Shown here one piece after another: positions 1-64,000 of a DNA stretch of 64,000 nt (positions are counted from its first letter, which is position 1; each line of letters opens with the position of its first letter). Origin of the DNA: Enterocytospora artemiae (lineage: Eukaryota > Microsporidia); contig JASNGC010000005.1 of the NCBI GenBank assembly GCA_038659295.1, positions 248,001-312,000 of the forward strand. Direction: 5' to 3'. Below the pieces are notes generated by a model that did not search any database, was not told where the DNA came from, and saw only the letters and a list, made by a program, of their open reading frames with translations. The position numbers were made by a program, and so were the translations under genes.

Positions 1-801
1 TATTTTGAAGTGAGGAACTCTATGATACCTATAAGATTCAGCATATAAAAGTGCATCACTTTCTATACAGTCGAATACGTACTGGTAATATATAAGCCTA
101 TCTGAAAACTCTTCAAATTGTGAGAAATTGATTGTTAGAATGTAGTTGACTGAATCATTTATTGCTGGAAACCTACTTCCTTCATTTTCTACTATGAGTC
201 TTCTTAACTTGTTGAATATTCCTACAGGCAGTTTTTTATCGATAAAAAATACACTGTCAAAAAACATTCCTTTCAGGCCGATTTTATTGGCATCATACTT
301 GGATTGTTTTTTAAAGAGATGGTAATTGTGTGTGAAAACCTCCCTAGTCGGGATAATAGGGATATTATATTTTTCACAAAATTGATATTTTTCAGTGCCA
401 GGATTGTCACAGATCAGAAAATCTATATTTATGGAGCAATTGGGTTTATAGGTTGCCCCATGCAATATCATATAATTGCTATAAGAGCCGTTGGAAATTG
501 AGCTCGTGGTAAAAACAGCACCCTCAAACTTTCGCATCTGATAATTCTTAGGGTTTGAAAGGTCTGATAGAAATCCGATGGAAAGGATCGGAATATTCCA
601 CTTGAGTGCTTGAATATACTTTTCTGTAAAAAGACACTTGTAGCTTATCAGATATTTTGTACTTGGTGTTAGTGAATTTGACAAAATAATATTCGGAGGT
701 AGACTATAGAGACCAAGCTCAATTTTTGTAATTCCTGTTGTACAAATTGTAATATTTTGACTTCCAATGCTACTTAATGTTGCAGATGAAGAAACTTCCA
801 T
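1..801 (-). CDS. Tandem-BRCT protein, TopBP1/Dpb11/Rad4-like (partial, runs off the left edge)
   Basis: The minus strand is open from the ATG at 801 to the window edge (267 codons, no stop), so only the N-terminal part is seen. Two BRCT-type units are recognisable. One, at about residues 15-85, contains an ICTTGI motif and ends with the typical KWNIPILS stretch. A second, at about residues 90-165, ends in KYNIPIIPTREVF. A third globular region follows. BRCT tandems of this kind scaffold replication initiation and the DNA-damage checkpoint by binding phosphoproteins, acting in the nucleus. The start is supported by a CCC at 808-810, seven bases upstream of the ATG on the minus strand. The family assignment rests on BRCT spacing and the KWNIP-type motif. 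ECT2 or another multi-BRCT protein is possible. Confidence 0.7.
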   Translation of the reverse strand, partial: MEVSSSATLSSIGSQNITICTTGITKIELGLYSLPPNIILSNSLTPSTKYLISYKCLFTEKYIQALKWNIPILSIGFLSDLSNPKNYQMRKFEGAVFTTSSISNGSYSNYMILHGATYKPNCSINIDFLICDNPGTEKYQFCEKYNIPIIPTREVFTHNYHLFKKQSKYDANKIGLKGMFFDSVFFIDKKLPVGIFNKLRRLIVENEGSRFPAINDSVNYILTINFSQFEEFSDRLIYYQYVFDCIESDALLYAESYRYHRVPHFKI

Positions 802-988
802 TTTTGAGGGAAAAAAAATCAAAACATTCGGCTAAATACATTCTTTTTCAACTTAACATCCATGGTCTTAAAGTTTTCCATTATCTGTATTATACAATTA
901 ACAAGTTATGTCCTTGTATTTCAAAAATATTTTTAAACTGTAGGAATTATCAAAATTTAATAATATGGATGTTTATAATTTTAGCTGA

Positions 989-1291
989 CTAGGAATTCTT
1001 TATTATTTTGGCTATGTATTCTCCAACTTCTTTTATATTAATTTTTTCTAATTCCTGTATCTTCTCTATTATCTGCTCTTCCAACTCCATCTGAATATGC
1101 TTTAAGTGTTTATCCCTCTCAATTTTCATCAGGTTTATTTTTTCATCGAAATCTTTAGATATTAATCTTGTAGTAATTTCTGCATCATGCCTTGCTTGCT
1201 TTTTCATGCTTGTGGAAAGAGACCTAGCCTTTTCCAGTCTTTCTGTTGCCTCTCTTTCACATTGAATTAATTGGTCAATACCTTCCGACAT
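989..1291 (-). CDS. VMA10: V-type proton ATPase subunit G
   Basis: A 100-residue, highly charged helical protein matching the peripheral-stalk subunit G of the vacuolar H+-ATPase, which couples the V1 catalytic sector to V0 on acidic organelle membranes. It begins MSEGIDQLIQCEREA, followed by a lysine/arginine-rich coiled coil, as in the family (usual length 110-120). I chose the internal ATG at 1291 because the N-terminal family motif starts there. The longer reading frame upstream begins with a non-ATG codon and has no family similarity. Unlike most genes here it has no CCC or GGG close to the start. A missing short first exon cannot be excluded. Confidence 0.85.
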   Translation of the reverse strand: MSEGIDQLIQCEREATERLEKARSLSTSMKKQARHDAEITTRLISKDFDEKINLMKIERDKHLKHIQMELEEQIIEKIQELEKINIKEVGEYIAKIIKNS

Positions 1292-1618
1292 AGAAAGTAA
1301 ATAATTATTAGTTAAGTGCAAAATAATAACATTGGCTACAAATATTTACCAACCACATGACGATGCATGTTTCAAAATATTTTTATAATTTTTAGAAAAC
1401 TTTGCCCCAATTTTGGTGCGTTATTTCTCTGTATTCAGTAAGAAGTGTTCAAACCAAAATAACAAATGGTTGATAGAGTTGTTGTCAACAAATATTTTAA
1501 TAGTGTTCAAGTTTAGTATTGTTTAAAGATGTTTTCTTGAGTGGATTTTGTTTTTTAAACAGATGATTCTCAGAGTAGAAGTGGTGAAAATACTTTCTTG
1601 TAGTTCCTAACTGATTTA

Positions 1619-3121
1619 TTAATAGCTCCTTCCAAATAATGTATAGCTTTTTGCCTCTTCCAGACAGTTAACACACTTTTTTCCAACGTGATCAGGTCTT
1701 TTGAATGGAATGCATAGGGACTTACCACCCATCAATACTACGTCTCCATTCTCTCTAATGGTTGTTTTTTCACTAATTTCATCTTCGCAAACTGATGAGT
1801 TACACCATGGGGCCAACACAATGTTTTTATTGTTCAACTCGGTATACAAATCTTCAAATTTATCCACCGTAATTGTTCTGTTATTTCTTTCTAATGTGGC
1901 CTTCTCCAACATATCGTTGTGCATAATGTCCATTTCCTGAGAGATTTGCTCATGCAGGTCGTCTTGAACCTTCAATGATTTCTTTTCTAAGGTGTCTCTC
2001 CTTACAATGCACACTTCTGATCTCTCCATGTCTCTAAACCCAATTTCCAATCTAAGAGGAGTACCTCGCACCTCCCAATGATTAAATTTAAATCCAGGAC
2101 TTTGATTTATTCTATCATCGACAAATACACGAATGTTATTCACTTTTAATTCATCTGCAATGGTTTCCACATATTTATTAAGAGATTCAACCTCTTCTTG
2201 AGTTTTATCTTTCGTAATTCCACATTTTACAATCACCACTTGAACATTTGCCACTCGAGGAGGACAAACAAACCCCCTATTGTCAGAATGTATCATAATA
2301 GCTATGCCAATGGACCTTGTTGTCAATCCCCAACAGTTTTGATAGACAAAACTTTTACTTTCTGATGAAATATCATCGTCAACCTTAATATTAAACATTC
2401 TACTAAAATTTTGACCAAGATGATGGCTCGTCGCCGCCTGGATTCCTCTTCCTGTTCCAGGAATAAATGCTTCAAGAGACAGCGTATAATCTGCTCCACC
2501 AAATGTTTCATTTTTTGATTTTTTGCCTTGAACTACTGGAACTGCCAGGAGATCTTGAAATACACGATTGTAGATGTTCAATATTGACATGGCCTCTTCT
2601 TCTGCATCTTTCTTGCTATAGTGTGCAGTGTGTCCTTCTTGCCACAAGAATTCTCTACCTCTGATAAAAGGCAATGTAGATTTTACCTCCCATCTGAGTA
2701 CAGAACACCATTGATTCAACTTTAGTGGTAAATCTCTCCAAGTTTTAATCCACTTGGAGTATGCAGGATAAATAATTGCCTCAGATGTTGGTCTAATAGC
2801 CACAGGTTCATCCAATATTTTATTCCCACATTTGGTAATCCAAGCCAGCTCAGGATTAAAATTCTCTAAATGCTCTTTTTCTGCCTCAATATTGGCCTTT
2901 GTTACAAGCATCGGAAAGTAACACTCTTCCACATTCATCTTGGAAATTTCTCCATCAAAATATCTTCTAATAGCACCCCAAATATACATACCATTGGGGC
3001 GCATAATAAAACATCCTTTGATATCATAATAGTCCAGTAATTCACCAGCTAGAATTACTTGCGTATACCAATCATGAAAATTCTTCTCCTTTTCAGCCTT
3101 TATGCCAAACTTTTGTTTCAT
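1619..3121 (-). CDS. PRS: Cytoplasmic prolyl-tRNA synthetase (class II)
   Basis: 500 residues. Charges tRNA-Pro with proline. The class II core is complete: RPTSE near residue 110, the motif 2 region RGREFLWQEGH near 154-164, motif 3 near GLTTRSIGIAIMIHSDNRG, then an anticodon-binding domain and the archaeal/eukaryotic-type C-terminal domain with a CVNC pair and the terminal LFGRSY. There is no fused editing or GluRS domain, as expected for a compact parasite enzyme. The start at 3121 is supported by CCCC immediately upstream of the ATG. The in-frame extension beyond it (14 residues) lies upstream of that motif and is probably not translated. A TAATAAA overlaps the stop codon. Confidence 0.95.
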   Translation of the reverse strand: MKQKFGIKAEKEKNFHDWYTQVILAGELLDYYDIKGCFIMRPNGMYIWGAIRRYFDGEISKMNVEECYFPMLVTKANIEAEKEHLENFNPELAWITKCGNKILDEPVAIRPTSEAIIYPAYSKWIKTWRDLPLKLNQWCSVLRWEVKSTLPFIRGREFLWQEGHTAHYSKKDAEEEAMSILNIYNRVFQDLLAVPVVQGKKSKNETFGGADYTLSLEAFIPGTGRGIQAATSHHLGQNFSRMFNIKVDDDISSESKSFVYQNCWGLTTRSIGIAIMIHSDNRGFVCPPRVANVQVVIVKCGITKDKTQEEVESLNKYVETIADELKVNNIRVFVDDRINQSPGFKFNHWEVRGTPLRLEIGFRDMERSEVCIVRRDTLEKKSLKVQDDLHEQISQEMDIMHNDMLEKATLERNNRTITVDKFEDLYTELNNKNIVLAPWCNSSVCEDEISEKTTIRENGDVVLMGGKSLCIPFKRPDHVGKKCVNCLEEAKSYTLFGRSY

Positions 3122-3125
3122 GGGG
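3122..3125 (-). promoter_or_regulatory. CCCC start-proximal motif of prolyl-tRNA synthetase
   Basis: Four C on the minus strand directly abut the ATG at 3121. The motif decides between this start and one 14 codons upstream. Confidence 0.7.
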
Positions 3126-3413
3126 ATTAAAAGTAAAAAATTGAAAATGTTATGTAGTTTCATAGATTTTAAAAGTTCCTTCTGTAGATATCAAGTGCGT
3201 TGTATATCTTAAATTAAAACAATGCCAACTTAGTTTAACAACCAATTTATTTAAGGTCGGTTTAATCTTATTCCATCAATTTTATTATTCTCTTTATATC
3301 TTGTTTAAAATATTTGCTTGTTATAAACGCGTACTATTCTTTAAATTTACTAGATAGATTTATTCATCAATGATAAACTCTTCGAAATACTATTACGATT
3401 ATAAGGAGGAATT

Positions 3414-3455
3414 ACCTACAGATTAACATTACTAAGAATTTCTTAATCTGTAGGT
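3414..3455. repeat. 13-bp perfect inverted repeat with 16-nt loop
   Basis: The arms ACCTACAGATTAA (3414-3426) and TTAATCTGTAGGT (3443-3455) are exact reverse complements. The hairpin lies just downstream of the stop codon of the membrane-protein gene ending at 3471, so it may shape the 3' end of that transcript. A remnant of a small mobile element is the alternative. No second copy was noticed in the window. Confidence 0.8.
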
Positions 3456-3470
3456 TTGAAAAAACCAAAC

Positions 3471-4412
3471 TTAGGAACTATTAACGTCATTAATAATTGA
3501 ATATTTGTTATCTTCAGCAATTTCACATTCTCTTTTACCAGCAACATAATAAGTAATTTTAATTGATATCCAAAATATTAAAATTGATAATGGTATCCCA
3601 ATAATCAAATTTCCAACGAATAATGGGAAAATCGACAGAATAAATGCTATAAAAATTGCCATACCATACCTATATCTTGGAAATTCGGTATCATAGTGAT
3701 GTACAGGTATACGCATGATACATATTAGGGCGGTAAAAAATCCTATTATTATCACTGCCCACAATATCAATTCTCTATTCTGCTGGATAAGAGAAGAAAA
3801 GAAATAATCACTTGAAATAAATTGAGATTGTGGAGATGATGATTGACTTATGCTAGATATATGTGGGTCAACTTGGGATCCAAGCTTTGAAGGTATAGGC
3901 GTCATGCCCATTGGATCAATTTGGAGATTTCCTTGATTGTACTGTGGGTCTGTCAATGCAGTGTTGGCTGGTTGTCTTGGGTCTACCAATGCAGTAGTTT
4001 CAGGAGTTCTTCTAGCAAGTAATGGGTTATATGCTGTAGTAGTTCCTTGATGGCCTCTTGAAAAGCTAACTCCAGTATTAGGTTTTGGAATATATGCTTC
4101 AGGTATGGAAGTTTGAGGTGGCAATTTTGGAAAACCAACTTCATTGGGTCCTGGAATATATTCTTCAGGAGTTCGAGTTGGAAAGTTTTCGGTACTGAAT
4201 TTTGAAAGATATGGTTTGTACACTGGAGTTTGAGATGGTGGTTGTAGAAGGGCAACTCCGATATCATTACTTTGAAGAGGTCCTTCAAGTATGGAAGTTT
4301 GAGGTGGTAAGTTTGAAAAAACAGCATCTGTACTGGTATTAGAAATATTTCCTCTAGATGTTTGAAATTCATTTGGAAAACAAACATTTCCATTAGGATT
4401 TTGTGTATCCAT
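3471..4412 (-). CDS. Orphan proline-rich membrane protein with degenerate repeats
   Basis: 313 residues, not recognised. The N-terminal two thirds is low-complexity and rich in Pro, Thr, Ser, Gln and Asn. It holds a degenerate repeat: LPPQTSI occurs twice about 60 residues apart, along with related PEEYIPGPN and PEAYIPKPN pieces. The C-terminal third has a transmembrane helix (near LILWAVIIIGFFTALICIM) and a long hydrophobic stretch likely to form two more, then a short polar tail ending in SS. No N-terminal signal peptide. I chose the ATG at 4412, three codons inside the longer frame, because GGGGG at 4415-4419 lies just upstream of it. The polar repeat domain on a membrane anchor suggests a surface or endomembrane protein. 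Function unknown. Confidence 0.75.
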   Translation of the reverse strand: MDTQNPNGNVCFPNEFQTSRGNISNTSTDAVFSNLPPQTSILEGPLQSNDIGVALLQPPSQTPVYKPYLSKFSTENFPTRTPEEYIPGPNEVGFPKLPPQTSIPEAYIPKPNTGVSFSRGHQGTTTAYNPLLARRTPETTALVDPRQPANTALTDPQYNQGNLQIDPMGMTPIPSKLGSQVDPHISSISQSSSPQSQFISSDYFFSSLIQQNRELILWAVIIIGFFTALICIMRIPVHHYDTEFPRYRYGMAIFIAFILSIFPLFVGNLIIGIPLSILIFWISIKITYYVAGKRECEIAEDNKYSIINDVNSS

Positions 4413-5044
4413 TACCCCCATTAATATAATGATTTTTTATGATCAATTAATAATCCAAAACAAGTTATTGACTCTGATATGAGGACTTGACCATTGTAGT
4501 GTTTCAACTGGAATAAACAAAAATATCTATCTAGTTTTATCTCTTTTTTATTATTTTTTGATATAAGATATCATTTAACAAAGGATAAACAATAATATCA
4601 ATAATTTTATAATTATACTAACTGCTGAAAAAATAACTATTGTAGAAACTTAGATCAAACTCCAAAACAATTATAAGTATTTTTGTCTCCGGATAGTATT
4701 TTGGATCTTTAAATTACTCATATTAAAATCATCTGTTTCAGTTTAAAGTTTTAACAAAATAGTCTGTTGAAAAATTGTATCTGATACCAATAAATGGAGA
4801 TGAAAAACAAATAATTTGGTATAATATTACGTTTATTCCTAACTTCTCTATTGAAGTTAGTTAACTGATATGTGAAATGATTAGAAAATTCAACGATAGG
4901 AAATACATAATCATAAATATACTAAAATTTAGGAAGGCTCAAAATAAGAGTTGAGTGTATGATTAAAAACTTATGTTTGTAAATAATATTATAATATCTT
5001 TATTCCTCCTTTAGTTTTAAAGAATTGTATATAATTTTCCCTTA
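4413..5044. other. Divergent intergenic region, 632 bp
   Basis: Very AT-rich spacer between the divergently read membrane protein and the ABCG-like gene. Apart from GGGGG at its left end and CCC near 5039-5041 at its right end, I see nothing recognisable. Confidence 0.6.
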
Positions 5045-6782
5045 ATGAATTCCCTCACATTGACATGGAAAGATGTTGAAACAGTTGGAGAAGATGGCGT
5101 ACATATTATAAATAAGATGTCTGGACAGGCGCATTCTGGAAAAATCACTGGGTTGCTATCAACAACCAATGAGTCAAGGACAATCGAGACCTTGATCAAA
5201 CTGATTACAAATAAAAATGAAAATAAGGACAGCTATGGCCAGATATTTTTAAACAATCAATCCTTTAACCCTTCAGATATTCAACATTTGATTGGTCATG
5301 TTTCCAAAACTCCCATGTTTTTTGAAAGTCTGACTGTCTTGGAGAATATTGAATATTCACTCAAAAAGGATGGCATTGATATTTCGGAAATGGAATTACT
5401 CTGTGGAGATCTTGCTGATCGTAAGCATGTTCTCTGTCAGAATTTAAGGCCTTTTGAAAGAATTCTCCTGGGATTGGAACTTTCTAAATCGAAACAAATA
5501 ATAATTTATGAAGAGCCAGATGATTTATCACTAACATTCACGAATAAAAAGGTGATTTCCGACAAATTACGAGCTTTAGCCATGCTAGATAAAGTTATAC
5601 TTTCACAAGTGACAGTTACGAAATATACGAATCATGAAAGTTTTGATTCAATTTATTTGTGTGGTAGGAAAGACAACTTTTTTCATGGAACCTTCCAGGA
5701 ATTTATCCAGCATCTTGCCAAATTCGAAATTTCAGTTTCAGAAGATGAGCCAAGTCCGTTTTTAGAGATTAATAGGGCTTTAGAGGAGGATATAATTAGT
5801 GCAAGCTTTTATAGACCGGAGACCGTAGGTAGGTCCGCTAAAGGACGACAAACCTCTTTTTACCATACAAATTAAAAGTGGAGTAGACAACGCGAAAGTA
5901 AAGCAACTTATTGAATATTGGAACGAACATTCTAAAACATATGATTTGCAGTGTATTGAAGATACCTCCCAAAGTTATGCCAAACCTACTTCTTATAATT
6001 CTTTAAAAGATTTATCTATGATACTTTTTAAGTCTGATTTACGTAAGGGGAAAAAGACTTTCTCTTTTTTGGTAGCCTATGAATTGTTGTATTTTTTTCA
6101 TTACAATTATAGGGCTTTTCTTAGTTCAAAAAGTGTTATACATGCGTTGTTTTCACTTAAGTTTGGTAAAGTTATAAAGAGATACAATTCCCAGGCTACA
6201 TTCTCTTCCGAGGACATCTCACCTTTAATTTACAAATATTTTTTGGTATCACCATATATGAATTTGTACTTTGACTATGAGTTTTTATCACATGAATATC
6301 ATTCAAAATACTTTGGATCTTATGAACTTCTAGTTGCAATCATCTGCAGTAGATTTTCTTCCTTCTTATTAGAGTGTATTTTTAATCTTGGAATAATTTT
6401 AACAAATATTCGGTTCGATCTGATGGGATTCATTCGATTCATAACATTTCATTTTATGTTTAGCTTACTTGTATTTTTGACAGAACTTTGTGCTATTTTC
6501 TGTACTCAAAATGCTCCTTTTATTGATATTCTATATTATTTCCTCAAATTACTCCTCTTCTTTATACTTTTTTCAATTGGATGTTGTAAAGGTAATTGGG
6601 ATGATTTGAAAATGAACTATATTGGTGAGTTATGCTTTACTGGGATTTTTACTCAGAACATATTTCTCTTTGTCAAGACTATTGGCATAATAACTTTGTA
6701 CAGCATAATATTTTTTATAATTGATTTGGAGATGATTCGGTATCACTACCAATACAACAAAGCGAGGTTTAATAATAAATGA
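5045..6782 (+). pseudogene. ABCG-type half transporter with degenerate ATPase domain and a single frameshift
   Basis: Two reading frames together resemble an ABCG (White/PDR-type) half transporter. The first (5045-5875) is a nucleotide-binding domain. The second is open from before 5860 to 6782 and carries the membrane domain, including a FLSHEYHSKYF element like the family's REH...Y motif and several hydrophobic helices. The frames join if one T of the TTTTT run at 5857-5861 is skipped. Besides the frameshift, all three ATPase motifs are eroded. The P-loop position reads GLLSTTNESRT, the signature reads RPFE instead of SGGE, and Walker B reads IIIYEEPDD. The start has CCC five bases upstream. 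It is either a decaying gene, a non-hydrolysing relative with a sequencing error, or a site of slippage. The long intact frames argue against old decay. Confidence 0.65.
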
Positions 6783-7337
6783 TTGATATAATTAGTTTTT
6801 TACATCTATTAGGTTTTTTATACACACAATTCTGTGATAGTATTATGATTAAAACAAACCTTCATCTAAAAGATATGCATTCAGGACTTAATAATAAATA
6901 AACAGATATAATTTTTATACGACTTTCATTACTGTTAATAACATTGAAATTATTATAATTATTTTTGTACAATCAGTATTGTCCATTAATATTCCAAATA
7001 TGTTGTCTAATCTTAATATAGTAACATGAACAAAACTACAGGAATAAACAAATCATGCAGTTTTCGAAATAGTATGTTGACCATCGAGTAGATAAATTCA
7101 GGAGATAAAACTTTATTTACTTCATTTAGCTTAATTGCTTGCAACAGTATTTCGTTACGTGGAATTAACTGAATTTTTTAATTCATAAAGTTTGGTAATT
7201 TCATAACTTAAAAAAAGTAAAATCTACTAATAAAAGAATATTTACCAAGGTTTTATTTTCATATTATCAGATACTTAGTTTAAAAATCTAAAGGAAATTT
7301 TTCAATAAGCCCTGAAATAAATGCATTTTTATTAACG
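6783..7337. other. Intergenic region, 555 bp
   Basis: AT-rich spacer upstream of trehalase. It contains a CCC at about 7310 followed by a four-codon upstream reading frame (ATG at 7321, stop before the trehalase start). Nothing else recognised. Confidence 0.5.
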
Positions 7338-9068
7338 ATGATGCTATACGATGGGCTTATTAAAAATGACCTGTCAAATAAATTTGAGAGATTTGTAAAT
7401 AAGATTAATGAGATGGAAGTTTATAAAGATTCAAAAGATATTGTAGATATGACACCAAAATCGGATTATATGAATATTTTGAATAAGTTTAATTTTGATT
7501 TCCCAGGTGATAGTGAACATGCAACCAAATTAAATATAGAGCGATTTATATTTGATAACTTTTGGCCTCCAGAATTTGATTTGATACCACATAAGGTTGA
7601 TCTTGGCGATTTTTCGATACCAAATCAGCAGTTTCTAAATGATGATATGAAAAAAATAATATTACATTTGAAACTTATCTGGCAGGGATTGTCCAAAAAA
7701 AGTAAAAATCTAGATAATAGCTCACTACTTCAAATGGACCATCCATTTATGGTTCCTGGGGGTAGGTTTAGAGAAATGTACTATTGGGATTCTTATTGGA
7801 TTGTAAGAGGTCTGTTAAAAAGTAATCTGATTACTCCTGTCAAAAATATGATCCATAACTTTATCGATATAATCAATAGGTATGGATTTTTTCCGAATGC
7901 TACTCGAGAGTATTATATGAATAGGACCCAGCGGCCATACTTTATCCAAATTCTTTCCGAAGCCTACTCGCATGAATCTGGATATTTCAGAGATACAGTC
8001 TTGGGTAGTGGTCTGAAAGCGGCAGAAAAAGAAATAGAATGGCTTGATAAAAACAGAAGAATGAAATACGAATATAATGGGCAAAGCCATTCATTCTACA
8101 TATTTTCTGTAAAAACAAAGATGCCAAGACCTGAATCTTTTAAAGAGGACAAAAATGAGATTAAAAAATCTCAATGTTCTCCAATTGAGTTTTATTCAAA
8201 CATTGCCTCAGTGGCAGAATCTGGTTGGGATTTCTCTACCCGGTGGCTTAGAAATAAAAATGACAGGAATGATATTATGATCAGAGAATTGATCCCTACT
8301 GATTTAAATGCACTGATGTGCAGGAATTTCTTAACTATGGCCGATTTTTATAAGATAACTAATAATAAAAAAAGGGCTGATCATTATATTAAAAGGGCTC
8401 AAGATCTTAAAAAGGGTATAAACGATGTGTTATGGAACAAAGAACAACTTTGCTGGAATGATTTTAATTTTATCACCAAGAATCATAATAAAGAAATATT
8501 CTCTATCAGCAATTTAATTCCAATGCTGTATGACATTGAACCACCTGGTGATACCACAATTCTAAGTATTTTACGAAGACATAAAGATTTCTTATTTTCT
8601 CATGAGGGTGGAATTCCAGTTACTGAAAAATATAATGATCAAGTAAATGAGCAGTGGGATTTTCCTAATGCATGGGCTCCACATCAGGAAATGGTGGTAA
8701 GTTTCTTAATAAAGAAAAATCTGGAGCCTCTTGCCTTGCATGTTGCAAGTTCTTTTTTTCTGAATGTTTACAAGACATTCCAAGCATATGGCTTCTTTTC
8801 CGAGAAATACAATGTTGAAGTTCCAGGAAATCCAGGCTCTGGAGGAGAGTATGAATCTCAGATTGGATTTGGCTGGACAAATGGTACTATAACTGAATTC
8901 ATAGGAGTATTTGGCAATAATTTACTTGAAAGAACCAAGGATGGATTTGCAGAATCTTTGGAAAAGATTGATGACATATTGACCAATGATATCCAATATT
9001 TATACAGTAATTCTTCAGAAATTTCTGAAAGCTATTTATTTGATAGGATTGTTCTACTAGGTAATTAA
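7338..9068 (+). CDS. Trehalase (GH37)
   Basis: 576 residues. Hydrolyses trehalose to two glucose. Both family signatures are present: PGGRFREMYYWDSY at residues 140-153 and QWDFPNAWAP from residue 439. ESGWDFS, carrying the catalytic acid, lies near residues 293-299, and the GGEY...GFGWTNG block is near the end. No signal peptide, regulatory EF-hand or acidic-trehalase features are visible, so a cytosolic location is inferred. Trehalose is a storage sugar of microsporidian spores, and its breakdown has been proposed to help raise pressure at germination. The start is the first of two consecutive ATGs. The nearest CCC is 26 bases upstream, with a four-codon reading frame in between, which is unusual here. 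Confidence 0.95.
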   Translation: MMLYDGLIKNDLSNKFERFVNKINEMEVYKDSKDIVDMTPKSDYMNILNKFNFDFPGDSEHATKLNIERFIFDNFWPPEFDLIPHKVDLGDFSIPNQQFLNDDMKKIILHLKLIWQGLSKKSKNLDNSSLLQMDHPFMVPGGRFREMYYWDSYWIVRGLLKSNLITPVKNMIHNFIDIINRYGFFPNATREYYMNRTQRPYFIQILSEAYSHESGYFRDTVLGSGLKAAEKEIEWLDKNRRMKYEYNGQSHSFYIFSVKTKMPRPESFKEDKNEIKKSQCSPIEFYSNIASVAESGWDFSTRWLRNKNDRNDIMIRELIPTDLNALMCRNFLTMADFYKITNNKKRADHYIKRAQDLKKGINDVLWNKEQLCWNDFNFITKNHNKEIFSISNLIPMLYDIEPPGDTTILSILRRHKDFLFSHEGGIPVTEKYNDQVNEQWDFPNAWAPHQEMVVSFLIKKNLEPLALHVASSFFLNVYKTFQAYGFFSEKYNVEVPGNPGSGGEYESQIGFGWTNGTITEFIGVFGNNLLERTKDGFAESLEKIDDILTNDIQYLYSNSSEISESYLFDRIVLLGN

Positions 9069-9829
9069 ATATATAATTCATAAGGAAAAGTAAGTTTTGG
9101 TTTGGAATGATGAGCTATCAGTTTGTATTCGACGGTTTCTTTGCTATTTTTTAATCAATAAGCATTTTTTAGACCACAAATATGTCTTTTACATTTGAAT
9201 TGGTTATTTCTATGAAGGGTTCTTTCCATATCTCAATTTAAGCATAACTGACGAATAACTACTTTGATAAAAATCTTTTTTGAAAATATATTCTTAGATA
9301 TGACAAGTTATCTTTCTATTTACATAGGTCAGTAGTTTTGAATCTATCTAATACTATTTGAAGACAAGCCCGTGGTGTTATTTTTGGTTTGGATTGTTGG
9401 TGATGCTTTTAAGATATTCTTGCTCCTATTTGTCTATAAGGCACCGATAGTTTATAGTTTGGGGGTTACGGCACAATTGATTTTTGATTTGGTAATCCTG
9501 TTGAAGTAATTAGTTGAAGTTCAAGTACGGATAATATCTGAATAAAGCCATAAATGAGTTTTCTGCTTTTGATATATAAATTTCATTCAAGATTGTTGAT
9601 GCTTTATATCCAATATATCACATCCTAATGTGTAAATCTTCTATTTTTGATTATCAATTTTTTTAAGTATTGAAAAATAAAAGAATACCATACTGCCGTA
9701 TTGAACTAGAAATCGTTACAAAGTGAAAATATTCCTTTCAATTTTCAAAAGTATAATTTTATTTGTAAACAAATATACTTTTATTGGAATATTCATTTGG
9801 AATAAACTTTTTTGGGTGATCTGCTCCAC
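9069..9829. other. Intergenic region, 761 bp
   Basis: No gene recognised on either strand. The middle part (about 9360-9540) is less AT-rich than the flanks and could hide an unrecognised RNA, but I see no known RNA motif. Confidence 0.5.
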
Positions 9830-11161
9830 ATGAATGGCATGATATTATGCCAACTCTTTGGATTTAGCAGTGTGATTTGTAATGCAGAGGTATTTCTGGA
9901 TGGTATCAGGAAAGACGTTTCTCCTGTTGATGGTGATAAAATGGTTAGGGAAATGGCACCACATATATATTCAGATGATGCAACTCATCTATTCAAAGAA
10001 CTATTATCAAAGATCGAAACGATTGGTGATGTACTACAACCAAATGATGAAGAAAAGAAGACTATCCATGAGATAAAGTCGTTACTGAAATATCAATTGA
10101 TAAAATATCGTTCAGGCATTGCTGATGATAGTATAAAATCGCATCAACTGCAGAAGTGGCCCAATTATGAATCATTTAGGGAGCGCATTATGCTATATTG
10201 GCATATAGGTAACCAAAATATTATGTTATTACCTTCAAAAGAGATTGCAATCCTATTTAGGAAATTAACTGCTACAGAAGATAATAGCAAGATGTATATT
10301 TCGACCTCAGATGATCTAACTCCAGAAGATATTGAATCATTATGGGATTTATATAGCTATGATGATATATATGGATATAATAAAGCACTTGTGTCTGAGG
10401 CACATCTGGAGACTCATGATTTTCTAGGTATTGATGAGTTATTATTTAAATCAAAAGAAGATTCTGAGGCTAAAGATCATGCCCCATTACCACATAATAT
10501 TCTAGGAGAATTTCAACAACTAATGGATTTTAATCGTACAGAAACACTTAATTATGTCAATGAGGGGGTGTATATGGTGGATATCAATGAAATGCTAAAC
10601 AGAGAAGAATATGGTGAAAACTGGAAAATTATAAACAGAAAAGAATATGATGCAATCAGGGAAATTATAAAAGAAAAAACATATAATGATGAAATCAGGA
10701 ACATTGTAGACTGGTGGATCTATATAGTACTACACAGCAATGTATCTGATGATATCAATGAAAAGATGAATGTTGTGATAAGGATATTGAGAAATGTATC
10801 ATACAAATTTAAAAGTTCAAAGGACTTTTCTAAATTTTGTAATACCTTGGAAAAGTTGTCGAGATTAATCCAGAAAGCAGAGTACTCACACCTGAAGGGA
10901 GTCATAGTTATGTATATTATTGGAAATAATATAGACAATGATTTTATGATCCCTTCTGTTGCTATTAATCTTGTAAGGTTTATAAACGCTTTAGTCTCAA
11001 TCCAAGAACTGGAACTATCTCCAGAGTCTGAAATTATGATAATTCGTGGTGGAGGGTTTATGGAGGAAGTCTTAAGCTTCTTCATGGAGAAACTTTCAGA
11101 CCTATTAATAGAGAGAACTTTCAAAGCCACCACATCATCAATCGAAGAATTAAGAGAATAA
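9830..11161 (+). CDS. Orphan protein with likely signal peptide
   Basis: 443 residues, not recognised. The N-terminus MNGMILCQLFGFSSVICNAEV looks like a signal peptide cleaved near residue 18-20. The rest is acidic and probably all-helical, with no transmembrane segment and few cysteines. A secreted or lumenal protein is therefore inferred, perhaps one exposed to the host. I chose the ATG at 9830. The open frame extends upstream only through a non-ATG codon, and GGG at 9814-9816 lies just upstream. AATAAA spans the stop codon. Confidence 0.75.
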   Translation: MNGMILCQLFGFSSVICNAEVFLDGIRKDVSPVDGDKMVREMAPHIYSDDATHLFKELLSKIETIGDVLQPNDEEKKTIHEIKSLLKYQLIKYRSGIADDSIKSHQLQKWPNYESFRERIMLYWHIGNQNIMLLPSKEIAILFRKLTATEDNSKMYISTSDDLTPEDIESLWDLYSYDDIYGYNKALVSEAHLETHDFLGIDELLFKSKEDSEAKDHAPLPHNILGEFQQLMDFNRTETLNYVNEGVYMVDINEMLNREEYGENWKIINRKEYDAIREIIKEKTYNDEIRNIVDWWIYIVLHSNVSDDINEKMNVVIRILRNVSYKFKSSKDFSKFCNTLEKLSRLIQKAEYSHLKGVIVMYIIGNNIDNDFMIPSVAINLVRFINALVSIQELELSPESEIMIIRGGGFMEEVLSFFMEKLSDLLIERTFKATTSSIEELRE

Positions 11162-11301
11162 ATTTTTAAATAACCTATATATGATTTTAGGATTTGAACC
11201 GGTATTAATAGTCTAGTCTCTATCTAAGAATGCTATTGATAGATCTACTTGACTCTGTTAATGAATGCTATTGAATTATTATTACAATTCTGGAAAATAT
11301 C

Positions 11302-11463
11302 ATGGAATTGAATTTTTATCAAATATACTTCATTGTCTCATATTCTGGCTTTTCCATGAGTATGGTAATCTATCTGCTGATTCTCATTATTATTGGAACT
11401 ACAATTGGGTATAATAAACTCCATCACATGGTAATATTCCATATCCCGTCATATTTTCAATAA
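11302..11463 (+). CDS. Possible 53-residue single-pass membrane microprotein
   Basis: A short frame from ATG 11302 to TAA 11461-11463. The centre (VIYLLILIIIGTTIG) is a convincing transmembrane helix, flanked by a short polar N-terminus and a His/Lys-containing tail. It lies in an otherwise empty 390-bp gap. No CCC or GGG is near the start, so the frame may be fortuitous in AT-rich DNA. Not recognised as a family. Confidence 0.3.
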   Translation: MELNFYQIYFIVSYSGFSMSMVIYLLILIIIGTTIGYNKLHHMVIFHIPSYFQ

Positions 11464-11551
11464 AGTCTACCTACAATCCAAGATATCGTACTTTTCACAA
11501 TACACTTGTTATATATTTTTTAAAATATTTTAGTTGTATATTTTTCCCCTC

Positions 11552-11813
11552 ATGAAACCTTCAAATTCTGAAAAAGAATTTTACTTGGATTCCTCATTTG
11601 ACTATTCTAAGCTTACTAAGATGGAGCTAAGAGACATAATGTCCATAAATAACATAGATGAGATCCCTCCACTTTCAGCCAAAAGATGTTATTTTGCAGG
11701 CATATAAAAACAATATCCACGATAGAATCGAACAAATTAAAAAGGTCGGAAACCTTAGTAGAGAAAATATATTTCAAAGTGAATCTGAAATGAGTGATAT
11801 CGAGAAAAGCTAG
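11552..11813 (+). pseudogene. Small HeH/LEM-like gene with a one-base frameshift
   Basis: A CCCC at 11546-11549 directly precedes the ATG at 11552. The first frame (51 codons) contains LTKMELRDIMSINNIDEIPP and then stops. One base out of register the frame continues as KDVILQAYKNNIHDRIEQI to a stop at 11811-11813. Joined at the AAAA run at 11681-11684 (one A too many), the two pieces give an about 86-residue protein. Its core resembles the HeH/LEM-like helix-extended-loop-helix of Src1/Heh1/Man1 proteins, in which SAK or SARK separates the two helices. Those proteins tie chromatin to the inner nuclear membrane, but no membrane segment is seen here. The error may be in the sequence or in the gene. 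Confidence 0.5.
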
Positions 11814-12052
11814 ATACAGGTAATGCATCTAGCATATATTTAATAAGTTAAATGCTAACTAAAAATAACCAAAATATTTCTGAGTTTTCTAACCGATCAT
11901 TTACCTTGGAAATTTCAAATAGGACATTCATAAATCGTGTATATAAATCAGAAATATAATCCATACGTTATGACATCACATCCTAAAAGATATTTAGATA
12001 TTTTACATATACCAATTGAATAAATAGTATCAAAAGGTACCTAAGAACTAAT

Positions 12053-12670
12053 TTACTCAAACAAGCTTAAACCGGGTTTTTTTAAAACTATATAGTCTTG
12101 CAAGTCGGAAAATGCTTTGGAAAGAATTAAATCACCTTCCTCAACGGTTTTAGTAATTGCAAATACTTTTACCAGATATACTCCTGCTAGATCTTTATCA
12201 CTTTCTTTGGAGATAGTATTCTGTGAGTTTTTTATCTTTGTTAATTCTACCGTATACCCATTATGTTTAAATAGATAACCTTCAAAGGTATTCGATGAAA
12301 TTTCCTCATAGCCCATTGAAATAAAAAGTTCAATTATTGGTGATATCATCGAATTTTTAAATTCCGAATCAACTACATGTTTAAAAAGGTTAGTGGGTAA
12401 TTCATTCCACTTTACCCTTGACTCAATAATTTCCATAGAAACTCCAAGACGATGTCTATTTTTATCCAATGCTCTTCTATATATGATCTTTGATTCTTTA
12501 TTTTCTTCCACTAGCCACAGTCTCTTATCAATGGGTTTGGTTTCATTATAGAAAATGTGTTCTTTTCTATTTATTGCAGTGAGATTGAATTTTGGGTTGT
12601 CTTCTGTATTATCTTTTGCCATAAAATTGAAGCATTCTCGAGAAATTCCATAGACTGCACTTTCAATCAT
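12053..12670 (-). CDS. MED18: Mediator subunit 18
   Basis: 205 residues. Head-module subunit of the Mediator coactivator, bridging activators to RNA polymerase II. The match is by overall pattern. A short N-terminal ESAVYGIS-type strand starts the fold, and a WLVE-like segment sits near residues 52-55. A GYEEISSNTFEGYLFKHNGYTVELTKI block corresponds to the conserved G(Y/F)...F.KG..F region, followed by the YLVKVFAI strand. The C-terminal LQDYIVLKKP matches the usual FAEQLKPLV.LEK helix. It shares a 22-bp divergent promoter with the E2F gene, and its ATG is preceded directly by CCCA. Confidence 0.7.
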   Translation of the reverse strand: MIESAVYGISRECFNFMAKDNTEDNPKFNLTAINRKEHIFYNETKPIDKRLWLVEENKESKIIYRRALDKNRHRLGVSMEIIESRVKWNELPTNLFKHVVDSEFKNSMISPIIELFISMGYEEISSNTFEGYLFKHNGYTVELTKIKNSQNTISKESDKDLAGVYLVKVFAITKTVEEGDLILSKAFSDLQDYIVLKKPGLSLFE

Positions 12671-12692
12671 TGGGTATTAAAAGCCCCATTTT
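12671..12692. promoter_or_regulatory. 22-bp divergent promoter between MED18 and E2F
   Basis: Only 22 bases separate the two ATGs. They contain GGGTA next to the MED18 start (CCC read on its own strand) and CCCC seven to ten bases before the E2F start. Each gene thus has its own start-proximal C-triplet within one tiny spacer. Confidence 0.7.
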
Positions 12693-13280
12693 ATGAAAAG
12701 TGACATCGAAGGACAAATTGTAAGTTCAAAAAGAGATGAAAACTCCTTGTACACTTTAACCAAGAAGTTTATCAAGATGCTTGTGGAATCTCCTGATCTA
12801 GCAATAAATACGAAGCAAGCTGCCCAGACATTGCAAGTTGCAAAGCGTCGGATTTATGATATTACCAATGTCTTGCAAGGACTGGGTTTAATATCTAAAT
12901 GGAATGTAAACAGTGTTAAGTGGATTGGAGGATCTGTAGAGGATATTATTGGGGGATCGAGTGAATTAGGCAACCAAGAAATTGGGAAAGAAGATATTGA
13001 AAAAATGTCACAAGAGGAAGCTGATTTAGAGAAGGCGATTAATGAAATTACGAATGAACTAACCATCTTATCCAGTAATCCAGAAGATTTAGAGAGGGCC
13101 TACGTTACTTATGACGATCTAAGAACAATTAAAGCATTTGATAACAAGTTATTATTTGCAGTAAAGGCTCCAGAAGATACAATTGTAGAGTATCCAAAAT
13201 ATGAAAAAGGTATTTATAGAATGAAAGCCTCAACAGAGAAGGGTCAGATATCTGTTTTTTATGTTCAAAATGATAAATAA
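12693..13280 (+). CDS. E2F: E2F-family transcription factor
   Basis: 195 residues. Residues about 18-83 form the E2F winged-helix DNA-binding domain with the diagnostic RRIYDITNVL motif, which contacts TTTSSCGC-type sites in G1/S gene promoters. A leucine-rich segment (about 105-135) and a marked-box-like beta region follow, the dimerisation module used to pair with DP. There is no retinoblastoma-binding transactivation tail. A DP partner was not found in the window. The start is supported by CCCC at 12683-12686. The last codons overlap an AATAAA. Confidence 0.93.
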   Translation: MKSDIEGQIVSSKRDENSLYTLTKKFIKMLVESPDLAINTKQAAQTLQVAKRRIYDITNVLQGLGLISKWNVNSVKWIGGSVEDIIGGSSELGNQEIGKEDIEKMSQEEADLEKAINEITNELTILSSNPEDLERAYVTYDDLRTIKAFDNKLLFAVKAPEDTIVEYPKYEKGIYRMKASTEKGQISVFYVQNDK

Positions 13281-13501
13281 ATGTTCTAGATATGTTTTTT
13301 TAGTTAATATTAAAAATACAGGATTTTTACTATTAACTAAAAAAGGCCTTAACTTATTCGAGAAAGCCGTAGTATACAACCGAGAACAGTCCACAAATTC
13401 ATTTTATTATACGATAGATCCACGGAGTTGTCAAAACTATCACGATGCCAATACAATAATAAAATGGCAAGAGTATAAATACTTTGCAATAAATAATATT
13501 T

Positions 13502-13858
13502 TTACAGACATTTATTCAATTGGACTGATTCCTTTTGAGCTTTTCCCATTCTATTACTTCTTCTTTTTTTAGAACTTGAAAAACTTGGAGAGATCTCATT
13601 TGTGCAGACATCCTCCGTAATCTCAAAAGTTTGGGATATTTCTTGCGAGGTCTCCAACGCTGGCTTTATCAAATGGATTTTTTCCAGTGGAACCTCTGTC
13701 TCTTCATTATGTATAGCCTCAGGAATATTATACTTACCCTCCTCTTTAACATTCATTAAGCTCACTTCAGCATTCTTCTTTTTTAAAAAGCTAAAGGGCA
13801 TCTTAGTTTTCCATTTTTTTGCAATTTTTTTAATTGTTTGCTTAAAATTGGCGATCAT
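13502..13858 (-). CDS. Small basic hypothetical protein
   Basis: 118 residues, not recognised. The first 30 residues are strongly basic (KQTIKKIAKKWKTK) and another basic cluster, KKRRSNRMGKAQK, sits near the C-terminus, with an acidic, Glu-rich centre between them. A nuclear or nucleolar location is a plausible inference. No clear CCC precedes the ATG, although CC lies next to it. The opposite strand is also open over much of this stretch, so the gene call is tentative. Confidence 0.5.
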   Translation of the reverse strand: MIANFKQTIKKIAKKWKTKMPFSFLKKKNAEVSLMNVKEEGKYNIPEAIHNEETEVPLEKIHLIKPALETSQEISQTFEITEDVCTNEISPSFSSSKKRRSNRMGKAQKESVQLNKCL

Positions 13859-14321
13859 GGCTTAAAAAATATGGAGAATTAAATTGTTTATAAATAAACG
13901 TCAAACGCAATTATCTTATTACGTTTATAAATCTCTACAACAATGCAACAAAATTTTCTTAAAGAAAAACTCGATACAGGTTATAATAATCAGGGTCATT
14001 AAAAAATTTTTAAATTATAAACTACTAATTCTTTAATCTTATAACTACAGTAATTTTGAAAAGTTGTTTCTGATTTTACTATGGTAACAAAACTGTAAAT
14101 GTTTGGCTAATAATTTTAGATACAAAATAGCCACAAACATTGAAAGGATTTAATTGTCATGATACTAGCCAGTATATTGATTTATTACTAATTTAATAAT
14201 CGACATCCCACTTTTAATATTAACTCTGAAATCCCAACAATACTGAAAAGAATGAATACAAAAACGACAGGATCAATTAATTACAAACTGTATTTTTTAC
14301 TTATATTTAAATTTTCAACCC
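13859..14321. other. Intergenic region, 463 bp
   Basis: AT-rich spacer between two divergently read genes. Only the CCC touching the UBA2 start codon is recognisable. Confidence 0.5.
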
Positions 14322-15818
14322 ATGGCTCCTCGTATACTGGTTATAGGCTGTGGAGGCCTTGGTTGTGAGCTTGTCAAGCTCCTTGCACTTGCAAAAGAAA
14401 ATATTATAACAGTAATAGATAATGATACTATTGATTCAACCAACTTGAACCGTCAATTTCTATTCAATCAAAAAGACATAAATAAACCTAAATCGGAGGT
14501 GGTTTGTAATAAAATAAGGAGATTATGGGGAGGAGATGACCATATTATAGTCAATGATGCAAAGAAGATGAAGGTCAATGACGATAACACTATTCCTATG
14601 CATCTTAAGCCACAAGTGAATTTTTTATATATGAAAATTGATGATATCAACTCCATTGAGTTCTACAGACAATTTGATGTTATATATAGCTGTCTAGACA
14701 ATGATGAAACCCGTTCATATGTTAATCAAAGATGTTATATTGCCAGGAAAAAAATGATTGATGGAGGGTCTGCAGGGTGGTTAGGCCAAAGTTTTATTAA
14801 TTCAAGCGAATGCTTTGATTGTTTGCCTCCCAAACTTGAGAAAATATATCCTATCTGTTCAATTCGTCAGAAACCAGAAAATTTCGAGCATTGTGTAGTT
14901 TGGGCAAAACAAGTTTATGAGCAAAATGACTTTAGAACTCTATTAGATGAGGTTGAACAACACAGGACAGATAGAATTGATGACAAGAATAATCTCGCAA
15001 CTTTGAACAATTCTTTCAAAATTAGTAATATAGCAGATAATAATAGCGAGGAGAACATCAGTGAAGAAAGCAAGTATTTGGAAAATATTGATGGTAGTTT
15101 GTACGAATATGAAGATTTCTTCATAGAAAATGAAATACCAAATACTACTCAACCAAGGTTAGTAGTGATGGAGGAAATTAAAGATAAGATAGATTTCGAA
15201 AATATCTCGGAAGCTATAACTAGCTTAAAATTGAAAAACTTACACAATCAAGCAACGAAACAATATCCAAATTGTCTTTTGAAAACTGATAAATCTTTTG
15301 ATTCATTAGATAAAATATCATTTTTAGATTTTTCTCCCCAAATTGATAAGAATTCGTTTATTTATCAATTAGCTTCATATAAAGCTGAACGTTATGATAT
15401 TCCGCCCGATACCTTTTTACAGACCACCACATTTATTAACAGGATTGTTCCAAGTATTTGCACCACAAACTCCATTGTTGCATCCCTAATGATCCTTTCA
15501 AACAAAAACAATAGAAATTATTATTTGTCAGATAAAATCATTTCTGTTCAACCGAATCCAAAGAACATTAACTGCTTAACCTGTTCACTTCCGAATTATG
15601 TTTGTTTATTTGGTGGAGATAGGTTAGTTAAAGATTTTTTGAAGCATTTCAATGCCGATATGGTCTTAACTGAAAATATGGTATACGATAGGAATTCCGA
15701 AAGTGGCTTAATTGAATTAAAAAATCAAATTGCAACTGTAATTAAAAATTCCACAAAAAATAGGGTATATTTTGAGTTTAAAGGTAGTGTTGAACTCGAA
15801 ATAAAAAGATATGTTTGA
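14322..15818 (+). CDS. UBA2: SUMO-activating enzyme E1, catalytic subunit UBA2
   Basis: 498 residues. Adenylates SUMO and carries it as a thioester before transfer to UBC9. The ATP-binding Rossmann motif GCGGLGCE is at residues 9-16, with the DNLNRQF-like segment following near 40-46. The crossover region IYPICSIRQKP places the catalytic cysteine at 179, and HCVVWAK follows at 190-196. That combination is typical of UBA2 rather than UBA3. Zinc ligands are visible as CFDC (164-167) and CLTC near residues 424-427. The protein is shorter than fungal and animal UBA2, with a reduced catalytic-cysteine domain and a short C-terminal ubiquitin-fold region. CCC abuts the ATG. Confidence 0.85.
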   Translation: MAPRILVIGCGGLGCELVKLLALAKENIITVIDNDTIDSTNLNRQFLFNQKDINKPKSEVVCNKIRRLWGGDDHIIVNDAKKMKVNDDNTIPMHLKPQVNFLYMKIDDINSIEFYRQFDVIYSCLDNDETRSYVNQRCYIARKKMIDGGSAGWLGQSFINSSECFDCLPPKLEKIYPICSIRQKPENFEHCVVWAKQVYEQNDFRTLLDEVEQHRTDRIDDKNNLATLNNSFKISNIADNNSEENISEESKYLENIDGSLYEYEDFFIENEIPNTTQPRLVVMEEIKDKIDFENISEAITSLKLKNLHNQATKQYPNCLLKTDKSFDSLDKISFLDFSPQIDKNSFIYQLASYKAERYDIPPDTFLQTTTFINRIVPSICTTNSIVASLMILSNKNNRNYYLSDKIISVQPNPKNINCLTCSLPNYVCLFGGDRLVKDFLKHFNADMVLTENMVYDRNSESGLIELKNQIATVIKNSTKNRVYFEFKGSVELEIKRYV

Positions 15819-16138
15819 TTATATACAGTGATCAAAACCTATGTTCAACTACAAAAAATTAGAAGTGGAAATTTGCTTGCATATTATTTGTATGGTTATC
15901 AAATATTAGTTTAACTGTTAGTATATCCTATGTTATAAATTATACATTTTGAAATCTAATTTAAATACATTATTATACAACATATCAAAGATTATAAATT
16001 CTAAGAATAGTTTTATCAACAAATATTATTAGATAGTTGGATACACACAAATTATGTTTATAATATAATTACGTTTTTGGACTTTCAAAAGTTATTATCT
16101 TCTAAATATGCTTTAACAAAATATAATTTCTACATTTA

Positions 16139-16306
16139 TTAACTTCCGTTCGTAACTTTCTTCTTGGCCTTACTTCTATTTTGGAATGTCATTACAAACT
16201 TCTTACATGCATAATATGAAAATGTCTTATCGTCCTCCTTTACAGCTGTAGCTTTAGCATTCTTCATAAATTTTAAATTTCTAAGTGTTGAACTAAGAGC
16301 TGCCAT
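16139..16306 (-). CDS. 55-residue basic protein, MPP6-like exosome cofactor candidate
   Basis: A short frame with strong expression signals. CCCC lies six to nine bases upstream of the ATG at 16306, and a TAATAAA overlaps the stop. It begins MAALSSTLRNLKFMKNAK, similar to the N-terminal LS..LL.MKFM motif of M-phase phosphoprotein 6, which docks onto the nuclear RNA exosome and recruits MTR4. The C-terminus is lysine-rich. The functional guess rests on that one short motif. The existence of the gene is better supported than its identity. Confidence 0.6.
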   Translation of the reverse strand: MAALSSTLRNLKFMKNAKATAVKEDDKTFSYYACKKFVMTFQNRSKAKKKVTNGS

Positions 16307-16670
16307 TTAAGGGGAATAGAGACATTTTATATCTAATTGAAAAGAGATTATCAATTTAAATCATGGTAAAATATAATTGTGAAAAAATACAGTGTTTATA
16401 TATGTTATTGATGATAAATAATGTATTTTTCAGTAGATATATTATAACATAAAGTCTAAGTCCATAATTTGACTACAATAGCAAATCCAATCCTTTCCTA
16501 AACAATTATGAAATTTTTCAACCTTTGTATAATGATTTGTTTTATCTTAGAATCTTAGACTTTTAATCATTAAAGTAACATACTAATTTTGCTTTGATCA
16601 AACAAATAATCAGTCTATTATTTTTATAATAAATAGCTGCACATAATGCAATATAATAATGAATATCATG

Positions 16671-17471
16671 TTATGTTTTTGTCGAAGTTTTCAAAGTTAT
16701 TGTTTTGGAAAAACCAATTCCAAAGAATACAACCGTACCAAGTATGAAGATGCTAAAGTATACAGCTAGTGCCTTAACACTAAACTGAAAAACACAGTCG
16801 TTCCTTAAAAAATAATTAAATATTTCTCTGTTATTTTTTCTATTAACTTGTGATGGAATTATGAGAAATATTGTACAAATCAGTTCCCCGGTAGCCGAAA
16901 ATATCATTGCATGTGAAAGTTTCTTGAAAAAATATAGCCTAATTCCAAGAATACACAGACATGTAAGTAAAATAAAAAATGAAATTGGAAATGCAGAGTA
17001 GAACGGCATCGGAATATTTTTGAATATTCTAGAAGCTAGTAATCTTAAAGATATAAAAGTAAATTTTAGGGTCATGACAAATGTGCAGACATCAGAAATA
17101 TCATGGATAACCCATGCCAGTATATATATAAAAAACAAAAATATTATACGTTTTTCATCACTGACTGTAAAAGTAAAATTCTCAGAAGTGGCCTTTCCAA
17201 AGAGCTGCTCCAAAAGATAAATTGGCTCATGTGATAAGCTATTGAAGAGGAATGGCAAAACCAATGCATATGAAATAAATTGAACCCTACAACCTAAAAT
17301 TCCAACTATGATCAGCATGCAGAATAATGTCTTCAACTTACTAGACTGCCCAATGTACTCGACAATGTTTGTTCTTATAACCTGTGTGATCAATAATATC
17401 TCTGGAATGAATTCTCTGATTATTATTTGTGCAATGTTATCTAGCTCCCTTGAAACAATATTACTATTCAT
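16671..17471 (-). CDS. Orphan polytopic membrane protein
   Basis: 266 residues, not recognised. About six hydrophobic helices lie between residues 45 and 255, with a charged N-terminal cytosolic segment and a short basic, Thr/Lys-rich tail. It has the look of an ER or Golgi multi-pass protein, but I see no diagnostic motif. CCC stands about ten bases upstream of the ATG. Confidence 0.75.
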   Translation of the reverse strand: MNSNIVSRELDNIAQIIIREFIPEILLITQVIRTNIVEYIGQSSKLKTLFCMLIIVGILGCRVQFISYALVLPFLFNSLSHEPIYLLEQLFGKATSENFTFTVSDEKRIIFLFFIYILAWVIHDISDVCTFVMTLKFTFISLRLLASRIFKNIPMPFYSAFPISFFILLTCLCILGIRLYFFKKLSHAMIFSATGELICTIFLIIPSQVNRKNNREIFNYFLRNDCVFQFSVKALAVYFSIFILGTVVFFGIGFSKTITLKTSTKT

Positions 17472-17872
17472 TTAAAGAGGGTAAAATTTTTAAAGAAGAG
17501 ATTTAATTACCACATATTTCAGAACTTATAAAATATAACCACTACATATCTGCTAAGCAACATATTATCAATTATCGTGCAAATCAAAATTCTTGAAATC
17601 TTAAATTTTATATTGAACACAAAATAATAGCAAACAATTTTTAAATGAAGATGCCTATATTCCGAGTTACACACATTTAAAAATGTTTTTCTCCTAAAGA
17701 TTTTAAAGCCCAGTATTTATCAGTCTTGAATAATTACAAATCAAGTATTATAAAATAATTTATACACACGATACGATTTATTTTAACCAGTAACTTAAAA
17801 ATCCATTATAGTTGTCTATTTATCACCTGATCTTAAATGTATTTTTTCAAAGCTGTGCTATTTCTTCCCCCA
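17472..17872. other. Divergent intergenic region, 401 bp
   Basis: AT-rich spacer between the orphan membrane protein and TSR1. It carries a start-proximal CCC at each end and nothing else I recognise. Confidence 0.5.
17867..17871 (+). promoter_or_regulatory. CCCCC start-proximal motif of TSR1
   Basis: Five C, then A, then the ATG at 17873. It favours this start over the in-frame ATG 12 codons upstream. Confidence 0.7.
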
Positions 17873-19510
17873 ATGAAAAATCACGCGAAAAAAAATCGAA
17901 ATAAGCAAAAATTACAGAATAAAGCCTACGAATTAAAATTGGATAAAGATAAATACAATATGCCTGGAAGTTATAAAGTGATTGTTGTGGTACATTTGGG
18001 ATGTCCCCTTGATCTAACAATAAAACTACCGTATAATTTTATAAGGAAAGATATGACAACGGATAATAATCTATTAGAGCTATCATATTTGGTAAGGTCT
18101 GCAGATCTGCTGATTCTAACGGTATCTCACAAGAATATTGATATGGATTATGTCAATTTTATCAAGAGATACATGCCAGAGACAATTATAGTGTATGAAA
18201 ATCAACCAAATGAATCAGACAAGAGAAATACCAAGAACTTGTCAATGAATGTGCCTAAAAGTTCAGTTAATATTTTGAATTTAGAAGCCGTTGATAAATC
18301 ATTTGTTAAATCACTCTCAAAAATTTTTGGTGATGTTAAAATAATTTTAAATAGTCTTTTAACCAGTGTATTGAGAACTCATACATTTAGGATAAATGGG
18401 ATTGCAGCAAATAGACCATTTATGGTTGTAAAAGAGGCGGAAATGGTAGATGATGGAATGATTTTAAGTGGGTTTATGAAATTGGGGTTGGTGTCAAATA
18501 AGGTAATTATCAATGGAACTATTGAAGCAACGATAGAGGAGGTCTTAGTGGGTGAAAGGATTATTAAAGGAGAAGAGCTAAATGTAGAATCAAATGGCTT
18601 GAAATTGAATAGATTAGTAGAGGAGGAAAGTGAAGAAGATTCTATTTTAGAGGAGCAAGCAAGTGATAGTTTATCGTACGAGGTGGATAACTATAGCTCA
18701 AGTATTGAAAATGGTAATTCTGCTGATCAACTTATTGAGAAATATAAAAACTATAGAGGAATTCGAAATTTAGCCACTGTGAAATTCAAGAGTTCATTGC
18801 CAGAGAGCTATAGAGATTTGGTATTTTTCAATCATAACACAGAGAATTCTATTAAAAAAAATAAAAATTGGAGCATTGGTCCAAATCAATTCCTAAAAAT
18901 AAAGATAGACAAACAGATTGATGATCAAAATTTAGTATTGTATAATTTGTTTCATATTGAAACAAATTATACAATAATGAATTACTCATTTTCAGGGACA
19001 ACTATTCCTAAGGATATTATAGTTGATAATGGATTTAGAATATTCCGAGCCCGAGCATTTGTAAGTGACAACCTACCTCATAATGCATTTACAGAGAAAA
19101 AGAATTCTGATCATGGAATTGTAACATTTATAGCACCGATGTCTCTGTTTACTAAGACTGCTTATATTTATAGAGATGACGGTACTCAATCTATTGGTGA
19201 CGGTAATGTCTTAAATGGTACCAAGATTGTCGATGGATATTCTGGTGACAGGCTTTTTTTAGATTCAAAGACACTTGTTGGAACACCTCTAAAAATATTC
19301 AAGAGCTATGTTGTCATCAGAGGTATGTTTAACACACCTAAAGAGGTAGAATATTTTAAAAATATCAAACTTGAGGGAAAAAACAATAATTGTGGATTCA
19401 TAAAGGGCTCTTTAGGAACGAAGGGTCTTTTTAAGGCATATTTTCCAACTCCTGTAAAGCATGGAGAAAAGATAGTAATGAGATTATACAAACGAATATT
19501 TTTACAATAA
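17873..19510 (+). CDS. TSR1: 40S ribosome biogenesis factor TSR1
   Basis: 545 residues (about 790 in yeast). TSR1 is a BMS1-related, GTPase-dead factor on pre-40S particles that blocks premature subunit joining. A basic N-terminus is followed by a GTPase-like domain without a P-loop, then an acidic Glu-rich linker near residues 245-275. Next comes the family's YRG...R motif (near 305) and the C-terminal beta domains. It ends in the diagnostic GT.GLFKAYF...VKHG...M.LYKR block. The start was moved 12 codons inside the longer frame because CCCCC sits directly before it. The stop overlaps an AATAAA. A 41-nt near-perfect palindrome lies inside the coding sequence at 18936-18976. Confidence 0.9.
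   Translation: MKNHAKKNRNKQKLQNKAYELKLDKDKYNMPGSYKVIVVVHLGCPLDLTIKLPYNFIRKDMTTDNNLLELSYLVRSADLLILTVSHKNIDMDYVNFIKRYMPETIIVYENQPNESDKRNTKNLSMNVPKSSVNILNLEAVDKSFVKSLSKIFGDVKIILNSLLTSVLRTHTFRINGIAANRPFMVVKEAEMVDDGMILSGFMKLGLVSNKVIINGTIEATIEEVLVGERIIKGEELNVESNGLKLNRLVEEESEEDSILEEQASDSLSYEVDNYSSSIENGNSADQLIEKYKNYRGIRNLATVKFKSSLPESYRDLVFFNHNTENSIKKNKNWSIGPNQFLKIKIDKQIDDQNLVLYNLFHIETNYTIMNYSFSGTTIPKDIIVDNGFRIFRARAFVSDNLPHNAFTEKKNSDHGIVTFIAPMSLFTKTAYIYRDDGTQSIGDGNVLNGTKIVDGYSGDRLFLDSKTLVGTPLKIFKSYVVIRGMFNTPKEVEYFKNIKLEGKNNNCGFIKGSLGTKGLFKAYFPTPVKHGEKIVMRLYKRIFLQ
18936..18976. repeat. 19-bp perfect inverted repeat with 3-nt loop inside TSR1
   Basis: The left arm at 18936-18954 and the right arm at 18958-18976 are exact reverse complements around TAT. 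Both arms are coding (around residues LYNLFHIETNYTI of TSR1), so the palindrome coexists with a conserved protein segment. Confidence 0.9.
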
Positions 19511-19566
19511 ATTATATGCGCTACTTATCTTATTATAAACAAGCCTCCAAAATAGAAAATAGTAAT

Positions 19567-20526
19567 TTAGTTTTTTATTAAATCAAAGAACTCTTTCTTG
19601 CCCTTTCCTACCAATCCACTCATACTCACACATTCTAATTCCCTGTAAAATTCTTCAAAATAAGTACTTAATGTTCCAACTTCACAATCTTTTTCAGAAT
19701 TTGTAATTTGTCTAAAGTGTTCGTAGTTTATAAATGAAGCATGATCAAAATCATTTACATCATTTTTATTGAATATACAAATTACACGACAATCCCATTT
19801 GGCCTTTATTGCCGCAGCAAATATCATATTGCTCATAAAAAGATAGAGACTGTCTGATGAAGAAATATCAATAATATAGCAAATGATAATACCATTATAG
19901 AAGCATGAATTATTATTTTTTATTGTGTTATCTACGCTACTAACTGACGAATCAGTTAATGGCATATTATCACGTATATTGCCTTTCATAGTCCGCTGTT
20001 TTAACTTATCCATTAAAACATCACCTGCAGACGACCATGTAAAAGCTTCTATCTGTCCGGGCGTATCTATTATAGTATATTTTGTATTTTGAAGTTCTAT
20101 ATCTTCCAAAAGAAAAAGATTCAGGCAGGTATTTGTCCCCCCATTAGGACCTAAACTATATTTTTCTCTAATCTCTTTATAATCCACATAATCCCGAATA
20201 TCGATTGTGCAAGGCATCTTTGTATTTAATACTGCTGGATCCAGATTTACAGAAGTAATAGATTTGAATATAGGCAAGGGCGATGCTTCAGAATTTTCAT
20301 TGAAATGTGTGGTAATTTTCATTGAACTAATTTTGTCTTCTAGCTTATTACTTTTGGTCTCGTCAATATCAGCTATTTTTTTTGCAGAATTATAGGTAGC
20401 AGTAGCTGGCACCCCTTCTTTATTATTTTGCTCTTTTTCTTCTTGTAAAATCCACGAGTATAGTCTTTGACAGAAAGTTGTCTTACCGGCCCCAGCCATT
20501 CCTACAACTATAAAAGTAGTGTTCAT
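19567..20526 (-). CDS. GPN1: GPN-loop GTPase 1 (NPA3-like)
   Basis: 319 residues. GPN GTPases assemble RNA polymerase II and help import it into the nucleus. The P-loop GMAGAGKT is at 9-16, the diagnostic GPN loop SLGPNGG at 124-130, and the switch II DTPGQ at 154-158. IDIRDYVDYKE near 108-118 and the ITSVNLDPAV strand favour GPN1 over GPN2/3. About 58 extra residues (30-88) are inserted between the P-loop helix and the INLDPA-like strand. The protein lacks the long acidic C-terminus of yeast Npa3. CCCCC touches the ATG. It converges with TSR1, with 56 bp between the stops. Confidence 0.9.
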   Translation of the reverse strand: MNTTFIVVGMAGAGKTTFCQRLYSWILQEEKEQNNKEGVPATATYNSAKKIADIDETKSNKLEDKISSMKITTHFNENSEASPLPIFKSITSVNLDPAVLNTKMPCTIDIRDYVDYKEIREKYSLGPNGGTNTCLNLFLLEDIELQNTKYTIIDTPGQIEAFTWSSAGDVLMDKLKQRTMKGNIRDNMPLTDSSVSSVDNTIKNNNSCFYNGIIICYIIDISSSDSLYLFMSNMIFAAAIKAKWDCRVICIFNKNDVNDFDHASFINYEHFRQITNSEKDCEVGTLSTYFEEFYRELECVSMSGLVGKGKKEFFDLIKN

Positions 20527-20623
20527 GGGGGAAGAAAAATATTGACTTTAATATTATATCTTGCAATATTTTTAATTCTATACCGTTAATTTACTCAATT
20601 CATTTATTTAACAGTATATTGGT

Positions 20624-22204
20624 CTAAAATATTTCATCAATTCTTTTTAAAATTCGTTGCACATCATCATATATATTGTCCATTAATGGACTAGCATCTA
20701 CATTTTCAGTGAATAAAATTCTGGGATGATCTGTGGATTTATCATTCTCATAAACCTGTCGTATTCCAATGTAATATTTTATACAATCAAACTTCAGAAG
20801 AACTTTAGAAATTTCATCATCTGGATATTCAGTTTCCCTAATTGTGGACAATATCCCGATTTCATATTCTTTTGGACAAGCCATCGTCTCACTATCTAAG
20901 ATTACGCAGAATATATCATTTTTCCTATTTAGGTTATCCTTTAGAAAAGTGATATTTCTTGATCCAGAGCTTTTATTATTTTTCCTACAAATCATTATAC
21001 ATCTTATAATTTCCTGCTTTACCTTACAAACAGGAATGGAGGTTTTAATACCCCCATTAAAGTATGATGGGTCCGAAACAATCACTCTAGTTGTAATTTC
21101 ATGTTTTATCCCATCAGGGTCTGTTAGAAAGATTGTACCACAGTTCTTGAGCTTTGTTTCATCACTTGGACCGTTATTAGTGACAGGATTCACGATATTT
21201 CCCAAAAGATTGGCTACTATATTTCCCATAGTATTATCTTCTCCTTTGGGATTAGCATTCCTACTAGTTGTATCATAATCAACCTTAACCTGAGATATGT
21301 TGGCATTCAGCATAGTGACTGCTCCATTGATGCTAGCTCTTCTTATAAAACTTTGACAAATATCCGACAAGCCATATTGTGGATAAATGTAGGGGCTTTC
21401 TGAATTATCATAGGAGACTATGGATTTTATGTATCTAATAATTCTATCATATGTATATTTGGGGTGTTTATCCAAATATGAATCATCCAAATTCATAGCA
21501 ATAGCATGTCCTATAAAGTCAATGGCATTTTTATTTAATCCAAACGAATCAAACTCTTCTCTCATTGTGGAGTGCTTGAAATTATAAGCTGATTTGATAT
21601 TCGGAAATTCCCTAGTATGACTTACTTCTCCACAATGCTCATCCTTATTAATTTGAGAATCTGTATTGGCTATATTTCTTAAATTATAGAAAAAGCTTAT
21701 CACCTTAGGCTTCTGAAAAAACCCCACTGCAGAACTAGTCAGGCATGATGCTTCAGAGCGCGGAATTGAGTGTAAAGAATCTGAGAAAAAAAACGACCCT
21801 TTAATTGATGAAAAGTTTACTAAGTCGTCTATTTTGTATTGTAGAAGAAGATCTTTAAATTGACTTTCCATTAATAACAACTTAGGAGTTAGATCTATAT
21901 TGAATTTATGGTTTAGTTGCCTAAAAGTATTGGAGTCTGTATTAGGTGTGACTTGAAAATATTGTTCAAGCTCTGTAAAATTTAAGGTCGCGAATTCTGA
22001 GCCATAACTACTATTTTTATCGACTACAAGCACCTTGTATTTTTCTGAAAGTATTGCTGAAAGTATCGTTTCCGAAAGACCAGTACCAAAAATAACTAAA
22101 TCATATGAGCTTTTCGAAAATGAAGATGATCCTGAGTTTTCTGTAGAATCATTCTTCGCGGCGTCAGGATCATGGCTAAGTTTTACATGTTCTGAAGTGT
22201 CCAT
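20624..22204 (-). CDS. Rab GDP-dissociation inhibitor / Rab escort protein family
   Basis: 526 residues. GDI and REP bind prenylated Rab GTPases, GDI recycling them from membranes and REP presenting new ones to geranylgeranyl transferase. A polar 30-residue leader precedes the dinucleotide-fold motif VIFGTGLSETIL. DFIGHAIAMNLDDSYLDK and SPYIYPQYGLSDI follow, matching the conserved blocks of both families, and VIVSDPSYF corresponds to the ICDPSY motif. The SSAVGFFQK segment looks more like GDI. A low-complexity insert near residues 310-345 is unusual. CCCC lies just upstream of the ATG. I cannot separate GDI from REP confidently. Confidence 0.85.
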   Translation of the reverse strand: MDTSEHVKLSHDPDAAKNDSTENSGSSSFSKSSYDLVIFGTGLSETILSAILSEKYKVLVVDKNSSYGSEFATLNFTELEQYFQVTPNTDSNTFRQLNHKFNIDLTPKLLLMESQFKDLLLQYKIDDLVNFSSIKGSFFFSDSLHSIPRSEASCLTSSAVGFFQKPKVISFFYNLRNIANTDSQINKDEHCGEVSHTREFPNIKSAYNFKHSTMREEFDSFGLNKNAIDFIGHAIAMNLDDSYLDKHPKYTYDRIIRYIKSIVSYDNSESPYIYPQYGLSDICQSFIRRASINGAVTMLNANISQVKVDYDTTSRNANPKGEDNTMGNIVANLLGNIVNPVTNNGPSDETKLKNCGTIFLTDPDGIKHEITTRVIVSDPSYFNGGIKTSIPVCKVKQEIIRCIMICRKNNKSSGSRNITFLKDNLNRKNDIFCVILDSETMACPKEYEIGILSTIRETEYPDDEISKVLLKFDCIKYYIGIRQVYENDKSTDHPRILFTENVDASPLMDNIYDDVQRILKRIDEIF

Positions 22205-22419
22205 TTGGGGTCAACATGACAAAACAAAGAATTAGTTTTTATAAAATATTTTTTGATGTTTGAAAATAAACAAACTTTGCCTAAAGCATTTATGTTTCCC
22301 GTTTTTTGGTAATCAAAAGAGAAAATATATTGAAACAAACTATTTCTTGATTTTATTAAAATCCCTTTTAACAATCTACGTAGATATTCATATGTTTGTA
22401 AATCAAACATCTTCACACA

Positions 22420-23613
22420 CTACAGCCCCGGAATAAATCCACCAACTTCTTCTTCTACATCTTCTTGTGCAACTTCTTCATCTATATCCTCATTTGGACG
22501 TGGACGAACCCAGAATTTTACCTGAAAATCAGAACCTCCACTTGCAAGTACATGGTGCAAAGGATGTAATTCTAGCGACCAAATGGTATTGTCATGCTTC
22601 TGATTTGTTATATCCATAAAACCATCGTTGAATGGTTCCCAGAAAAATATTTCCCCAAAATTATTGCCGCTGATGATAAGATTATCACTTGATTCTAGAG
22701 CTGTTACATCTCCTGTAGTCTTATATGTAAAAACCTCTCTCATAGTTCTTAAATCTAACATTTTGATTACCTGATCTTTCCCTCCTGAAATTAAATAATT
22801 GTCCTTGTGGAATTTAAGCGATAAAATGGTGTTTTTATGATAGTGAAAGGTTGTTAGTGCTTTTTCAGACCTCGGATCCCAAAGTTTCAGCAAGTTATCT
22901 TTACCTCCAGATGCAATAAGTGATTTATAATCATGAAACTTAGCCTTTTTAATGTCCCAATTGTGACCGGTTAATGTTCTCTCCAATTTACAGCTTAAAG
23001 TATCAAATATTTTTATTGTGGAATCATCGGACGCAGTAAGAAATTTTGAATCGTTGTGAGAAAAAGAAAGATCTTTTATGGCCTCTGAATGAGCCTCTAT
23101 CACCTGTATGTTGTTCATTGAGTTATTCCAATACTTAACAAATCCGCTAGAGTCCGAAGTTATTAACAAGTCTTTCCAATGAGACCATGTCATGGCTCTG
23201 ATGGGATACGAATGAGCTTGTAGGATTGTATCAAAGTTAAATGACGTGCCATTCCACATTGTGATTTCTCCAGAATTACTTCCAGAAAGAAGTCTTCTAC
23301 CATCGGGGCTCCAGCAAATTGCATTCACCGGACTTCTAATCTTATTTATACACATTTGTGCAAATCTAGAGGGACATGTTTCTTTTGGCAGGCAAATATC
23401 TAGAGGTTTCATATTAAGCAGCTGAGAAGAAAGATCAAACTTGTTATAAGCTATCATTGGTTCATACAATTCGAATTGTTCAAAAATAAGAGCTGAGGAA
23501 TAATCGTATGTTTTTCTCTCGTATATTGGTTGAATTCTTTTGCCGTCGTAGACAAATTTCTGATTTTGAAATCTAGCACTAGCAAAATCTTTCAAACTGT
23601 CTCTTCCTTGCAT
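22420..23613 (-). CDS. PFS2: Polyadenylation factor PFS2 (WDR33-like WD40 protein)
   Basis: 397 residues. A scaffold of the cleavage and polyadenylation complex that helps read AAUAAA. After an N-terminal segment with the YDGKR motif come about seven WD repeats, with the family-typical SPDGRRLLSGSNSGEITMWNG in the first. The last blade has ASGGSDFQVKFWVRPRP, like the FWCR.RPG end of PFS2/WDR33. The C-terminus is acidic. I chose the ATG at 23613 because CCC (minus strand, 23620-23622) lies just upstream and the longer frame adds 30 residues with no family similarity. Confidence 0.9.
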   Translation of the reverse strand: MQGRDSLKDFASARFQNQKFVYDGKRIQPIYERKTYDYSSALIFEQFELYEPMIAYNKFDLSSQLLNMKPLDICLPKETCPSRFAQMCINKIRSPVNAICWSPDGRRLLSGSNSGEITMWNGTSFNFDTILQAHSYPIRAMTWSHWKDLLITSDSSGFVKYWNNSMNNIQVIEAHSEAIKDLSFSHNDSKFLTASDDSTIKIFDTLSCKLERTLTGHNWDIKKAKFHDYKSLIASGGKDNLLKLWDPRSEKALTTFHYHKNTILSLKFHKDNYLISGGKDQVIKMLDLRTMREVFTYKTTGDVTALESSDNLIISGNNFGEIFFWEPFNDGFMDITNQKHDNTIWSLELHPLHHVLASGGSDFQVKFWVRPRPNEDIDEEVAQEDVEEEVGGFIPGL

Positions 23614-23619
23614 TAAAAT

Positions 23620-23622
23620 GGG
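23620..23622 (-). promoter_or_regulatory. CCC start-proximal motif of PFS2
   Basis: CCC six bases upstream of the ATG at 23613. It lies inside the longer open frame and so argues against the upstream ATG. Confidence 0.55.
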
Positions 23623-23906
23623 CAAAAAAGTTAATCTGGAATTAAGGAAATAAGTTGTTTTCAAGCGATAAAGAATTAGATTATAAGAACTAGGTTGTTC
23701 CATATTTTACATACGTAAACCTTCAAGACAAGCAAATTTCAAATTGATATAACATATAAAATAATTACTGTGCACAATGTATTTTTAGGAAATCTGGCAA
23801 TACATATATAATTACCACAAAATACCACGAATGAAGTAGGTAGAAATTGGAGTATTATCTGATTTCAGAAATTTTCAAAACAGGTGATATTCTTCACTTA
23901 AATAAT

Positions 23907-25205
23907 TTATTTCCTGTAAAATCTCGACAATGCACCTTCTTTCTGAGGTTTTTCACACTGAATTTCTATTTCATTCGGTATATCTGTTGTTTTGTTATTT
24001 TTAGACTCAATCTTTCCTATCATTGATTCAAAATTTATTAGTTCAGCGGGTATTTTTTCTAATAAGCTTTTTACTTCCAGTTCTTGTTTCTCCCTCTTAC
24101 TCATAAATGGTGTGACTTCTCTACTGTCGTACATAGAATCACCACTTCCCGGAACTATTATATTGCTTATACCCTTTTTAGTCGAAACTGTAAGGATATC
24201 CTCATATGGGCAAAAGGCAATATTAGAGATACTACTATTGGCCTTATATTTTAAGTATACTGGATAATGTTTATTGGAATCTGTTCCATCAAGAATAGTG
24301 GCTACATTCTGATCATATAATCCTATCTTACCATTCTGACTAATTTCCAATTTACATTGTTTTTTAATATTAATGCCTTTAAGAGGCTTAAATGTATTTC
24401 TTAGATCAAATATGTTTAATTTACCCCCTAAGGTAGTTACATATAACTTGTCACTTACTTTTAAATCAAATACACTCTCACAGCATTTTACCTTCATCAG
24501 ATAGTCTTTTTGTTTTGGAGCGTAAAGAGTTACATTTCCACCTTTTTGGCCCAAGTAAATAACTCCATCCTTACTAGCCATAGAGTTTGACTCCAATACA
24601 TCTAGGGTAGATATAACTTGGCCAATGGAGGTATCCAAATATTTCAGACATTTTCTAGAATAGCAACTTAACAAGAAATGATATGGGAGGAATTCCATAT
24701 CCGTAGCATTTCTTACTTCTCGAACACAATGTAATTCCACACCCTGATTATTATAAATAAACAAATTATTTTGTAGTGTGGCAATATATTTTTCATTATG
24801 TAAAAAACACGCCTTATTAATCACATTATTCCGAGAAGATGCCTCATTGTCATCACTGATTTTAGTTTCAAAGACTAAATTCATTTTTTGATTGTCTATT
24901 GAAGACATGTAGCCATTATTATTGTATATTAACAAATGTGAGCCGTTCCTATTATAAGAGGAATAGAACGGTCCAAAATTATTTTCAATAGTAAGATCCA
25001 GATCATATGCTCTATCGGCAGTATATAGATTAACATTTTGCTTAAGAAATTTCTGACTATACAATGTACTTTTATCCGATGAATGGCTTGTACTGTCCAT
25101 AGAGTGACCCACTTCTAACTTATTTAGAATATTTAATCTTTCTACCTCCTCTTTTCCTTCCTCTGCCAATTTCAAGTGAGTTTGAAATTCTTTTTTAGTC
25201 GACAT
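23907..25205 (-). CDS. UTP7: U3 snoRNP / SSU processome protein UTP7 (WDR46-like)
   Basis: 432 residues. Needed for early cleavage of the 18S rRNA precursor in the nucleolus. The order fits the family. A charged N-terminal helix (LKLAEEGKEEVERL) is followed by the FGPFYSSYNRNGSHLLIY entry into a WD40-like propeller. The diagnostic C-terminal VPGSGDSMYDSREVTPF is followed by a basic helix with LLEKIPAELI. Shorter than yeast Utp7 (about 550). CCC is five bases upstream of the ATG, and AATAAA overlaps the stop. Confidence 0.9.
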   Translation of the reverse strand: MSTKKEFQTHLKLAEEGKEEVERLNILNKLEVGHSMDSTSHSSDKSTLYSQKFLKQNVNLYTADRAYDLDLTIENNFGPFYSSYNRNGSHLLIYNNNGYMSSIDNQKMNLVFETKISDDNEASSRNNVINKACFLHNEKYIATLQNNLFIYNNQGVELHCVREVRNATDMEFLPYHFLLSCYSRKCLKYLDTSIGQVISTLDVLESNSMASKDGVIYLGQKGGNVTLYAPKQKDYLMKVKCCESVFDLKVSDKLYVTTLGGKLNIFDLRNTFKPLKGINIKKQCKLEISQNGKIGLYDQNVATILDGTDSNKHYPVYLKYKANSSISNIAFCPYEDILTVSTKKGISNIIVPGSGDSMYDSREVTPFMSKREKQELEVKSLLEKIPAELINFESMIGKIESKNNKTTDIPNEIEIQCEKPQKEGALSRFYRK

Positions 25206-25596
25206 ACGAAGGGTGACGGAAATGCTAAATTGTAAAAAATTATTATGATTTGGAAATGGTTTGTGCTACATTGAAGTTTTGTGTTGCGTCATTATGGTGA
25301 TAAAACTACTACATTACATTTAACTATTGAGTTATTGTCTAGGATACTGTTTGATCAACTATTATAAGTATCTTATGGTAAATGATCAGCGAGCATATAT
25401 AACCAATAATCAATTCCTGGTTCAATCTCTTAACTCTGATGGAAAGGCATTCTATCATTACGTGATTTTTATAAATAAAAAAGGCATTATTTGCTATAAA
25501 TAAGTTGAATGCTTTTATTTCAAATCTGCAAATACATAAAGCTAATCAATCTTCAATTCTAAACTATACTGTGTTTGGTATTGATGTTTTTTTATA

Positions 25597-26004
25597 TCAA
25601 TCTATATCCATTTCTATTTCATAACCAGTAATGATAAACTCAGCCTCACCTATTTTACGTACTTTATCATCTATTTCTACAGCTATTCCATCACCAATAA
25701 ACATACAACTTGTTTGGTAGAGTTTATTTCCGCTTCTAATTCCAATAGCTCCATTGTCAAATATGACCAATGAGCCTTCTTGCAGAAGAGGAGGAATATT
25801 TAGAATAAAGGAATGCTTGTTTATATCAAATCTCTTTGATGTGGAAAAAGATAAAGGCGCATAAACGCCCCTCAAAGTATTATTGGAGGTAGGTATACTG
25901 TTGAGTGGAATTTCAATCTCTTTATCTGCTCCATCTAACTCATTTGGCTGTATTTTTGGTTCAAATTCTATCTTTCTCGTATTCGGCTTATTCCTCCTAT
26001 TCAT
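25597..26004 (-). CDS. Probable RNA polymerase III subunit RPC4 (Rpc53), C-terminal type
   Basis: 135 residues. In other eukaryotes the C-terminal domain of RPC4 dimerises with RPC5 on Pol III and acts in termination and reinitiation. Here a basic Arg/Lys/Asn start (MNRRNKPNTRKIEFEPK) is followed by LPL-like segments. A compact beta region reads LLQEGSLVIFDNGAIGIRSGNKLY and then ...IGEAEFIITGYEIEMD, matching the RPC4 pattern of G.L.V..SG....L and LG......PD. The long N-terminal half of the usual protein is absent. The ATG at 26004 is preceded by CCCC (26010-26013 on the minus strand). Confidence 0.6.
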   Translation of the reverse strand: MNRRNKPNTRKIEFEPKIQPNELDGADKEIEIPLNSIPTSNNTLRGVYAPLSFSTSKRFDINKHSFILNIPPLLQEGSLVIFDNGAIGIRSGNKLYQTSCMFIGDGIAVEIDDKVRKIGEAEFIITGYEIEMDID

Positions 26005-26009
26005 AAGAA

Positions 26010-26013
26010 GGGG
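26010..26013 (-). promoter_or_regulatory. CCCC start-proximal motif of the RPC4-like gene
   Basis: CCCC five bases upstream of the ATG at 26004. It lies inside the longer frame and excludes the upstream start. Confidence 0.6.
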
Positions 26014-26265
26014 AATCGGGAATAAAAATAAATTGTGTAAAACCAACTAATTTACATACGTTATCATGTAACTCTAAGCTAATATAGCACTTAGTGATAA
26101 AAAAGATGCTTTTATGATTCATTAAATAGCAGTAGAGATATAAAATTATCATAATTTTTATAATTAATTAAACGATGCCACAATAACTGTTAGAATACAA
26201 CCATATCTTAACAACATATTATTATCAAAGTTATTTAAAATTCTTTTTTAGTTTCACCCATTCAG

Positions 26266-27918
26266 ATGAACTTTTTGTTTGTTTTAAATTTCCTTCTTTC
26301 CAGAGTCCAATCGGCTTCTAGGCTAGAGAAGCTTCTTTTTGATGAGTTAGATGTTCAAGGAGCTCTAAGTGCTTCTGTTTCCACAGATATGGATAGTGTA
26401 ATAATGTTTTTTCTGATGAGGAGATTTATGAAAGTTCATAATACTAGGGAAAATGAAGAAGGCAAAATTTCCAATAATATTATTTATGGTTCAGATTTAA
26501 ATGCGCTATCCTATTTTCTTACCATAAACACAAACCAACTAGCTATTGCGCTTATGGCAAAATTGGCCTCGGATAATATCGTAGAAATTTCTGATAAGGT
26601 TCACAACAAATTAATCCTCGAAGTTTCTAAGGAGATTTCTGAGAAGTTCGTTAAAAACAAGTATGAGTTCGAGCCTATGAAAAGTATTAGCAAAGCCAAA
26701 CATAATCAAAACAGCATAATCTCCTCATTTTTAAGATGCAATAGTGTTATCAGAGATACCTGTCTCACTGTTCCATCAAACAATCCAAAGATATTAAAGA
26801 GGTTTTTTAAATTCATCGAAAAGGGCGATTTAAAAGTGAATTCGGAACTCATTCCGTTTTTAGATTCTATTCTTTCAAAATCTACAGATTCTTTGTTCCT
26901 GGGAAAATCATTGATGTATTTAGGCGATATCTATTATTATGGCTTGGGAGTTGATATTGATTATGAAAAGGCCCTAGAATATTATTGGGCTGGTCGTATT
27001 CATAACAATAGTGGCTGTTTTTGTGGGATTGGAAATGTGTTTTCAGATGAGCCATATTTTGATATTGATTCTGCGAAGGAAGCATATTTACAATCCATTA
27101 AGATTGACAATAACTCTGAAGCTAATTATAAACTGTACAAAATTACAGATGCTAGTAATGGTAGCATTACCGTCGATAACAGCTTCCTAAATGATATCAT
27201 AAATACCGATAAATTAGCTGATCACCATACGAAATTTTTAATGGATTCTGTTAGACAGAAGTATTTTCCTGCATTATACGAATATTACAAAATCAATCAG
27301 GATCAAAAGCTAAAGGATCAACTACTGGAGGGGATAAATTATCTTCCATGCCTCTACAAACTAGGAAATGATGCCATTGAATTGTTTAAAAATAATAGAA
27401 TTGAGTATTCTCTCATTAGATTTTTATTTCTAGCAGAGTTTGATCATAAGGTTGCAATGGACAATGCCATCTATATATTGAAAAATTTTAAGCTAGATCA
27501 AAATATCTTCAAAAAAGAATGGGTAGATTCTATTCTTTTTAATTTGCTAGTAGAAAAAACCAAAATTATGAATGGGTCTTTGAATTATATGGATAACATC
27601 TATCTATCCTATCTAAAAGATATTGGAGATTGCTATTTTTATGGAAAGGGTGTACGACAGTCTTATGAATATGCATATGCTTACTATTTGCAGGCTTCGA
27701 ACTATCACTTTGAAGCGATATATAATGTCTCGTACTTACTAGAAAATGGATTAGGAATTCCACAGAATTTAAACAATTCTTTAGAATACTGTGAAAATCT
27801 ATTTGTGAACGAACTGTATCTTGTGAAATTGTATGCGAAGGTTAGAATTTATTTACGAAATTACTGGATGTATTTGTTGATTTTGGGAATAGGAATGATT
27901 TTTGTGAAAGGGAAATAA
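26266..27918 (+). CDS. SEL1-repeat ER membrane protein, HRD3/SEL1L-like
   Basis: 550 residues. HRD3 is the lumenal substrate receptor and stabiliser of the HRD1 ubiquitin ligase in ER-associated degradation. An N-terminal signal peptide (MNFLFVLNFLLSRVQSAS) leads into a helical domain. Clear SEL1 repeats lie near residues 222-290 (LGDIYYYGLGVDIDYEKALEYY) and 448-515 (GDCYFYGKGVRQSYEYAYAYY). One transmembrane helix lies near 527-546, followed by a very short basic tail. The topology of signal, lumenal SEL1 repeats and a single C-terminal anchor is that of HRD3. CCC is just upstream of the ATG, and AATAAA overlaps the stop. Confidence 0.8.
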   Translation: MNFLFVLNFLLSRVQSASRLEKLLFDELDVQGALSASVSTDMDSVIMFFLMRRFMKVHNTRENEEGKISNNIIYGSDLNALSYFLTINTNQLAIALMAKLASDNIVEISDKVHNKLILEVSKEISEKFVKNKYEFEPMKSISKAKHNQNSIISSFLRCNSVIRDTCLTVPSNNPKILKRFFKFIEKGDLKVNSELIPFLDSILSKSTDSLFLGKSLMYLGDIYYYGLGVDIDYEKALEYYWAGRIHNNSGCFCGIGNVFSDEPYFDIDSAKEAYLQSIKIDNNSEANYKLYKITDASNGSITVDNSFLNDIINTDKLADHHTKFLMDSVRQKYFPALYEYYKINQDQKLKDQLLEGINYLPCLYKLGNDAIELFKNNRIEYSLIRFLFLAEFDHKVAMDNAIYILKNFKLDQNIFKKEWVDSILFNLLVEKTKIMNGSLNYMDNIYLSYLKDIGDCYFYGKGVRQSYEYAYAYYLQASNYHFEAIYNVSYLLENGLGIPQNLNNSLEYCENLFVNELYLVKLYAKVRIYLRNYWMYLLILGIGMIFVKGK

Positions 27919-28170
27919 AATACTTTGTATACTTGTAACCTTCACTCAAATGATAGATGATCAAGTTAACGTTCAACTCATTATTAATTATAAACAAATA
28001 ATTGCTCTCTACTCAGCTTCATATTAAAAGTTTTAAAAAATATCTTTTTATTTGAAAACACTTATTATTCCTACACGTGAGAGTAACTTCAATTTATTAA
28101 CTAATCGAAGTTTGATTATTTAACGCTTCAAAATCTATTCAGGCTTTATAAGGTTAGGATTTTCAAAATT

Positions 28171-29247
28171 CTAATGAGATAGTCCAATACCTACCAGCTT
28201 TTTGTAGTTCTCTAAGCGACAAATTTGATCCCTTACACTATTTTCTAACAAATCCTCAAGAAATTCGCCAGAATTTTGATATATTTGCTGATGACCTCCT
28301 TCATATAATGCAAACAAGGTATTCTGTGGTCTTATAAAAAATAGCTCCTTGGATAGTGTGTATTTCACTATATCATCTGTATCTCCAGCTTTAATAAATA
28401 TTGGAATATTAGAAGGAACCTTTAAAATATTATCTTTAGAAATGAAACCAATATTATCAATGGGGCGTTTTAAGAATGAGGTGGCCAAATCTTGAGCTTC
28501 AGGTAATCCATCCAGAAAATCACCCAGTACATCTCTAGAAGCATCACTCAAAGAGGTGAACGGACAGTACAAATAGATTGAATCAACCAGATCAATTACA
28601 TCTTGATGTTCACAATCTTTAAAAAATTGGAGTATAATACCTGTACCAATAGAATGGCCAGCCAATATAATCTTTTTGGACCCATGTGTTTCAGAGAAGT
28701 AAGTCAACACCCTCTTTAACGATTCTGAAAAATTTTCTGGTGTTGGCTCCCCAATGGATAATCCATAACCACATAGATCCACTACTGCAAATATACAATC
28801 ATAGTCCTTTGAGAGGTTCGTTAGTTTTGTAAAATGTGTAAAGGTTTGCGCATTTATACCAGCCCCATGAACAAATAAAATCAATTTATAATCCTTTGAT
28901 GAGTCAAGTTGAGATGGTTCTATAATTAAAGAATGGGGAAGTAGAAGCTCGCCATTAAACTTTACTCCCAAATAGCCAGACTTAACAGATACATCACCAT
29001 AATTAGTGGCAACATTTTTCTCATCGTCCAGAAAGTATTGAGGCAATGGTTTATTACCTTCAAATTTCACATCCTTAATATCATCTTCACCTCGTTTCAG
29101 AATGATATCTCTTATAACAGTATCTATTATAGAGTTTGATCTAATCAACGATACCAATAAAAGCAAAACTAAGCCATTAAAGTTACAGTTCCTCATCAAT
29201 TTCAATGTATCATTAGTTCTGACAGAGAATTGCATCAAAAAATTCAT
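28171..29247 (-). CDS. Alpha/beta hydrolase (serine hydrolase), copy 1
   Basis: 358 residues. A single alpha/beta-hydrolase domain from about residue 95. The oxyanion strand LILFVHGAG is at 122-130 and the nucleophile elbow GHSIG has Ser199. An acidic residue lies in KAGDTDD (289-292) and His319 in GGH. The motif VVDLCGYGLSIGEPTPENF is shared with the next gene and recalls monoacylglycerol-lipase and ABHD12/17-like enzymes. Residues 20-38 are hydrophobic (signal peptide or anchor). No CCC is seen near the ATG at 29247. Internal ATGs at codons 5 and 18 would place the hydrophobic stretch nearer the start. The substrate is unknown, with a lipid ester most likely. Confidence 0.8.
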   Translation of the reverse strand: MNFLMQFSVRTNDTLKLMRNCNFNGLVLLLLVSLIRSNSIIDTVIRDIILKRGEDDIKDVKFEGNKPLPQYFLDDEKNVATNYGDVSVKSGYLGVKFNGELLLPHSLIIEPSQLDSSKDYKLILFVHGAGINAQTFTHFTKLTNLSKDYDCIFAVVDLCGYGLSIGEPTPENFSESLKRVLTYFSETHGSKKIILAGHSIGTGIILQFFKDCEHQDVIDLVDSIYLYCPFTSLSDASRDVLGDFLDGLPEAQDLATSFLKRPIDNIGFISKDNILKVPSNIPIFIKAGDTDDIVKYTLSKELFFIRPQNTLFALYEGGHQQIYQNSGEFLEDLLENSVRDQICRLENYKKLVGIGLSH

Positions 29248-30157
29248 TTTCTTACGGTAAAAAATTTTGGTTTTGAAACTTCCAATTTTAGCTAATAAAT
29301 TTTATTGAACTTGCAAGCTTTTTCCTTCCTTATTGTTTCTCTGTAAATGAAATATTGTGCTTGGTTTTCCATACTTTGAATTTGACTCATTGTTGAACTT
29401 AACTCAAAATTTCTGAATACAATAAAACAATAAATATTTCATTAACGGTAATATTTGTTAACTAAAATACAAATCTCATGTAGCTGCCCATAATTTTCCT
29501 ATTGTATTATTTCCTAATATGTACTACTTTATAGAAACAGATAATTATTTATTTAATAATCGAACCATCTCATTGGTAATAATAATTGAATTTTACGTTT
29601 CAACAATCAAACAGGCAATTACTGAATATGGTAAGCATAGTACCCAAGAAATCTCAATTAACAATCAATTACTTTAAGAAAAATTGTTTTAAGTGACATT
29701 TTAAAAATCTTCATAACAATTATTGATGAATTAATTTACTAGCATACATCTCTACAAAAACTTTTTCCTGCTAGAATTTAAAGCAATGTGATTGGAGTAG
29801 GTGAATTGAAAACTGAAAATCTTATTAGCTAGTCCCTTATAATATTTAACTATATTATGAAGGATATTTGATTTATTCTCCAATAATTATTATACCATCG
29901 CTGTATTTTTGCCTAATCAGTAAATTATAGCCCAAAAACAACCTATCAGCTGATAATCATCAACTACTGAAGAACAACAGTATGACTCATTAAATTGTGC
30001 ACAAAATACGACAGTTAATAAATATGCAAGTTTTAAATACCTATCAACTACAATCCAAGCATCTGTTCTGTTAAAGAGTGAGCAATAGTCATCCCTATTT
30101 TAGAGTCAAGAAGCCTTATAGGGATTTGTTTCAGCGAATATTGGGGAAGCAAACTTC
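29248..30157. other. 910-bp spacer between the two hydrolase paralogues
   Basis: No gene recognised. I looked for a third, decayed hydrolase copy on the minus strand and saw no GHSIG-, GGH- or PTPENF-like remnant. Confidence 0.5.
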
Positions 30158-31420
30158 CTACTTGAATAACTCTTTCAGCATATCCTCAGTTTGCTCAAAT
30201 ATGTAAAGATGTCCACCATTGTATTGAACAAACTTTGTATTTTGTGGCCTTATTTCATATAACTGTTCAGATAGCTTGTAGTTTATAATTAAATCATTTT
30301 TTCCAGCTTTGATAAGTATTGGCACGTCTGATGGGACCTCTAAGATATTTTTCTTAGAAATCAAATCTAGTCTTTTGTTTAATTTTTGCTCCAAAGAAGG
30401 ATTTAGAAAGAATAGCATTTTACAAAGGTTTCTCGGGAAAAAATAAGATATATTTCTGCATGTGTCTGCTGGTGAGGTGAATGGACACAATAAAAATAAT
30501 TTTTCGATGAGTTTTACATTCTTTTGGCTCTTATGATTTTTAAAGAACTGCAATGCAATTCCTGCTCCGATAGAATAACCTATTAGGATAATCTGTTTGT
30601 CTTGATGAATCTTTGAAAAATATTCAATACATGTATCAAGCGATTTAGAAAAGTTTTCAGGTGTTGGAGATCCTGTTGAATATCCGTAACCACATAAATC
30701 TACAATCATGAATATGCAGTTGTGATCTTTTGAAAGTCTGAATAACTCTACAACATTTGCAAAATTAAATACATTATCACCATTTCCGTGGATAAAAAGT
30801 ATTAATTTTTGCTGGGTCAAAGTACTATTTCTATGATTATCAGTGTTACCTGGGTGAATGTTTATAGTTGCTGAATTTGTCCCTTCATTCAGTTCTGATG
30901 GATCACTTGGTTTTATAATTAAAGCAAATGGACATAAAACCTCGTGCTCAGTTTTTACTTTTAAAAATCCTGCATAATAAACCACATCAGGCAGATGTGA
31001 TTTGACTTGTCCTATGCAGTTTATAAGTAATTGATTTGTAGGAGGAAAATCACATTTTTCTGGTAAAGTATCATCAAATTCCATATGTTTAATATATAAA
31101 ATTTGATTTTTGATAGTCGAACACAAAACATCAGAAATATTCCTTACAAAATAATTTTCTCTCTCTGGAATCGGGGTTAACAACAACCGAGTAGGTGTGA
31201 TAAGAGCAATAAAAAACAAAAACAGGGGAGATATTACAGTTATTACGGGTATAATAAGGTATGTCTTATTAATTTCTCCAATTTGAATTTTTTTTCTTCG
31301 AATAAGAAACCATATGAGAAATGTTGATAGTAACCAGGTTAAAAACAGCTGAGTAGTTATGTATCCTAGTGTAGATTCAATTCCAATGTCGATTCCGGAA
31401 TAAAATAGTGAAAGGGTCAT
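30158..31420 (-). CDS. Alpha/beta hydrolase, copy 2, with polytopic N-terminus
   Basis: 420 residues. The catalytic half closely parallels the neighbouring gene (LILFIHGNG, VDLCGYGYSTGSPTPENFS, nucleophile elbow GYSIG, acidic KAGKND, GGH), so all triad positions are kept. The N-terminus differs: three hydrophobic segments in the first 75 residues make this a multi-pass membrane protein rather than a secreted or singly anchored one. I chose the ATG at 31420 because CCC (31425-31427, minus strand) lies just upstream of it, seven codons inside the longer frame. A tandem duplication with divergence of the targeting part is inferred. Confidence 0.8.
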   Translation of the reverse strand: MTLSLFYSGIDIGIESTLGYITTQLFLTWLLSTFLIWFLIRRKKIQIGEINKTYLIIPVITVISPLFLFFIALITPTRLLLTPIPERENYFVRNISDVLCSTIKNQILYIKHMEFDDTLPEKCDFPPTNQLLINCIGQVKSHLPDVVYYAGFLKVKTEHEVLCPFALIIKPSDPSELNEGTNSATINIHPGNTDNHRNSTLTQQKLILFIHGNGDNVFNFANVVELFRLSKDHNCIFMIVDLCGYGYSTGSPTPENFSKSLDTCIEYFSKIHQDKQIILIGYSIGAGIALQFFKNHKSQKNVKLIEKLFLLCPFTSPADTCRNISYFFPRNLCKMLFFLNPSLEQKLNKRLDLISKKNILEVPSDVPILIKAGKNDLIINYKLSEQLYEIRPQNTKFVQYNGGHLYIFEQTEDMLKELFK

Positions 31421-31424
31421 TAAA

Positions 31425-31427
31425 GGG
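31425..31427 (-). promoter_or_regulatory. CCC start-proximal motif of hydrolase copy 2
   Basis: CCC four bases upstream of the ATG at 31420. It decides against the ATG seven codons further upstream. Confidence 0.55.
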
Positions 31428-31745
31428 ATTAAAATTGGCATTTTTTCAAGAGTTATTTAACCATTATTAAAAAATTGATCAAATAAAATTATTGATTTGT
31501 GTTATAATATATTATTTAAGATTTTCAAAAGGTGTACTTGAGTTAGTGATAATTAATTATTGGAGGTGATCTGTAAATGCACGGTATCTTAATAAAGCCT
31601 ATAATGAGCTTAATACAATTGAACTTATGAATTGGTATCAAATTCTCAATTAAGCTGTAAATATTAATCATAGATGCCATTTACTTTTATATTTGATGGA
31701 TTGATTTATTATCAGTTTCATTTGACAATACCATTGGATGTATTA

Positions 31746-32384
31746 CTAATGTGGAACTGATTTGTATCCATCTACAGCCAAGTTTCTTGTTGCCTTGGGT
31801 ATTTCGAACGTACAATTTTCCATACTTTTATTAATCTTTACTTGACATCCTAATCTGCTTGTGGGCCTTACTCCATACGCCTTATCCAATAGATCATTTT
31901 CCCTATCTGATATTTCGACGTACTTGTTGAAATCTACCCTAAACAGGGGCTCTAAGGAATCATTTTTAAATAGTTTGCTATCACAAATAATGTGACACGT
32001 AGAACATGCCTGGCTACCTTCACAAGCACCCTCCAGATGAATATTATTTTTATGAGCTGCATCCAACACGCTCATAGATTCAAATGCAGAAACAGGAATT
32101 GTTTTCTCTGCTTCTATAAACTTGATATTTACGGATTTTAACTTATGGTGATCTGTTTTACTTTCAACCGGTGCAATTGTAAATTTTTTTTTTATTTCTT
32201 GTTTAAAAAAATTAAGCATATTATCAGTAGCTAATCCAAATAGACTGTTTCCAAGTTTTGATAAACTTAATTTGGATTTGACCTTATCATTAAATTGGTT
32301 GGTGGCCTTACTTATAATCGAATTGCTGAACAAATTGTTTTTAGAATTATTCAACCATCTATTGACATTTTTTAAGCACGTCAT
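31746..32384 (-). CDS. YAH1: Adrenodoxin-type 2Fe-2S ferredoxin, probably mitosomal
   Basis: 212 residues. Donates electrons for iron-sulphur cluster assembly, the pathway retained in microsporidian mitosomes. The ferredoxin domain starts near residue 83. Ligands are C121, C127 and C130 (CEGSQACSTC, the C-x5-C-x2-C pattern) and C180 in RLGC. The interval between the third and fourth cysteines is longer than the usual 36 or so residues because of an insert around 135-155. The first 80 residues have no counterpart in the domain and are basic with hydrophobic patches, so they may hold a targeting sequence, although unusually long. CCC lies shortly before the ATG. Confidence 0.92.
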   Translation of the reverse strand: MTCLKNVNRWLNNSKNNLFSNSIISKATNQFNDKVKSKLSLSKLGNSLFGLATDNMLNFFKQEIKKKFTIAPVESKTDHHKLKSVNIKFIEAEKTIPVSAFESMSVLDAAHKNNIHLEGACEGSQACSTCHIICDSKLFKNDSLEPLFRVDFNKYVEISDRENDLLDKAYGVRPTSRLGCQVKINKSMENCTFEIPKATRNLAVDGYKSVPH

Positions 32385-32880
32385 TTAAATGGGACATTTT
32401 TAGATTTTCTTGGAAAGAAGGTATTTGATAAAAATGACATAACATTGTAAAAATTTACTCTATAAGTGAGTATGGCAATTGTTTAAATCATCGATGAGCA
32501 TGTATTCTATTGATTATTAAATGGTCGTTATAATTGAGCATTTCTTTTCTGAATGGTTATCAAATAATTATCCAGTTGTGATACAATCAAAATACTCACT
32601 AAAAACTTTGTTTGGAGATTAATTCGCAGCAAAATAAGTGACTATCCTTAATTAAGGAGTATACCAATCTAAATGTAATAATCAGTATTTATCTCATGAA
32701 AGATAGTAAACCAAAAGGCTAATAAATTAAAAATATACTATAAATATCTATCAAAGACTAAGATTATAAAATGGTAAATAGAAGATCAGGTTCTACATAG
32801 CATAGTTTCTGGAGAGTAATTTTTTTAGTTTATTCATTCTGCTTCTTAAAACCTATTTAATTTTTTATATCCATAGTTTT
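32385..32880. other. Divergent intergenic region, 496 bp
   Basis: AT-rich. CCC near 32393-32395 (minus strand) belongs to the ferredoxin gene. Nothing else recognised. Confidence 0.5.
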
Positions 32881-34233
32881 ATGAAAGATTCAAACAGAAA
32901 AATGAATAGTAGCTTTCTTTTAGATATTGGAGAACTAGATACTTCAAGCAGAGTAGAGTGTTCACTCGATGAAGACAAGAGTGTTTGTAACGCCACGATC
33001 AGTACATCTACAGAAGAAGTTGATAAACTTACGGTTAGTCAGCAAAGTAATATCAGTAATCCAATTGAAACTAATTCACAGAGTATTTTTTTCAGTTTAG
33101 ATGATAAAAATGAAACTTGCAATTTTGATAATGATACGATGGACAAATGTAACAGCCAAGTAATAAATGAAAACTCTGGGTGCTCTTATACAGAAGCTAG
33201 GACCTTAGAGGATAATTCCAGCGGGTACATTGATGGAAATATTTCATCAAACACAAATAAACGTTCTAACACAGACTCATCATGCTGTGTATCGATAAAT
33301 TTGAATAATCATTTAACTTATCAAAAGAATTCTGTTGGAGATACTTTTTATGGAATTTCCCAGTCTGTCGCAGAGTTTTTGAAAGTACGGAACAAAATAA
33401 TGAAAGAACTATCGATTGAATATGTTCAGAAAAGAATCTATCAAAAGATCAATGGATTAGAAAATTCGAATAATAAGGAAATCGACCTCTTTTTTTATGA
33501 AAAAGACAATTGTATTATCGATGAGGGGAATGATCAAAATAATGAAGATGTGGATGAGAATGCTAGTGAAGTCACAAATGGTGACTATATTATAGATGAT
33601 TCTATAGAAACAAACAATAAACCATCTATCTCAGCTTCGGACAAAGAAAATTTATTGAACACTAGTGGCAAATCATTTATAAACTCCTACATTCACATGG
33701 AAGCTGATGGCTCCGATGAGGAACTTGAAGATGAGAGCAATTTAGAAGTTAGTGATGGATTTATAACATCTGAAAATGAAGAGGAAATTGTAGATAACTT
33801 TCCAAATAGTCGAAAAATCAGGAATGAAATTCGACAAAATAATGAAGAGTTACAGAGAGAAGTTGAAGAAATGGAAAGAAGATACGGTAAAACCGATTCG
33901 GGGAAGATATTTCAAAATAAAGGAGATGTTGCTTATGAGGAGGAAGATTACGATAAAACTATTTGGGAGGAATCTAATGACGAATCCAGTATAATTCAAG
34001 AAATTGATTTAAGAGATAATCTATATGCTATCAATAATAGTTCATTTGACAATAGATCAATACAGCACCACGAACATATCAACTCTACAAGTAATAATAC
34101 CACAGATTTTGTAATAAGTTCTAAAAAAGTTAAGGAAAATATGAATACATCAGTCCCTCCTTTCAACAAGGAGGCTGTGTTAAAAAGATTAACCAAAGAA
34201 AAGGGATCCAACTGGAAGGGATTTATTAGATAA
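32881..34233 (+). CDS. Acidic low-complexity nuclear-type protein, possibly Mrc1/Claspin-like
   Basis: 450 residues, not firmly recognised. Very rich in Glu, Asp, Ser and Asn, probably mostly disordered. A more ordered patch lies near residues 160-200 (FLKVRNKIMKELSIEYVQKR). A cluster at about 275-305 (EADGSDEELEDE, then an acidic run) followed by a charged helix (RNEIRQNNEELQREVEEMERRYG) is reminiscent of the Mrc1-like domain of the replication-checkpoint mediator Claspin. The basic end reads LKRLTKEKGSNWKGFIR. No strong CCC is close to the ATG. Treat the family idea as weak. Confidence 0.6.
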   Translation: MKDSNRKMNSSFLLDIGELDTSSRVECSLDEDKSVCNATISTSTEEVDKLTVSQQSNISNPIETNSQSIFFSLDDKNETCNFDNDTMDKCNSQVINENSGCSYTEARTLEDNSSGYIDGNISSNTNKRSNTDSSCCVSINLNNHLTYQKNSVGDTFYGISQSVAEFLKVRNKIMKELSIEYVQKRIYQKINGLENSNNKEIDLFFYEKDNCIIDEGNDQNNEDVDENASEVTNGDYIIDDSIETNNKPSISASDKENLLNTSGKSFINSYIHMEADGSDEELEDESNLEVSDGFITSENEEEIVDNFPNSRKIRNEIRQNNEELQREVEEMERRYGKTDSGKIFQNKGDVAYEEEDYDKTIWEESNDESSIIQEIDLRDNLYAINNSSFDNRSIQHHEHINSTSNNTTDFVISSKKVKENMNTSVPPFNKEAVLKRLTKEKGSNWKGFIR

Positions 34234-34565
34234 AAAGAATGTTGTGGTATTACTCATACGCTGAAATTTTTGTATAACTGTGTATTGTCCTTGTTTGTTG
34301 GAGCTCAAAATGAGTTATTCTAATCTACCACCGTATTATACATGCATGCTATTAAAATATTCAAAAAAGATATTTAAAATAAAAATTACACAATGCTGAA
34401 GTCATAATCTAGAGTATTGAACTATGGTTTTACTTATCATTAACAAATAAACTAATCTTTTAGAACTGATATTAACTCAAAAGAATATAGAAGCTTTTAG
34501 TAAATTGATTGATACTATTATTGGATGGAAAACATTCAATATTAACCGTTTCTAATGATAAGCAT

Positions 34566-35768
34566 TTAATCACTTTTTTTGACCATATTCTCCATACTAA
34601 CCCTAATGAATTCTAGCCTCTCCATTAATGGAGGATGACTAAAATTGGCACAGGAATACCATGGATCATTAACCAGACAACTTTTATTTTCCTTGTGCAG
34701 CTTCTTCAGTGCAGACATCAGTTTATCTCCATATCCCATGTTTACTGCGTAACTGTCTGCTTCCTTTTCATGTTTCCTGGAAAGAAGATTAGACATAATA
34801 CCTGAAATAAATCCAATAGGTTCAATAAGATAAGTAAATGTCAGCATTTTGATAGCTGCAGGTTCTGTCGAAAAGTTGTATAAGATATTGAATACATAAA
34901 GAAATCCAAACAGCTTGAGGAATACAACCACCAGCATTTTGTAGATATGGTAATTCTTCCAATGGCCAAATTCGTGGCACAAAACTGCCAATATTTCTTC
35001 CTGATCTAAATGTTGCAGAATTGTATCATAGAAAACAATTTTCTTCAACTTTCCAAATCCTGTAAAATAGGCGTTTGAATGACCACTTCTTTTAGAGCCA
35101 TCCATTACAAACAGATCATCAACCCCGAACTTTACCTTCTCAGCTAGTTTTCTGATTTCTCTAGAAAGTTCACCGTCTTCCATCTTTTCAAATTTGTTGA
35201 ACAATGGAGCTATAAAATCAGGATAAATGAGAATCATAAAAATTTGGAAAGAACTCATAAATGCCCATAGGTAAGGGTAAAAGGAACTAAATCTGTTTAT
35301 AATACTAAAAACAACATACGAGAAGGGGGTGAGTATGATGATTAGTAGGATAAGATACTTTACAGTATCTGCAAAGAATGTTCCGATGGTTTTTTTGTTA
35401 AATCCATGTCTTTTTTCTAGAACGAAATCAAAGTATAGGTTAAAAGGAATCCTATACAATTCTTCTATAACTGAAATTAGAACAATCAGCGATACATCCT
35501 TGTCCAACCTTTTTATTGAAAGTGAATATAGCCAGTAGACATTAAATATGATGAATGCATTCTTGAATAGATTAAAAAACTCCTGAACTATAGAAAATCT
35601 AAGCTTATCCCTTCCATAGGAATTTGCACTATCAAACTCTACAGAAGAAGCTAAGTCTTGAGTTGAACTTGGTTGAGGCTTTAACAAGATGTTGTACTGG
35701 CGCACAGTAAGCACCATATTGATTACATGGTTGATGATGTATGGTATCAAGCAGTAAACAATATTCAT
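34566..35768 (-). CDS. STE24: CAAX prenyl protease 1 (M48 zinc metalloprotease, STE24/ZMPSTE24)
   Basis: 400 residues. An ER/inner nuclear membrane protease that removes the AAX tripeptide from farnesylated proteins and clears clogged translocons. The zinc motif HEFGH lies in VLCHEFGHWKNYH near residue 265, and the third ligand is in EKEADSYAVNMGY. Several hydrophobic helices surround them, as in the seven-helix barrel. Slightly shorter than yeast Ste24 (453). The start is the ATG at 35768, preceded by CCCC (35775-35778). The longer frame begins with a non-ATG codon. Confidence 0.93.
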   Translation of the reverse strand: MNIVYCLIPYIINHVINMVLTVRQYNILLKPQPSSTQDLASSVEFDSANSYGRDKLRFSIVQEFFNLFKNAFIIFNVYWLYSLSIKRLDKDVSLIVLISVIEELYRIPFNLYFDFVLEKRHGFNKKTIGTFFADTVKYLILLIIILTPFSYVVFSIINRFSSFYPYLWAFMSSFQIFMILIYPDFIAPLFNKFEKMEDGELSREIRKLAEKVKFGVDDLFVMDGSKRSGHSNAYFTGFGKLKKIVFYDTILQHLDQEEILAVLCHEFGHWKNYHIYKMLVVVFLKLFGFLYVFNILYNFSTEPAAIKMLTFTYLIEPIGFISGIMSNLLSRKHEKEADSYAVNMGYGDKLMSALKKLHKENKSCLVNDPWYSCANFSHPPLMERLEFIRVSMENMVKKSD

Positions 35769-36509
35769 GAAGAAGGGGTGCACAAAAAAAGAATTTAATG
35801 ACTTAAGCAAACTATTGCTATAGATGGATTTTCTATTAGTGCCCCATTAGTTGGATAACCTGTGGATTTACTGCTGGACATATGAAGACAAAAAGTCTTT
35901 TGTATGTATGTCAAAGGGATAAAACAAGTTATATTATGGTATTATAAATACAAGATAACAGGCCTATATTTAATCGAATGTTTTTATAAAAATACACAAA
36001 TACAGGATCTCCATTGGTAGACTAAAGAACATCATTATATGAAAGGTTAAGAATGTATATTTTATGTTTGTCTTCCCTTTGAAAACAAACTATTATCAAT
36101 TTCTTTTGGTCATTTCAATAATGTTTTTGTATGACTGAAGGAATTTCTCAAAGACTTCTCTCTTACATTCACTTTATTTGCCCATTTATAAATCTCATTG
36201 AATTGAAAAATATCACATAAATACATACCTCTAAAAGTAATACAACCCTTATTTGTATTACAAATTACAATTTATGTAAAAAGATTAATGGTATAATTTT
36301 CCAGTAATAGTTACGTGTGAAAAATCTCCAGTGTTGATAAAGAAGAGATCTAGAGGGTTACGCTTTATCCCATAATCTCTCACAGAACAAACAAATATGA
36401 GGCTTTTAAACAACACCATCCTCAAAAGATCCAAATTCTAAAGACAAGTTGATTACTGATGGAAATATACCTCTTAAATATTAACTCTGCTTACCTAGAA
36501 TAGTATTAT
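35769..36509. other. Intergenic region, 741 bp
   Basis: Downstream of eL30 and upstream of STE24, both on the minus strand. It holds a short inverted repeat at 36237-36261. The stretch 36320-36460 has a less AT-biased composition and could hide an RNA, but no family motif was recognised. Confidence 0.5.
36237..36261. repeat. 9-bp inverted repeat, 7-nt loop
   Basis: The arms GTAATACAA and TTGTATTAC flank CCCTTAT. The hairpin lies about 250 bp downstream of the eL30 stop. It may be chance in AT-rich DNA. Confidence 0.5.
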
Positions 36510-36836
36510 TTAATTATCTTTTACCTCGGCCAATTCCGCTTCACCCTGATCCAAAATAGATAATACAGATGATCTATGTTCTATCCCAGCAAGTGTGGTC
36601 AACTCATTATTAGACCCCTTGTAGAATTTAATTGGAATCCTCCCTGCCAGTGCACAGTAATACTCTATCTTTCTTCTAAGATGTTCTGGGAGGTTTGCAG
36701 CAACGACCACACATTTGGACTGCTTAGAAATAACACTTCTGATGGATTGGTTGAAACCAGCGACATACTTTCCTGTTCTGATAGCTAATGGAAGTTGGCT
36801 AGCAATCCCTGTCTTTTGCACTTGTTTTCTACTCAT
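36510..36836 (-). CDS. RPL30: 60S ribosomal protein eL30
   Basis: 108 residues, full length for the family. L7Ae/L30e fold: RTGKYVAGFNQSIRSV, then KCVVVAANLPEHLRRKIEYYCALA, both close to the canonical KSGKYVLGYKQTLK...AKLVILANN.P.LRK.EIEYYAMLA. It binds a kink-turn in 25S rRNA. No intron is needed to complete it, although introns occur in ribosomal-protein genes of some microsporidia. CCCC lies four bases upstream of the ATG. Confidence 0.96.
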   Translation of the reverse strand: MSRKQVQKTGIASQLPLAIRTGKYVAGFNQSIRSVISKQSKCVVVAANLPEHLRRKIEYYCALAGRIPIKFYKGSNNELTTLAGIEHRSSVLSILDQGEAELAEVKDN

Positions 36837-37022
36837 TTTGGGGTGCCAAGAGAAAGAATAAATTTTTTCTAAAAATTGTAAAAATCAACTACAAAAAACA
36901 TAAACATAGACATTTTAAAGTGGACCTTAACAATGATATACAAATAGATTCGTAAAAGTATCACACCAGATTTCAGCAAACCAATTGGACTGAAAAATTG
37001 ACTATACTTCTTACCCATCCCT

Positions 37023-37979
37023 ATGCCGTGCTTAAACCATTCTAATATTTCACCAAACTATAATAAATACTACAAATCCAAAAAATTGGGTGAGGGAACG
37101 TATGCCGTTATCTATTTGGCCCACATAATTCCATCTAGTAAAATCTCAAATTCAAAAATTCAAAAAGAATTACCCGAAAATATTTCAAATCTTCAAAAAG
37201 TGGCAATAAAGAAGATTAAAAGATCAGAATATAGTGAAGGAGCAGAGGTTTCGGCAGTTAGAGAAATAAAAGCCCTAAAAAACATCAATTCACCCTATAT
37301 ATTAGGCTTGTTAGATGTATTCAATCACAAGAATAACTTGCATTTGGTTTTAGAATATGTGGAAACGGATTTAGAACATATTATTAAAAATAAAAATGTT
37401 TTAATAATGCCAGGAGATATAAAGGCATGGCTCTTTATGCTTCTTACTGCCGTGAAATCTTGTCATGAAAGTGGATTTATCCACCGAGATATTAAACCAA
37501 ATAATATCCTCATTGGAGGTAATGGAATGCTAAAACTAGCTGATTTTGGTTTGACTCGACAAATATCGGATAGAATGACGCCCAGCGCAGTAACTAGATG
37601 GTATAGAGCCCCAGAAATGCTTTTGGGCTCTACTGTTTATGGAACAGTGACTGATATGTGGTCTGTAGGTGCTGTTTTTGCAGAAATGTTTTTGCGAGTT
37701 CCGTTTTTTGCAGGTGAGACAGATATTCAACAACTGGACTTAATATGCCAAGCGATTGGAACCCCAAAATCTCCAAAAATTGTGTTGAAAACCTATCCTC
37801 CCCAGAATTTGAAGAATATTTTTTCTGCCGCTTCGTCAGAAGCGATAGATTTAATGAAAAAACTACTAGAACTAGACCCAGACAGAAGGATTTCGGCAAA
37901 AAATGCACTGAAACATGCGTACTTCAGAACTTTACCGAGAGCTACAAGACCTGAGGACTTACCAGGACTAAACTTATAG
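37023..37979 (+). CDS. CDK7: Cyclin-dependent kinase 7 (KIN28, TFIIH kinase)
   Basis: 318 residues. Phosphorylates the RNA polymerase II C-terminal domain as part of TFIIH. Glycine loop GEGTYAVIY at 23-31, catalytic lysine K63, cyclin-helix motif EVSAVREIK, HRDIKPNN at 154-161, DFG at 174-176 and the T-loop with TPSAVTRWYRAPE. YRAPEMLLGSTVYGTVTDMWSVG and LLRVPFFAGETDIQQL are typical of CDK7 rather than CDK1. About 20 residues are inserted between beta strands 2 and 3 (33-58). There is no C-terminal nuclear extension. CCC immediately precedes the ATG. Confidence 0.9.
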   Translation: MPCLNHSNISPNYNKYYKSKKLGEGTYAVIYLAHIIPSSKISNSKIQKELPENISNLQKVAIKKIKRSEYSEGAEVSAVREIKALKNINSPYILGLLDVFNHKNNLHLVLEYVETDLEHIIKNKNVLIMPGDIKAWLFMLLTAVKSCHESGFIHRDIKPNNILIGGNGMLKLADFGLTRQISDRMTPSAVTRWYRAPEMLLGSTVYGTVTDMWSVGAVFAEMFLRVPFFAGETDIQQLDLICQAIGTPKSPKIVLKTYPPQNLKNIFSAASSEAIDLMKKLLELDPDRRISAKNALKHAYFRTLPRATRPEDLPGLNL

Positions 37980-38171
37980 GTACACCATGGCTATAGTCCG
38001 GTGGTGCGTTACGGTTGCATTTTAATGGTAAATATTTAAGATATACTTATAGATGTACCTAATACTTGGAGATGAATACTACGATAGTACACATTTACTT
38101 ATGTGATATCGTTTATATTATATTCTCAGCATAGTTTATAAATATTTTTTACTTTATGTACCCTGTTCTTA

Positions 38172-38174
38172 CCC
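38172..38174 (+). promoter_or_regulatory. CCC start-proximal motif of the L-type lectin gene
   Basis: CCC eight bases upstream of the second in-frame ATG (38183). A second CCC (38161-38163) lies between the first ATG and this one, so the downstream ATG is favoured. Confidence 0.45.
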
Positions 38175-38182
38175 TTATTTTA

Positions 38183-38980
38183 ATGTTTTTTTTGTATACG
38201 CTTATTGTTTTTGCTTTAGATAAATTTACTGCACAATACAACTCGTCTCTTTCCTTTGTAAATCCACACGTTAATGAAAATGGTAGGCACGACAACTATT
38301 CCTTTGATGGTGATTATTTAATTTCTACTCGTGCCTATTCCAACTATTTTCAGTTAGGTTATTCTAGTCCAAAGTCCATGGGAATAATCCAAACAAAAGA
38401 AAAAATTATGAGGAAAAATATAAAAATAGATATTTCATTTAATTTACACAATTTGGATAAAGGTGGTGATGGATTTGGATTTTGGGTTACCTCTGATATT
38501 ATGCCCGGGAATTTCTACGGAAGAAATAGTGACTATTCGGGATTTGGAGTTGTAATAAATGCCTCATCTTCCCCAAATATCTCTTTCATAGACCATAACA
38601 AGAAAAAGCACAAATCATTTCCAATTTCCGAATCTAGTTCAGGCTATAGGCTCGTTTTTCAGCATGAGGGAAATTCGCTGAAAGTATCTTTTTACATAAG
38701 CTCTAAGGAAAATGTTTTGTATAATGGAAAAAGTAAGATAAAGCCTGACTATGTATTCGGAATGTCTGGATCGACGGGATCTTCGACGGGAGTTTTAAGA
38801 ATTACCCATGCATTTGCTAGTGATCTAGTCAAAGTTCGTAAAGATGATTCTGAAATAGAAAGAGCTCCAAAGAGCAATAAACTGGTGCTGTTTTTTGGTA
38901 TCTTGTGTATCGGGGCTCTTGTAGCCTACTTGTACAAAAAGCAGGTAAAGAGTGAAAAAACATTTATGAATAAAAGATAG
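38183..38980 (+). CDS. L-type lectin cargo receptor (ERGIC-53/VIP36/EMP46-47-like)
   Basis: 265 residues. A type I membrane lectin that carries glycoproteins between ER and Golgi. Signal peptide (MFFLYTLIVFALDKF), then a single legume-lectin-like domain with GDGFGFWVTSD and FYGRNSDYSGFGVVINA, the conserved GGDGFAFW.....GP.FG....F.GL.VV.DT pattern. SGYRLVFQHEGNSLKVSF follows, then a transmembrane helix (KLVLFFGILCIGALVAYLY) and a Lys/Arg-rich cytosolic tail. Retention of a lectin is notable because microsporidia are reported to have lost N-glycosylation. The start 27 bases inside the longer frame is favoured by CCC, but the first ATG at 38156 cannot be excluded. Confidence 0.85.
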   Translation: MFFLYTLIVFALDKFTAQYNSSLSFVNPHVNENGRHDNYSFDGDYLISTRAYSNYFQLGYSSPKSMGIIQTKEKIMRKNIKIDISFNLHNLDKGGDGFGFWVTSDIMPGNFYGRNSDYSGFGVVINASSSPNISFIDHNKKKHKSFPISESSSGYRLVFQHEGNSLKVSFYISSKENVLYNGKSKIKPDYVFGMSGSTGSSTGVLRITHAFASDLVKVRKDDSEIERAPKSNKLVLFFGILCIGALVAYLYKKQVKSEKTFMNKR

Positions 38981-39690
38981 TTGAATTCTATAATCTTTTA
39001 TATCAGCCAGAAGGTCTTTTCCAGTAACTTAATATTTACATCATGCTACAGGTGTATTTTCTTCGGGTAGTGTCTGCTAATCTGTGAGGAACTTTATATA
39101 TGATACGACTGAATTATCAGATAAAATATCTCACTAAATCTATAGTTTTGTGAATTTGTATATTAGAATCCAAAATTTTAAAACTTAATAATAAACATAA
39201 TTATATTTAATTTCTATTGTCATTCCAAAGAGAATAATACTTGAGTGTGATAAGGTGAATGACAGTTTGGCATATATTCATAAGGGTTCATATCAGACAA
39301 AAACACAACATTATAACTAGGATTCCGAATTACCTAGGTGAAGAAATAAATCAGGGCTATTATATTCCTACAGGAATTTTCACGTAAATACAAGTAAAAA
39401 ATACAATTTTTTGTGCCCTTTGCTTTAAATATAATATGTATATGTGATTTTACAATGGTTAGTAAACCCAAGTCTCCTAATTTTTAAAAAGCTGATTTGT
39501 TTTCAAGTGATAAAATTTTCAAATCTCTCTAATATCTAATAAACAATTGACCATGTAGCTTATAGACTTGGCCAATTGTTTGTTTTGAAGATAAAATATT
39601 TTGGTTAGCAACTAACCTATATGATTTTTTAATTGGTTTATAATACCCCTTAAGTATTTAAATTTTATAAATGTGATATGGGCCAGTAAA
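38981..39690. other. Intergenic region, 710 bp
   Basis: AT-rich spacer between two genes on the plus strand. No gene recognised. CCCC near 39650 has no usable ATG behind it other than the next gene, whose own GGG is closer. Confidence 0.5.
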
Positions 39691-40494
39691 ATGACAAATG
39701 AGCCATTTAAGAATCAAAATGATGGTGTTAGAGACCCCATTGTAGAGGAGCAACCAATGAGGGATATGGATTTATACTTCGAAGCGTTGAATTGTTTAGA
39801 ACAGGAAAATTTAATGCGTAAACTAACCAGAGACATTAATGGAACTAGAAATGTAGGCTTGCTGAAGGAGTTTTACTCTTGGATTAAAAGTTCTTTTAAA
39901 AGCATGTCTTCCACCCCTGTTCCATCAGAATTGATCAATGGTTTAGAATTTTGTAATAATTATTCTAAAAATCATCAAGGGGGCGGCGAGATGTTCTTTG
40001 AGTTTGAAGATGGGCGTAGATATAATGAGAAAAGTGTCAATGAGGGGCACGAACTAAATAATGATGAAGCAGATAGTATCAAAGATAATCAGCGTTTAGA
40101 TGAAGAGGTAGAAAACATTTATAGAGAAATTCCCCAGTCGAAAAAGTATGATCAAAACGTTCCGGTATATTCGATGGGATTAGCTTGTAAAAAATATCTC
40201 CAGAATCACGTTTATTTTATTACACCAGAGCTCTACCAGAATATATCTGATGCATATAATCTTGAATATCAGCAAACTGTGATTCAAAGATTGCCATTTC
40301 TTGTCTGCCATCGAAATTTATTCAAGTTTATTGTTGAAGATATTATTCCATACTCGAAGGGAGATTGGGCTGATGTTCTATTTATGAGAAAAGAGTATCC
40401 AAACTGCAATAGTGAATTAAACCAACGAATTTTAGATGATATTTCCAAGGTGGACCTTGATAGAATTCCGGAAGAGTTTTTTAGGGAATCTTAG
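39691..40494 (+). CDS. Hypothetical protein
   Basis: 267 residues, not recognised. A soluble, charged protein. The central part (about 85-150) is acidic and probably disordered. The C-terminal 110 residues look folded (VYSMGLACKKYLQNHVYFITPELYQNISDAYNLEYQQTVIQRLPFLVCHRNLFKF). No membrane segment or catalytic motif is visible. I chose the ATG at 39691, since the six codons before it open with a non-ATG codon and GGGCC lies just upstream. Confidence 0.75.
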   Translation: MTNEPFKNQNDGVRDPIVEEQPMRDMDLYFEALNCLEQENLMRKLTRDINGTRNVGLLKEFYSWIKSSFKSMSSTPVPSELINGLEFCNNYSKNHQGGGEMFFEFEDGRRYNEKSVNEGHELNNDEADSIKDNQRLDEEVENIYREIPQSKKYDQNVPVYSMGLACKKYLQNHVYFITPELYQNISDAYNLEYQQTVIQRLPFLVCHRNLFKFIVEDIIPYSKGDWADVLFMRKEYPNCNSELNQRILDDISKVDLDRIPEEFFRES

Positions 40495-40636
40495 GATATT
40501 TTATCAATAAAGTACTGTGAATTAATTGTTTGGTTTAATTTTATAGTTTCTACAGAGGAAAGGGACCAAATTCCTTTTTTATATTTAAGGGGATTTATCA
40601 CAACGTATTTCCTTATTTAAGCCTCTTGTCACCCCT

Positions 40637-41698
40637 ATGAAGGATTCTGTCTTAAAGAAGGAAGTCACCCAGAAAAAGGAAAAGTTTTCAATTTTTGGTA
40701 ATCCATTAGCAACAGAAGCTGTAAGGGATTTTGTTGAGAATTCATTTGTAAACAAATTAATTATTGATTGTAACTCTTCACTGTTAATGGACTTTGCAGT
40801 AAATGGATTGGAAACTATCTCACAATCAACAATTTTTGTTTTAAATGCGCCGGAAGTTACAAACATTGAAAATTCCATTCGCCAATCTACAAAAATTGTC
40901 TTTAAAGATACCAAACACATCTATGAAGGGGAGGTTACTGAAATTAAATCTACAAAATCTGATACTATAGTTGAATTGACCCTAATGACTGCCAAAGAAT
41001 CAAAAACAATTTCTTTATCGAAATCTCTCTTTGATACTTTAAAATATGTAAATATCGGAGATGTTATCTATGTCGAGCCATGCATGGGTATTCTGAGAAG
41101 ATTGGGAAGAAGTGAGAAGAGATTGAATGAATATGATCTTGAGGGAAATAGGTATGTACCATTGAGTAAGAATCATGTTTACCAAACTAAAGAAAAGGAA
41201 ACAATTATTAGCCTGTACGATTTAGATTATGCATATAACAAGTACAGCTCAGAAATTAATTTTTATACAAGAAATCAGGTGAATGCTTTAGTTGAAGAGT
41301 ATTTTAGTGCAGAAAGATGTAACATATGTGAGAGTATTGTCGTTATTAAGAATGCAGATTTTCTAAAACCATCCGATTTTTCCAAAATCAAAAAGTATGC
41401 ACAGAATTATACTTTTATTAAATTTATATTAATTGGCAATTTCCATGAATTTAATAATACAGGTAATGACTGTTGTTATTCATACATAAGTGATTTCTTA
41501 TTTATTCGGATTTATGATGACTTTGAGCCTTTAGAGTATTTAAAAGTATTGTCAGATAAAATAGTTGATGAAAATTATTTTGACATCGCAAAGAATTACA
41601 TCAACAAACAAAACTACCAATTAATTTCTCAACTATTGAATTTGGCAACATCTCCCGAACAGTTTGAAAAACTTTTAAAGATGCAGTTTACTCAATAA
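40637..41698 (+). CDS. RVB1: Pontin (RuvB-like 1) relative lacking the ATPase motifs
   Basis: 353 residues (about 455 in pontins). The middle is clearly Rvb1. DTKHIYEGEVTEIKS matches the start of the OB-fold insert domain. GDVIYVEPCMGILRRLGRSE and NRYVPLSKNHVYQTKEKETIISLYDLDYA match the end of the insert and the return to the AAA+ core. In contrast the P-loop is gone, with NKLIIDCNSSLLMDFAVNGLE where GPPGTGKT belongs. The Walker B position reads VVIKNADFL instead of LFVDEVH, and the N-terminus is shortened. Pontin normally forms a hexamer with reptin in INO80, SWR1 and R2TP. This copy would be a structural, non-hydrolysing subunit or a very fast-evolving one. CCCC precedes the ATG by one base, and AATAAA spans the stop. 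Confidence 0.8.
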   Translation: MKDSVLKKEVTQKKEKFSIFGNPLATEAVRDFVENSFVNKLIIDCNSSLLMDFAVNGLETISQSTIFVLNAPEVTNIENSIRQSTKIVFKDTKHIYEGEVTEIKSTKSDTIVELTLMTAKESKTISLSKSLFDTLKYVNIGDVIYVEPCMGILRRLGRSEKRLNEYDLEGNRYVPLSKNHVYQTKEKETIISLYDLDYAYNKYSSEINFYTRNQVNALVEEYFSAERCNICESIVVIKNADFLKPSDFSKIKKYAQNYTFIKFILIGNFHEFNNTGNDCCYSYISDFLFIRIYDDFEPLEYLKVLSDKIVDENYFDIAKNYINKQNYQLISQLLNLATSPEQFEKLLKMQFTQ

Positions 41699-41967
41699 AT
41701 TTTTATGAAAACTTTGGTCTTCTTACATCAAGCAACTAACCTAAAGGTTTATTTTCTAACACAGATGTTTTATAAAAATTATTTGATCTGGGCATACTGG
41801 TGAAGATGTATTAGTGTGTGTAATAAATACTAGCCATTTTGTAATTTTATTGACAATTGTTTTATCTAGAGACCATAGCCATTGACAGGTCATTTTAAAT
41901 AGCATTGAGTTGTTATGCAGTGTTCATATCTAAAATATCTTCTTTTATAATTTTTTAGCCCTCTAAA

Positions 41968-43227
41968 ATGATTCTTTGCTGTAAATGTGGAGTTGATATT
42001 CTTCCAAATGATAAAAATATGTGTGACATATGCATCGGTAATTCCATCGATTTAATTACTCGTATACATACCAACATCATTATTGAATCATGTAGAGGTT
42101 GTGAGAGATACCATGTACCTCCTAAATCATGGAAATCATTTAGCTGGGGATCCCAAGATTTGTTAATTCACTGTTTGGGGAGAAATAAATCTTTGAAGAA
42201 GCTGAATATTATAGATTCGAACTTTATATATACTGAAGAGCATTCCAAAAAACTTATGATAGAAATTAAACTCTTAGAAGATGGCGTCGAACAAACTTGT
42301 AATTTAAAATACTCTATTAGAAATAGACAATGCTCTGAATGCATGCGGGCAGAATCCAAGCAGTTTTGGAATTCTATTGTTCAACTGAGGCAAAAACCCA
42401 CTTCACCAAGGACGTTTTTCCATCTAGAACAATTGTTTTTAAAGCATAAAGCTCATGATTCAACCTCTAATATTAAGGAACGAAAAGAAGGAATTGACTT
42501 CTATTTTTTAAATCGTACGGATGCGGTCAAGATGTGTAAATTTATCGAAAATTTCTATGGAGTTCGTAAAATTGAAAGCAATAGGCTCATAAGTGAAGAT
42601 AGAAACAACAACACTAGCAATTCTAAATCATCATTTTCCTTGGAACTTATTCCTCTTTGCAAAGATGACTTAGTCTATCTTAAAAACAAGTCGCTTGGTC
42701 TTGGGGATTTTGCAATAGTAACTAAGGTTAAATCGGTCATTAACCTGTTTAATCCAAACACACTTCGGGAAAATAGAATTACAGCAAGGTCATTTTTTGA
42801 AAATGAGGACCACTATAAGGTTTTATTGAAATCTGAAAACTTTATAAAGTTTGATGTTTTGATGGCTAGACCATCGAGCGATTGTAGGACTGATGTCACT
42901 GTTACAGCTGACAACATAAATGTTCATGAGGTGAGTACACATTTAAAATTAAAAGAAAATGACATTGTATTGGGATATTGTGTATCTAATCAAAATTTTA
43001 GTGAGGAGGTTAATTTCAAACAGGAAATTATTTTGGTGAGGAAATTCAACAACCATGAACGAGAATGGAAGCTAAGGACTAATAAAGTCATCGACAATGA
43101 ATATAGGCTATTTCTGGATGATATTGAGAGCGATGTAGAAATGTTGAACAGTATATGTCTTTTTGATAAGGAAGATCGATTAATTGATGAATTTAGTAAA
43201 TTAAAACTTGGTGAACTACAGCAATAA
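41968..43227 (+). CDS. NMD3: 60S export adaptor NMD3
   Basis: 419 residues (518 in yeast). Binds nascent 60S subunits and recruits CRM1 for nuclear export. The N-terminal zinc-binding region has the CxxC pairs CKCGVDI, CDICI and SCRGCERYHVPP, the last being typical (C..C.R...PP..W). A further C..C (QCSECMR) follows. The middle has HLEQLFLKHKAHDSTSNIKERKEGIDFYFLNR, the usual EQL.LKH......I.....G.DFYF block. The leucine-rich export signal expected at the C-terminus may be FSKLKLGELQ. CCC lies before the ATG, and AATAAA spans the stop. Confidence 0.93.
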   Translation: MILCCKCGVDILPNDKNMCDICIGNSIDLITRIHTNIIIESCRGCERYHVPPKSWKSFSWGSQDLLIHCLGRNKSLKKLNIIDSNFIYTEEHSKKLMIEIKLLEDGVEQTCNLKYSIRNRQCSECMRAESKQFWNSIVQLRQKPTSPRTFFHLEQLFLKHKAHDSTSNIKERKEGIDFYFLNRTDAVKMCKFIENFYGVRKIESNRLISEDRNNNTSNSKSSFSLELIPLCKDDLVYLKNKSLGLGDFAIVTKVKSVINLFNPNTLRENRITARSFFENEDHYKVLLKSENFIKFDVLMARPSSDCRTDVTVTADNINVHEVSTHLKLKENDIVLGYCVSNQNFSEEVNFKQEIILVRKFNNHEREWKLRTNKVIDNEYRLFLDDIESDVEMLNSICLFDKEDRLIDEFSKLKLGELQQ

Positions 43228-43806
43228 ATTAATTTTCGAAATGTTAGTTGATTATAATGAATATGGATTTTAATATTCCCTCAATAATTTATTAAAGATG
43301 GTTGATATCGAGGGAGTCTCATACCATTTAAAATAGATTTATGGCACAGGTTAATCTACTTCTCAAGAAAAATTCTATTAAACTAAAAAATTCGGCTAAC
43401 TTACAGACACACATAATTAATAAGACAGATATTACAATAGTGACCATCAAAATTAAATTTTTCAGTTATAATAGATTGTTTAATTCTACAATAATTATAT
43501 TTTGAGCATCCAAATTAAAATCCCACATTGTCAATTTCCGCTGTAGTAATACAAATTATTGGAGTATAATATGTACATGAGCCTTAAAGTGTGCAAAACA
43601 ATAATATCTGACTAATTAAAGTATTTTCCTGTACAATAATTTAGAATATATTCGAAAATGAAGATTTTCACCAAATCCTTATTCTACTAGGCAGAAATAG
43701 AAGAATGGATCTCTAATTATAATTTTATAAACAACATATAAAAATAGTCATACAAGTTTAACATTATAAATCACTAAAAATCGTTTATTTATCCGTATGG
43801 TCTATA
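43228..43806. other. Intergenic region between convergent genes, 579 bp
   Basis: AT-rich spacer downstream of both NMD3 and the NOT-box gene. Nothing recognised. Its length is unusual for a convergent spacer in this window (compare 56 bp between TSR1 and GPN1). Confidence 0.5.
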
Positions 43807-44352
43807 TTACACTTCTCGAATTCTAGATTCCAGAGTTTTTATAAATTTATCGTCGAAACTAACCTCCTTATTTACCTTTTCCCATTTTAGTTGGTCAAAG
43901 ACGATAATTGTCCTAATTTTATTATCAGCTATTTTTACATCAGTGAGCATTACGAATGCATCATAAAGGCGAGAAAAGTAATACCCTTTGTTTATAATTT
44001 CATTATAAGCTTTTACCTGCAGTTCAGTGTCATGCATAGTGTAAAAAATATAAAAAAGAGTTTCCTCATGGAGAATTGGTATATTGACTATTAAATTACT
44101 ATTTTGAGAAAAGTATGAGGTGGCTGATGTCAGTTTAAATTCACTTTGGTTCAATGGGTGTTTTGATTCTTCTGTGTGGATATTTCTGTAGCATTTTGGA
44201 AGTAACCTATTCCTAATAGAATCAATACGTCTATCAACAAAACAAGTTGGTTTAAGAGTTCTTTCCGCAATTCCTTCAACTTGTTCCAAACTTTCTAAAT
44301 CTCTATCTTTAGATTTCACAATTTGCTTGAGCTCTTCGGAAATATCTTTCAT
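43807..44352 (-). CDS. CCR4-NOT subunit with NOT-box (NOT2/NOT3/NOT5 type)
   Basis: 181 residues. The NOT-box at about residues 85-160 contains ETLFYIFYTMHDTELQVKAYNEI and NKGYYFSRLYDAF, then IVFDQLKWEK. This matches the family pattern of LFYIFY......Q..AA.EL...GW.....Y..W and the final FD...W. NOT2 and NOT3/5 form a heterodimer docking on NOT1 to direct mRNA deadenylation. The protein is reduced to the domain plus an 85-residue N-terminus, so NOT2 and NOT3 cannot be separated. CCC lies a few bases upstream of the ATG. Confidence 0.8.
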   Translation of the reverse strand: MKDISEELKQIVKSKDRDLESLEQVEGIAERTLKPTCFVDRRIDSIRNRLLPKCYRNIHTEESKHPLNQSEFKLTSATSYFSQNSNLIVNIPILHEETLFYIFYTMHDTELQVKAYNEIINKGYYFSRLYDAFVMLTDVKIADNKIRTIIVFDQLKWEKVNKEVSFDDKFIKTLESRIREV

Positions 44353-44697
44353 AACGAGGGTTGGAAAAGAAAAAAGGGTTTACGCAGTTCAATGTATAAA
44401 ACTAAGAAACCTCTATAAAATAATTCCGGATAAATATAATCTAAGTATTTAATCAACATTTCTCATAATTAATTTAACAGGTTGCACTTAATTATTTAAT
44501 TCTTAGTTTAAGGCATCATCAGAAAATATTAAAATAGATGCAACCATCTCTTATATCTTATTTCTATAAGTTATTATTTTAACCATAAAATAAATACCAT
44601 TTAAATCTTTTGGTTAAAATCATGAACAATTCCTAAAATCAAGGCAGGGATCAAAGTTTATGCAATTAGCAAGGGATATTCATTAAAAAGGGAAAAT

Positions 44698-46446
44698 CTA
44701 TTCCCCATCATGATCAACTTCTCTAACAGAATATGGTAATATCCTTTGTAATTTTTTATATTCTTTGGTCAGAGCAGATTTAACTTTTGCTGGTATTGCT
44801 TTAAAAGAATCTTCATTTAAGAAGTCACCCATAATGATTATATCTTCTTTCATAAGATTTGTTTCTAGAAAAATATCAATACATTCCTTGAAATTAATTT
44901 CCAATCTGGAGATAAATTTAGAATATATCAGCTTCATTACGTACTTTCTGATATCACCTCTATCCAGCTTACATTTAAGATGATTTTTGATATCTAACAA
45001 AATTCGTTTGTATTTTGAAGTTTTGGAATTCTGTCCTAACCATGATGGGAAATCCATTCGGCCTCCTTTAACATTGTTAGACGCATTAACACAGCTATAG
45101 AAGGCATGATAGGGCATGAGAAAATATTCCTGTTGTGGACCATGAATACTATAATCTACAAGGTCTCCATAACTAATTGATTCCGCAGCTTTAGCAATAT
45201 TTTCTATCGAGTTTCCAGAACCATAAAAACCAGACTTTATGTAGTTTTCTTGAACAAATAGTGGCAGAATTGTATACTCTTCAAAATATATATCAATTTT
45301 TTCAGAAATCGGCAGTTTCTTGAACATTTCACTAGACAATTCAAAAACATTTTTACTTGCATCTTTTCTGACAATGTTGATATTCCTAACATCAGATAGA
45401 TCTTTGTTTTTTTGAAGAGTATTTATAATATATCTTAAATCTCCATTGCATTGCACAATTATTTCATTTAATATAGAATCAGGTAGTTGTCTAGACTCTT
45501 GTTTCAAGATATACCTTAATCTCGGAAGAATGGTTCGGTTATCTACTTTTCTAAATTTAATATCAAGACAATAGTTAGATAGCATTTGCATTTGTTGGTG
45601 CTGCCTGTCATTACATATGCACACAATTGGAATTTTAGTTGATTTAATTAGCTTTGTCAATTCGGATATCCCACCCCTATCGGATGTCATTCCATCAACT
45701 TCATCCATAACAATCAGCCTGTTACACTTAAAGCTTGTAAAATCAACTGACTTACTTTTGATGTTGTGAAATTGTTCTTGAATTGATTTCTTATTTCTAA
45801 TATCGCTTGCATTGTATTCAATGCATTTAATATTATGCTTTTTACATAAAACCTGGATTGCAGTGGTCTTTCCAACACCAGGGCTTCCACTAAGCAGCAC
45901 TGCCTTGTATACTTGCTTTTGCCCTGAAGAGCCTTCATAATTTTCCACAATGAACTGTTCAAGAGAATTTATTGCACCTGGATTTCCTACTAAATCTTCA
46001 GGTTTTTGAGGACGATACTTTTCTGCCCATGGCTGATCTAAATGATACAACATTAAAGGATTTTTAGCTTTTTCTTCGAATTTTTCAGAGCTTAAATCAA
46101 ACTCAATGGAGCTATCATTTTCACTTGTTTTTTTTGAATTTGAAATCGCTACAGAATCTGCTTTAGATTCACAAAGATTTATATCTATTGTGTTATTAAT
46201 TGTTTTTTCGGCATTTTTCAGCATTTCCATGAATTCACTTTCCCCAAGTATCTTTATCTTCAATTTTTTGGCCTTTTCCATTTTAGCTGGTCCTGGATCA
46301 TTGCCTGCCACCAAATAACTGGTTTTGCCACTTACTCCAACTGTTGACCGACCACCAAGCAGAAGTATCTTGCTTTTAGCCTCTTCTCTATCCATTTCAA
46401 TATTTCCAGTAAAGACAAAAGTGAGATCTTTAAAAGACTCACCCAT
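44698..46446 (-). CDS. RFC1: Replication factor C large subunit (RFC1)
   Basis: 582 residues (861 in yeast). Clamp loader subunit that opens PCNA at primer-template junctions. BRCT domain at about 5-80 (FVFTGNIEMDREEAK...LLGGR..VGVSGKTSYLVAG). A Ser/Glu-rich linker leads to the RFC box WAEKYRPQKPEDLVGNPG at about 140-156. Walker A is GSPGVGKT at 187-194 and Walker B IVMDEVDGM near 245-253, with the lid and C-terminal collar after these. The C-terminal basic tail is short. The ATG at 46446 has CCC just upstream (46452-46454). The preceding six codons start with a non-ATG codon. Confidence 0.95.
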   Translation of the reverse strand: MGESFKDLTFVFTGNIEMDREEAKSKILLLGGRSTVGVSGKTSYLVAGNDPGPAKMEKAKKLKIKILGESEFMEMLKNAEKTINNTIDINLCESKADSVAISNSKKTSENDSSIEFDLSSEKFEEKAKNPLMLYHLDQPWAEKYRPQKPEDLVGNPGAINSLEQFIVENYEGSSGQKQVYKAVLLSGSPGVGKTTAIQVLCKKHNIKCIEYNASDIRNKKSIQEQFHNIKSKSVDFTSFKCNRLIVMDEVDGMTSDRGGISELTKLIKSTKIPIVCICNDRQHQQMQMLSNYCLDIKFRKVDNRTILPRLRYILKQESRQLPDSILNEIIVQCNGDLRYIINTLQKNKDLSDVRNINIVRKDASKNVFELSSEMFKKLPISEKIDIYFEEYTILPLFVQENYIKSGFYGSGNSIENIAKAAESISYGDLVDYSIHGPQQEYFLMPYHAFYSCVNASNNVKGGRMDFPSWLGQNSKTSKYKRILLDIKNHLKCKLDRGDIRKYVMKLIYSKFISRLEINFKECIDIFLETNLMKEDIIIMGDFLNEDSFKAIPAKVKSALTKEYKKLQRILPYSVREVDHDGE

Positions 46447-47228
46447 TTCTAGGGTGATAAGCAATGAAAAATATGCTCAAAATATTGTTTTCATGAGTAT
46501 AATATTCAGATTGTAGAATTTCAAAAAGGTTAAAGTGATGAACAAGTTATACATCAAATACTTTATAGAAACTTATTAATACATTCCATTAGTAACCTTA
46601 TTTATTGTCATTAATATTTTTAAACCACTTATTTGAATTAAATCTTAGTTACTTCATTGATCTATGTGAAAAGTATCTGGAGTAAGTATTTATTTATAAC
46701 AATTCCTTGCTTTATGTTGGCTTGATACATACAATACGTATCAATGGAGTTGTTACTGATTTGCCAGGAAATATTTATTTGAATACTCAATAAATATTAT
46801 TTATGACAATAAAATTATAAAAATATTTTGCTAAGTAATATAATCAAATAAACTCAAATATCAATATTTGAAGTTTAAATAAGTTATCACGTTTTATGCT
46901 TTTCAATATTTTTCTAATCAATTACTATACACAAAATCTCTCATTCATAATTGAGTTAGTTAATTAACCTATCAAAGCAAGTAGATTCGAAAACAGATAC
47001 TTAATATGCATCATGAAAGTTTTTCTGGTATGTATATAATTATACGGTTGAAGAAACAAGAATCTATAGATTTTCTAAACTCAATAGAACATTAGATGTT
47101 TTAGTATTCCCTTCACATTTTCATAAGGTATCATATATAACTTGGAATTTTCTTTTTATATATATTTGACATCATTCCAAACCAGATATGTTTATGTTTG
47201 TTTATCAAAGTAACTAATAAATTGCCCA
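46447..47228. other. Divergent intergenic region, 782 bp
   Basis: Very AT-rich. Only the start-proximal CCC motifs at each end (46452-46454 on the minus strand, CCC just before 47229 on the plus strand) are recognised. Confidence 0.5.
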
Positions 47229-48704
47229 ATGAATTTCCTCGAGAAGCTTGAGAATAACTTTCTATTTGCTCCAAAGATCTTATACCTTATTGTAAATCTA
47301 CAATATTATACACTACATCAATTTAGAAATCAATTTGCCCAGTTTAGATTCGGAATATCAACTGGAGAATATGGTAAATTCAATGGATACATCCAAGCTC
47401 TCACATTTTTTTCAAACATATACATAGGTTCTATTTCAGACAGAACTGGTAAACATAAGCTTACCTTAATTTTTCTAACCCTGGCTACATGTGCAATTTT
47501 TATGTCCTTCTTCGCTATTCCTATTAATAAGGTGGTCCAACCTGCATCATTAAGTTTGGCGAATAGTTCAACTGTTTTTTGGGCAGTTTTACTGGCATAT
47601 TTAATTTTCAACAATCCGAAACAGCCATTGTTTGATAAAATAGTTTTAGATTATTTAGAAGAGACATCCAGTGCTGGAAATTCATATGGCAAGCAAAGGT
47701 TATGGGGAACAGTAGCATATGCAATGGCAACATATATGGTTGAAAACTTAATCACTGTAGCTCAAGCAAGCCCAAATGCAGATAAGGAATTTAATTGGTC
47801 TAATCTGAAATATTATTCAATCGTTACGACTGGCCTTACCGTATTCCTGTTAATTACTTTAATGAAAACAAAAGAGAGAGTCAGGAGCACTAGAAACACA
47901 TCTGGCTACCTGATTTTAATGAAAAACAAGGAGTATGCATTTTTTATATTCATTATGCTTATGAATGCCGTTACAAGACAAGCTATGTCAAATTATCTTG
48001 GCTCTTTTTTTACTAATATCTTGGATTTAAAGCCATACACACTCCCATCAAGTTGGCCTAGCTGGTTTCAGGCCCTAGTTAATATATTCAATAGGCAGCC
48101 AATCACTACATTAACAATCTTTGGAACTTCTTGCGAGATTTTATCAATGTTTTTCTCCTCGAAAATCATAAATAGATTTGGCTATTTTTGGCCACTGTTG
48201 GTTGCCCAATTTGTGGCTCTCTTCAGATTTGTTGCATATTTTTTAATGAATAAGGATGGGAAACATGTTTATGCCTACACATGCCTTATAGAAATTTCTA
48301 AGGGTATATACTTCGGATTGGCACATATGCCAGCAATTCAGATTGCTAAAAGACTATCTCCAACAGATTTAGAGGCAACATCTCAGATGATCTATCAGGG
48401 AACATTTGGAGCCCTTGGAGCTGCTATTAGTGGACACGCATTTTCCTTCGTTTTCGACTCAGCCCTCAAGGATTCTGGAAAAAACAGAGAAACAGAAGTT
48501 TCATCATTTCAAACACTTTTCTTGGTAAATATTGGCCTAAGTTTGTTTACTATTGCTCTTTACATTCTAAAATACGGAATTTATGACAAGGCACTCCTTT
48601 CTAGACAGGCCGAAGAAGACAAGCTAAGCCAGATAGAGCGACTTGAAGCAGAGGAAGCAGTTGTTATTGATAATGGAAAAAGAACAATCATCTCAGCAAA
48701 TTGA
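47229..48704 (+). CDS. Major facilitator superfamily transporter
   Basis: 491 residues, about twelve hydrophobic helices. The first inter-helix loop carries the MFS motif GSISDRTGKHK (the G...DR.G.R/K signature), and KQRLWGTVAYAMATYMVENL near residue 158 recalls the LacY/nucleoside-proton symporter branch (MFS_1-like). The C-terminus is cytosolic, acidic and coiled. A plasma-membrane importer of host sugars or nucleosides is an inference. The substrate cannot be read from sequence. CCC directly precedes the ATG. Confidence 0.85.
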   Translation: MNFLEKLENNFLFAPKILYLIVNLQYYTLHQFRNQFAQFRFGISTGEYGKFNGYIQALTFFSNIYIGSISDRTGKHKLTLIFLTLATCAIFMSFFAIPINKVVQPASLSLANSSTVFWAVLLAYLIFNNPKQPLFDKIVLDYLEETSSAGNSYGKQRLWGTVAYAMATYMVENLITVAQASPNADKEFNWSNLKYYSIVTTGLTVFLLITLMKTKERVRSTRNTSGYLILMKNKEYAFFIFIMLMNAVTRQAMSNYLGSFFTNILDLKPYTLPSSWPSWFQALVNIFNRQPITTLTIFGTSCEILSMFFSSKIINRFGYFWPLLVAQFVALFRFVAYFLMNKDGKHVYAYTCLIEISKGIYFGLAHMPAIQIAKRLSPTDLEATSQMIYQGTFGALGAAISGHAFSFVFDSALKDSGKNRETEVSSFQTLFLVNIGLSLFTIALYILKYGIYDKALLSRQAEEDKLSQIERLEAEEAVVIDNGKRTIISAN

Positions 48705-49530
48705 TAATAAAAAGTGTGATGTAAAGATTATTTTTAATTTATAATTCTAGACTGAAGGCAGTATTTATTTTTTGATGATATTTAGCTAATATATATAGTC
48801 AAAATATCAAAGCAAATATAAGTATTTATTACATCGATCCATAGTTTTTATATTTTATTGCCTAAATTTAAACTACTGGACACAAATGACAAGTAAATAA
48901 TTAAGCTTATTAGATATAAGCATTGTGTATATCACCTATATCATAGATATAAACACTTGTTACTAACCATTGTTCACTATTACTCGTTCTATCTTTTATT
49001 ATGATGAGTTATTTTTTTATGAAAAAGTATTTTCACTAACTAAGGAGTTTCTTTTGCATCATCTAGTAGGTCTATTTCTATAATTTAATTGTTATAACAA
49101 TAAACAATTTCATCATACATCATTATTTCTTGAGATTCATCTCCTTTTGTGTGGTATTTCTTTACAAATAAAACGTAGAAATATATATTAAGCCAACAAT
49201 TGCTTAAGTTTTGGATCCAATTTTTAACATACTTTATCGATTGGACATCTCAATTCAAAATTGCTTCCCTTCTAAGACGAGTTATTTATTAAGTGATACT
49301 AATTATTTCTGTTGTGTTAAATAGGACAATAAGTGTATCATATGCATGGACATAGCCTATATCTTGACAGAATTTTCGAAAAAATAAGCTAGTTTTTCTA
49401 TTGATCAGACTGTAAGCCTGTATTGTTATAATTAGCTTTTTTGGGAATAGGTCCTCAAATTTAATAAGTTTTTAAATATCTTAAACAGGAAAATAACAAA
49501 CATTTTTAAGGAAAAATTCTGCAAAACCCT
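48705..49530. other. Intergenic region, 826 bp
   Basis: AT-rich spacer upstream of UAP1. No gene or RNA recognised on either strand. Confidence 0.5.
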
Positions 49531-50781
49531 ATGCTTGTTCATCAACCATTAAACATTGAGAATAGATTAACAAGTGAAGGGCATAGTTTTCTTGAGCATG
49601 GAAATGAGGTTCTAGGAGACCCATCAAATAGCCTGGGCGTAGTTATTCTAAGTGGAGGGCAAGGTAGTCGTTTGAAAGAGCCGGATTCAACGAGTAACGT
49701 AAATTATAACCTACCAAAAGGATGTATTGAAATAAACCAGGTTCCTCTATTCAACTATCATATTGATCGTCTTAGAAATATCACCAAACATGCTAAAGCA
49801 AAAATATTCTTGTTTATAATGACAAGTCTATCAACAAACCAAGCTGTTTCAGAATTCTTTGCGAATACTAAGGATATAGATTTTTTAGAGGATGTAGAAA
49901 TATTCCAACAATCTGAAATTCCGACGAGGGGTGAGAATTGGGAATTTATTTTTAGAGAAAATGGTGTGTCTACCAATCCAAATGTTAGGATGGAGGAAAA
50001 TGGTTTTCAAAACAATCTATCTTATATTCAAGATGCTTTAAATGAAAATTTCAACTTGAAACTTGTTACAAATCCTCTAGGAAATGGGGACGTTTTTGAT
50101 GCCCTAAAGAAGTGCCAAAACTATGGGAAAGTTAGTTGCTTCAACATCTTCTCGGTTGATAATGTATTGGCGAACATATTAGATCCAATATTTCTGGGGG
50201 CATTCCATTTGAATCAATATGATGTTCTAAGCAAGGCCATAAAGGCAGATGATGGTGAAAAGGTAGGCTCCTTCCAAGAGAAGAATGGAAAGATAATTAT
50301 TGAAGAATACTCAGCCAAAGGAGCAGAGTCAAACATTTGGGGAAATATTTGCAATCACATATTTTCTAGAGATTTTATAGATAGAATTGATTCCAATAGA
50401 ATGAAATTACATTTGGCCTACAAGAGGGAGAAGTATGACAATTGCATTTTTGTTGATGATTCAGAACGGGGGACAACGGAAATGGAAAACTTTGATAAAC
50501 TAGGTAAAAATTCTAGGCCGGAAATATTGAACTTTATTTTAAAGCGTAAAATTGAAAAGGTAGAAAATGGGGAAAATCTTCGTACAGTAATTAAAAGAGA
50601 AAGATTTATTTTTGATTGTTTCGAAATGGCCGAAAAGTGTGGTATCATAGCTGTTGCAAGAAAAGATGAGTTTAGTCCCCTAAAAAATAATTCATTAGCA
50701 AAAACTGACAACATGGCAACTTGCAGCAAAGCAGCACTAGAAAAGAGGCAGGAAACTATCGAATACTATAGAAATAAATAA
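49531..50781 (+). CDS. UAP1: UDP-N-acetylglucosamine pyrophosphorylase
   Basis: 416 residues. Makes UDP-GlcNAc from UTP and GlcNAc-1-phosphate, the precursor for the chitin of the spore wall. The nucleotidyl-transferase motif SGGQGSRL is at 41-48 and LPKGCIE at 61-67. NPLGNGDVFDAL (family P.GNGG...AL), FSVDNVLANILDPIFLGAF and KVGSFQEKNGKIIIEEYSA follow in canonical order. There is an insertion between the glycine loop and LPKG compared with plant and fungal forms. CCC sits two bases upstream of the ATG, and the end overlaps an AATAAA. Confidence 0.93.
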   Translation: MLVHQPLNIENRLTSEGHSFLEHGNEVLGDPSNSLGVVILSGGQGSRLKEPDSTSNVNYNLPKGCIEINQVPLFNYHIDRLRNITKHAKAKIFLFIMTSLSTNQAVSEFFANTKDIDFLEDVEIFQQSEIPTRGENWEFIFRENGVSTNPNVRMEENGFQNNLSYIQDALNENFNLKLVTNPLGNGDVFDALKKCQNYGKVSCFNIFSVDNVLANILDPIFLGAFHLNQYDVLSKAIKADDGEKVGSFQEKNGKIIIEEYSAKGAESNIWGNICNHIFSRDFIDRIDSNRMKLHLAYKREKYDNCIFVDDSERGTTEMENFDKLGKNSRPEILNFILKRKIEKVENGENLRTVIKRERFIFDCFEMAEKCGIIAVARKDEFSPLKNNSLAKTDNMATCSKAALEKRQETIEYYRNK

Positions 50782-51103
50782 TATTCATTTTTCTAATAAA
50801 TATTTAATTCGCTGTTCTTTCTAAGCCATAATGGCTGAGAGTCTTTACTTCCAACTGATAGTTTTGAAAGACATGTTTGTTTAATTTGCATAACTCGTCT
50901 GTCAAAAGGTAAAATAAAAGATTTGTAACTCTGCCAATTAAATCATATTAATAAAATATCAGAGCTTGGATGCTAAATACATTTTCATATTTTTAATAGT
51001 ATTTCATATAATCCTTGCATTGATAAATATAGTTGTAACAATTGAAATTACATGTCAAAATATCATTAGGCAATATCAAAACTAACGATTGATTATAATA
51101 AGT

Positions 51104-51643
51104 TCATTTCTTTAATACTCTATTTTTTTTCAAATTCTCCCCTATAAAAAAATATTTTGTATTTTCAAATTCGTAAATTATTGTTATTTTACTTTTTGGG
51201 AATAATTTCATCTCATTAGAATTTGTAATCAGGACTATCGTGTTCATTCTTTCTTCTATAACAATTCCTTTTACAGATATACAATGTTTTTCAGTATGTT
51301 TTAAACCTAAGTTATCATATAATATTTCAACTAATGCCCCAGTTAACTCCATTCTATATAGTAGTTCATTACTAATTGTATTCCTATTGCCTTTAATTTT
51401 TTTAACATATTCATCATGTAGTTTATTTATTTCTGTCATTTCAGTCCAAATGTGCTTGTGAATCTTTGATTTTCCTTTTTTTCCAACCATTCTTTTTTGT
51501 TTCAATTGTCCCTTTCTTACAGAACTGTTTTCTAAAGAATTTTTTCCACTGTTAAAAGAGTTAGTTTCAAGAGAAAATGTCATGCCTCCATTTTCTGGAA
51601 AGTTAGTTCTGATTTTTGATTTAAAATGTTCAAATGCAGACAT
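51104..51643 (-). CDS. POP4: RNase P/MRP subunit POP4 (Rpp29)
   Basis: 179 residues. Protein subunit of the RNase P and RNase MRP ribonucleoproteins. A basic N-terminal extension is followed by INKLHDEYVKKI and then the Sm-like domain. This reads LTGALVEILYDNLGLKHTEKHCISVKGIVIEERMNTIVLITNSNEMKLFPKS, matching the pattern DLHGA.......S......G.SGIV..ET.N.F.I.......IPK. CCC is a few bases upstream of the ATG. Confidence 0.85.
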   Translation of the reverse strand: MSAFEHFKSKIRTNFPENGGMTFSLETNSFNSGKNSLENSSVRKGQLKQKRMVGKKGKSKIHKHIWTEMTEINKLHDEYVKKIKGNRNTISNELLYRMELTGALVEILYDNLGLKHTEKHCISVKGIVIEERMNTIVLITNSNEMKLFPKSKITIIYEFENTKYFFIGENLKKNRVLKK

Positions 51644-52077
51644 TTGGGTCCGTCAAATCAAAAAATATTATTGGAAAAATATATTGATTTTATTTACTGA
51701 AAAAATACGTACGGTTTCTTTAACTACAGCTCTCCTTTGAATAAAGTTCATTCTTAATGCAGTTTTGAATAATTTCTTTATAAATTAATTATTTTGTACA
51801 AATTTTTATGCTAATTCTTTAAGGTTATAATAAAATATGTATATGGCTATGAGTTTCTCGCAATATATAGAACAACGGATAAAGTTGTATTAATATTACA
51901 TTGTTGTTGAATTCTCCAACTTTTTATAAATAGAGACTATTTAATTGCATTAACCATTCCTGGAATAAATTCAAGGAAATAATACAGTTGAAGCTTAATA
52001 AAGCTTATCTTCCATGAATAGCTTGCAGATTTTTCGGTTTGGATTGTGTAGCAATTCCAAAACCCTTCTTTTAGATT
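51644..52077. other. Divergent intergenic region, 434 bp
   Basis: Spacer between POP4 and SPC24 with CCC motifs serving each. A six-base inverted repeat (AAGCTT twice, near 51990) is the only other structure seen. Confidence 0.5.
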
Positions 52078-52647
52078 ATGGATGATTCAAAAACGTTGCT
52101 TACTGAAATACTTCAACATTTGAATTCTTCAGCCGTTCATTCACTCTTAAAATCCTCAGAACAGAAACTGAAGGAGGATGATAAGATTCATAATGAAACT
52201 ACATCTTCCTTTTATAGTGATATAAGCACCGTCGAAAGATCTTGCGTAAGCTTAGAAATGGAAATAAACTTATTAAAAAACTCCTTAGAAAAAAATAATT
52301 TCAAAATTACAAAGCTAAGTAATGAAAGATATTTAATAAGCAAGAATATTGTGGAATTAGAGCAAAGAAATGAAGATATGGAGTTAAGTATAAACAAACT
52401 GGATCTGAAGATACAAAAAATAGAAAAAGAAATCAAGACTGTAACTAGCCCTAGTGTAAATATGTTATATTATGAAATCATGAGAGGATTTGGAGTTGAT
52501 TTTATAGAACCGAATATAAAAACGGACAATGGTAGGAAATTAATTGCCAGGATTAAAAACAAATTAAAAAATGATGTGTATGAAGTAAATATTGGTATTG
52601 ATGAAGTAGAGAATGTAAGTGATAAAATTTGGAGCTTAATAGAATAA
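52078..52647 (+). CDS. SPC24: Kinetochore protein SPC24
   Basis: 189 residues. SPC24 pairs with SPC25 at the centromere-proximal end of the NDC80 complex. Residues 25-125 form a long heptad coiled coil. The globular end reads VNMLYYEIMRGFGVDFIE and finishes SDKIWSLIE, resembling the Spc24 pattern ...LKL.LYR.LGI......F...IW. Length fits the family. CCC lies about 15 bases upstream of the ATG. SPC25 is the main alternative because short coiled-coil subunits are alike. Confidence 0.65.
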   Translation: MDDSKTLLTEILQHLNSSAVHSLLKSSEQKLKEDDKIHNETTSSFYSDISTVERSCVSLEMEINLLKNSLEKNNFKITKLSNERYLISKNIVELEQRNEDMELSINKLDLKIQKIEKEIKTVTSPSVNMLYYEIMRGFGVDFIEPNIKTDNGRKLIARIKNKLKNDVYEVNIGIDEVENVSDKIWSLIE

Positions 52648-53042
52648 TGACATGTTTATTATGCACATCAATGGGGCTGTATGTGATGCAAAACTATTTT
52701 AGACTTATAAACTTAATTTCATGAAAGTTTATTGACTATAATTTTACCATCACAAAATTTCTGCTTCATGATATCATAAACATTAATAACATAAAGTATA
52801 TGGGATATGAATAATATAGATAAACAAAAAAATTATTCACTAGGTAATGTGGCGTTTGTTCTACCAAATATTGAAAACTAAATAAAACTTTTAGCAAATT
52901 ATGCTATTCAAAGATTATCTACTTCAACCATAAGCTCTATAATAGATTTATTATAAAAGGGATTTTGGCAGCTTTATTATCTTAACGATTGAGAAGTGGC
53001 AAAAACATATTCAAATGGCAATGAAAAACAAAAATTAACTAT

Positions 53043-53399
53043 TTATTCAATAGTAAATGATTGTGATCTGTTTATGTAATTTCTTCCGTTTTTCTCTATT
53101 TTTTCTATAAATTCCTCCTGTAATTCTCCATTCACCTTCATCGCATACATTCCAGGAATACATTCAGAACACCTCTGCCACTTTGCTATCCAAGATCTCT
53201 TTGGATCAATTATCCCCATAAGTCCTTTGAAAGATGTCGAGGTAGTTAAATTTACATTTCCAGATTTTGAAACTTGTAAAAAAGGACAGTTTGGACAGCC
53301 TTTTGTCTTAAAATAATTGGTGGGCTTTATGATCGCACAGTTTAAACAAGCCCTCAGTCTATTTGTGGTAGATCTCTTATCCATGATAGAGGAGTCCAT
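53043..53399 (-). CDS. SPT4: Transcription elongation factor SPT4
   Basis: 118 residues, full length. Partner of SPT5 in the DSIF elongation complex. The zinc ligands are C18, C21, C35 and C38 (ACLNC...GCPNC). The family block FKGLMGIIDPKRSWIAKWQRCSECIPGMYAMKVNGEL matches F.G.I..M.P..SWVAKWQR....PG.YA..V.G.LP closely. CCCC lies about seven bases upstream of the ATG on the minus strand. Confidence 0.95.
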   Translation of the reverse strand: MDSSIMDKRSTTNRLRACLNCAIIKPTNYFKTKGCPNCPFLQVSKSGNVNLTTSTSFKGLMGIIDPKRSWIAKWQRCSECIPGMYAMKVNGELQEEFIEKIEKNGRNYINRSQSFTIE

Positions 53400-53598
53400 A
53401 GATTTGGGGTCAAAAACTTGTATAAAATGATTGCAGCTAGTCGCTACTGGGGTTAGTCAAAGTTTACTGCATATTCTAAATATTCTAAGTCTAATTACTA
53501 GAAAATGTAACTCTTTATATAAATTTGAACAAAAAGTATTTGCTAATTTGATAGATTTATTCACTGAGTTAATTACAGAAATTCTTAAGATCTCACAT

Positions 53599-54081
53599 TC
53601 AAATCTCCTCGCTTTCCTCACCTTTTTCTGCAACAAATTGTGAGTGTAGTACTATCAAAATCCCACCAAATGCAATAAGGGCAAATAACTGCATAAATTT
53701 AGTTATAAACTCCTTTACAAAAATAGCAAGCAAAATGTTTATTCCGATTCCTCCAGCTATAGCGTGAATCGGTTGGATTTCAACCTCTTGGATTTTTTGT
53801 GGAGAGTCATTTAAAAATATTACACAGGCTACAGAAAATACTGGAATTAAAAAAATAGGATTACGAAATATAAACAAAAATACCAAAATAAAAAGCGCTA
53901 ACATATGATAGAATCCATATTTGGGGAAGTTTTTCTTAGTCTTATCAGAAATGGTATCATAGGAGAAACTTTCGGGATATTTGAAACTAAAATACTCCTT
54001 TATATCCACTCGCTCGTAGTATGAGTTCTTTAGCAAATCCAACAAGTTAGTTGAACAATTATAATCAAAGTCACCCTCCAT
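53599..54081 (-). CDS. PRA1-family protein (prenylated Rab acceptor, Yip3-like)
   Basis: 160 residues. Membrane protein that displaces GDI from prenylated Rabs at ER/Golgi membranes. Two long hydrophobic hairpins (about residues 56-92 and 104-148) flank a short polar loop, and a FPKYGFYHMLALFILVFLFIFRNPIFL segment resembles the PRA1 pattern N...Y...Y......L...P. The C-terminus is acidic (EKGEESEE). Only CC, not CCC, precedes the start. It would work with the GDI/REP gene at 20624-22204. Confidence 0.75.
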   Translation of the reverse strand: MEGDFDYNCSTNLLDLLKNSYYERVDIKEYFSFKYPESFSYDTISDKTKKNFPKYGFYHMLALFILVFLFIFRNPIFLIPVFSVACVIFLNDSPQKIQEVEIQPIHAIAGGIGINILLAIFVKEFITKFMQLFALIAFGGILIVLHSQFVAEKGEESEEI

Positions 54082-54565
54082 TCAAGGACAAATATTTTGA
54101 AAATAAAAAATAGAAGAAATAAAATGCACCAATAACTAAAAAGGGGAATTTTGTGATATCTAACATATTTTCTTCAGAAATAATTATCTTAAGGAAATTA
54201 TACAAAATATTGTTCTTTGCTCAGCAATATACTGAAGTTGAATAATAGATAGAGTTTGTTTTGAAATGGACAATGTTTTACTAATGTTCATCCAAGTATT
54301 GATTTTAACATATAGTTGATAATAATAAACCAAAGTTTTCATATACTGAATGGATAGCAACAATCAAATTAATATTTGAAGTCATAGCTGTATCATTATT
54401 ATTATAAATTTGATTTTACTATATGATTGATCAAAAATAAAGACTCTTCAATGACGAAACCCATAAACCAATGTATGAGATACACAAGATTATTGGCTCA
54501 ATTACCATTTTATAGAACTGTAAATCAGAAATACAAAATAAACTTAGATAAAACAAGCACTTTAC
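54082..54565. other. Intergenic region, 484 bp
   Basis: No gene recognised. A short plus-strand frame at 54427-54687 runs into the 3' end of SEC24 on the other strand and looks spurious. Confidence 0.5.
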
Positions 54566-56761
54566 TTAATATTGTCTTATTTTCTCGTGTAACTTGTAGA
54601 TATAATCCATATATGTTTGTTGTCCATTTATGGCATCTTCAACCATATAACCCAAAAATGTTGCTTCATTTGGATCTCCAGCTTTAATAATTGAAACACT
54701 CAATGGATAACTATAATGTAATATAATCTGATCTATTAACTTTAAGACCAAGCTACCAACCTCTGTTCCACTTCTAATCAAATCAATGTGATTTTCTGAA
54801 GTTGTTTCAATATCGATCAAACTTGAATATAAATCCTTTTCCATATTTCTACTTAAATAAATTATTATTTCTCGGCTATTTTCCAAGACATATATTTCGT
54901 TCTCCAAAATATTATTTAGACTTAATCTGATTGCCATACAGTTATTGTCACTATAGTAATCCGAAAGAGAAATCAGTGATGGATAAAAATACTTCATTGT
55001 TTGTTCCACAGACGCATTGACTAGGAAAAATAGATCTGGATTGGCTATTTTATCCACTGCTTGAACGAGTACAGGCAATGTTTTTAAAGAATCTGGTAAG
55101 ATAAGTTGATTGAAAGTAGCGGAAGACTTAGAGTTAGATTCGCCATTATTAGAATGTTTGCGTCTATAATAAGCCATTATTTGGGCCAATTCTTCATTAA
55201 TATCAATTTTAGAATTAATCTTTGACTTGACTAGATATGCAAATAGGGTATCTGAACTTGCAGAGATAAACAGGTTAGTCGATATTCCATATTTCAAATT
55301 TAAAATTCTTGTTTTTCTAACACCGTCATAATCCGTATATGTTATTTCAGCCTGTAAGTACTTGTTTTTTTGAGATATTCCAGAAAGTCCTAGTGAATAT
55401 AGAACCGTAGAATTGCTATTCATATGATTTAGATGCATTTTGGTCAAACCATCATTTAAAGTAGATGCAACAGTATTCAGTTTAATCAAATTATCTGACA
55501 ATTTCAAAAAAATATTTATATCGTATACTGATTTTGTAGAATAAATTAATGATAGAATTGTTTGAATTGAAAATTCCTTATTGGAGTCTGGAGTTATCTT
55601 ATGAATTGATCCAGAAGAATAGAATGCTAATCGAACCAAATTGTTGTTGGATATCTTTTCGCTAGACCCCACATTAGCAGTATGTATCATGTTTATACAA
55701 CAATTTTGATTACTTTCCAAAAACTCCTCAAAATTGATATCGTTTGGTTCATCGCTCAAAATTACAACTTTTGAAGCTATACATAGTTTGTTAATTTGAG
55801 AAACAACAGAAAGCATAGAATTAGTCGAAGTAGGGCCATTGTATGGTAGCCTATCTATATATTCCATAATCTTATCAATAACATTGGCAATATTCTTTGT
55901 AGAAAGAATTGAATTGGCTGCAAAACGTGGTAAAGAAGCCTTATTAAGCTTAGAAGATGAATCCTCAATCATCTTGCCTGATTTGCTATTCGAGTTTTTC
56001 GTATCGCATCCAGGATACTTTACTACGGTAATATCGATTCCATCCAAACTTCTAAACACTGTAATACCTCCATTTAACAATACAAATGTAATGGATTTGT
56101 GTAGAAACTGAAACTCTTCACTCAGACATATATTTTTTATAACTTGTAAAGAACTCCTAACTAAGATCGATGATGACAAATCCAAAACAAATACTGCACA
56201 AGGAGGTTGAATGGAAGGTGATGATTCACGAAACAACATGCCAGAATCGGATATACCATCCTTGGGCATATGTTCGGTAGTAGCAATTAAAGAGTTATCT
56301 TCAAGTTTGTTCAATCCATCCGTGAGAAATTCAAAAGATGATGAATTGTTCATATTTATTAGTTTTAATTCACTGTTGCAGATATTACAAATATATTTTC
56401 CGTTTTCAAATAGTGTAAAAGAATTCACATATGAGCGACATGCCAAACACTTCTCTGGACGAAATGAGGAATTGGGGCCATTAGTTGAGGTCATTATCTC
56501 ATTTAGCACACCTTTGTCATTGAATGGATTTAGTATTACTCCTATTGGTAAATGTGAACATTCCAAAGCATATTCAGATTGTGGAAGCGAATACATAGTA
56601 CTTCTAATAAAATAAGGATCACTCATTCCCTTTTCTGTAACCAGCGCATCAGTAGATGAATAGAATGGTGGTACAGTAGATGAAATATATGAAATATTTA
56701 GTTGCCTGTCCTTATACAATGTATGTGGTAAGCTGGGAATTTTGTTACTATTTGATTGCAT
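54566..56761 (-). CDS. SEC24: COPII coat cargo adaptor SEC24
   Basis: 731 residues (about 920 in yeast, the difference being a short N-terminus). Selects cargo at ER exit sites in complex with SEC23. LPIGVILNPF near 71-80 leads to the zinc finger with C105, C108, C125 and C128 (CLACRSYVNSF...CNIC). The trunk domain opens QPPCAVFVLDLSSSIL. Beta-sandwich, helical and gelsolin-like parts follow, with the C-terminus intact. CCCC lies six bases upstream of the ATG. Confidence 0.92.
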   Translation of the reverse strand: MQSNSNKIPSLPHTLYKDRQLNISYISSTVPPFYSSTDALVTEKGMSDPYFIRSTMYSLPQSEYALECSHLPIGVILNPFNDKGVLNEIMTSTNGPNSSFRPEKCLACRSYVNSFTLFENGKYICNICNSELKLINMNNSSSFEFLTDGLNKLEDNSLIATTEHMPKDGISDSGMLFRESSPSIQPPCAVFVLDLSSSILVRSSLQVIKNICLSEEFQFLHKSITFVLLNGGITVFRSLDGIDITVVKYPGCDTKNSNSKSGKMIEDSSSKLNKASLPRFAANSILSTKNIANVIDKIMEYIDRLPYNGPTSTNSMLSVVSQINKLCIASKVVILSDEPNDINFEEFLESNQNCCINMIHTANVGSSEKISNNNLVRLAFYSSGSIHKITPDSNKEFSIQTILSLIYSTKSVYDINIFLKLSDNLIKLNTVASTLNDGLTKMHLNHMNSNSTVLYSLGLSGISQKNKYLQAEITYTDYDGVRKTRILNLKYGISTNLFISASSDTLFAYLVKSKINSKIDINEELAQIMAYYRRKHSNNGESNSKSSATFNQLILPDSLKTLPVLVQAVDKIANPDLFFLVNASVEQTMKYFYPSLISLSDYYSDNNCMAIRLSLNNILENEIYVLENSREIIIYLSRNMEKDLYSSLIDIETTSENHIDLIRSGTEVGSLVLKLIDQIILHYSYPLSVSIIKAGDPNEATFLGYMVEDAINGQQTYMDYIYKLHEKIRQY

Positions 56762-57086
56762 TTGTTAGGGGTGACCAGGCCAAAAAATATTATAAATTTA
56801 TAAAACACTCCTAATAATTTTAATTATGCACTAGGTGATAATTAAAAAGTGGGTTGACCTTGTATATTTACAATCCCAATTAATATTACACAAATATATC
56901 TAAACACTTAACTTTAGCACTCAGAGTTTTTTAGTTGGAAATAACCTTATCAAGCTAAAGCAGACTATACAAAGACAGGCTTTACCGATGAAGAATGTAT
57001 ATCTCTCAGTAACCAAATTGACCCTAATTCACAATACTATTAAAAATCTCTTAAATAGAAATTAGTGATAATTATTTATTAAATTC

Positions 57087-58130
57087 TTAAATTTCCTCTT
57101 CGTGGCATACTACTCTTTTAATTGTAACACGTTCAGAATTTTGTCGTATTGTTGACTCATATCCAACATTAACGAGTGAATTTAATACAAAAAGGCATGG
57201 GATGTATGTAACCAACACAACAAACAAGTTTTCCAAGAAGATTACAAATGGATCATTACTTGGTGTTAAAAAAGGCAGATTATCTGTGATACAACTTTTG
57301 TAAAGTCCAAACATACCAGATTTTACGCCAGCGAAGAACACCAGAATGACGAGAGCGAGTGAAGTCAAGCTGAAGAGATTGATAGTGTCAGAATAGCAGT
57401 AATGAATACAAATAATCAAAACAACAACAGCCGCGAAAACTATCCAGTGCTCTAGTTTCCACTCTTCCCTTAAGCAGTTGGGTAGCATATCCCAAAAAGA
57501 CAAGGCATGAATACTTGAATCCAAATTAATTTGCTGGCCACCAATATTACTACTCTTATTGGCATTATAACTATAACTAGATATCGGAATGGCTTTTGGA
57601 TTACTGAAATCCTTACAAACTGCTTTACATCCAGACAAAATTTCCCCATTATTCTTATAGAAATAATCCCTACACTTATCCGACTCAGGATCTGGAAGAT
57701 TACCAAAATCACGATATTCCGCCTCGACTGTTGCAATGGAATTATCTCCACAGACTGGGATGTAACCAGGTAGAGGTTTCCCACTTTCAATAAGACCTTT
57801 AGCAGATATTGGAATCAAGCTTGGAATATCATACCCTTCACAAACTGGTTCACAATCAGATAAAATTTCCCCATTATTCTCATTGAAATGGTCTCTACAT
57901 TTATCTGACTTCAAGCTTGGAAGCATTTCAAAAGCATGATTCTTTGCCTTGATTGTTGCGACGTAACCATTTCCACAAACTGGTACAAAGATAAATGATG
58001 GGTCCTCACCCTTAACAGAATCATTAGCTGCGGGTAGTGCAATATTTGGAGTATCTTTCTCTGTAAATGTTGAGCTAGCCTCTGCAGCAAAACAAAAATT
58101 GCATACAATAATAAGATACTCTGCTAGCAT
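57087..58130 (-). CDS. Secreted-type membrane protein with two cysteine repeats
   Basis: 347 residues, not recognised. Signal peptide MLAEYLIIVCNFCFAAEA. Residues about 45-190 hold two homologous units of about 75 residues, each with VCG...ATI/V..., KCRD...NNGEILS and then C...VC. Four cysteines per unit suggest disulphides in an extracellular or lumenal domain. The second half has three or four hydrophobic segments (about 205-325) and a charged cytosolic tail. The ATG at 58130 is favoured by CCCC (58138-58141) just upstream. The longer frame would bury the signal peptide 29 residues inside. Probably exposed at the cell surface or spore. Function unknown. Confidence 0.8.
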   Translation of the reverse strand: MLAEYLIIVCNFCFAAEASSTFTEKDTPNIALPAANDSVKGEDPSFIFVPVCGNGYVATIKAKNHAFEMLPSLKSDKCRDHFNENNGEILSDCEPVCEGYDIPSLIPISAKGLIESGKPLPGYIPVCGDNSIATVEAEYRDFGNLPDPESDKCRDYFYKNNGEILSGCKAVCKDFSNPKAIPISSYSYNANKSSNIGGQQINLDSSIHALSFWDMLPNCLREEWKLEHWIVFAAVVVLIICIHYCYSDTINLFSLTSLALVILVFFAGVKSGMFGLYKSCITDNLPFLTPSNDPFVIFLENLFVVLVTYIPCLFVLNSLVNVGYESTIRQNSERVTIKRVVCHEEEI

Positions 58131-58137
58131 GTTTATT

Positions 58138-58141
58138 GGGG
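58138..58141 (-). promoter_or_regulatory. CCCC start-proximal motif of the cysteine-repeat gene
   Basis: CCCC seven bases upstream of the ATG that begins a clean signal peptide. Two independent lines (motif and signal peptide) agree on this start. Confidence 0.7.
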
Positions 58142-58458
58142 CTAATTCCTCTTTTATAAAATTAAAGTCACAAATTTTGATGTTGATCCACACAAGGAAA
58201 TTGAAACTTTTCATCAAAGCATAAAATACTAGGATATTGAGTGGTATTTCTCTAGTTATTCAAGTTTCCGATACCAATATCTTTAAATGGAAAATCAATG
58301 AATTAAAAGGCTATTTTTGAAGAAACTTGGAATTATTAGAATAATATTTTGAATCAATCACAAATATGTTGTAAGGATATTGGAAGTTTACAAAAATACT
58401 GTTATGGCTGTGATGAAAGGTAAAATGACCAGCACATATTATTTGTATGGTGAAGAAC

Positions 58459-58463
58459 AAAAA
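58459..58463 (-). terminator. RNA polymerase III T-run after 5S rRNA
   Basis: Five T on the minus strand at the 3' end of the 5S gene, as required for Pol III termination. Confidence 0.75.
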
Positions 58464-58580
58464 CTACAGTACCATGTGTTCCCGAGTGATCTCTCAACTA
58501 AGTACTTGCAATGGCTCGCACAGGCTTGACTTCCGAGTTCTGAAGGGATCGGGTATTTTACTGAGGATATGACCGTAGTT
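58462..58580 (-). rRNA. RRN5: 5S ribosomal RNA
   Basis: Read on the minus strand, about 119 nt. The ends pair to give helix I (5' AACTACGGT with 3' ACTGTAGTT). ACTACGGTCATATCC is the usual 5S start, CCCGATC and AACTCGGAAGTCAAGC are the loop B/C region, and AGTACTT with GGGAACAC lies toward the 3' side. The internal Pol III box A (around AAGTCAAGCC) is visible. It is a single copy in the window, next to the LRR gene and in the opposite direction. Confidence 0.93.
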
Positions 58581-58979
58581 GGACTGGGTCAAATCACAGT
58601 ACATGTGCTTACCAATGCACAACACAGAGTATTTTTATATACAAATGGCCCAAACTCCATTGAGTGGGATATAAAGACAAATACGAATGGCTAGTTTGGT
58701 ATAAACAAAACAGTATCTCCTATCGTATTGGCTAAGTATTCACAAGGATTAACTAGAATCAAAAAATAAAAGATGATTTTTGAAGAAGAAAGGTTTATTG
58801 AGATGTTAGACATGTGTGATTGTTAACTCACTACCACCATTTTGTTCACAGTGCCATTTTTAATTAATAATTTACGCATTGGTGTAGTTGTTATGTTTAA
58901 TACCAATAATTCATCAATGTCTTAGAAAGTAATATTAAGGGAAAGGGAGTAATGATATGGGGGAATAGCACCGATACCC

Positions 58980-61900
58980 ATGAGATACAGTTATCAACTG
59001 TTCTACAGCTTGTTGTTCTTGGGTCAAGTACTTTCAAGAATATCGATAGATCAGATAGCAGAGATATTTGATACAGAAGAATATAGAAATATTGAAGAAA
59101 CAATTCTCAATCCAATATTTGGATTTATTTATTTGATGAATTGTGGACCCAACTTACGAAGATACAATCCAGAAATTAAAGTTACATATAAAGATGGTAG
59201 AAGAAACTTTGGAAGAGATAAAAGTAGTGATAGTATTACAAATCTTATGATATATTTATTTCCATCTCCAACAGGCATATTGTGTCCTTTTAGGAATATG
59301 GAGAGTAATTTTGCACATTATTACTTTGGGACTGGTAATAAGGATAAAAGTGAAAGTAGACGTAAGAGTATAAGAATGATGGCTGATGTATTCGTCAGTA
59401 TTTTTACAGAAGATAAAGCAAACGTAGCCAAGTTAACAAAAAAATCAGAGGGAGGCGAAGGAAGCGAAATTAGACGTACGGTTAATAGAATAATAAACAA
59501 TTTCAAGATAGAATCGAAATCGAAATTGTTCAAAGACAAGGACAAAGAACTCAAACACCTCTTGATTCATGGATTTATGATTGAAGTATTAGATTCCAAA
59601 GAAGATCTAGAGTTATATCTTACTACAATATTAGAGAAAATTAAAGAAAAATCATGTAAAATAGACAGATATAATATGGGTAATGATTTCACAGAAATAT
59701 TTGGAGAGTTTTATAAGAGTATTAACTCGTCATTCCCATATTCCAGGGTGAATAAACCAGTTTCGAATGCTTCAGTTCCAGTATACACAAGAGATGGTAA
59801 TACATTTGGAACTAAAATATTCTCGGATTGTGTTGAGATGGCACTGCTTCACCTTTTTAACTGCTTGTTCTGGGACGTGGAAGGGAAGTGCTATTCACTA
59901 GAACACCTGAGATTGGATGAAAAATCACCATTGGTACAATTCTACGAAACAGTTGGAAATGAACAATTCACAATCACAAGTAATACAAGAAAGGAATGGT
60001 CTCGGGTGGTACAGGACCTGGGAAGTTCTACATCTACTAAAAGAAGTAAATATTCAATAGGTAAGATTATATATGGAATTGCAAGAAATGAAGTGAAATC
60101 AGGATTGATAAATATGATGAATGTGATTGTGATGGTAGCAGTAGTACCTTCAAGAAATAAGGATATAAGGAAATTTTTGAAGGACACTAGTATGAATCTC
60201 AATAATATAGAAAAGAAATTTGGGGAGTTGGTTGATAAGTTGAAACATCCTAATTGTAAAGTTGAATGTGAATTCAAATCAATTGAAGAATTTGTATGGG
60301 TGAATGAGAATAGAACAGATTTTGGCGGGAGTATAATATTGACATTTGGAAATATAATTAACTCGAAAGAAGTCAAAATGGAGTTAAATATTGATAGTAG
60401 ACATTCTGCGATGCACTTTATCTCAGATACAATTCAAGAAGATGAATTATCAGAATTAGTTGATAAACTTACATTCAGTGGATATGAGGATGTAGCAATA
60501 CCACTTCCTATTTCATTGACTATGAAGTATTTGATGCTCTGTAATAAGGAATTCAACTTTAACATACCCGACGATTTCTTCACTAATGTGTACAATAGAA
60601 TGATCAACAACAATGAAGAGAAGGTAGAAGTACTGACATACTTGTTTGAACAGAAGGATGATAAAGAGTTTGGAAACTACTCAGATAAGATTACAAAGCA
60701 GATACTGGGCACAGTCGAGTTAGCCGATCCAGCCACACAGTATATGTTCTCACCATTTCTACCGAATGATACACTATATATAGGATATAATGCATTCGAT
60801 GTATTGGCAGAAGCATGTAAATCAAAGTCCAACATCTTGAAAGAGTACTGGGGAAAAGAGATATCAAAATTGAATTCAATTGACCTAACTACTAAGTTAT
60901 GTGATTATAATAGTGATATATTTGATAAAATTCTAAAATATATACCTTATGAGTCATTAAAAATATTGAAGATTTCAATTACTAAGGATGAAGAAGTACT
61001 ATTTATAGTTAATTTACTCGAGAAAGCTGGTAAATTGAATCATTTGGAAATAGCTTCAGATGTTATTATACCAAAAGAATCCTTAAATCGCATTGTAAAA
61101 CTACTGAAGAATATTCAATTAAGACATCTCGAATTAAACTTTCCATTATCGTCTAATGATAGCATAGAACTGTTTATTCAAATACTGAAGGGTTGTCCGA
61201 ATCTTGAATGTCTTGATATCAGCGATAATGAAATTGGAAAGTGTGATTCATCCTACTTGCCACAAATATTCAGGGCCATAAAAGAAATGAAGTCACTGAA
61301 GGAATTGAATATTAGTTATAATGAACTTGGATTGGAGAAAACTAGAATGTTTGTGGAATCAATATCTAGTTTAGATATAGAGAGTTTAGACTATTCCTCA
61401 AATAAACTGAATGAAAATGAAGCAGGATTAGCTTTTTCAGAATTATTGTCGAAGATGCCGAAGCTAAAGAAACTCTATTTGGGTGAAAACGATCTAAATC
61501 CAAGTGACATGCAGTATATATGTGGAAAATATGGTGCACTCACACTTTGCGGAGGAATAGAATATTTAAGTTTGAAGGAAAATAAGTTATCTTATAGGTC
61601 GGTGGAAGAAATAGAAAATATGTTGAATTGGTTTCCAAACTTAAAAGGTATAAATTTGGCACACAATGATATGGAGATAACGATTACTGAATTTTTTAAT
61701 ACGATTCATAGGTATGAAAAAATAACTGATGTAGCCATTGGAGGTAATAATTTTAATCTGTCAGGTGATAAATGCGAATATACTGCCAGTGACTTAAAAA
61801 TAGAGACACTTGATATCTCAGGATGCAAATTTAATAATGAGGATGCAAGGGAGATTGGTAAAATAATAGCAAAGATGACCAAATTAAAGGTATTGAATAC

Positions 61901-62348
61901 AGAAAACTGTTGTCTAAAAGATATTACCCCTATTTTGAATGGAATTAAGGGTTTAAATAAGCTGACTAATATAAACTTACAAAGAAGTGAATTGAAGTTG
62001 GAAAATTTATCAATAATGACAGAAATTATTAAAAACAATAGGTTGATTAAAGAATTAAATCTATCGTTGAATGTCTTGGGGGTAAGTACTATGGAAGCAG
62101 AAAAAAGAACCGAAGAGATCAAAAAGTTTACAGCGGTACTTGGGTCATTAAAATGCTTGGAGGATTTAAATATGGACTATATCAAATTTACAGGATCAGA
62201 TTGGAGTATAATAATCAAATCAGTGGTAAAGATTCTTTCATTGAAGAAGTTTACAATTTCATGTAAAGATATTGAATTGATGGGTATGGATACCAGAGAG
62301 ATGCTAAAGAAACTTAAGGCCAATGGAGTAGGTGTTGGTATTATATGA
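58980..62348 (+). CDS. Large secreted leucine-rich-repeat protein (microsporidian LRR family)
   Basis: 1122 residues. A signal peptide (MRYSYQLFYSLLFLGQVLS) is followed by a 600-residue region with no recognised domain. A ribonuclease-inhibitor-like LRR array covers about 655-1110, with repeats such as LKELNISYNELG, LKKLYLGENDLN and LKVLNTENCCL. No transmembrane helix or GPI-type tail is evident at the C-terminus, so secretion is inferred. CCC directly precedes the ATG. A decayed homologous copy lies 4.4 kb downstream in the same orientation, indicating a multigene family. Large LRR families with signal peptides are known in several microsporidia and are presumed to face the host. Paralogues could not be counted here. 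Confidence 0.85.
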   Translation: MRYSYQLFYSLLFLGQVLSRISIDQIAEIFDTEEYRNIEETILNPIFGFIYLMNCGPNLRRYNPEIKVTYKDGRRNFGRDKSSDSITNLMIYLFPSPTGILCPFRNMESNFAHYYFGTGNKDKSESRRKSIRMMADVFVSIFTEDKANVAKLTKKSEGGEGSEIRRTVNRIINNFKIESKSKLFKDKDKELKHLLIHGFMIEVLDSKEDLELYLTTILEKIKEKSCKIDRYNMGNDFTEIFGEFYKSINSSFPYSRVNKPVSNASVPVYTRDGNTFGTKIFSDCVEMALLHLFNCLFWDVEGKCYSLEHLRLDEKSPLVQFYETVGNEQFTITSNTRKEWSRVVQDLGSSTSTKRSKYSIGKIIYGIARNEVKSGLINMMNVIVMVAVVPSRNKDIRKFLKDTSMNLNNIEKKFGELVDKLKHPNCKVECEFKSIEEFVWVNENRTDFGGSIILTFGNIINSKEVKMELNIDSRHSAMHFISDTIQEDELSELVDKLTFSGYEDVAIPLPISLTMKYLMLCNKEFNFNIPDDFFTNVYNRMINNNEEKVEVLTYLFEQKDDKEFGNYSDKITKQILGTVELADPATQYMFSPFLPNDTLYIGYNAFDVLAEACKSKSNILKEYWGKEISKLNSIDLTTKLCDYNSDIFDKILKYIPYESLKILKISITKDEEVLFIVNLLEKAGKLNHLEIASDVIIPKESLNRIVKLLKNIQLRHLELNFPLSSNDSIELFIQILKGCPNLECLDISDNEIGKCDSSYLPQIFRAIKEMKSLKELNISYNELGLEKTRMFVESISSLDIESLDYSSNKLNENEAGLAFSELLSKMPKLKKLYLGENDLNPSDMQYICGKYGALTLCGGIEYLSLKENKLSYRSVEEIENMLNWFPNLKGINLAHNDMEITITEFFNTIHRYEKITDVAIGGNNFNLSGDKCEYTASDLKIETLDISGCKFNNEDAREIGKIIAKMTKLKVLNTENCCLKDITPILNGIKGLNKLTNINLQRSELKLENLSIMTEIIKNNRLIKELNLSLNVLGVSTMEAEKRTEEIKKFTAVLGSLKCLEDLNMDYIKFTGSDWSIIIKSVVKILSLKKFTISCKDIELMGMDTREMLKKLKANGVGVGII

Positions 62349-63383
62349 CATTGATATATTATTTGATACTAAAGTGGAAAGATTGATATATGGATATGAA
62401 TAAATAGAAAATGCTTATTAAACAGTGGAGGTTCAAATATGAAGAAGAAATTTTTGAATATCGTTTGGTAACTAGCAGTTTGTTTTAATTCTTTACTAAT
62501 CTGACCATGGCCAATGAGGATATCTTTCAGACTGGTGAGTAAAGTTTGATTGACTCGTTATATCATCTGGTAACTTGTGGATATTGTAATAGCTTCATCA
62601 TTGGATCAACACATACCATAGTATTCCAAGTGAGGTATGGTTATAGTTGGAGATTAGACCATCCCCTGTGGAATATTCAGAATAAGCAAATTTGTCAGTT
62701 GATGGGAAAATAACATCTCTTGGACTAGCTATATGTTGATAAGAGATTGTGAATTTCATATTGATGAGACAGACACAAATATATGGTGGTTTGTTGTGTA
62801 CATGGAGTGTCAGTACTCGTGACCTGTGGTGTAAAAGGTAATAGAGAACTATTACAACATGGTGGGTGTGATATAGTATGACTGCACTGTTACAAAACTA
62901 CAATCTATATCACCTCTACTACACAAATTATTAATCCATGATGAATCTCAAGCTTCAATGGGTGGGGTATGTAAATTTATCAGAGTAATAGTATCAAAAA
63001 AAATATGTAAGTGACTATTTAGTTATAAATTGAGCAGTGTTTTCCATCACTTTATTTTCTACCACTTTAATTGTTATCTATGGGGATTTGCTAGAATCAC
63101 AAAATAAATTATGGATCTTCGGGTATGAGAAATTTATTAGGATTTTAGACATACTTAGTGATTAATTTTTTGCAACTTATTTGTTCGTGGAGTCATTTTG
63201 AATTGCAGGAATAGATTATTTCAAGTATCTTAACTAATCCAGGAATACAGAGACCAACTTGAAAAGTGGAATTCATCATCTTCAAGATTATAAGGAGGGG
63301 TGTGTTGATATAGTTGTTATATTGAATATTTTGGAAGAGATATTGAGGGAGAGGTGTAATAAATGATACATTAGCTAATACTC
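62349..63383. other. 1035-bp spacer within the LRR family locus
   Basis: No open gene. From about 63085 to 63383 it resembles the region upstream of the intact LRR gene (58746-58979), so the duplicated unit includes the promoter. The part from 62349 to 63084 shows no similarity I can see. Confidence 0.55.
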
Positions 63384-64000
63384 ATGAGATACGGTTACCA
63401 ACCATTCTAGAGTTTGTGGTTTCTGAATTCAGCAATATCGATAGATCAGATGACGAAGATACTTAGTATATAGATATGAAGGTATTAGAAAAACAATTCT
63501 CAAGGCAGTAATTGTATTTACTTGTGCAATAGAGTTATTTTATTCAGTAGGGGATATTGTGTGGAGTTAGAACCATGGAGAGTAATTTTGGAAGCCATTA
63601 TTTGTTTGAAATCATCGACGGTGATGAAACTGATGTAGTAGGTGTAAGAATGATGGCAGAGATATTTGTCAGCGTTTTGACGGACGAAACAAATATGGCA
63701 GAGTTGTCTAAAGAATACGAAATCGATGATATTGCAGATTGAATAATAACCAATTTCGAGATGGAATCCAGGGAAGATCTAGAGTTATATCTCGATAGAA
63801 TATTGGAGAAAAATCATATAAAATAGACGAATATGGTATGAGTGAAGGTTTCACAGAAACATTCAGTGAATTTTATAGGATTATTAACATATTTCCATAT
63901 TCCAGAGTGAATACACCAGTTCCAATATACATAAGAAAAGATAATACATTTGATGAAACCAAAAAATTCACGGATTGTGCAGAAATAACACTACTTCATC
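63384..64000 (+). pseudogene. Decayed second copy of the LRR-family gene (runs off the right edge)
   Basis: Collinear with the first 900 bases of the gene at 58980. It begins ATGAGATACGGTTACCAACC against ATGAGATACAGTTATCAACT. It shares the ATATCGATAGATCAGAT stretch, then ACCATGGAGAGTAATTTTGG against the ESNFAHYYF coding region, then GAAGATCTAGAGTTATATCT. The frame breaks at codon 9 (TAG), with further stops and at least two internal deletions. One deletion of about 90 bases lies before the GAAGATCTAGAG block. The short intact frame at 63557-63742 is a fragment of it. The triplet before the ATG is CTC instead of CCC. Confidence 0.85.

Follow-up and report, generated by a model that had tools for sequence, protein, structure and literature searches.

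In other eukaryotes Rvb1 and Rvb2 make up a ring that consumes ATP. Both halves of the pair in the microsporidian Enterocytospora artemiae lack the catalytic parts of an ATPase, and their sequences suggest that the ring which they would form has been kept mainly as a scaffold for chromatin remodelling. The purpose for which ATP is used by Rvb1/2, proteins that sit in several complexes, is a long-standing question. The first of the two genes was found in a stretch of 64,000 nt (hereafter the window; assembly GCA_038659295.1, contig JASNGC010000005.1, positions 248,001–312,000, forward strand).

The Rvb1 gene of the window

The features of the gene, all on the plus strand, are as follows, with the basis of each in brackets.
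40632..40635, plus strand: CCC-type motif immediately 5' of the Rvb1 ATG (upstream scan of window ORFs)
40637..41698, plus strand: Rvb1/pontin pseudo-ATPase ORF, 353 aa, ATG to TAA (Pfam TIP49, PDB RuvB-like 1, coding score)
40766..40786, plus strand: former Walker A position, residues 44–50 (alignment; model secondary structure)
40892..41212, plus strand: domain II (OB insert) with GRSE...DLEG flank, residues 86–192, the best conserved part (alignment)
41336..41365, plus strand: former Walker B, IVVIKNADFL, with Asp-Glu changed to Lys-Asn (alignment)
41420..41422, plus strand: Lys262 (alignment of dead and canonical Rvb1 rows)
41528..41692, plus strand: C-terminal helical lid, residues 298–352, sensor-2 Arg replaced (model; alignment)
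41694..41699, plus strand: AATAAA overlapping the stop codon (sequence and scan)

The ORF was matched by Pfam TIP49 (PF06068) at 2.6e-26 over residues 60–253, and among solved structures RuvB-like 1 was the best match (2.1e-18), the first RuvB-like 2 scoring 1.3e-10. Judged by these sequence matches it is an Rvb1 orthologue that resembles Rvb1 more than Rvb2 and carries a TIP49 domain and an OB insert, which bears out the Rvb1-like OB insert and flanking core of the original prediction. The E. artemiae paralogs share with RUVBL1/Rvb1 (pontin) and RUVBL2/Rvb2 (reptin) of the same Pfam family the paralog-specific sequence, the OB insert, the GRSE...DLEG flank and, in the model, the AAA+ fold with its lid. 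They differ from canonical Rvb1/2 in being about 100 aa shorter, and Rvb1 is without the HxHIxGLG N-terminus, in agreement with the short N-terminus noted previously. The Rvb1 model still shows a confidently predicted AAA+ fold that includes domain II and the lid, with TM-scores to the best Rvb chains of only 0.5–0.6 of the query. Pairwise identity among relatives was 0.54 for residues 81–200, compared with 0.24–0.30 in other parts, and reached 0.68 in the flank of domain II.

The frame was also found to be open and normal, as the original prediction had it along with the promoter motif and the AATAAA at the stop. The CCC-type motif before the ATG, which we take to be the microsporidian CCC-like promoter motif, reflects a local habit, a CCC within the 12 bases preceding the ATG being shared by 21 of the 36 ORFs in the window. 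The coding score of 0.177 is normal: 29 further ORFs of the window, namely the 36 minus the Rvb1 ORF and six ORFs without an ATG start, average 0.154 (sd 0.040). The other five frames of the Rvb1 ORF all scored negatively (−0.416 to −0.071). The 268-aa ORF directly 5' of the gene (39688–40491, plus strand) gave no Pfam match at E <= 1, and elsewhere in the window a leucine-rich-repeat protein of 1122 aa is encoded (58980–62345, plus strand).

Neither a G-x4-GK[ST] nor an hhhDE pattern was present in the Rvb1 ORF by pattern scan. By column, the alignment shows a gap or other residues in place of the P-loop glycines, and Asn in that of the Walker A Lys; the Walker B Asp and Glu are replaced by Lys and Asn, the Arg finger by Phe and the sensor-2 Arg by Gln. 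The predicted structure retains the strand and helix of the former Walker A, with the P-loop glycines, Lys and Thr absent. The claim that Walker A and the Asp-Glu of Walker B are missing is thus confirmed by pattern and by column, although the Asn present at the sensor-1 column counts against total loss. A missed 5' exon carrying a P-loop, raised as an escape in the original prediction, was rejected: no G-x4-GK[ST] occurred in the three frames of the 1,600 bases 5' of Rvb1, nor in those of the 1,600 bases 5' of the Rvb2 gene described below, and relatives with full N-termini are also without a P-loop. As far as sequence tells, the loss is not a general decay of ATPases in E. artemiae. P-loops and hhhDE are both retained in RFC1, encoded in the same window, and in the Cdc48-like and Rpt-like proteins; the D[DE]MGLGKT motif is still present in Ino80, ISWI and CHD1.

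Rvb2 and the relatives of both proteins

Searching all 5 contigs of the genome (3,015,070 bases) in six frames with TIP49 gave four matches, three of them above the family cut-off, corresponding to the window Rvb1, an Rvb2, a Cdc48-like protein and an Rpt-like (proteasomal-ATPase-like) protein, the last assigned on its motif and coiled-coil-like start. The Rvb2 gene is the following.
L002:1117-2184 (contig 2), minus strand: Rvb2, 355 aa (TIP49 match; PDB RuvB-like 2 first)
Against the PDB this protein matched RuvB-like 2 first at 9.1e-20, compared with 8.2e-12 for the best RuvB-like 1. It is without a P-loop and without the Walker B Asp-Glu, and its Arg finger and sensor-2 columns hold Lys and Gln, respectively; Asn is kept at sensor 1. 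Compared with canonical Rvb1/2, both E. artemiae paralogs therefore lack the P-loop, the Walker B Asp-Glu, the Arg finger and the sensor-2 Arg; of the two, the dead Rvb2 is the more striking result. A third TIP49 copy was rejected, the remaining two matches (one above the family cut-off) being the Cdc48-like and Rpt-like proteins, and this one search of the genome found no third, intact TIP49 gene and hence no second, intact RVB1.

The original prediction had pictured a lineage-specific pseudo-ATPase, perhaps with Rvb2 performing all hydrolysis. The first part agrees with the absence of any catalytic motif and with the supported, lineage-specific group described below. The second part fails: the genome search turned up a single Rvb2, in which the same catalytic residues are gone and which so could not carry out the hydrolysis, and an active Rvb2 partner was rejected on its missing Walker A and B.

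The protein search with the window Rvb1 returned 38 matches, of which 16 (P0001–P0016, 264–408 aa) were close to it. The P-loop and hhhDE patterns were found in none of the 16 (P0010 and P0014 begin downstream of where a P-loop would lie, and the end of P0013 is truncated); as far as these sequences show, the trait is older than E. artemiae, being common to 16 further Rvb1s. With a ten-row profile the same 16 scored 302–503 bits, followed by 141 bits for an ordinary Rvb1, and among the 51 proteins listed none named as microsporidian lay below this gap, most of the dead ones carrying no species name. Dead Rvb2s made up five of 11 among the matches listed; together with the E. artemiae protein they number six, two of which are near-identical Hepatospora sequences.

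These relatives bear on whether the unassembled part of the genome holds an intact Rvb1 or Rvb2, with the dead copies as divergent extras. Since telomere repeats (TTAG arrays) were found at just four of the ten contig ends, with contig 1 having them at both, the assembly is not fully closed. However, no other TIP49 gene was found in it by the six-frame search, and the existence of sixteen relatives with the same dead Rvb1, set apart by the score gap, makes this explanation extremely unlikely.

The motif residues kept by the dead proteins are given below, with Rvb1 counted over rows having a letter at the column.
Walker A GxxxxGK[ST] by pattern: dead Rvb1 0/17 (window included); dead Rvb2 0/6
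Walker A Lys column: dead Rvb1 2/15 (P0001 and P0002, glycines absent); dead Rvb2 1/6
Walker B Asp: dead Rvb1 4/16; dead Rvb2 0/6
Walker B Glu: dead Rvb1 1/16, never together with Asp; dead Rvb2 0/6
Sensor-1 Asn: dead Rvb1 3/16; dead Rvb2 1/6
Arg finger Arg: dead Rvb1 0/12 (in P0006 and P0012 an Arg stands two columns before); dead Rvb2 0/6
Sensor-2 Arg: dead Rvb1 0/16; dead Rvb2 0/6

Among the 41 other proteins listed, which served as a control, hhhDE was found in 40, the sole miss being a 194-aa fragment. The P-loop pattern was absent in eight of the 41 and present only in domain II in two, these being apparently cut or odd gene models, so that little weight can be put on the absence of this pattern by itself. 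The two Gymnopus Rvb2s P0045 and P0047 keep Walker B, have no P-loop at Walker A and show the pattern only in domain II, which is probably a gene-model fault.

The motifs have decayed to different residues in different species, and some relics remain. The metagenomic Rvb2 P0043 retains GPKGSGKR, in which the Ser/Thr is replaced by Arg, and by its sequence it is a possible intermediate in the loss of the P-loop. Such relics, together with the Walker B Asp and Walker A Lys of a few Rvb1 rows and the sensor-1 Asn of both E. artemiae proteins, would fit an unorthodox pocket that still binds nucleotide, with weak turnover kept by one type of subunit. This is very unlikely, given that both subunits of E. 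artemiae are without the P-loop, the Asp-Glu, the Arg finger and the sensor-2 Arg.

A tree of 35 rows placed the dead Rvb1s (17) and the dead Rvb2s (6) each on one side of a 100/100 branch, and the ten Rvb2 rows, dead and canonical, were united at 100/100. The canonical Rvb1 rows were joined at 56/28 only; the dead Rvb1s fall outside the branch of the Rvb2 rows, yet the tree does not link them to canonical Rvb1, so that the Rvb1 identity of the group is taken from the scores against structure sequences. It should also be noted that the branches are long, of which the program warns.

The divergence could also mean that both genes are drifting relics heading for loss, with little or no function, given that the former ATPase halves are only 24–30% identical among relatives and that their motif residues differ by species. 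Against this, codon usage is normal in both E. artemiae genes, domain II and its flank are conserved as described and the fold is confidently predicted. Relatives aligning at 31–43% identity also carry long frames, an argument that is biased since the protein database lists open frames only. New clade-specific residues have moreover appeared: Lys262 stands in a column which is Lys in all 16 dead Rvb1 rows having a letter and Ile in 11 of 15 canonical rows, and on this alignment it is a lineage-specific constraint inside the former ATPase core. A relic status for the pair is accordingly considered very unlikely.

Taxonomic spread and origin of the loss

The named members of the dead groups are Glugoides intestinalis (Rvb1) and Nucleospora cyclopteri and Hepatospora eriocheir (Rvb2), all of them Microsporidia. 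E. artemiae has the only genome in which the two dead paralogs were both seen; Glugoides yielded Rvb1 only, and Nucleospora and Hepatospora Rvb2 only. The NCBI record of the Glugoides protein (P0007) is named 'RuvB ATP-dependent DNA helicase pontin', a name contradicted by its sequence, which is without an ATPase motif. Hepatospora presumably belongs to Enterocytozoonida. Nucleospora lies in Enterocytozoonidae, given as a family of Enterocytozoonida in the available part of PMC13174016. Glugoides is put under Glugeidae by NCBI, while an excerpt of PMC12449221 assigns it to Enterocytozoonida. That this clade is sister to Nosematida is stated there and also in part of PMC12558613. The TTAG telomere repeat of E. 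artemiae fits the group of Nosematida and Enterocytozoonida described in PMC13174016, as far as the available text of that paper goes.

Encephalitozoon and most other Microsporidia presumably have canonical Rvb1/2. For Nosema ceranae, which by its genus would be placed in Nosematida, a primer pair for 'ruvb-like 1' with a product of 323 bp is printed in the accessible text of PMC4320070. One primer encodes PKGCGKTA in one of its frames, and the reverse of the other encodes VGDVVHI; by these primer sequences the P-loop of the N. ceranae gene is intact. The span between the primers is 372 bp in each of four canonical Rvb1s, so the N. ceranae gene would be somewhat shorter there. On the thin sampling at hand, the simplest reading of the sequences is that the motifs were lost on the stem of Enterocytozoonida.

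Lost ATP supply was rejected as a cause, as the glycolysis enzyme PGK is present in the E. artemiae genome, unlike the decayed glycolysis that a study, by its title, reportedly describes in Enterocytozoonidae. Dead Rvbs of microsporidia were unreported among the titles and abstract openings listed in the open-licence literature on microsporidian Rvb, INO80, RuvB and pseudo-ATPases. In a comparison of DNA damage response proteins across 68 genomes, including Nucleospora cyclopteri, RUVB1 is named once in the available text, for long proteins (PMC12134460).

INO80 components and a possible role for the ring

The SNF2 search of the genome gave 11 matches in nine ORFs, of which eight were scanned with Pfam and the ninth (L027) is a near copy of the L026 ORF. 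DBINO was detected in only one of the eight, the 874-aa L022 (4.1e-27), which is an INO80 ATPase with an intact motor, the two halves of which are split by an insert of about 150 aa. It scored 597 bits to INO80, compared with 432 to SRCAP and 414 to SWR1. SWR1 was rejected as the host complex, L022 alone among the scanned ORFs having DBINO, though the absence of SWR1 is not thereby proven. The other SNF2 ORFs comprise one with SLIDE (ISWI-like), one with chromodomains (CHD1 first in the PDB), one with a RING-bearing insert (L026), XPB (L029), two plain SNF2/helicase ORFs and an ORF of 1475 aa, presumably Mot1-like, whose HEAT match is below threshold. L026 and L027 (contig 3, about 168–173.5 kb and 330–335.5 kb) form a large inverted duplication, with 5067 of 5470 31-mers in common, which holds the same SNF2-RING ORF and its neighbour.

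Ies6 is encoded as a protein of 106 aa (YL1_C, 3.3e-9), with Ies6/INO80 subunit C first in the PDB. The actin-family matches in the genome were only one actin and a protein of 549 aa. The latter is Arp5-like by length and coverage, matching Arp5 over residues 66–535 at 1.1e-9, but the assignment is not clean, since Arp6 gave the best E-value (4.5e-11), over a short stretch only. Relative to the INO80 core module (Ino80-Rvb1/2-Arp5-Ies6-Ies2), E. artemiae thus encodes Ino80 with DBINO and the long insert, Ies6 and an Arp5-like protein, but its ring subunits are dead; the core subunit Ies2 (PAPA-1) and HSA were not found in the genome domain searches, for which the 14 control genomes were all prokaryotic.

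In the available parts of the literature, INO80 has been reported from Encephalitozoon (PMC10158259), and an INO80 orthogroup had matches in all species of a comparison that included an Enterocytozoonida member (PMC13174016). The human INO80 core holds one Rvb heterohexamer (PMC5041457), and recombinant yeast INO80 with ATPase-dead Rvbs is reported still to position nucleosomes (PMC8163841). Taken with the Ino80, Ies6 and Arp5-like genes, these facts make a stator in a reduced INO80 core the best explanation of the dead ring. It is suspected that Rvb1 and Rvb2, which keep the AAA+ fold and OB insert, most likely still assemble as a ring, which would have no nucleotide turnover. This ring would be retained as a fixed scaffold clamping the Ino80 insert and the Arp5-Ies6 pair, and ATP hydrolysis in the minimal complex would be done by the motor of Ino80 itself. 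The ATP-driven assembly roles of Rvb elsewhere (R2TP chaperoning, the building of INO80) would have been dropped or replaced by plain folding. We regard such a nucleotide-free pair, relieved of its assembly role and acting as stator within a minimal INO80 core, as moderately probable. Zhou, in 2017, reportedly presented Rvb as an INO80 assembly chaperone, going by the title. Counting against a purely stator role are the link of Rvb1/2 to INO80 biogenesis, made in the available part of PMC8163841, and the requirement of Rvb ATPase activity for RAD51 foci, stated in an excerpt of a review (PMC5573869).

Pseudo-ATPase AAA+ subunits, in which the fold is kept for structure without catalysis, occur in mixed rings such as the ORC subunits and the dynein modules. 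In those rings some subunits are active, whereas in the presumed Rvb ring of E. artemiae both kinds are dead.

The OB insert is a client-binding surface of Rvb. Its standing as the best-kept part of Rvb1 would also fit a dead ring that still acts as an R2TP-type chaperone of box C/D snoRNPs or PIKKs, binding and releasing them without ATP, with a secondary link to INO80. Such clients exist in E. artemiae, which encodes two Nop-domain proteins and two PI3/PI4-kinase-domain proteins, one of them FATC-bearing (PIKK-like). However, the INO80 motor and Ies6 are clearly encoded, while PIH1, zf-HIT and Tel2 were not found in the genome domain searches. As the controls of these searches were 14 prokaryote genomes, with no eukaryotic positive control, and as microsporidian proteins diverge fast, the loss of R2TP is only weakly supported. 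Rvb roles are also described as ATPase-dependent in some processes in the available text of the review (PMC5573869). Overall, we consider a chaperone of this kind unlikely, though less so than the relic, residual-pocket and unassembled-gene explanations above.

The INO80 stator remains the preferred role, and its extension to Enterocytozoonida as a whole, with both subunits dead along the stem of the clade and a permanently nucleotide-free ring surviving only as that stator, has in our estimation about an even chance of being correct. If true, these species would be a natural experiment in which what Rvb1/2 do structurally is set apart from what they do with ATP, with the ATPase dispensable. 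Structural and catalytic roles may be separated here by comparison because the lineages have kept the proteins and lost the catalytic residues. Whatever these species still do with Rvb, the Rvb ATPase would not be needed for it, and they may offer a reduced INO80 core for structural work.
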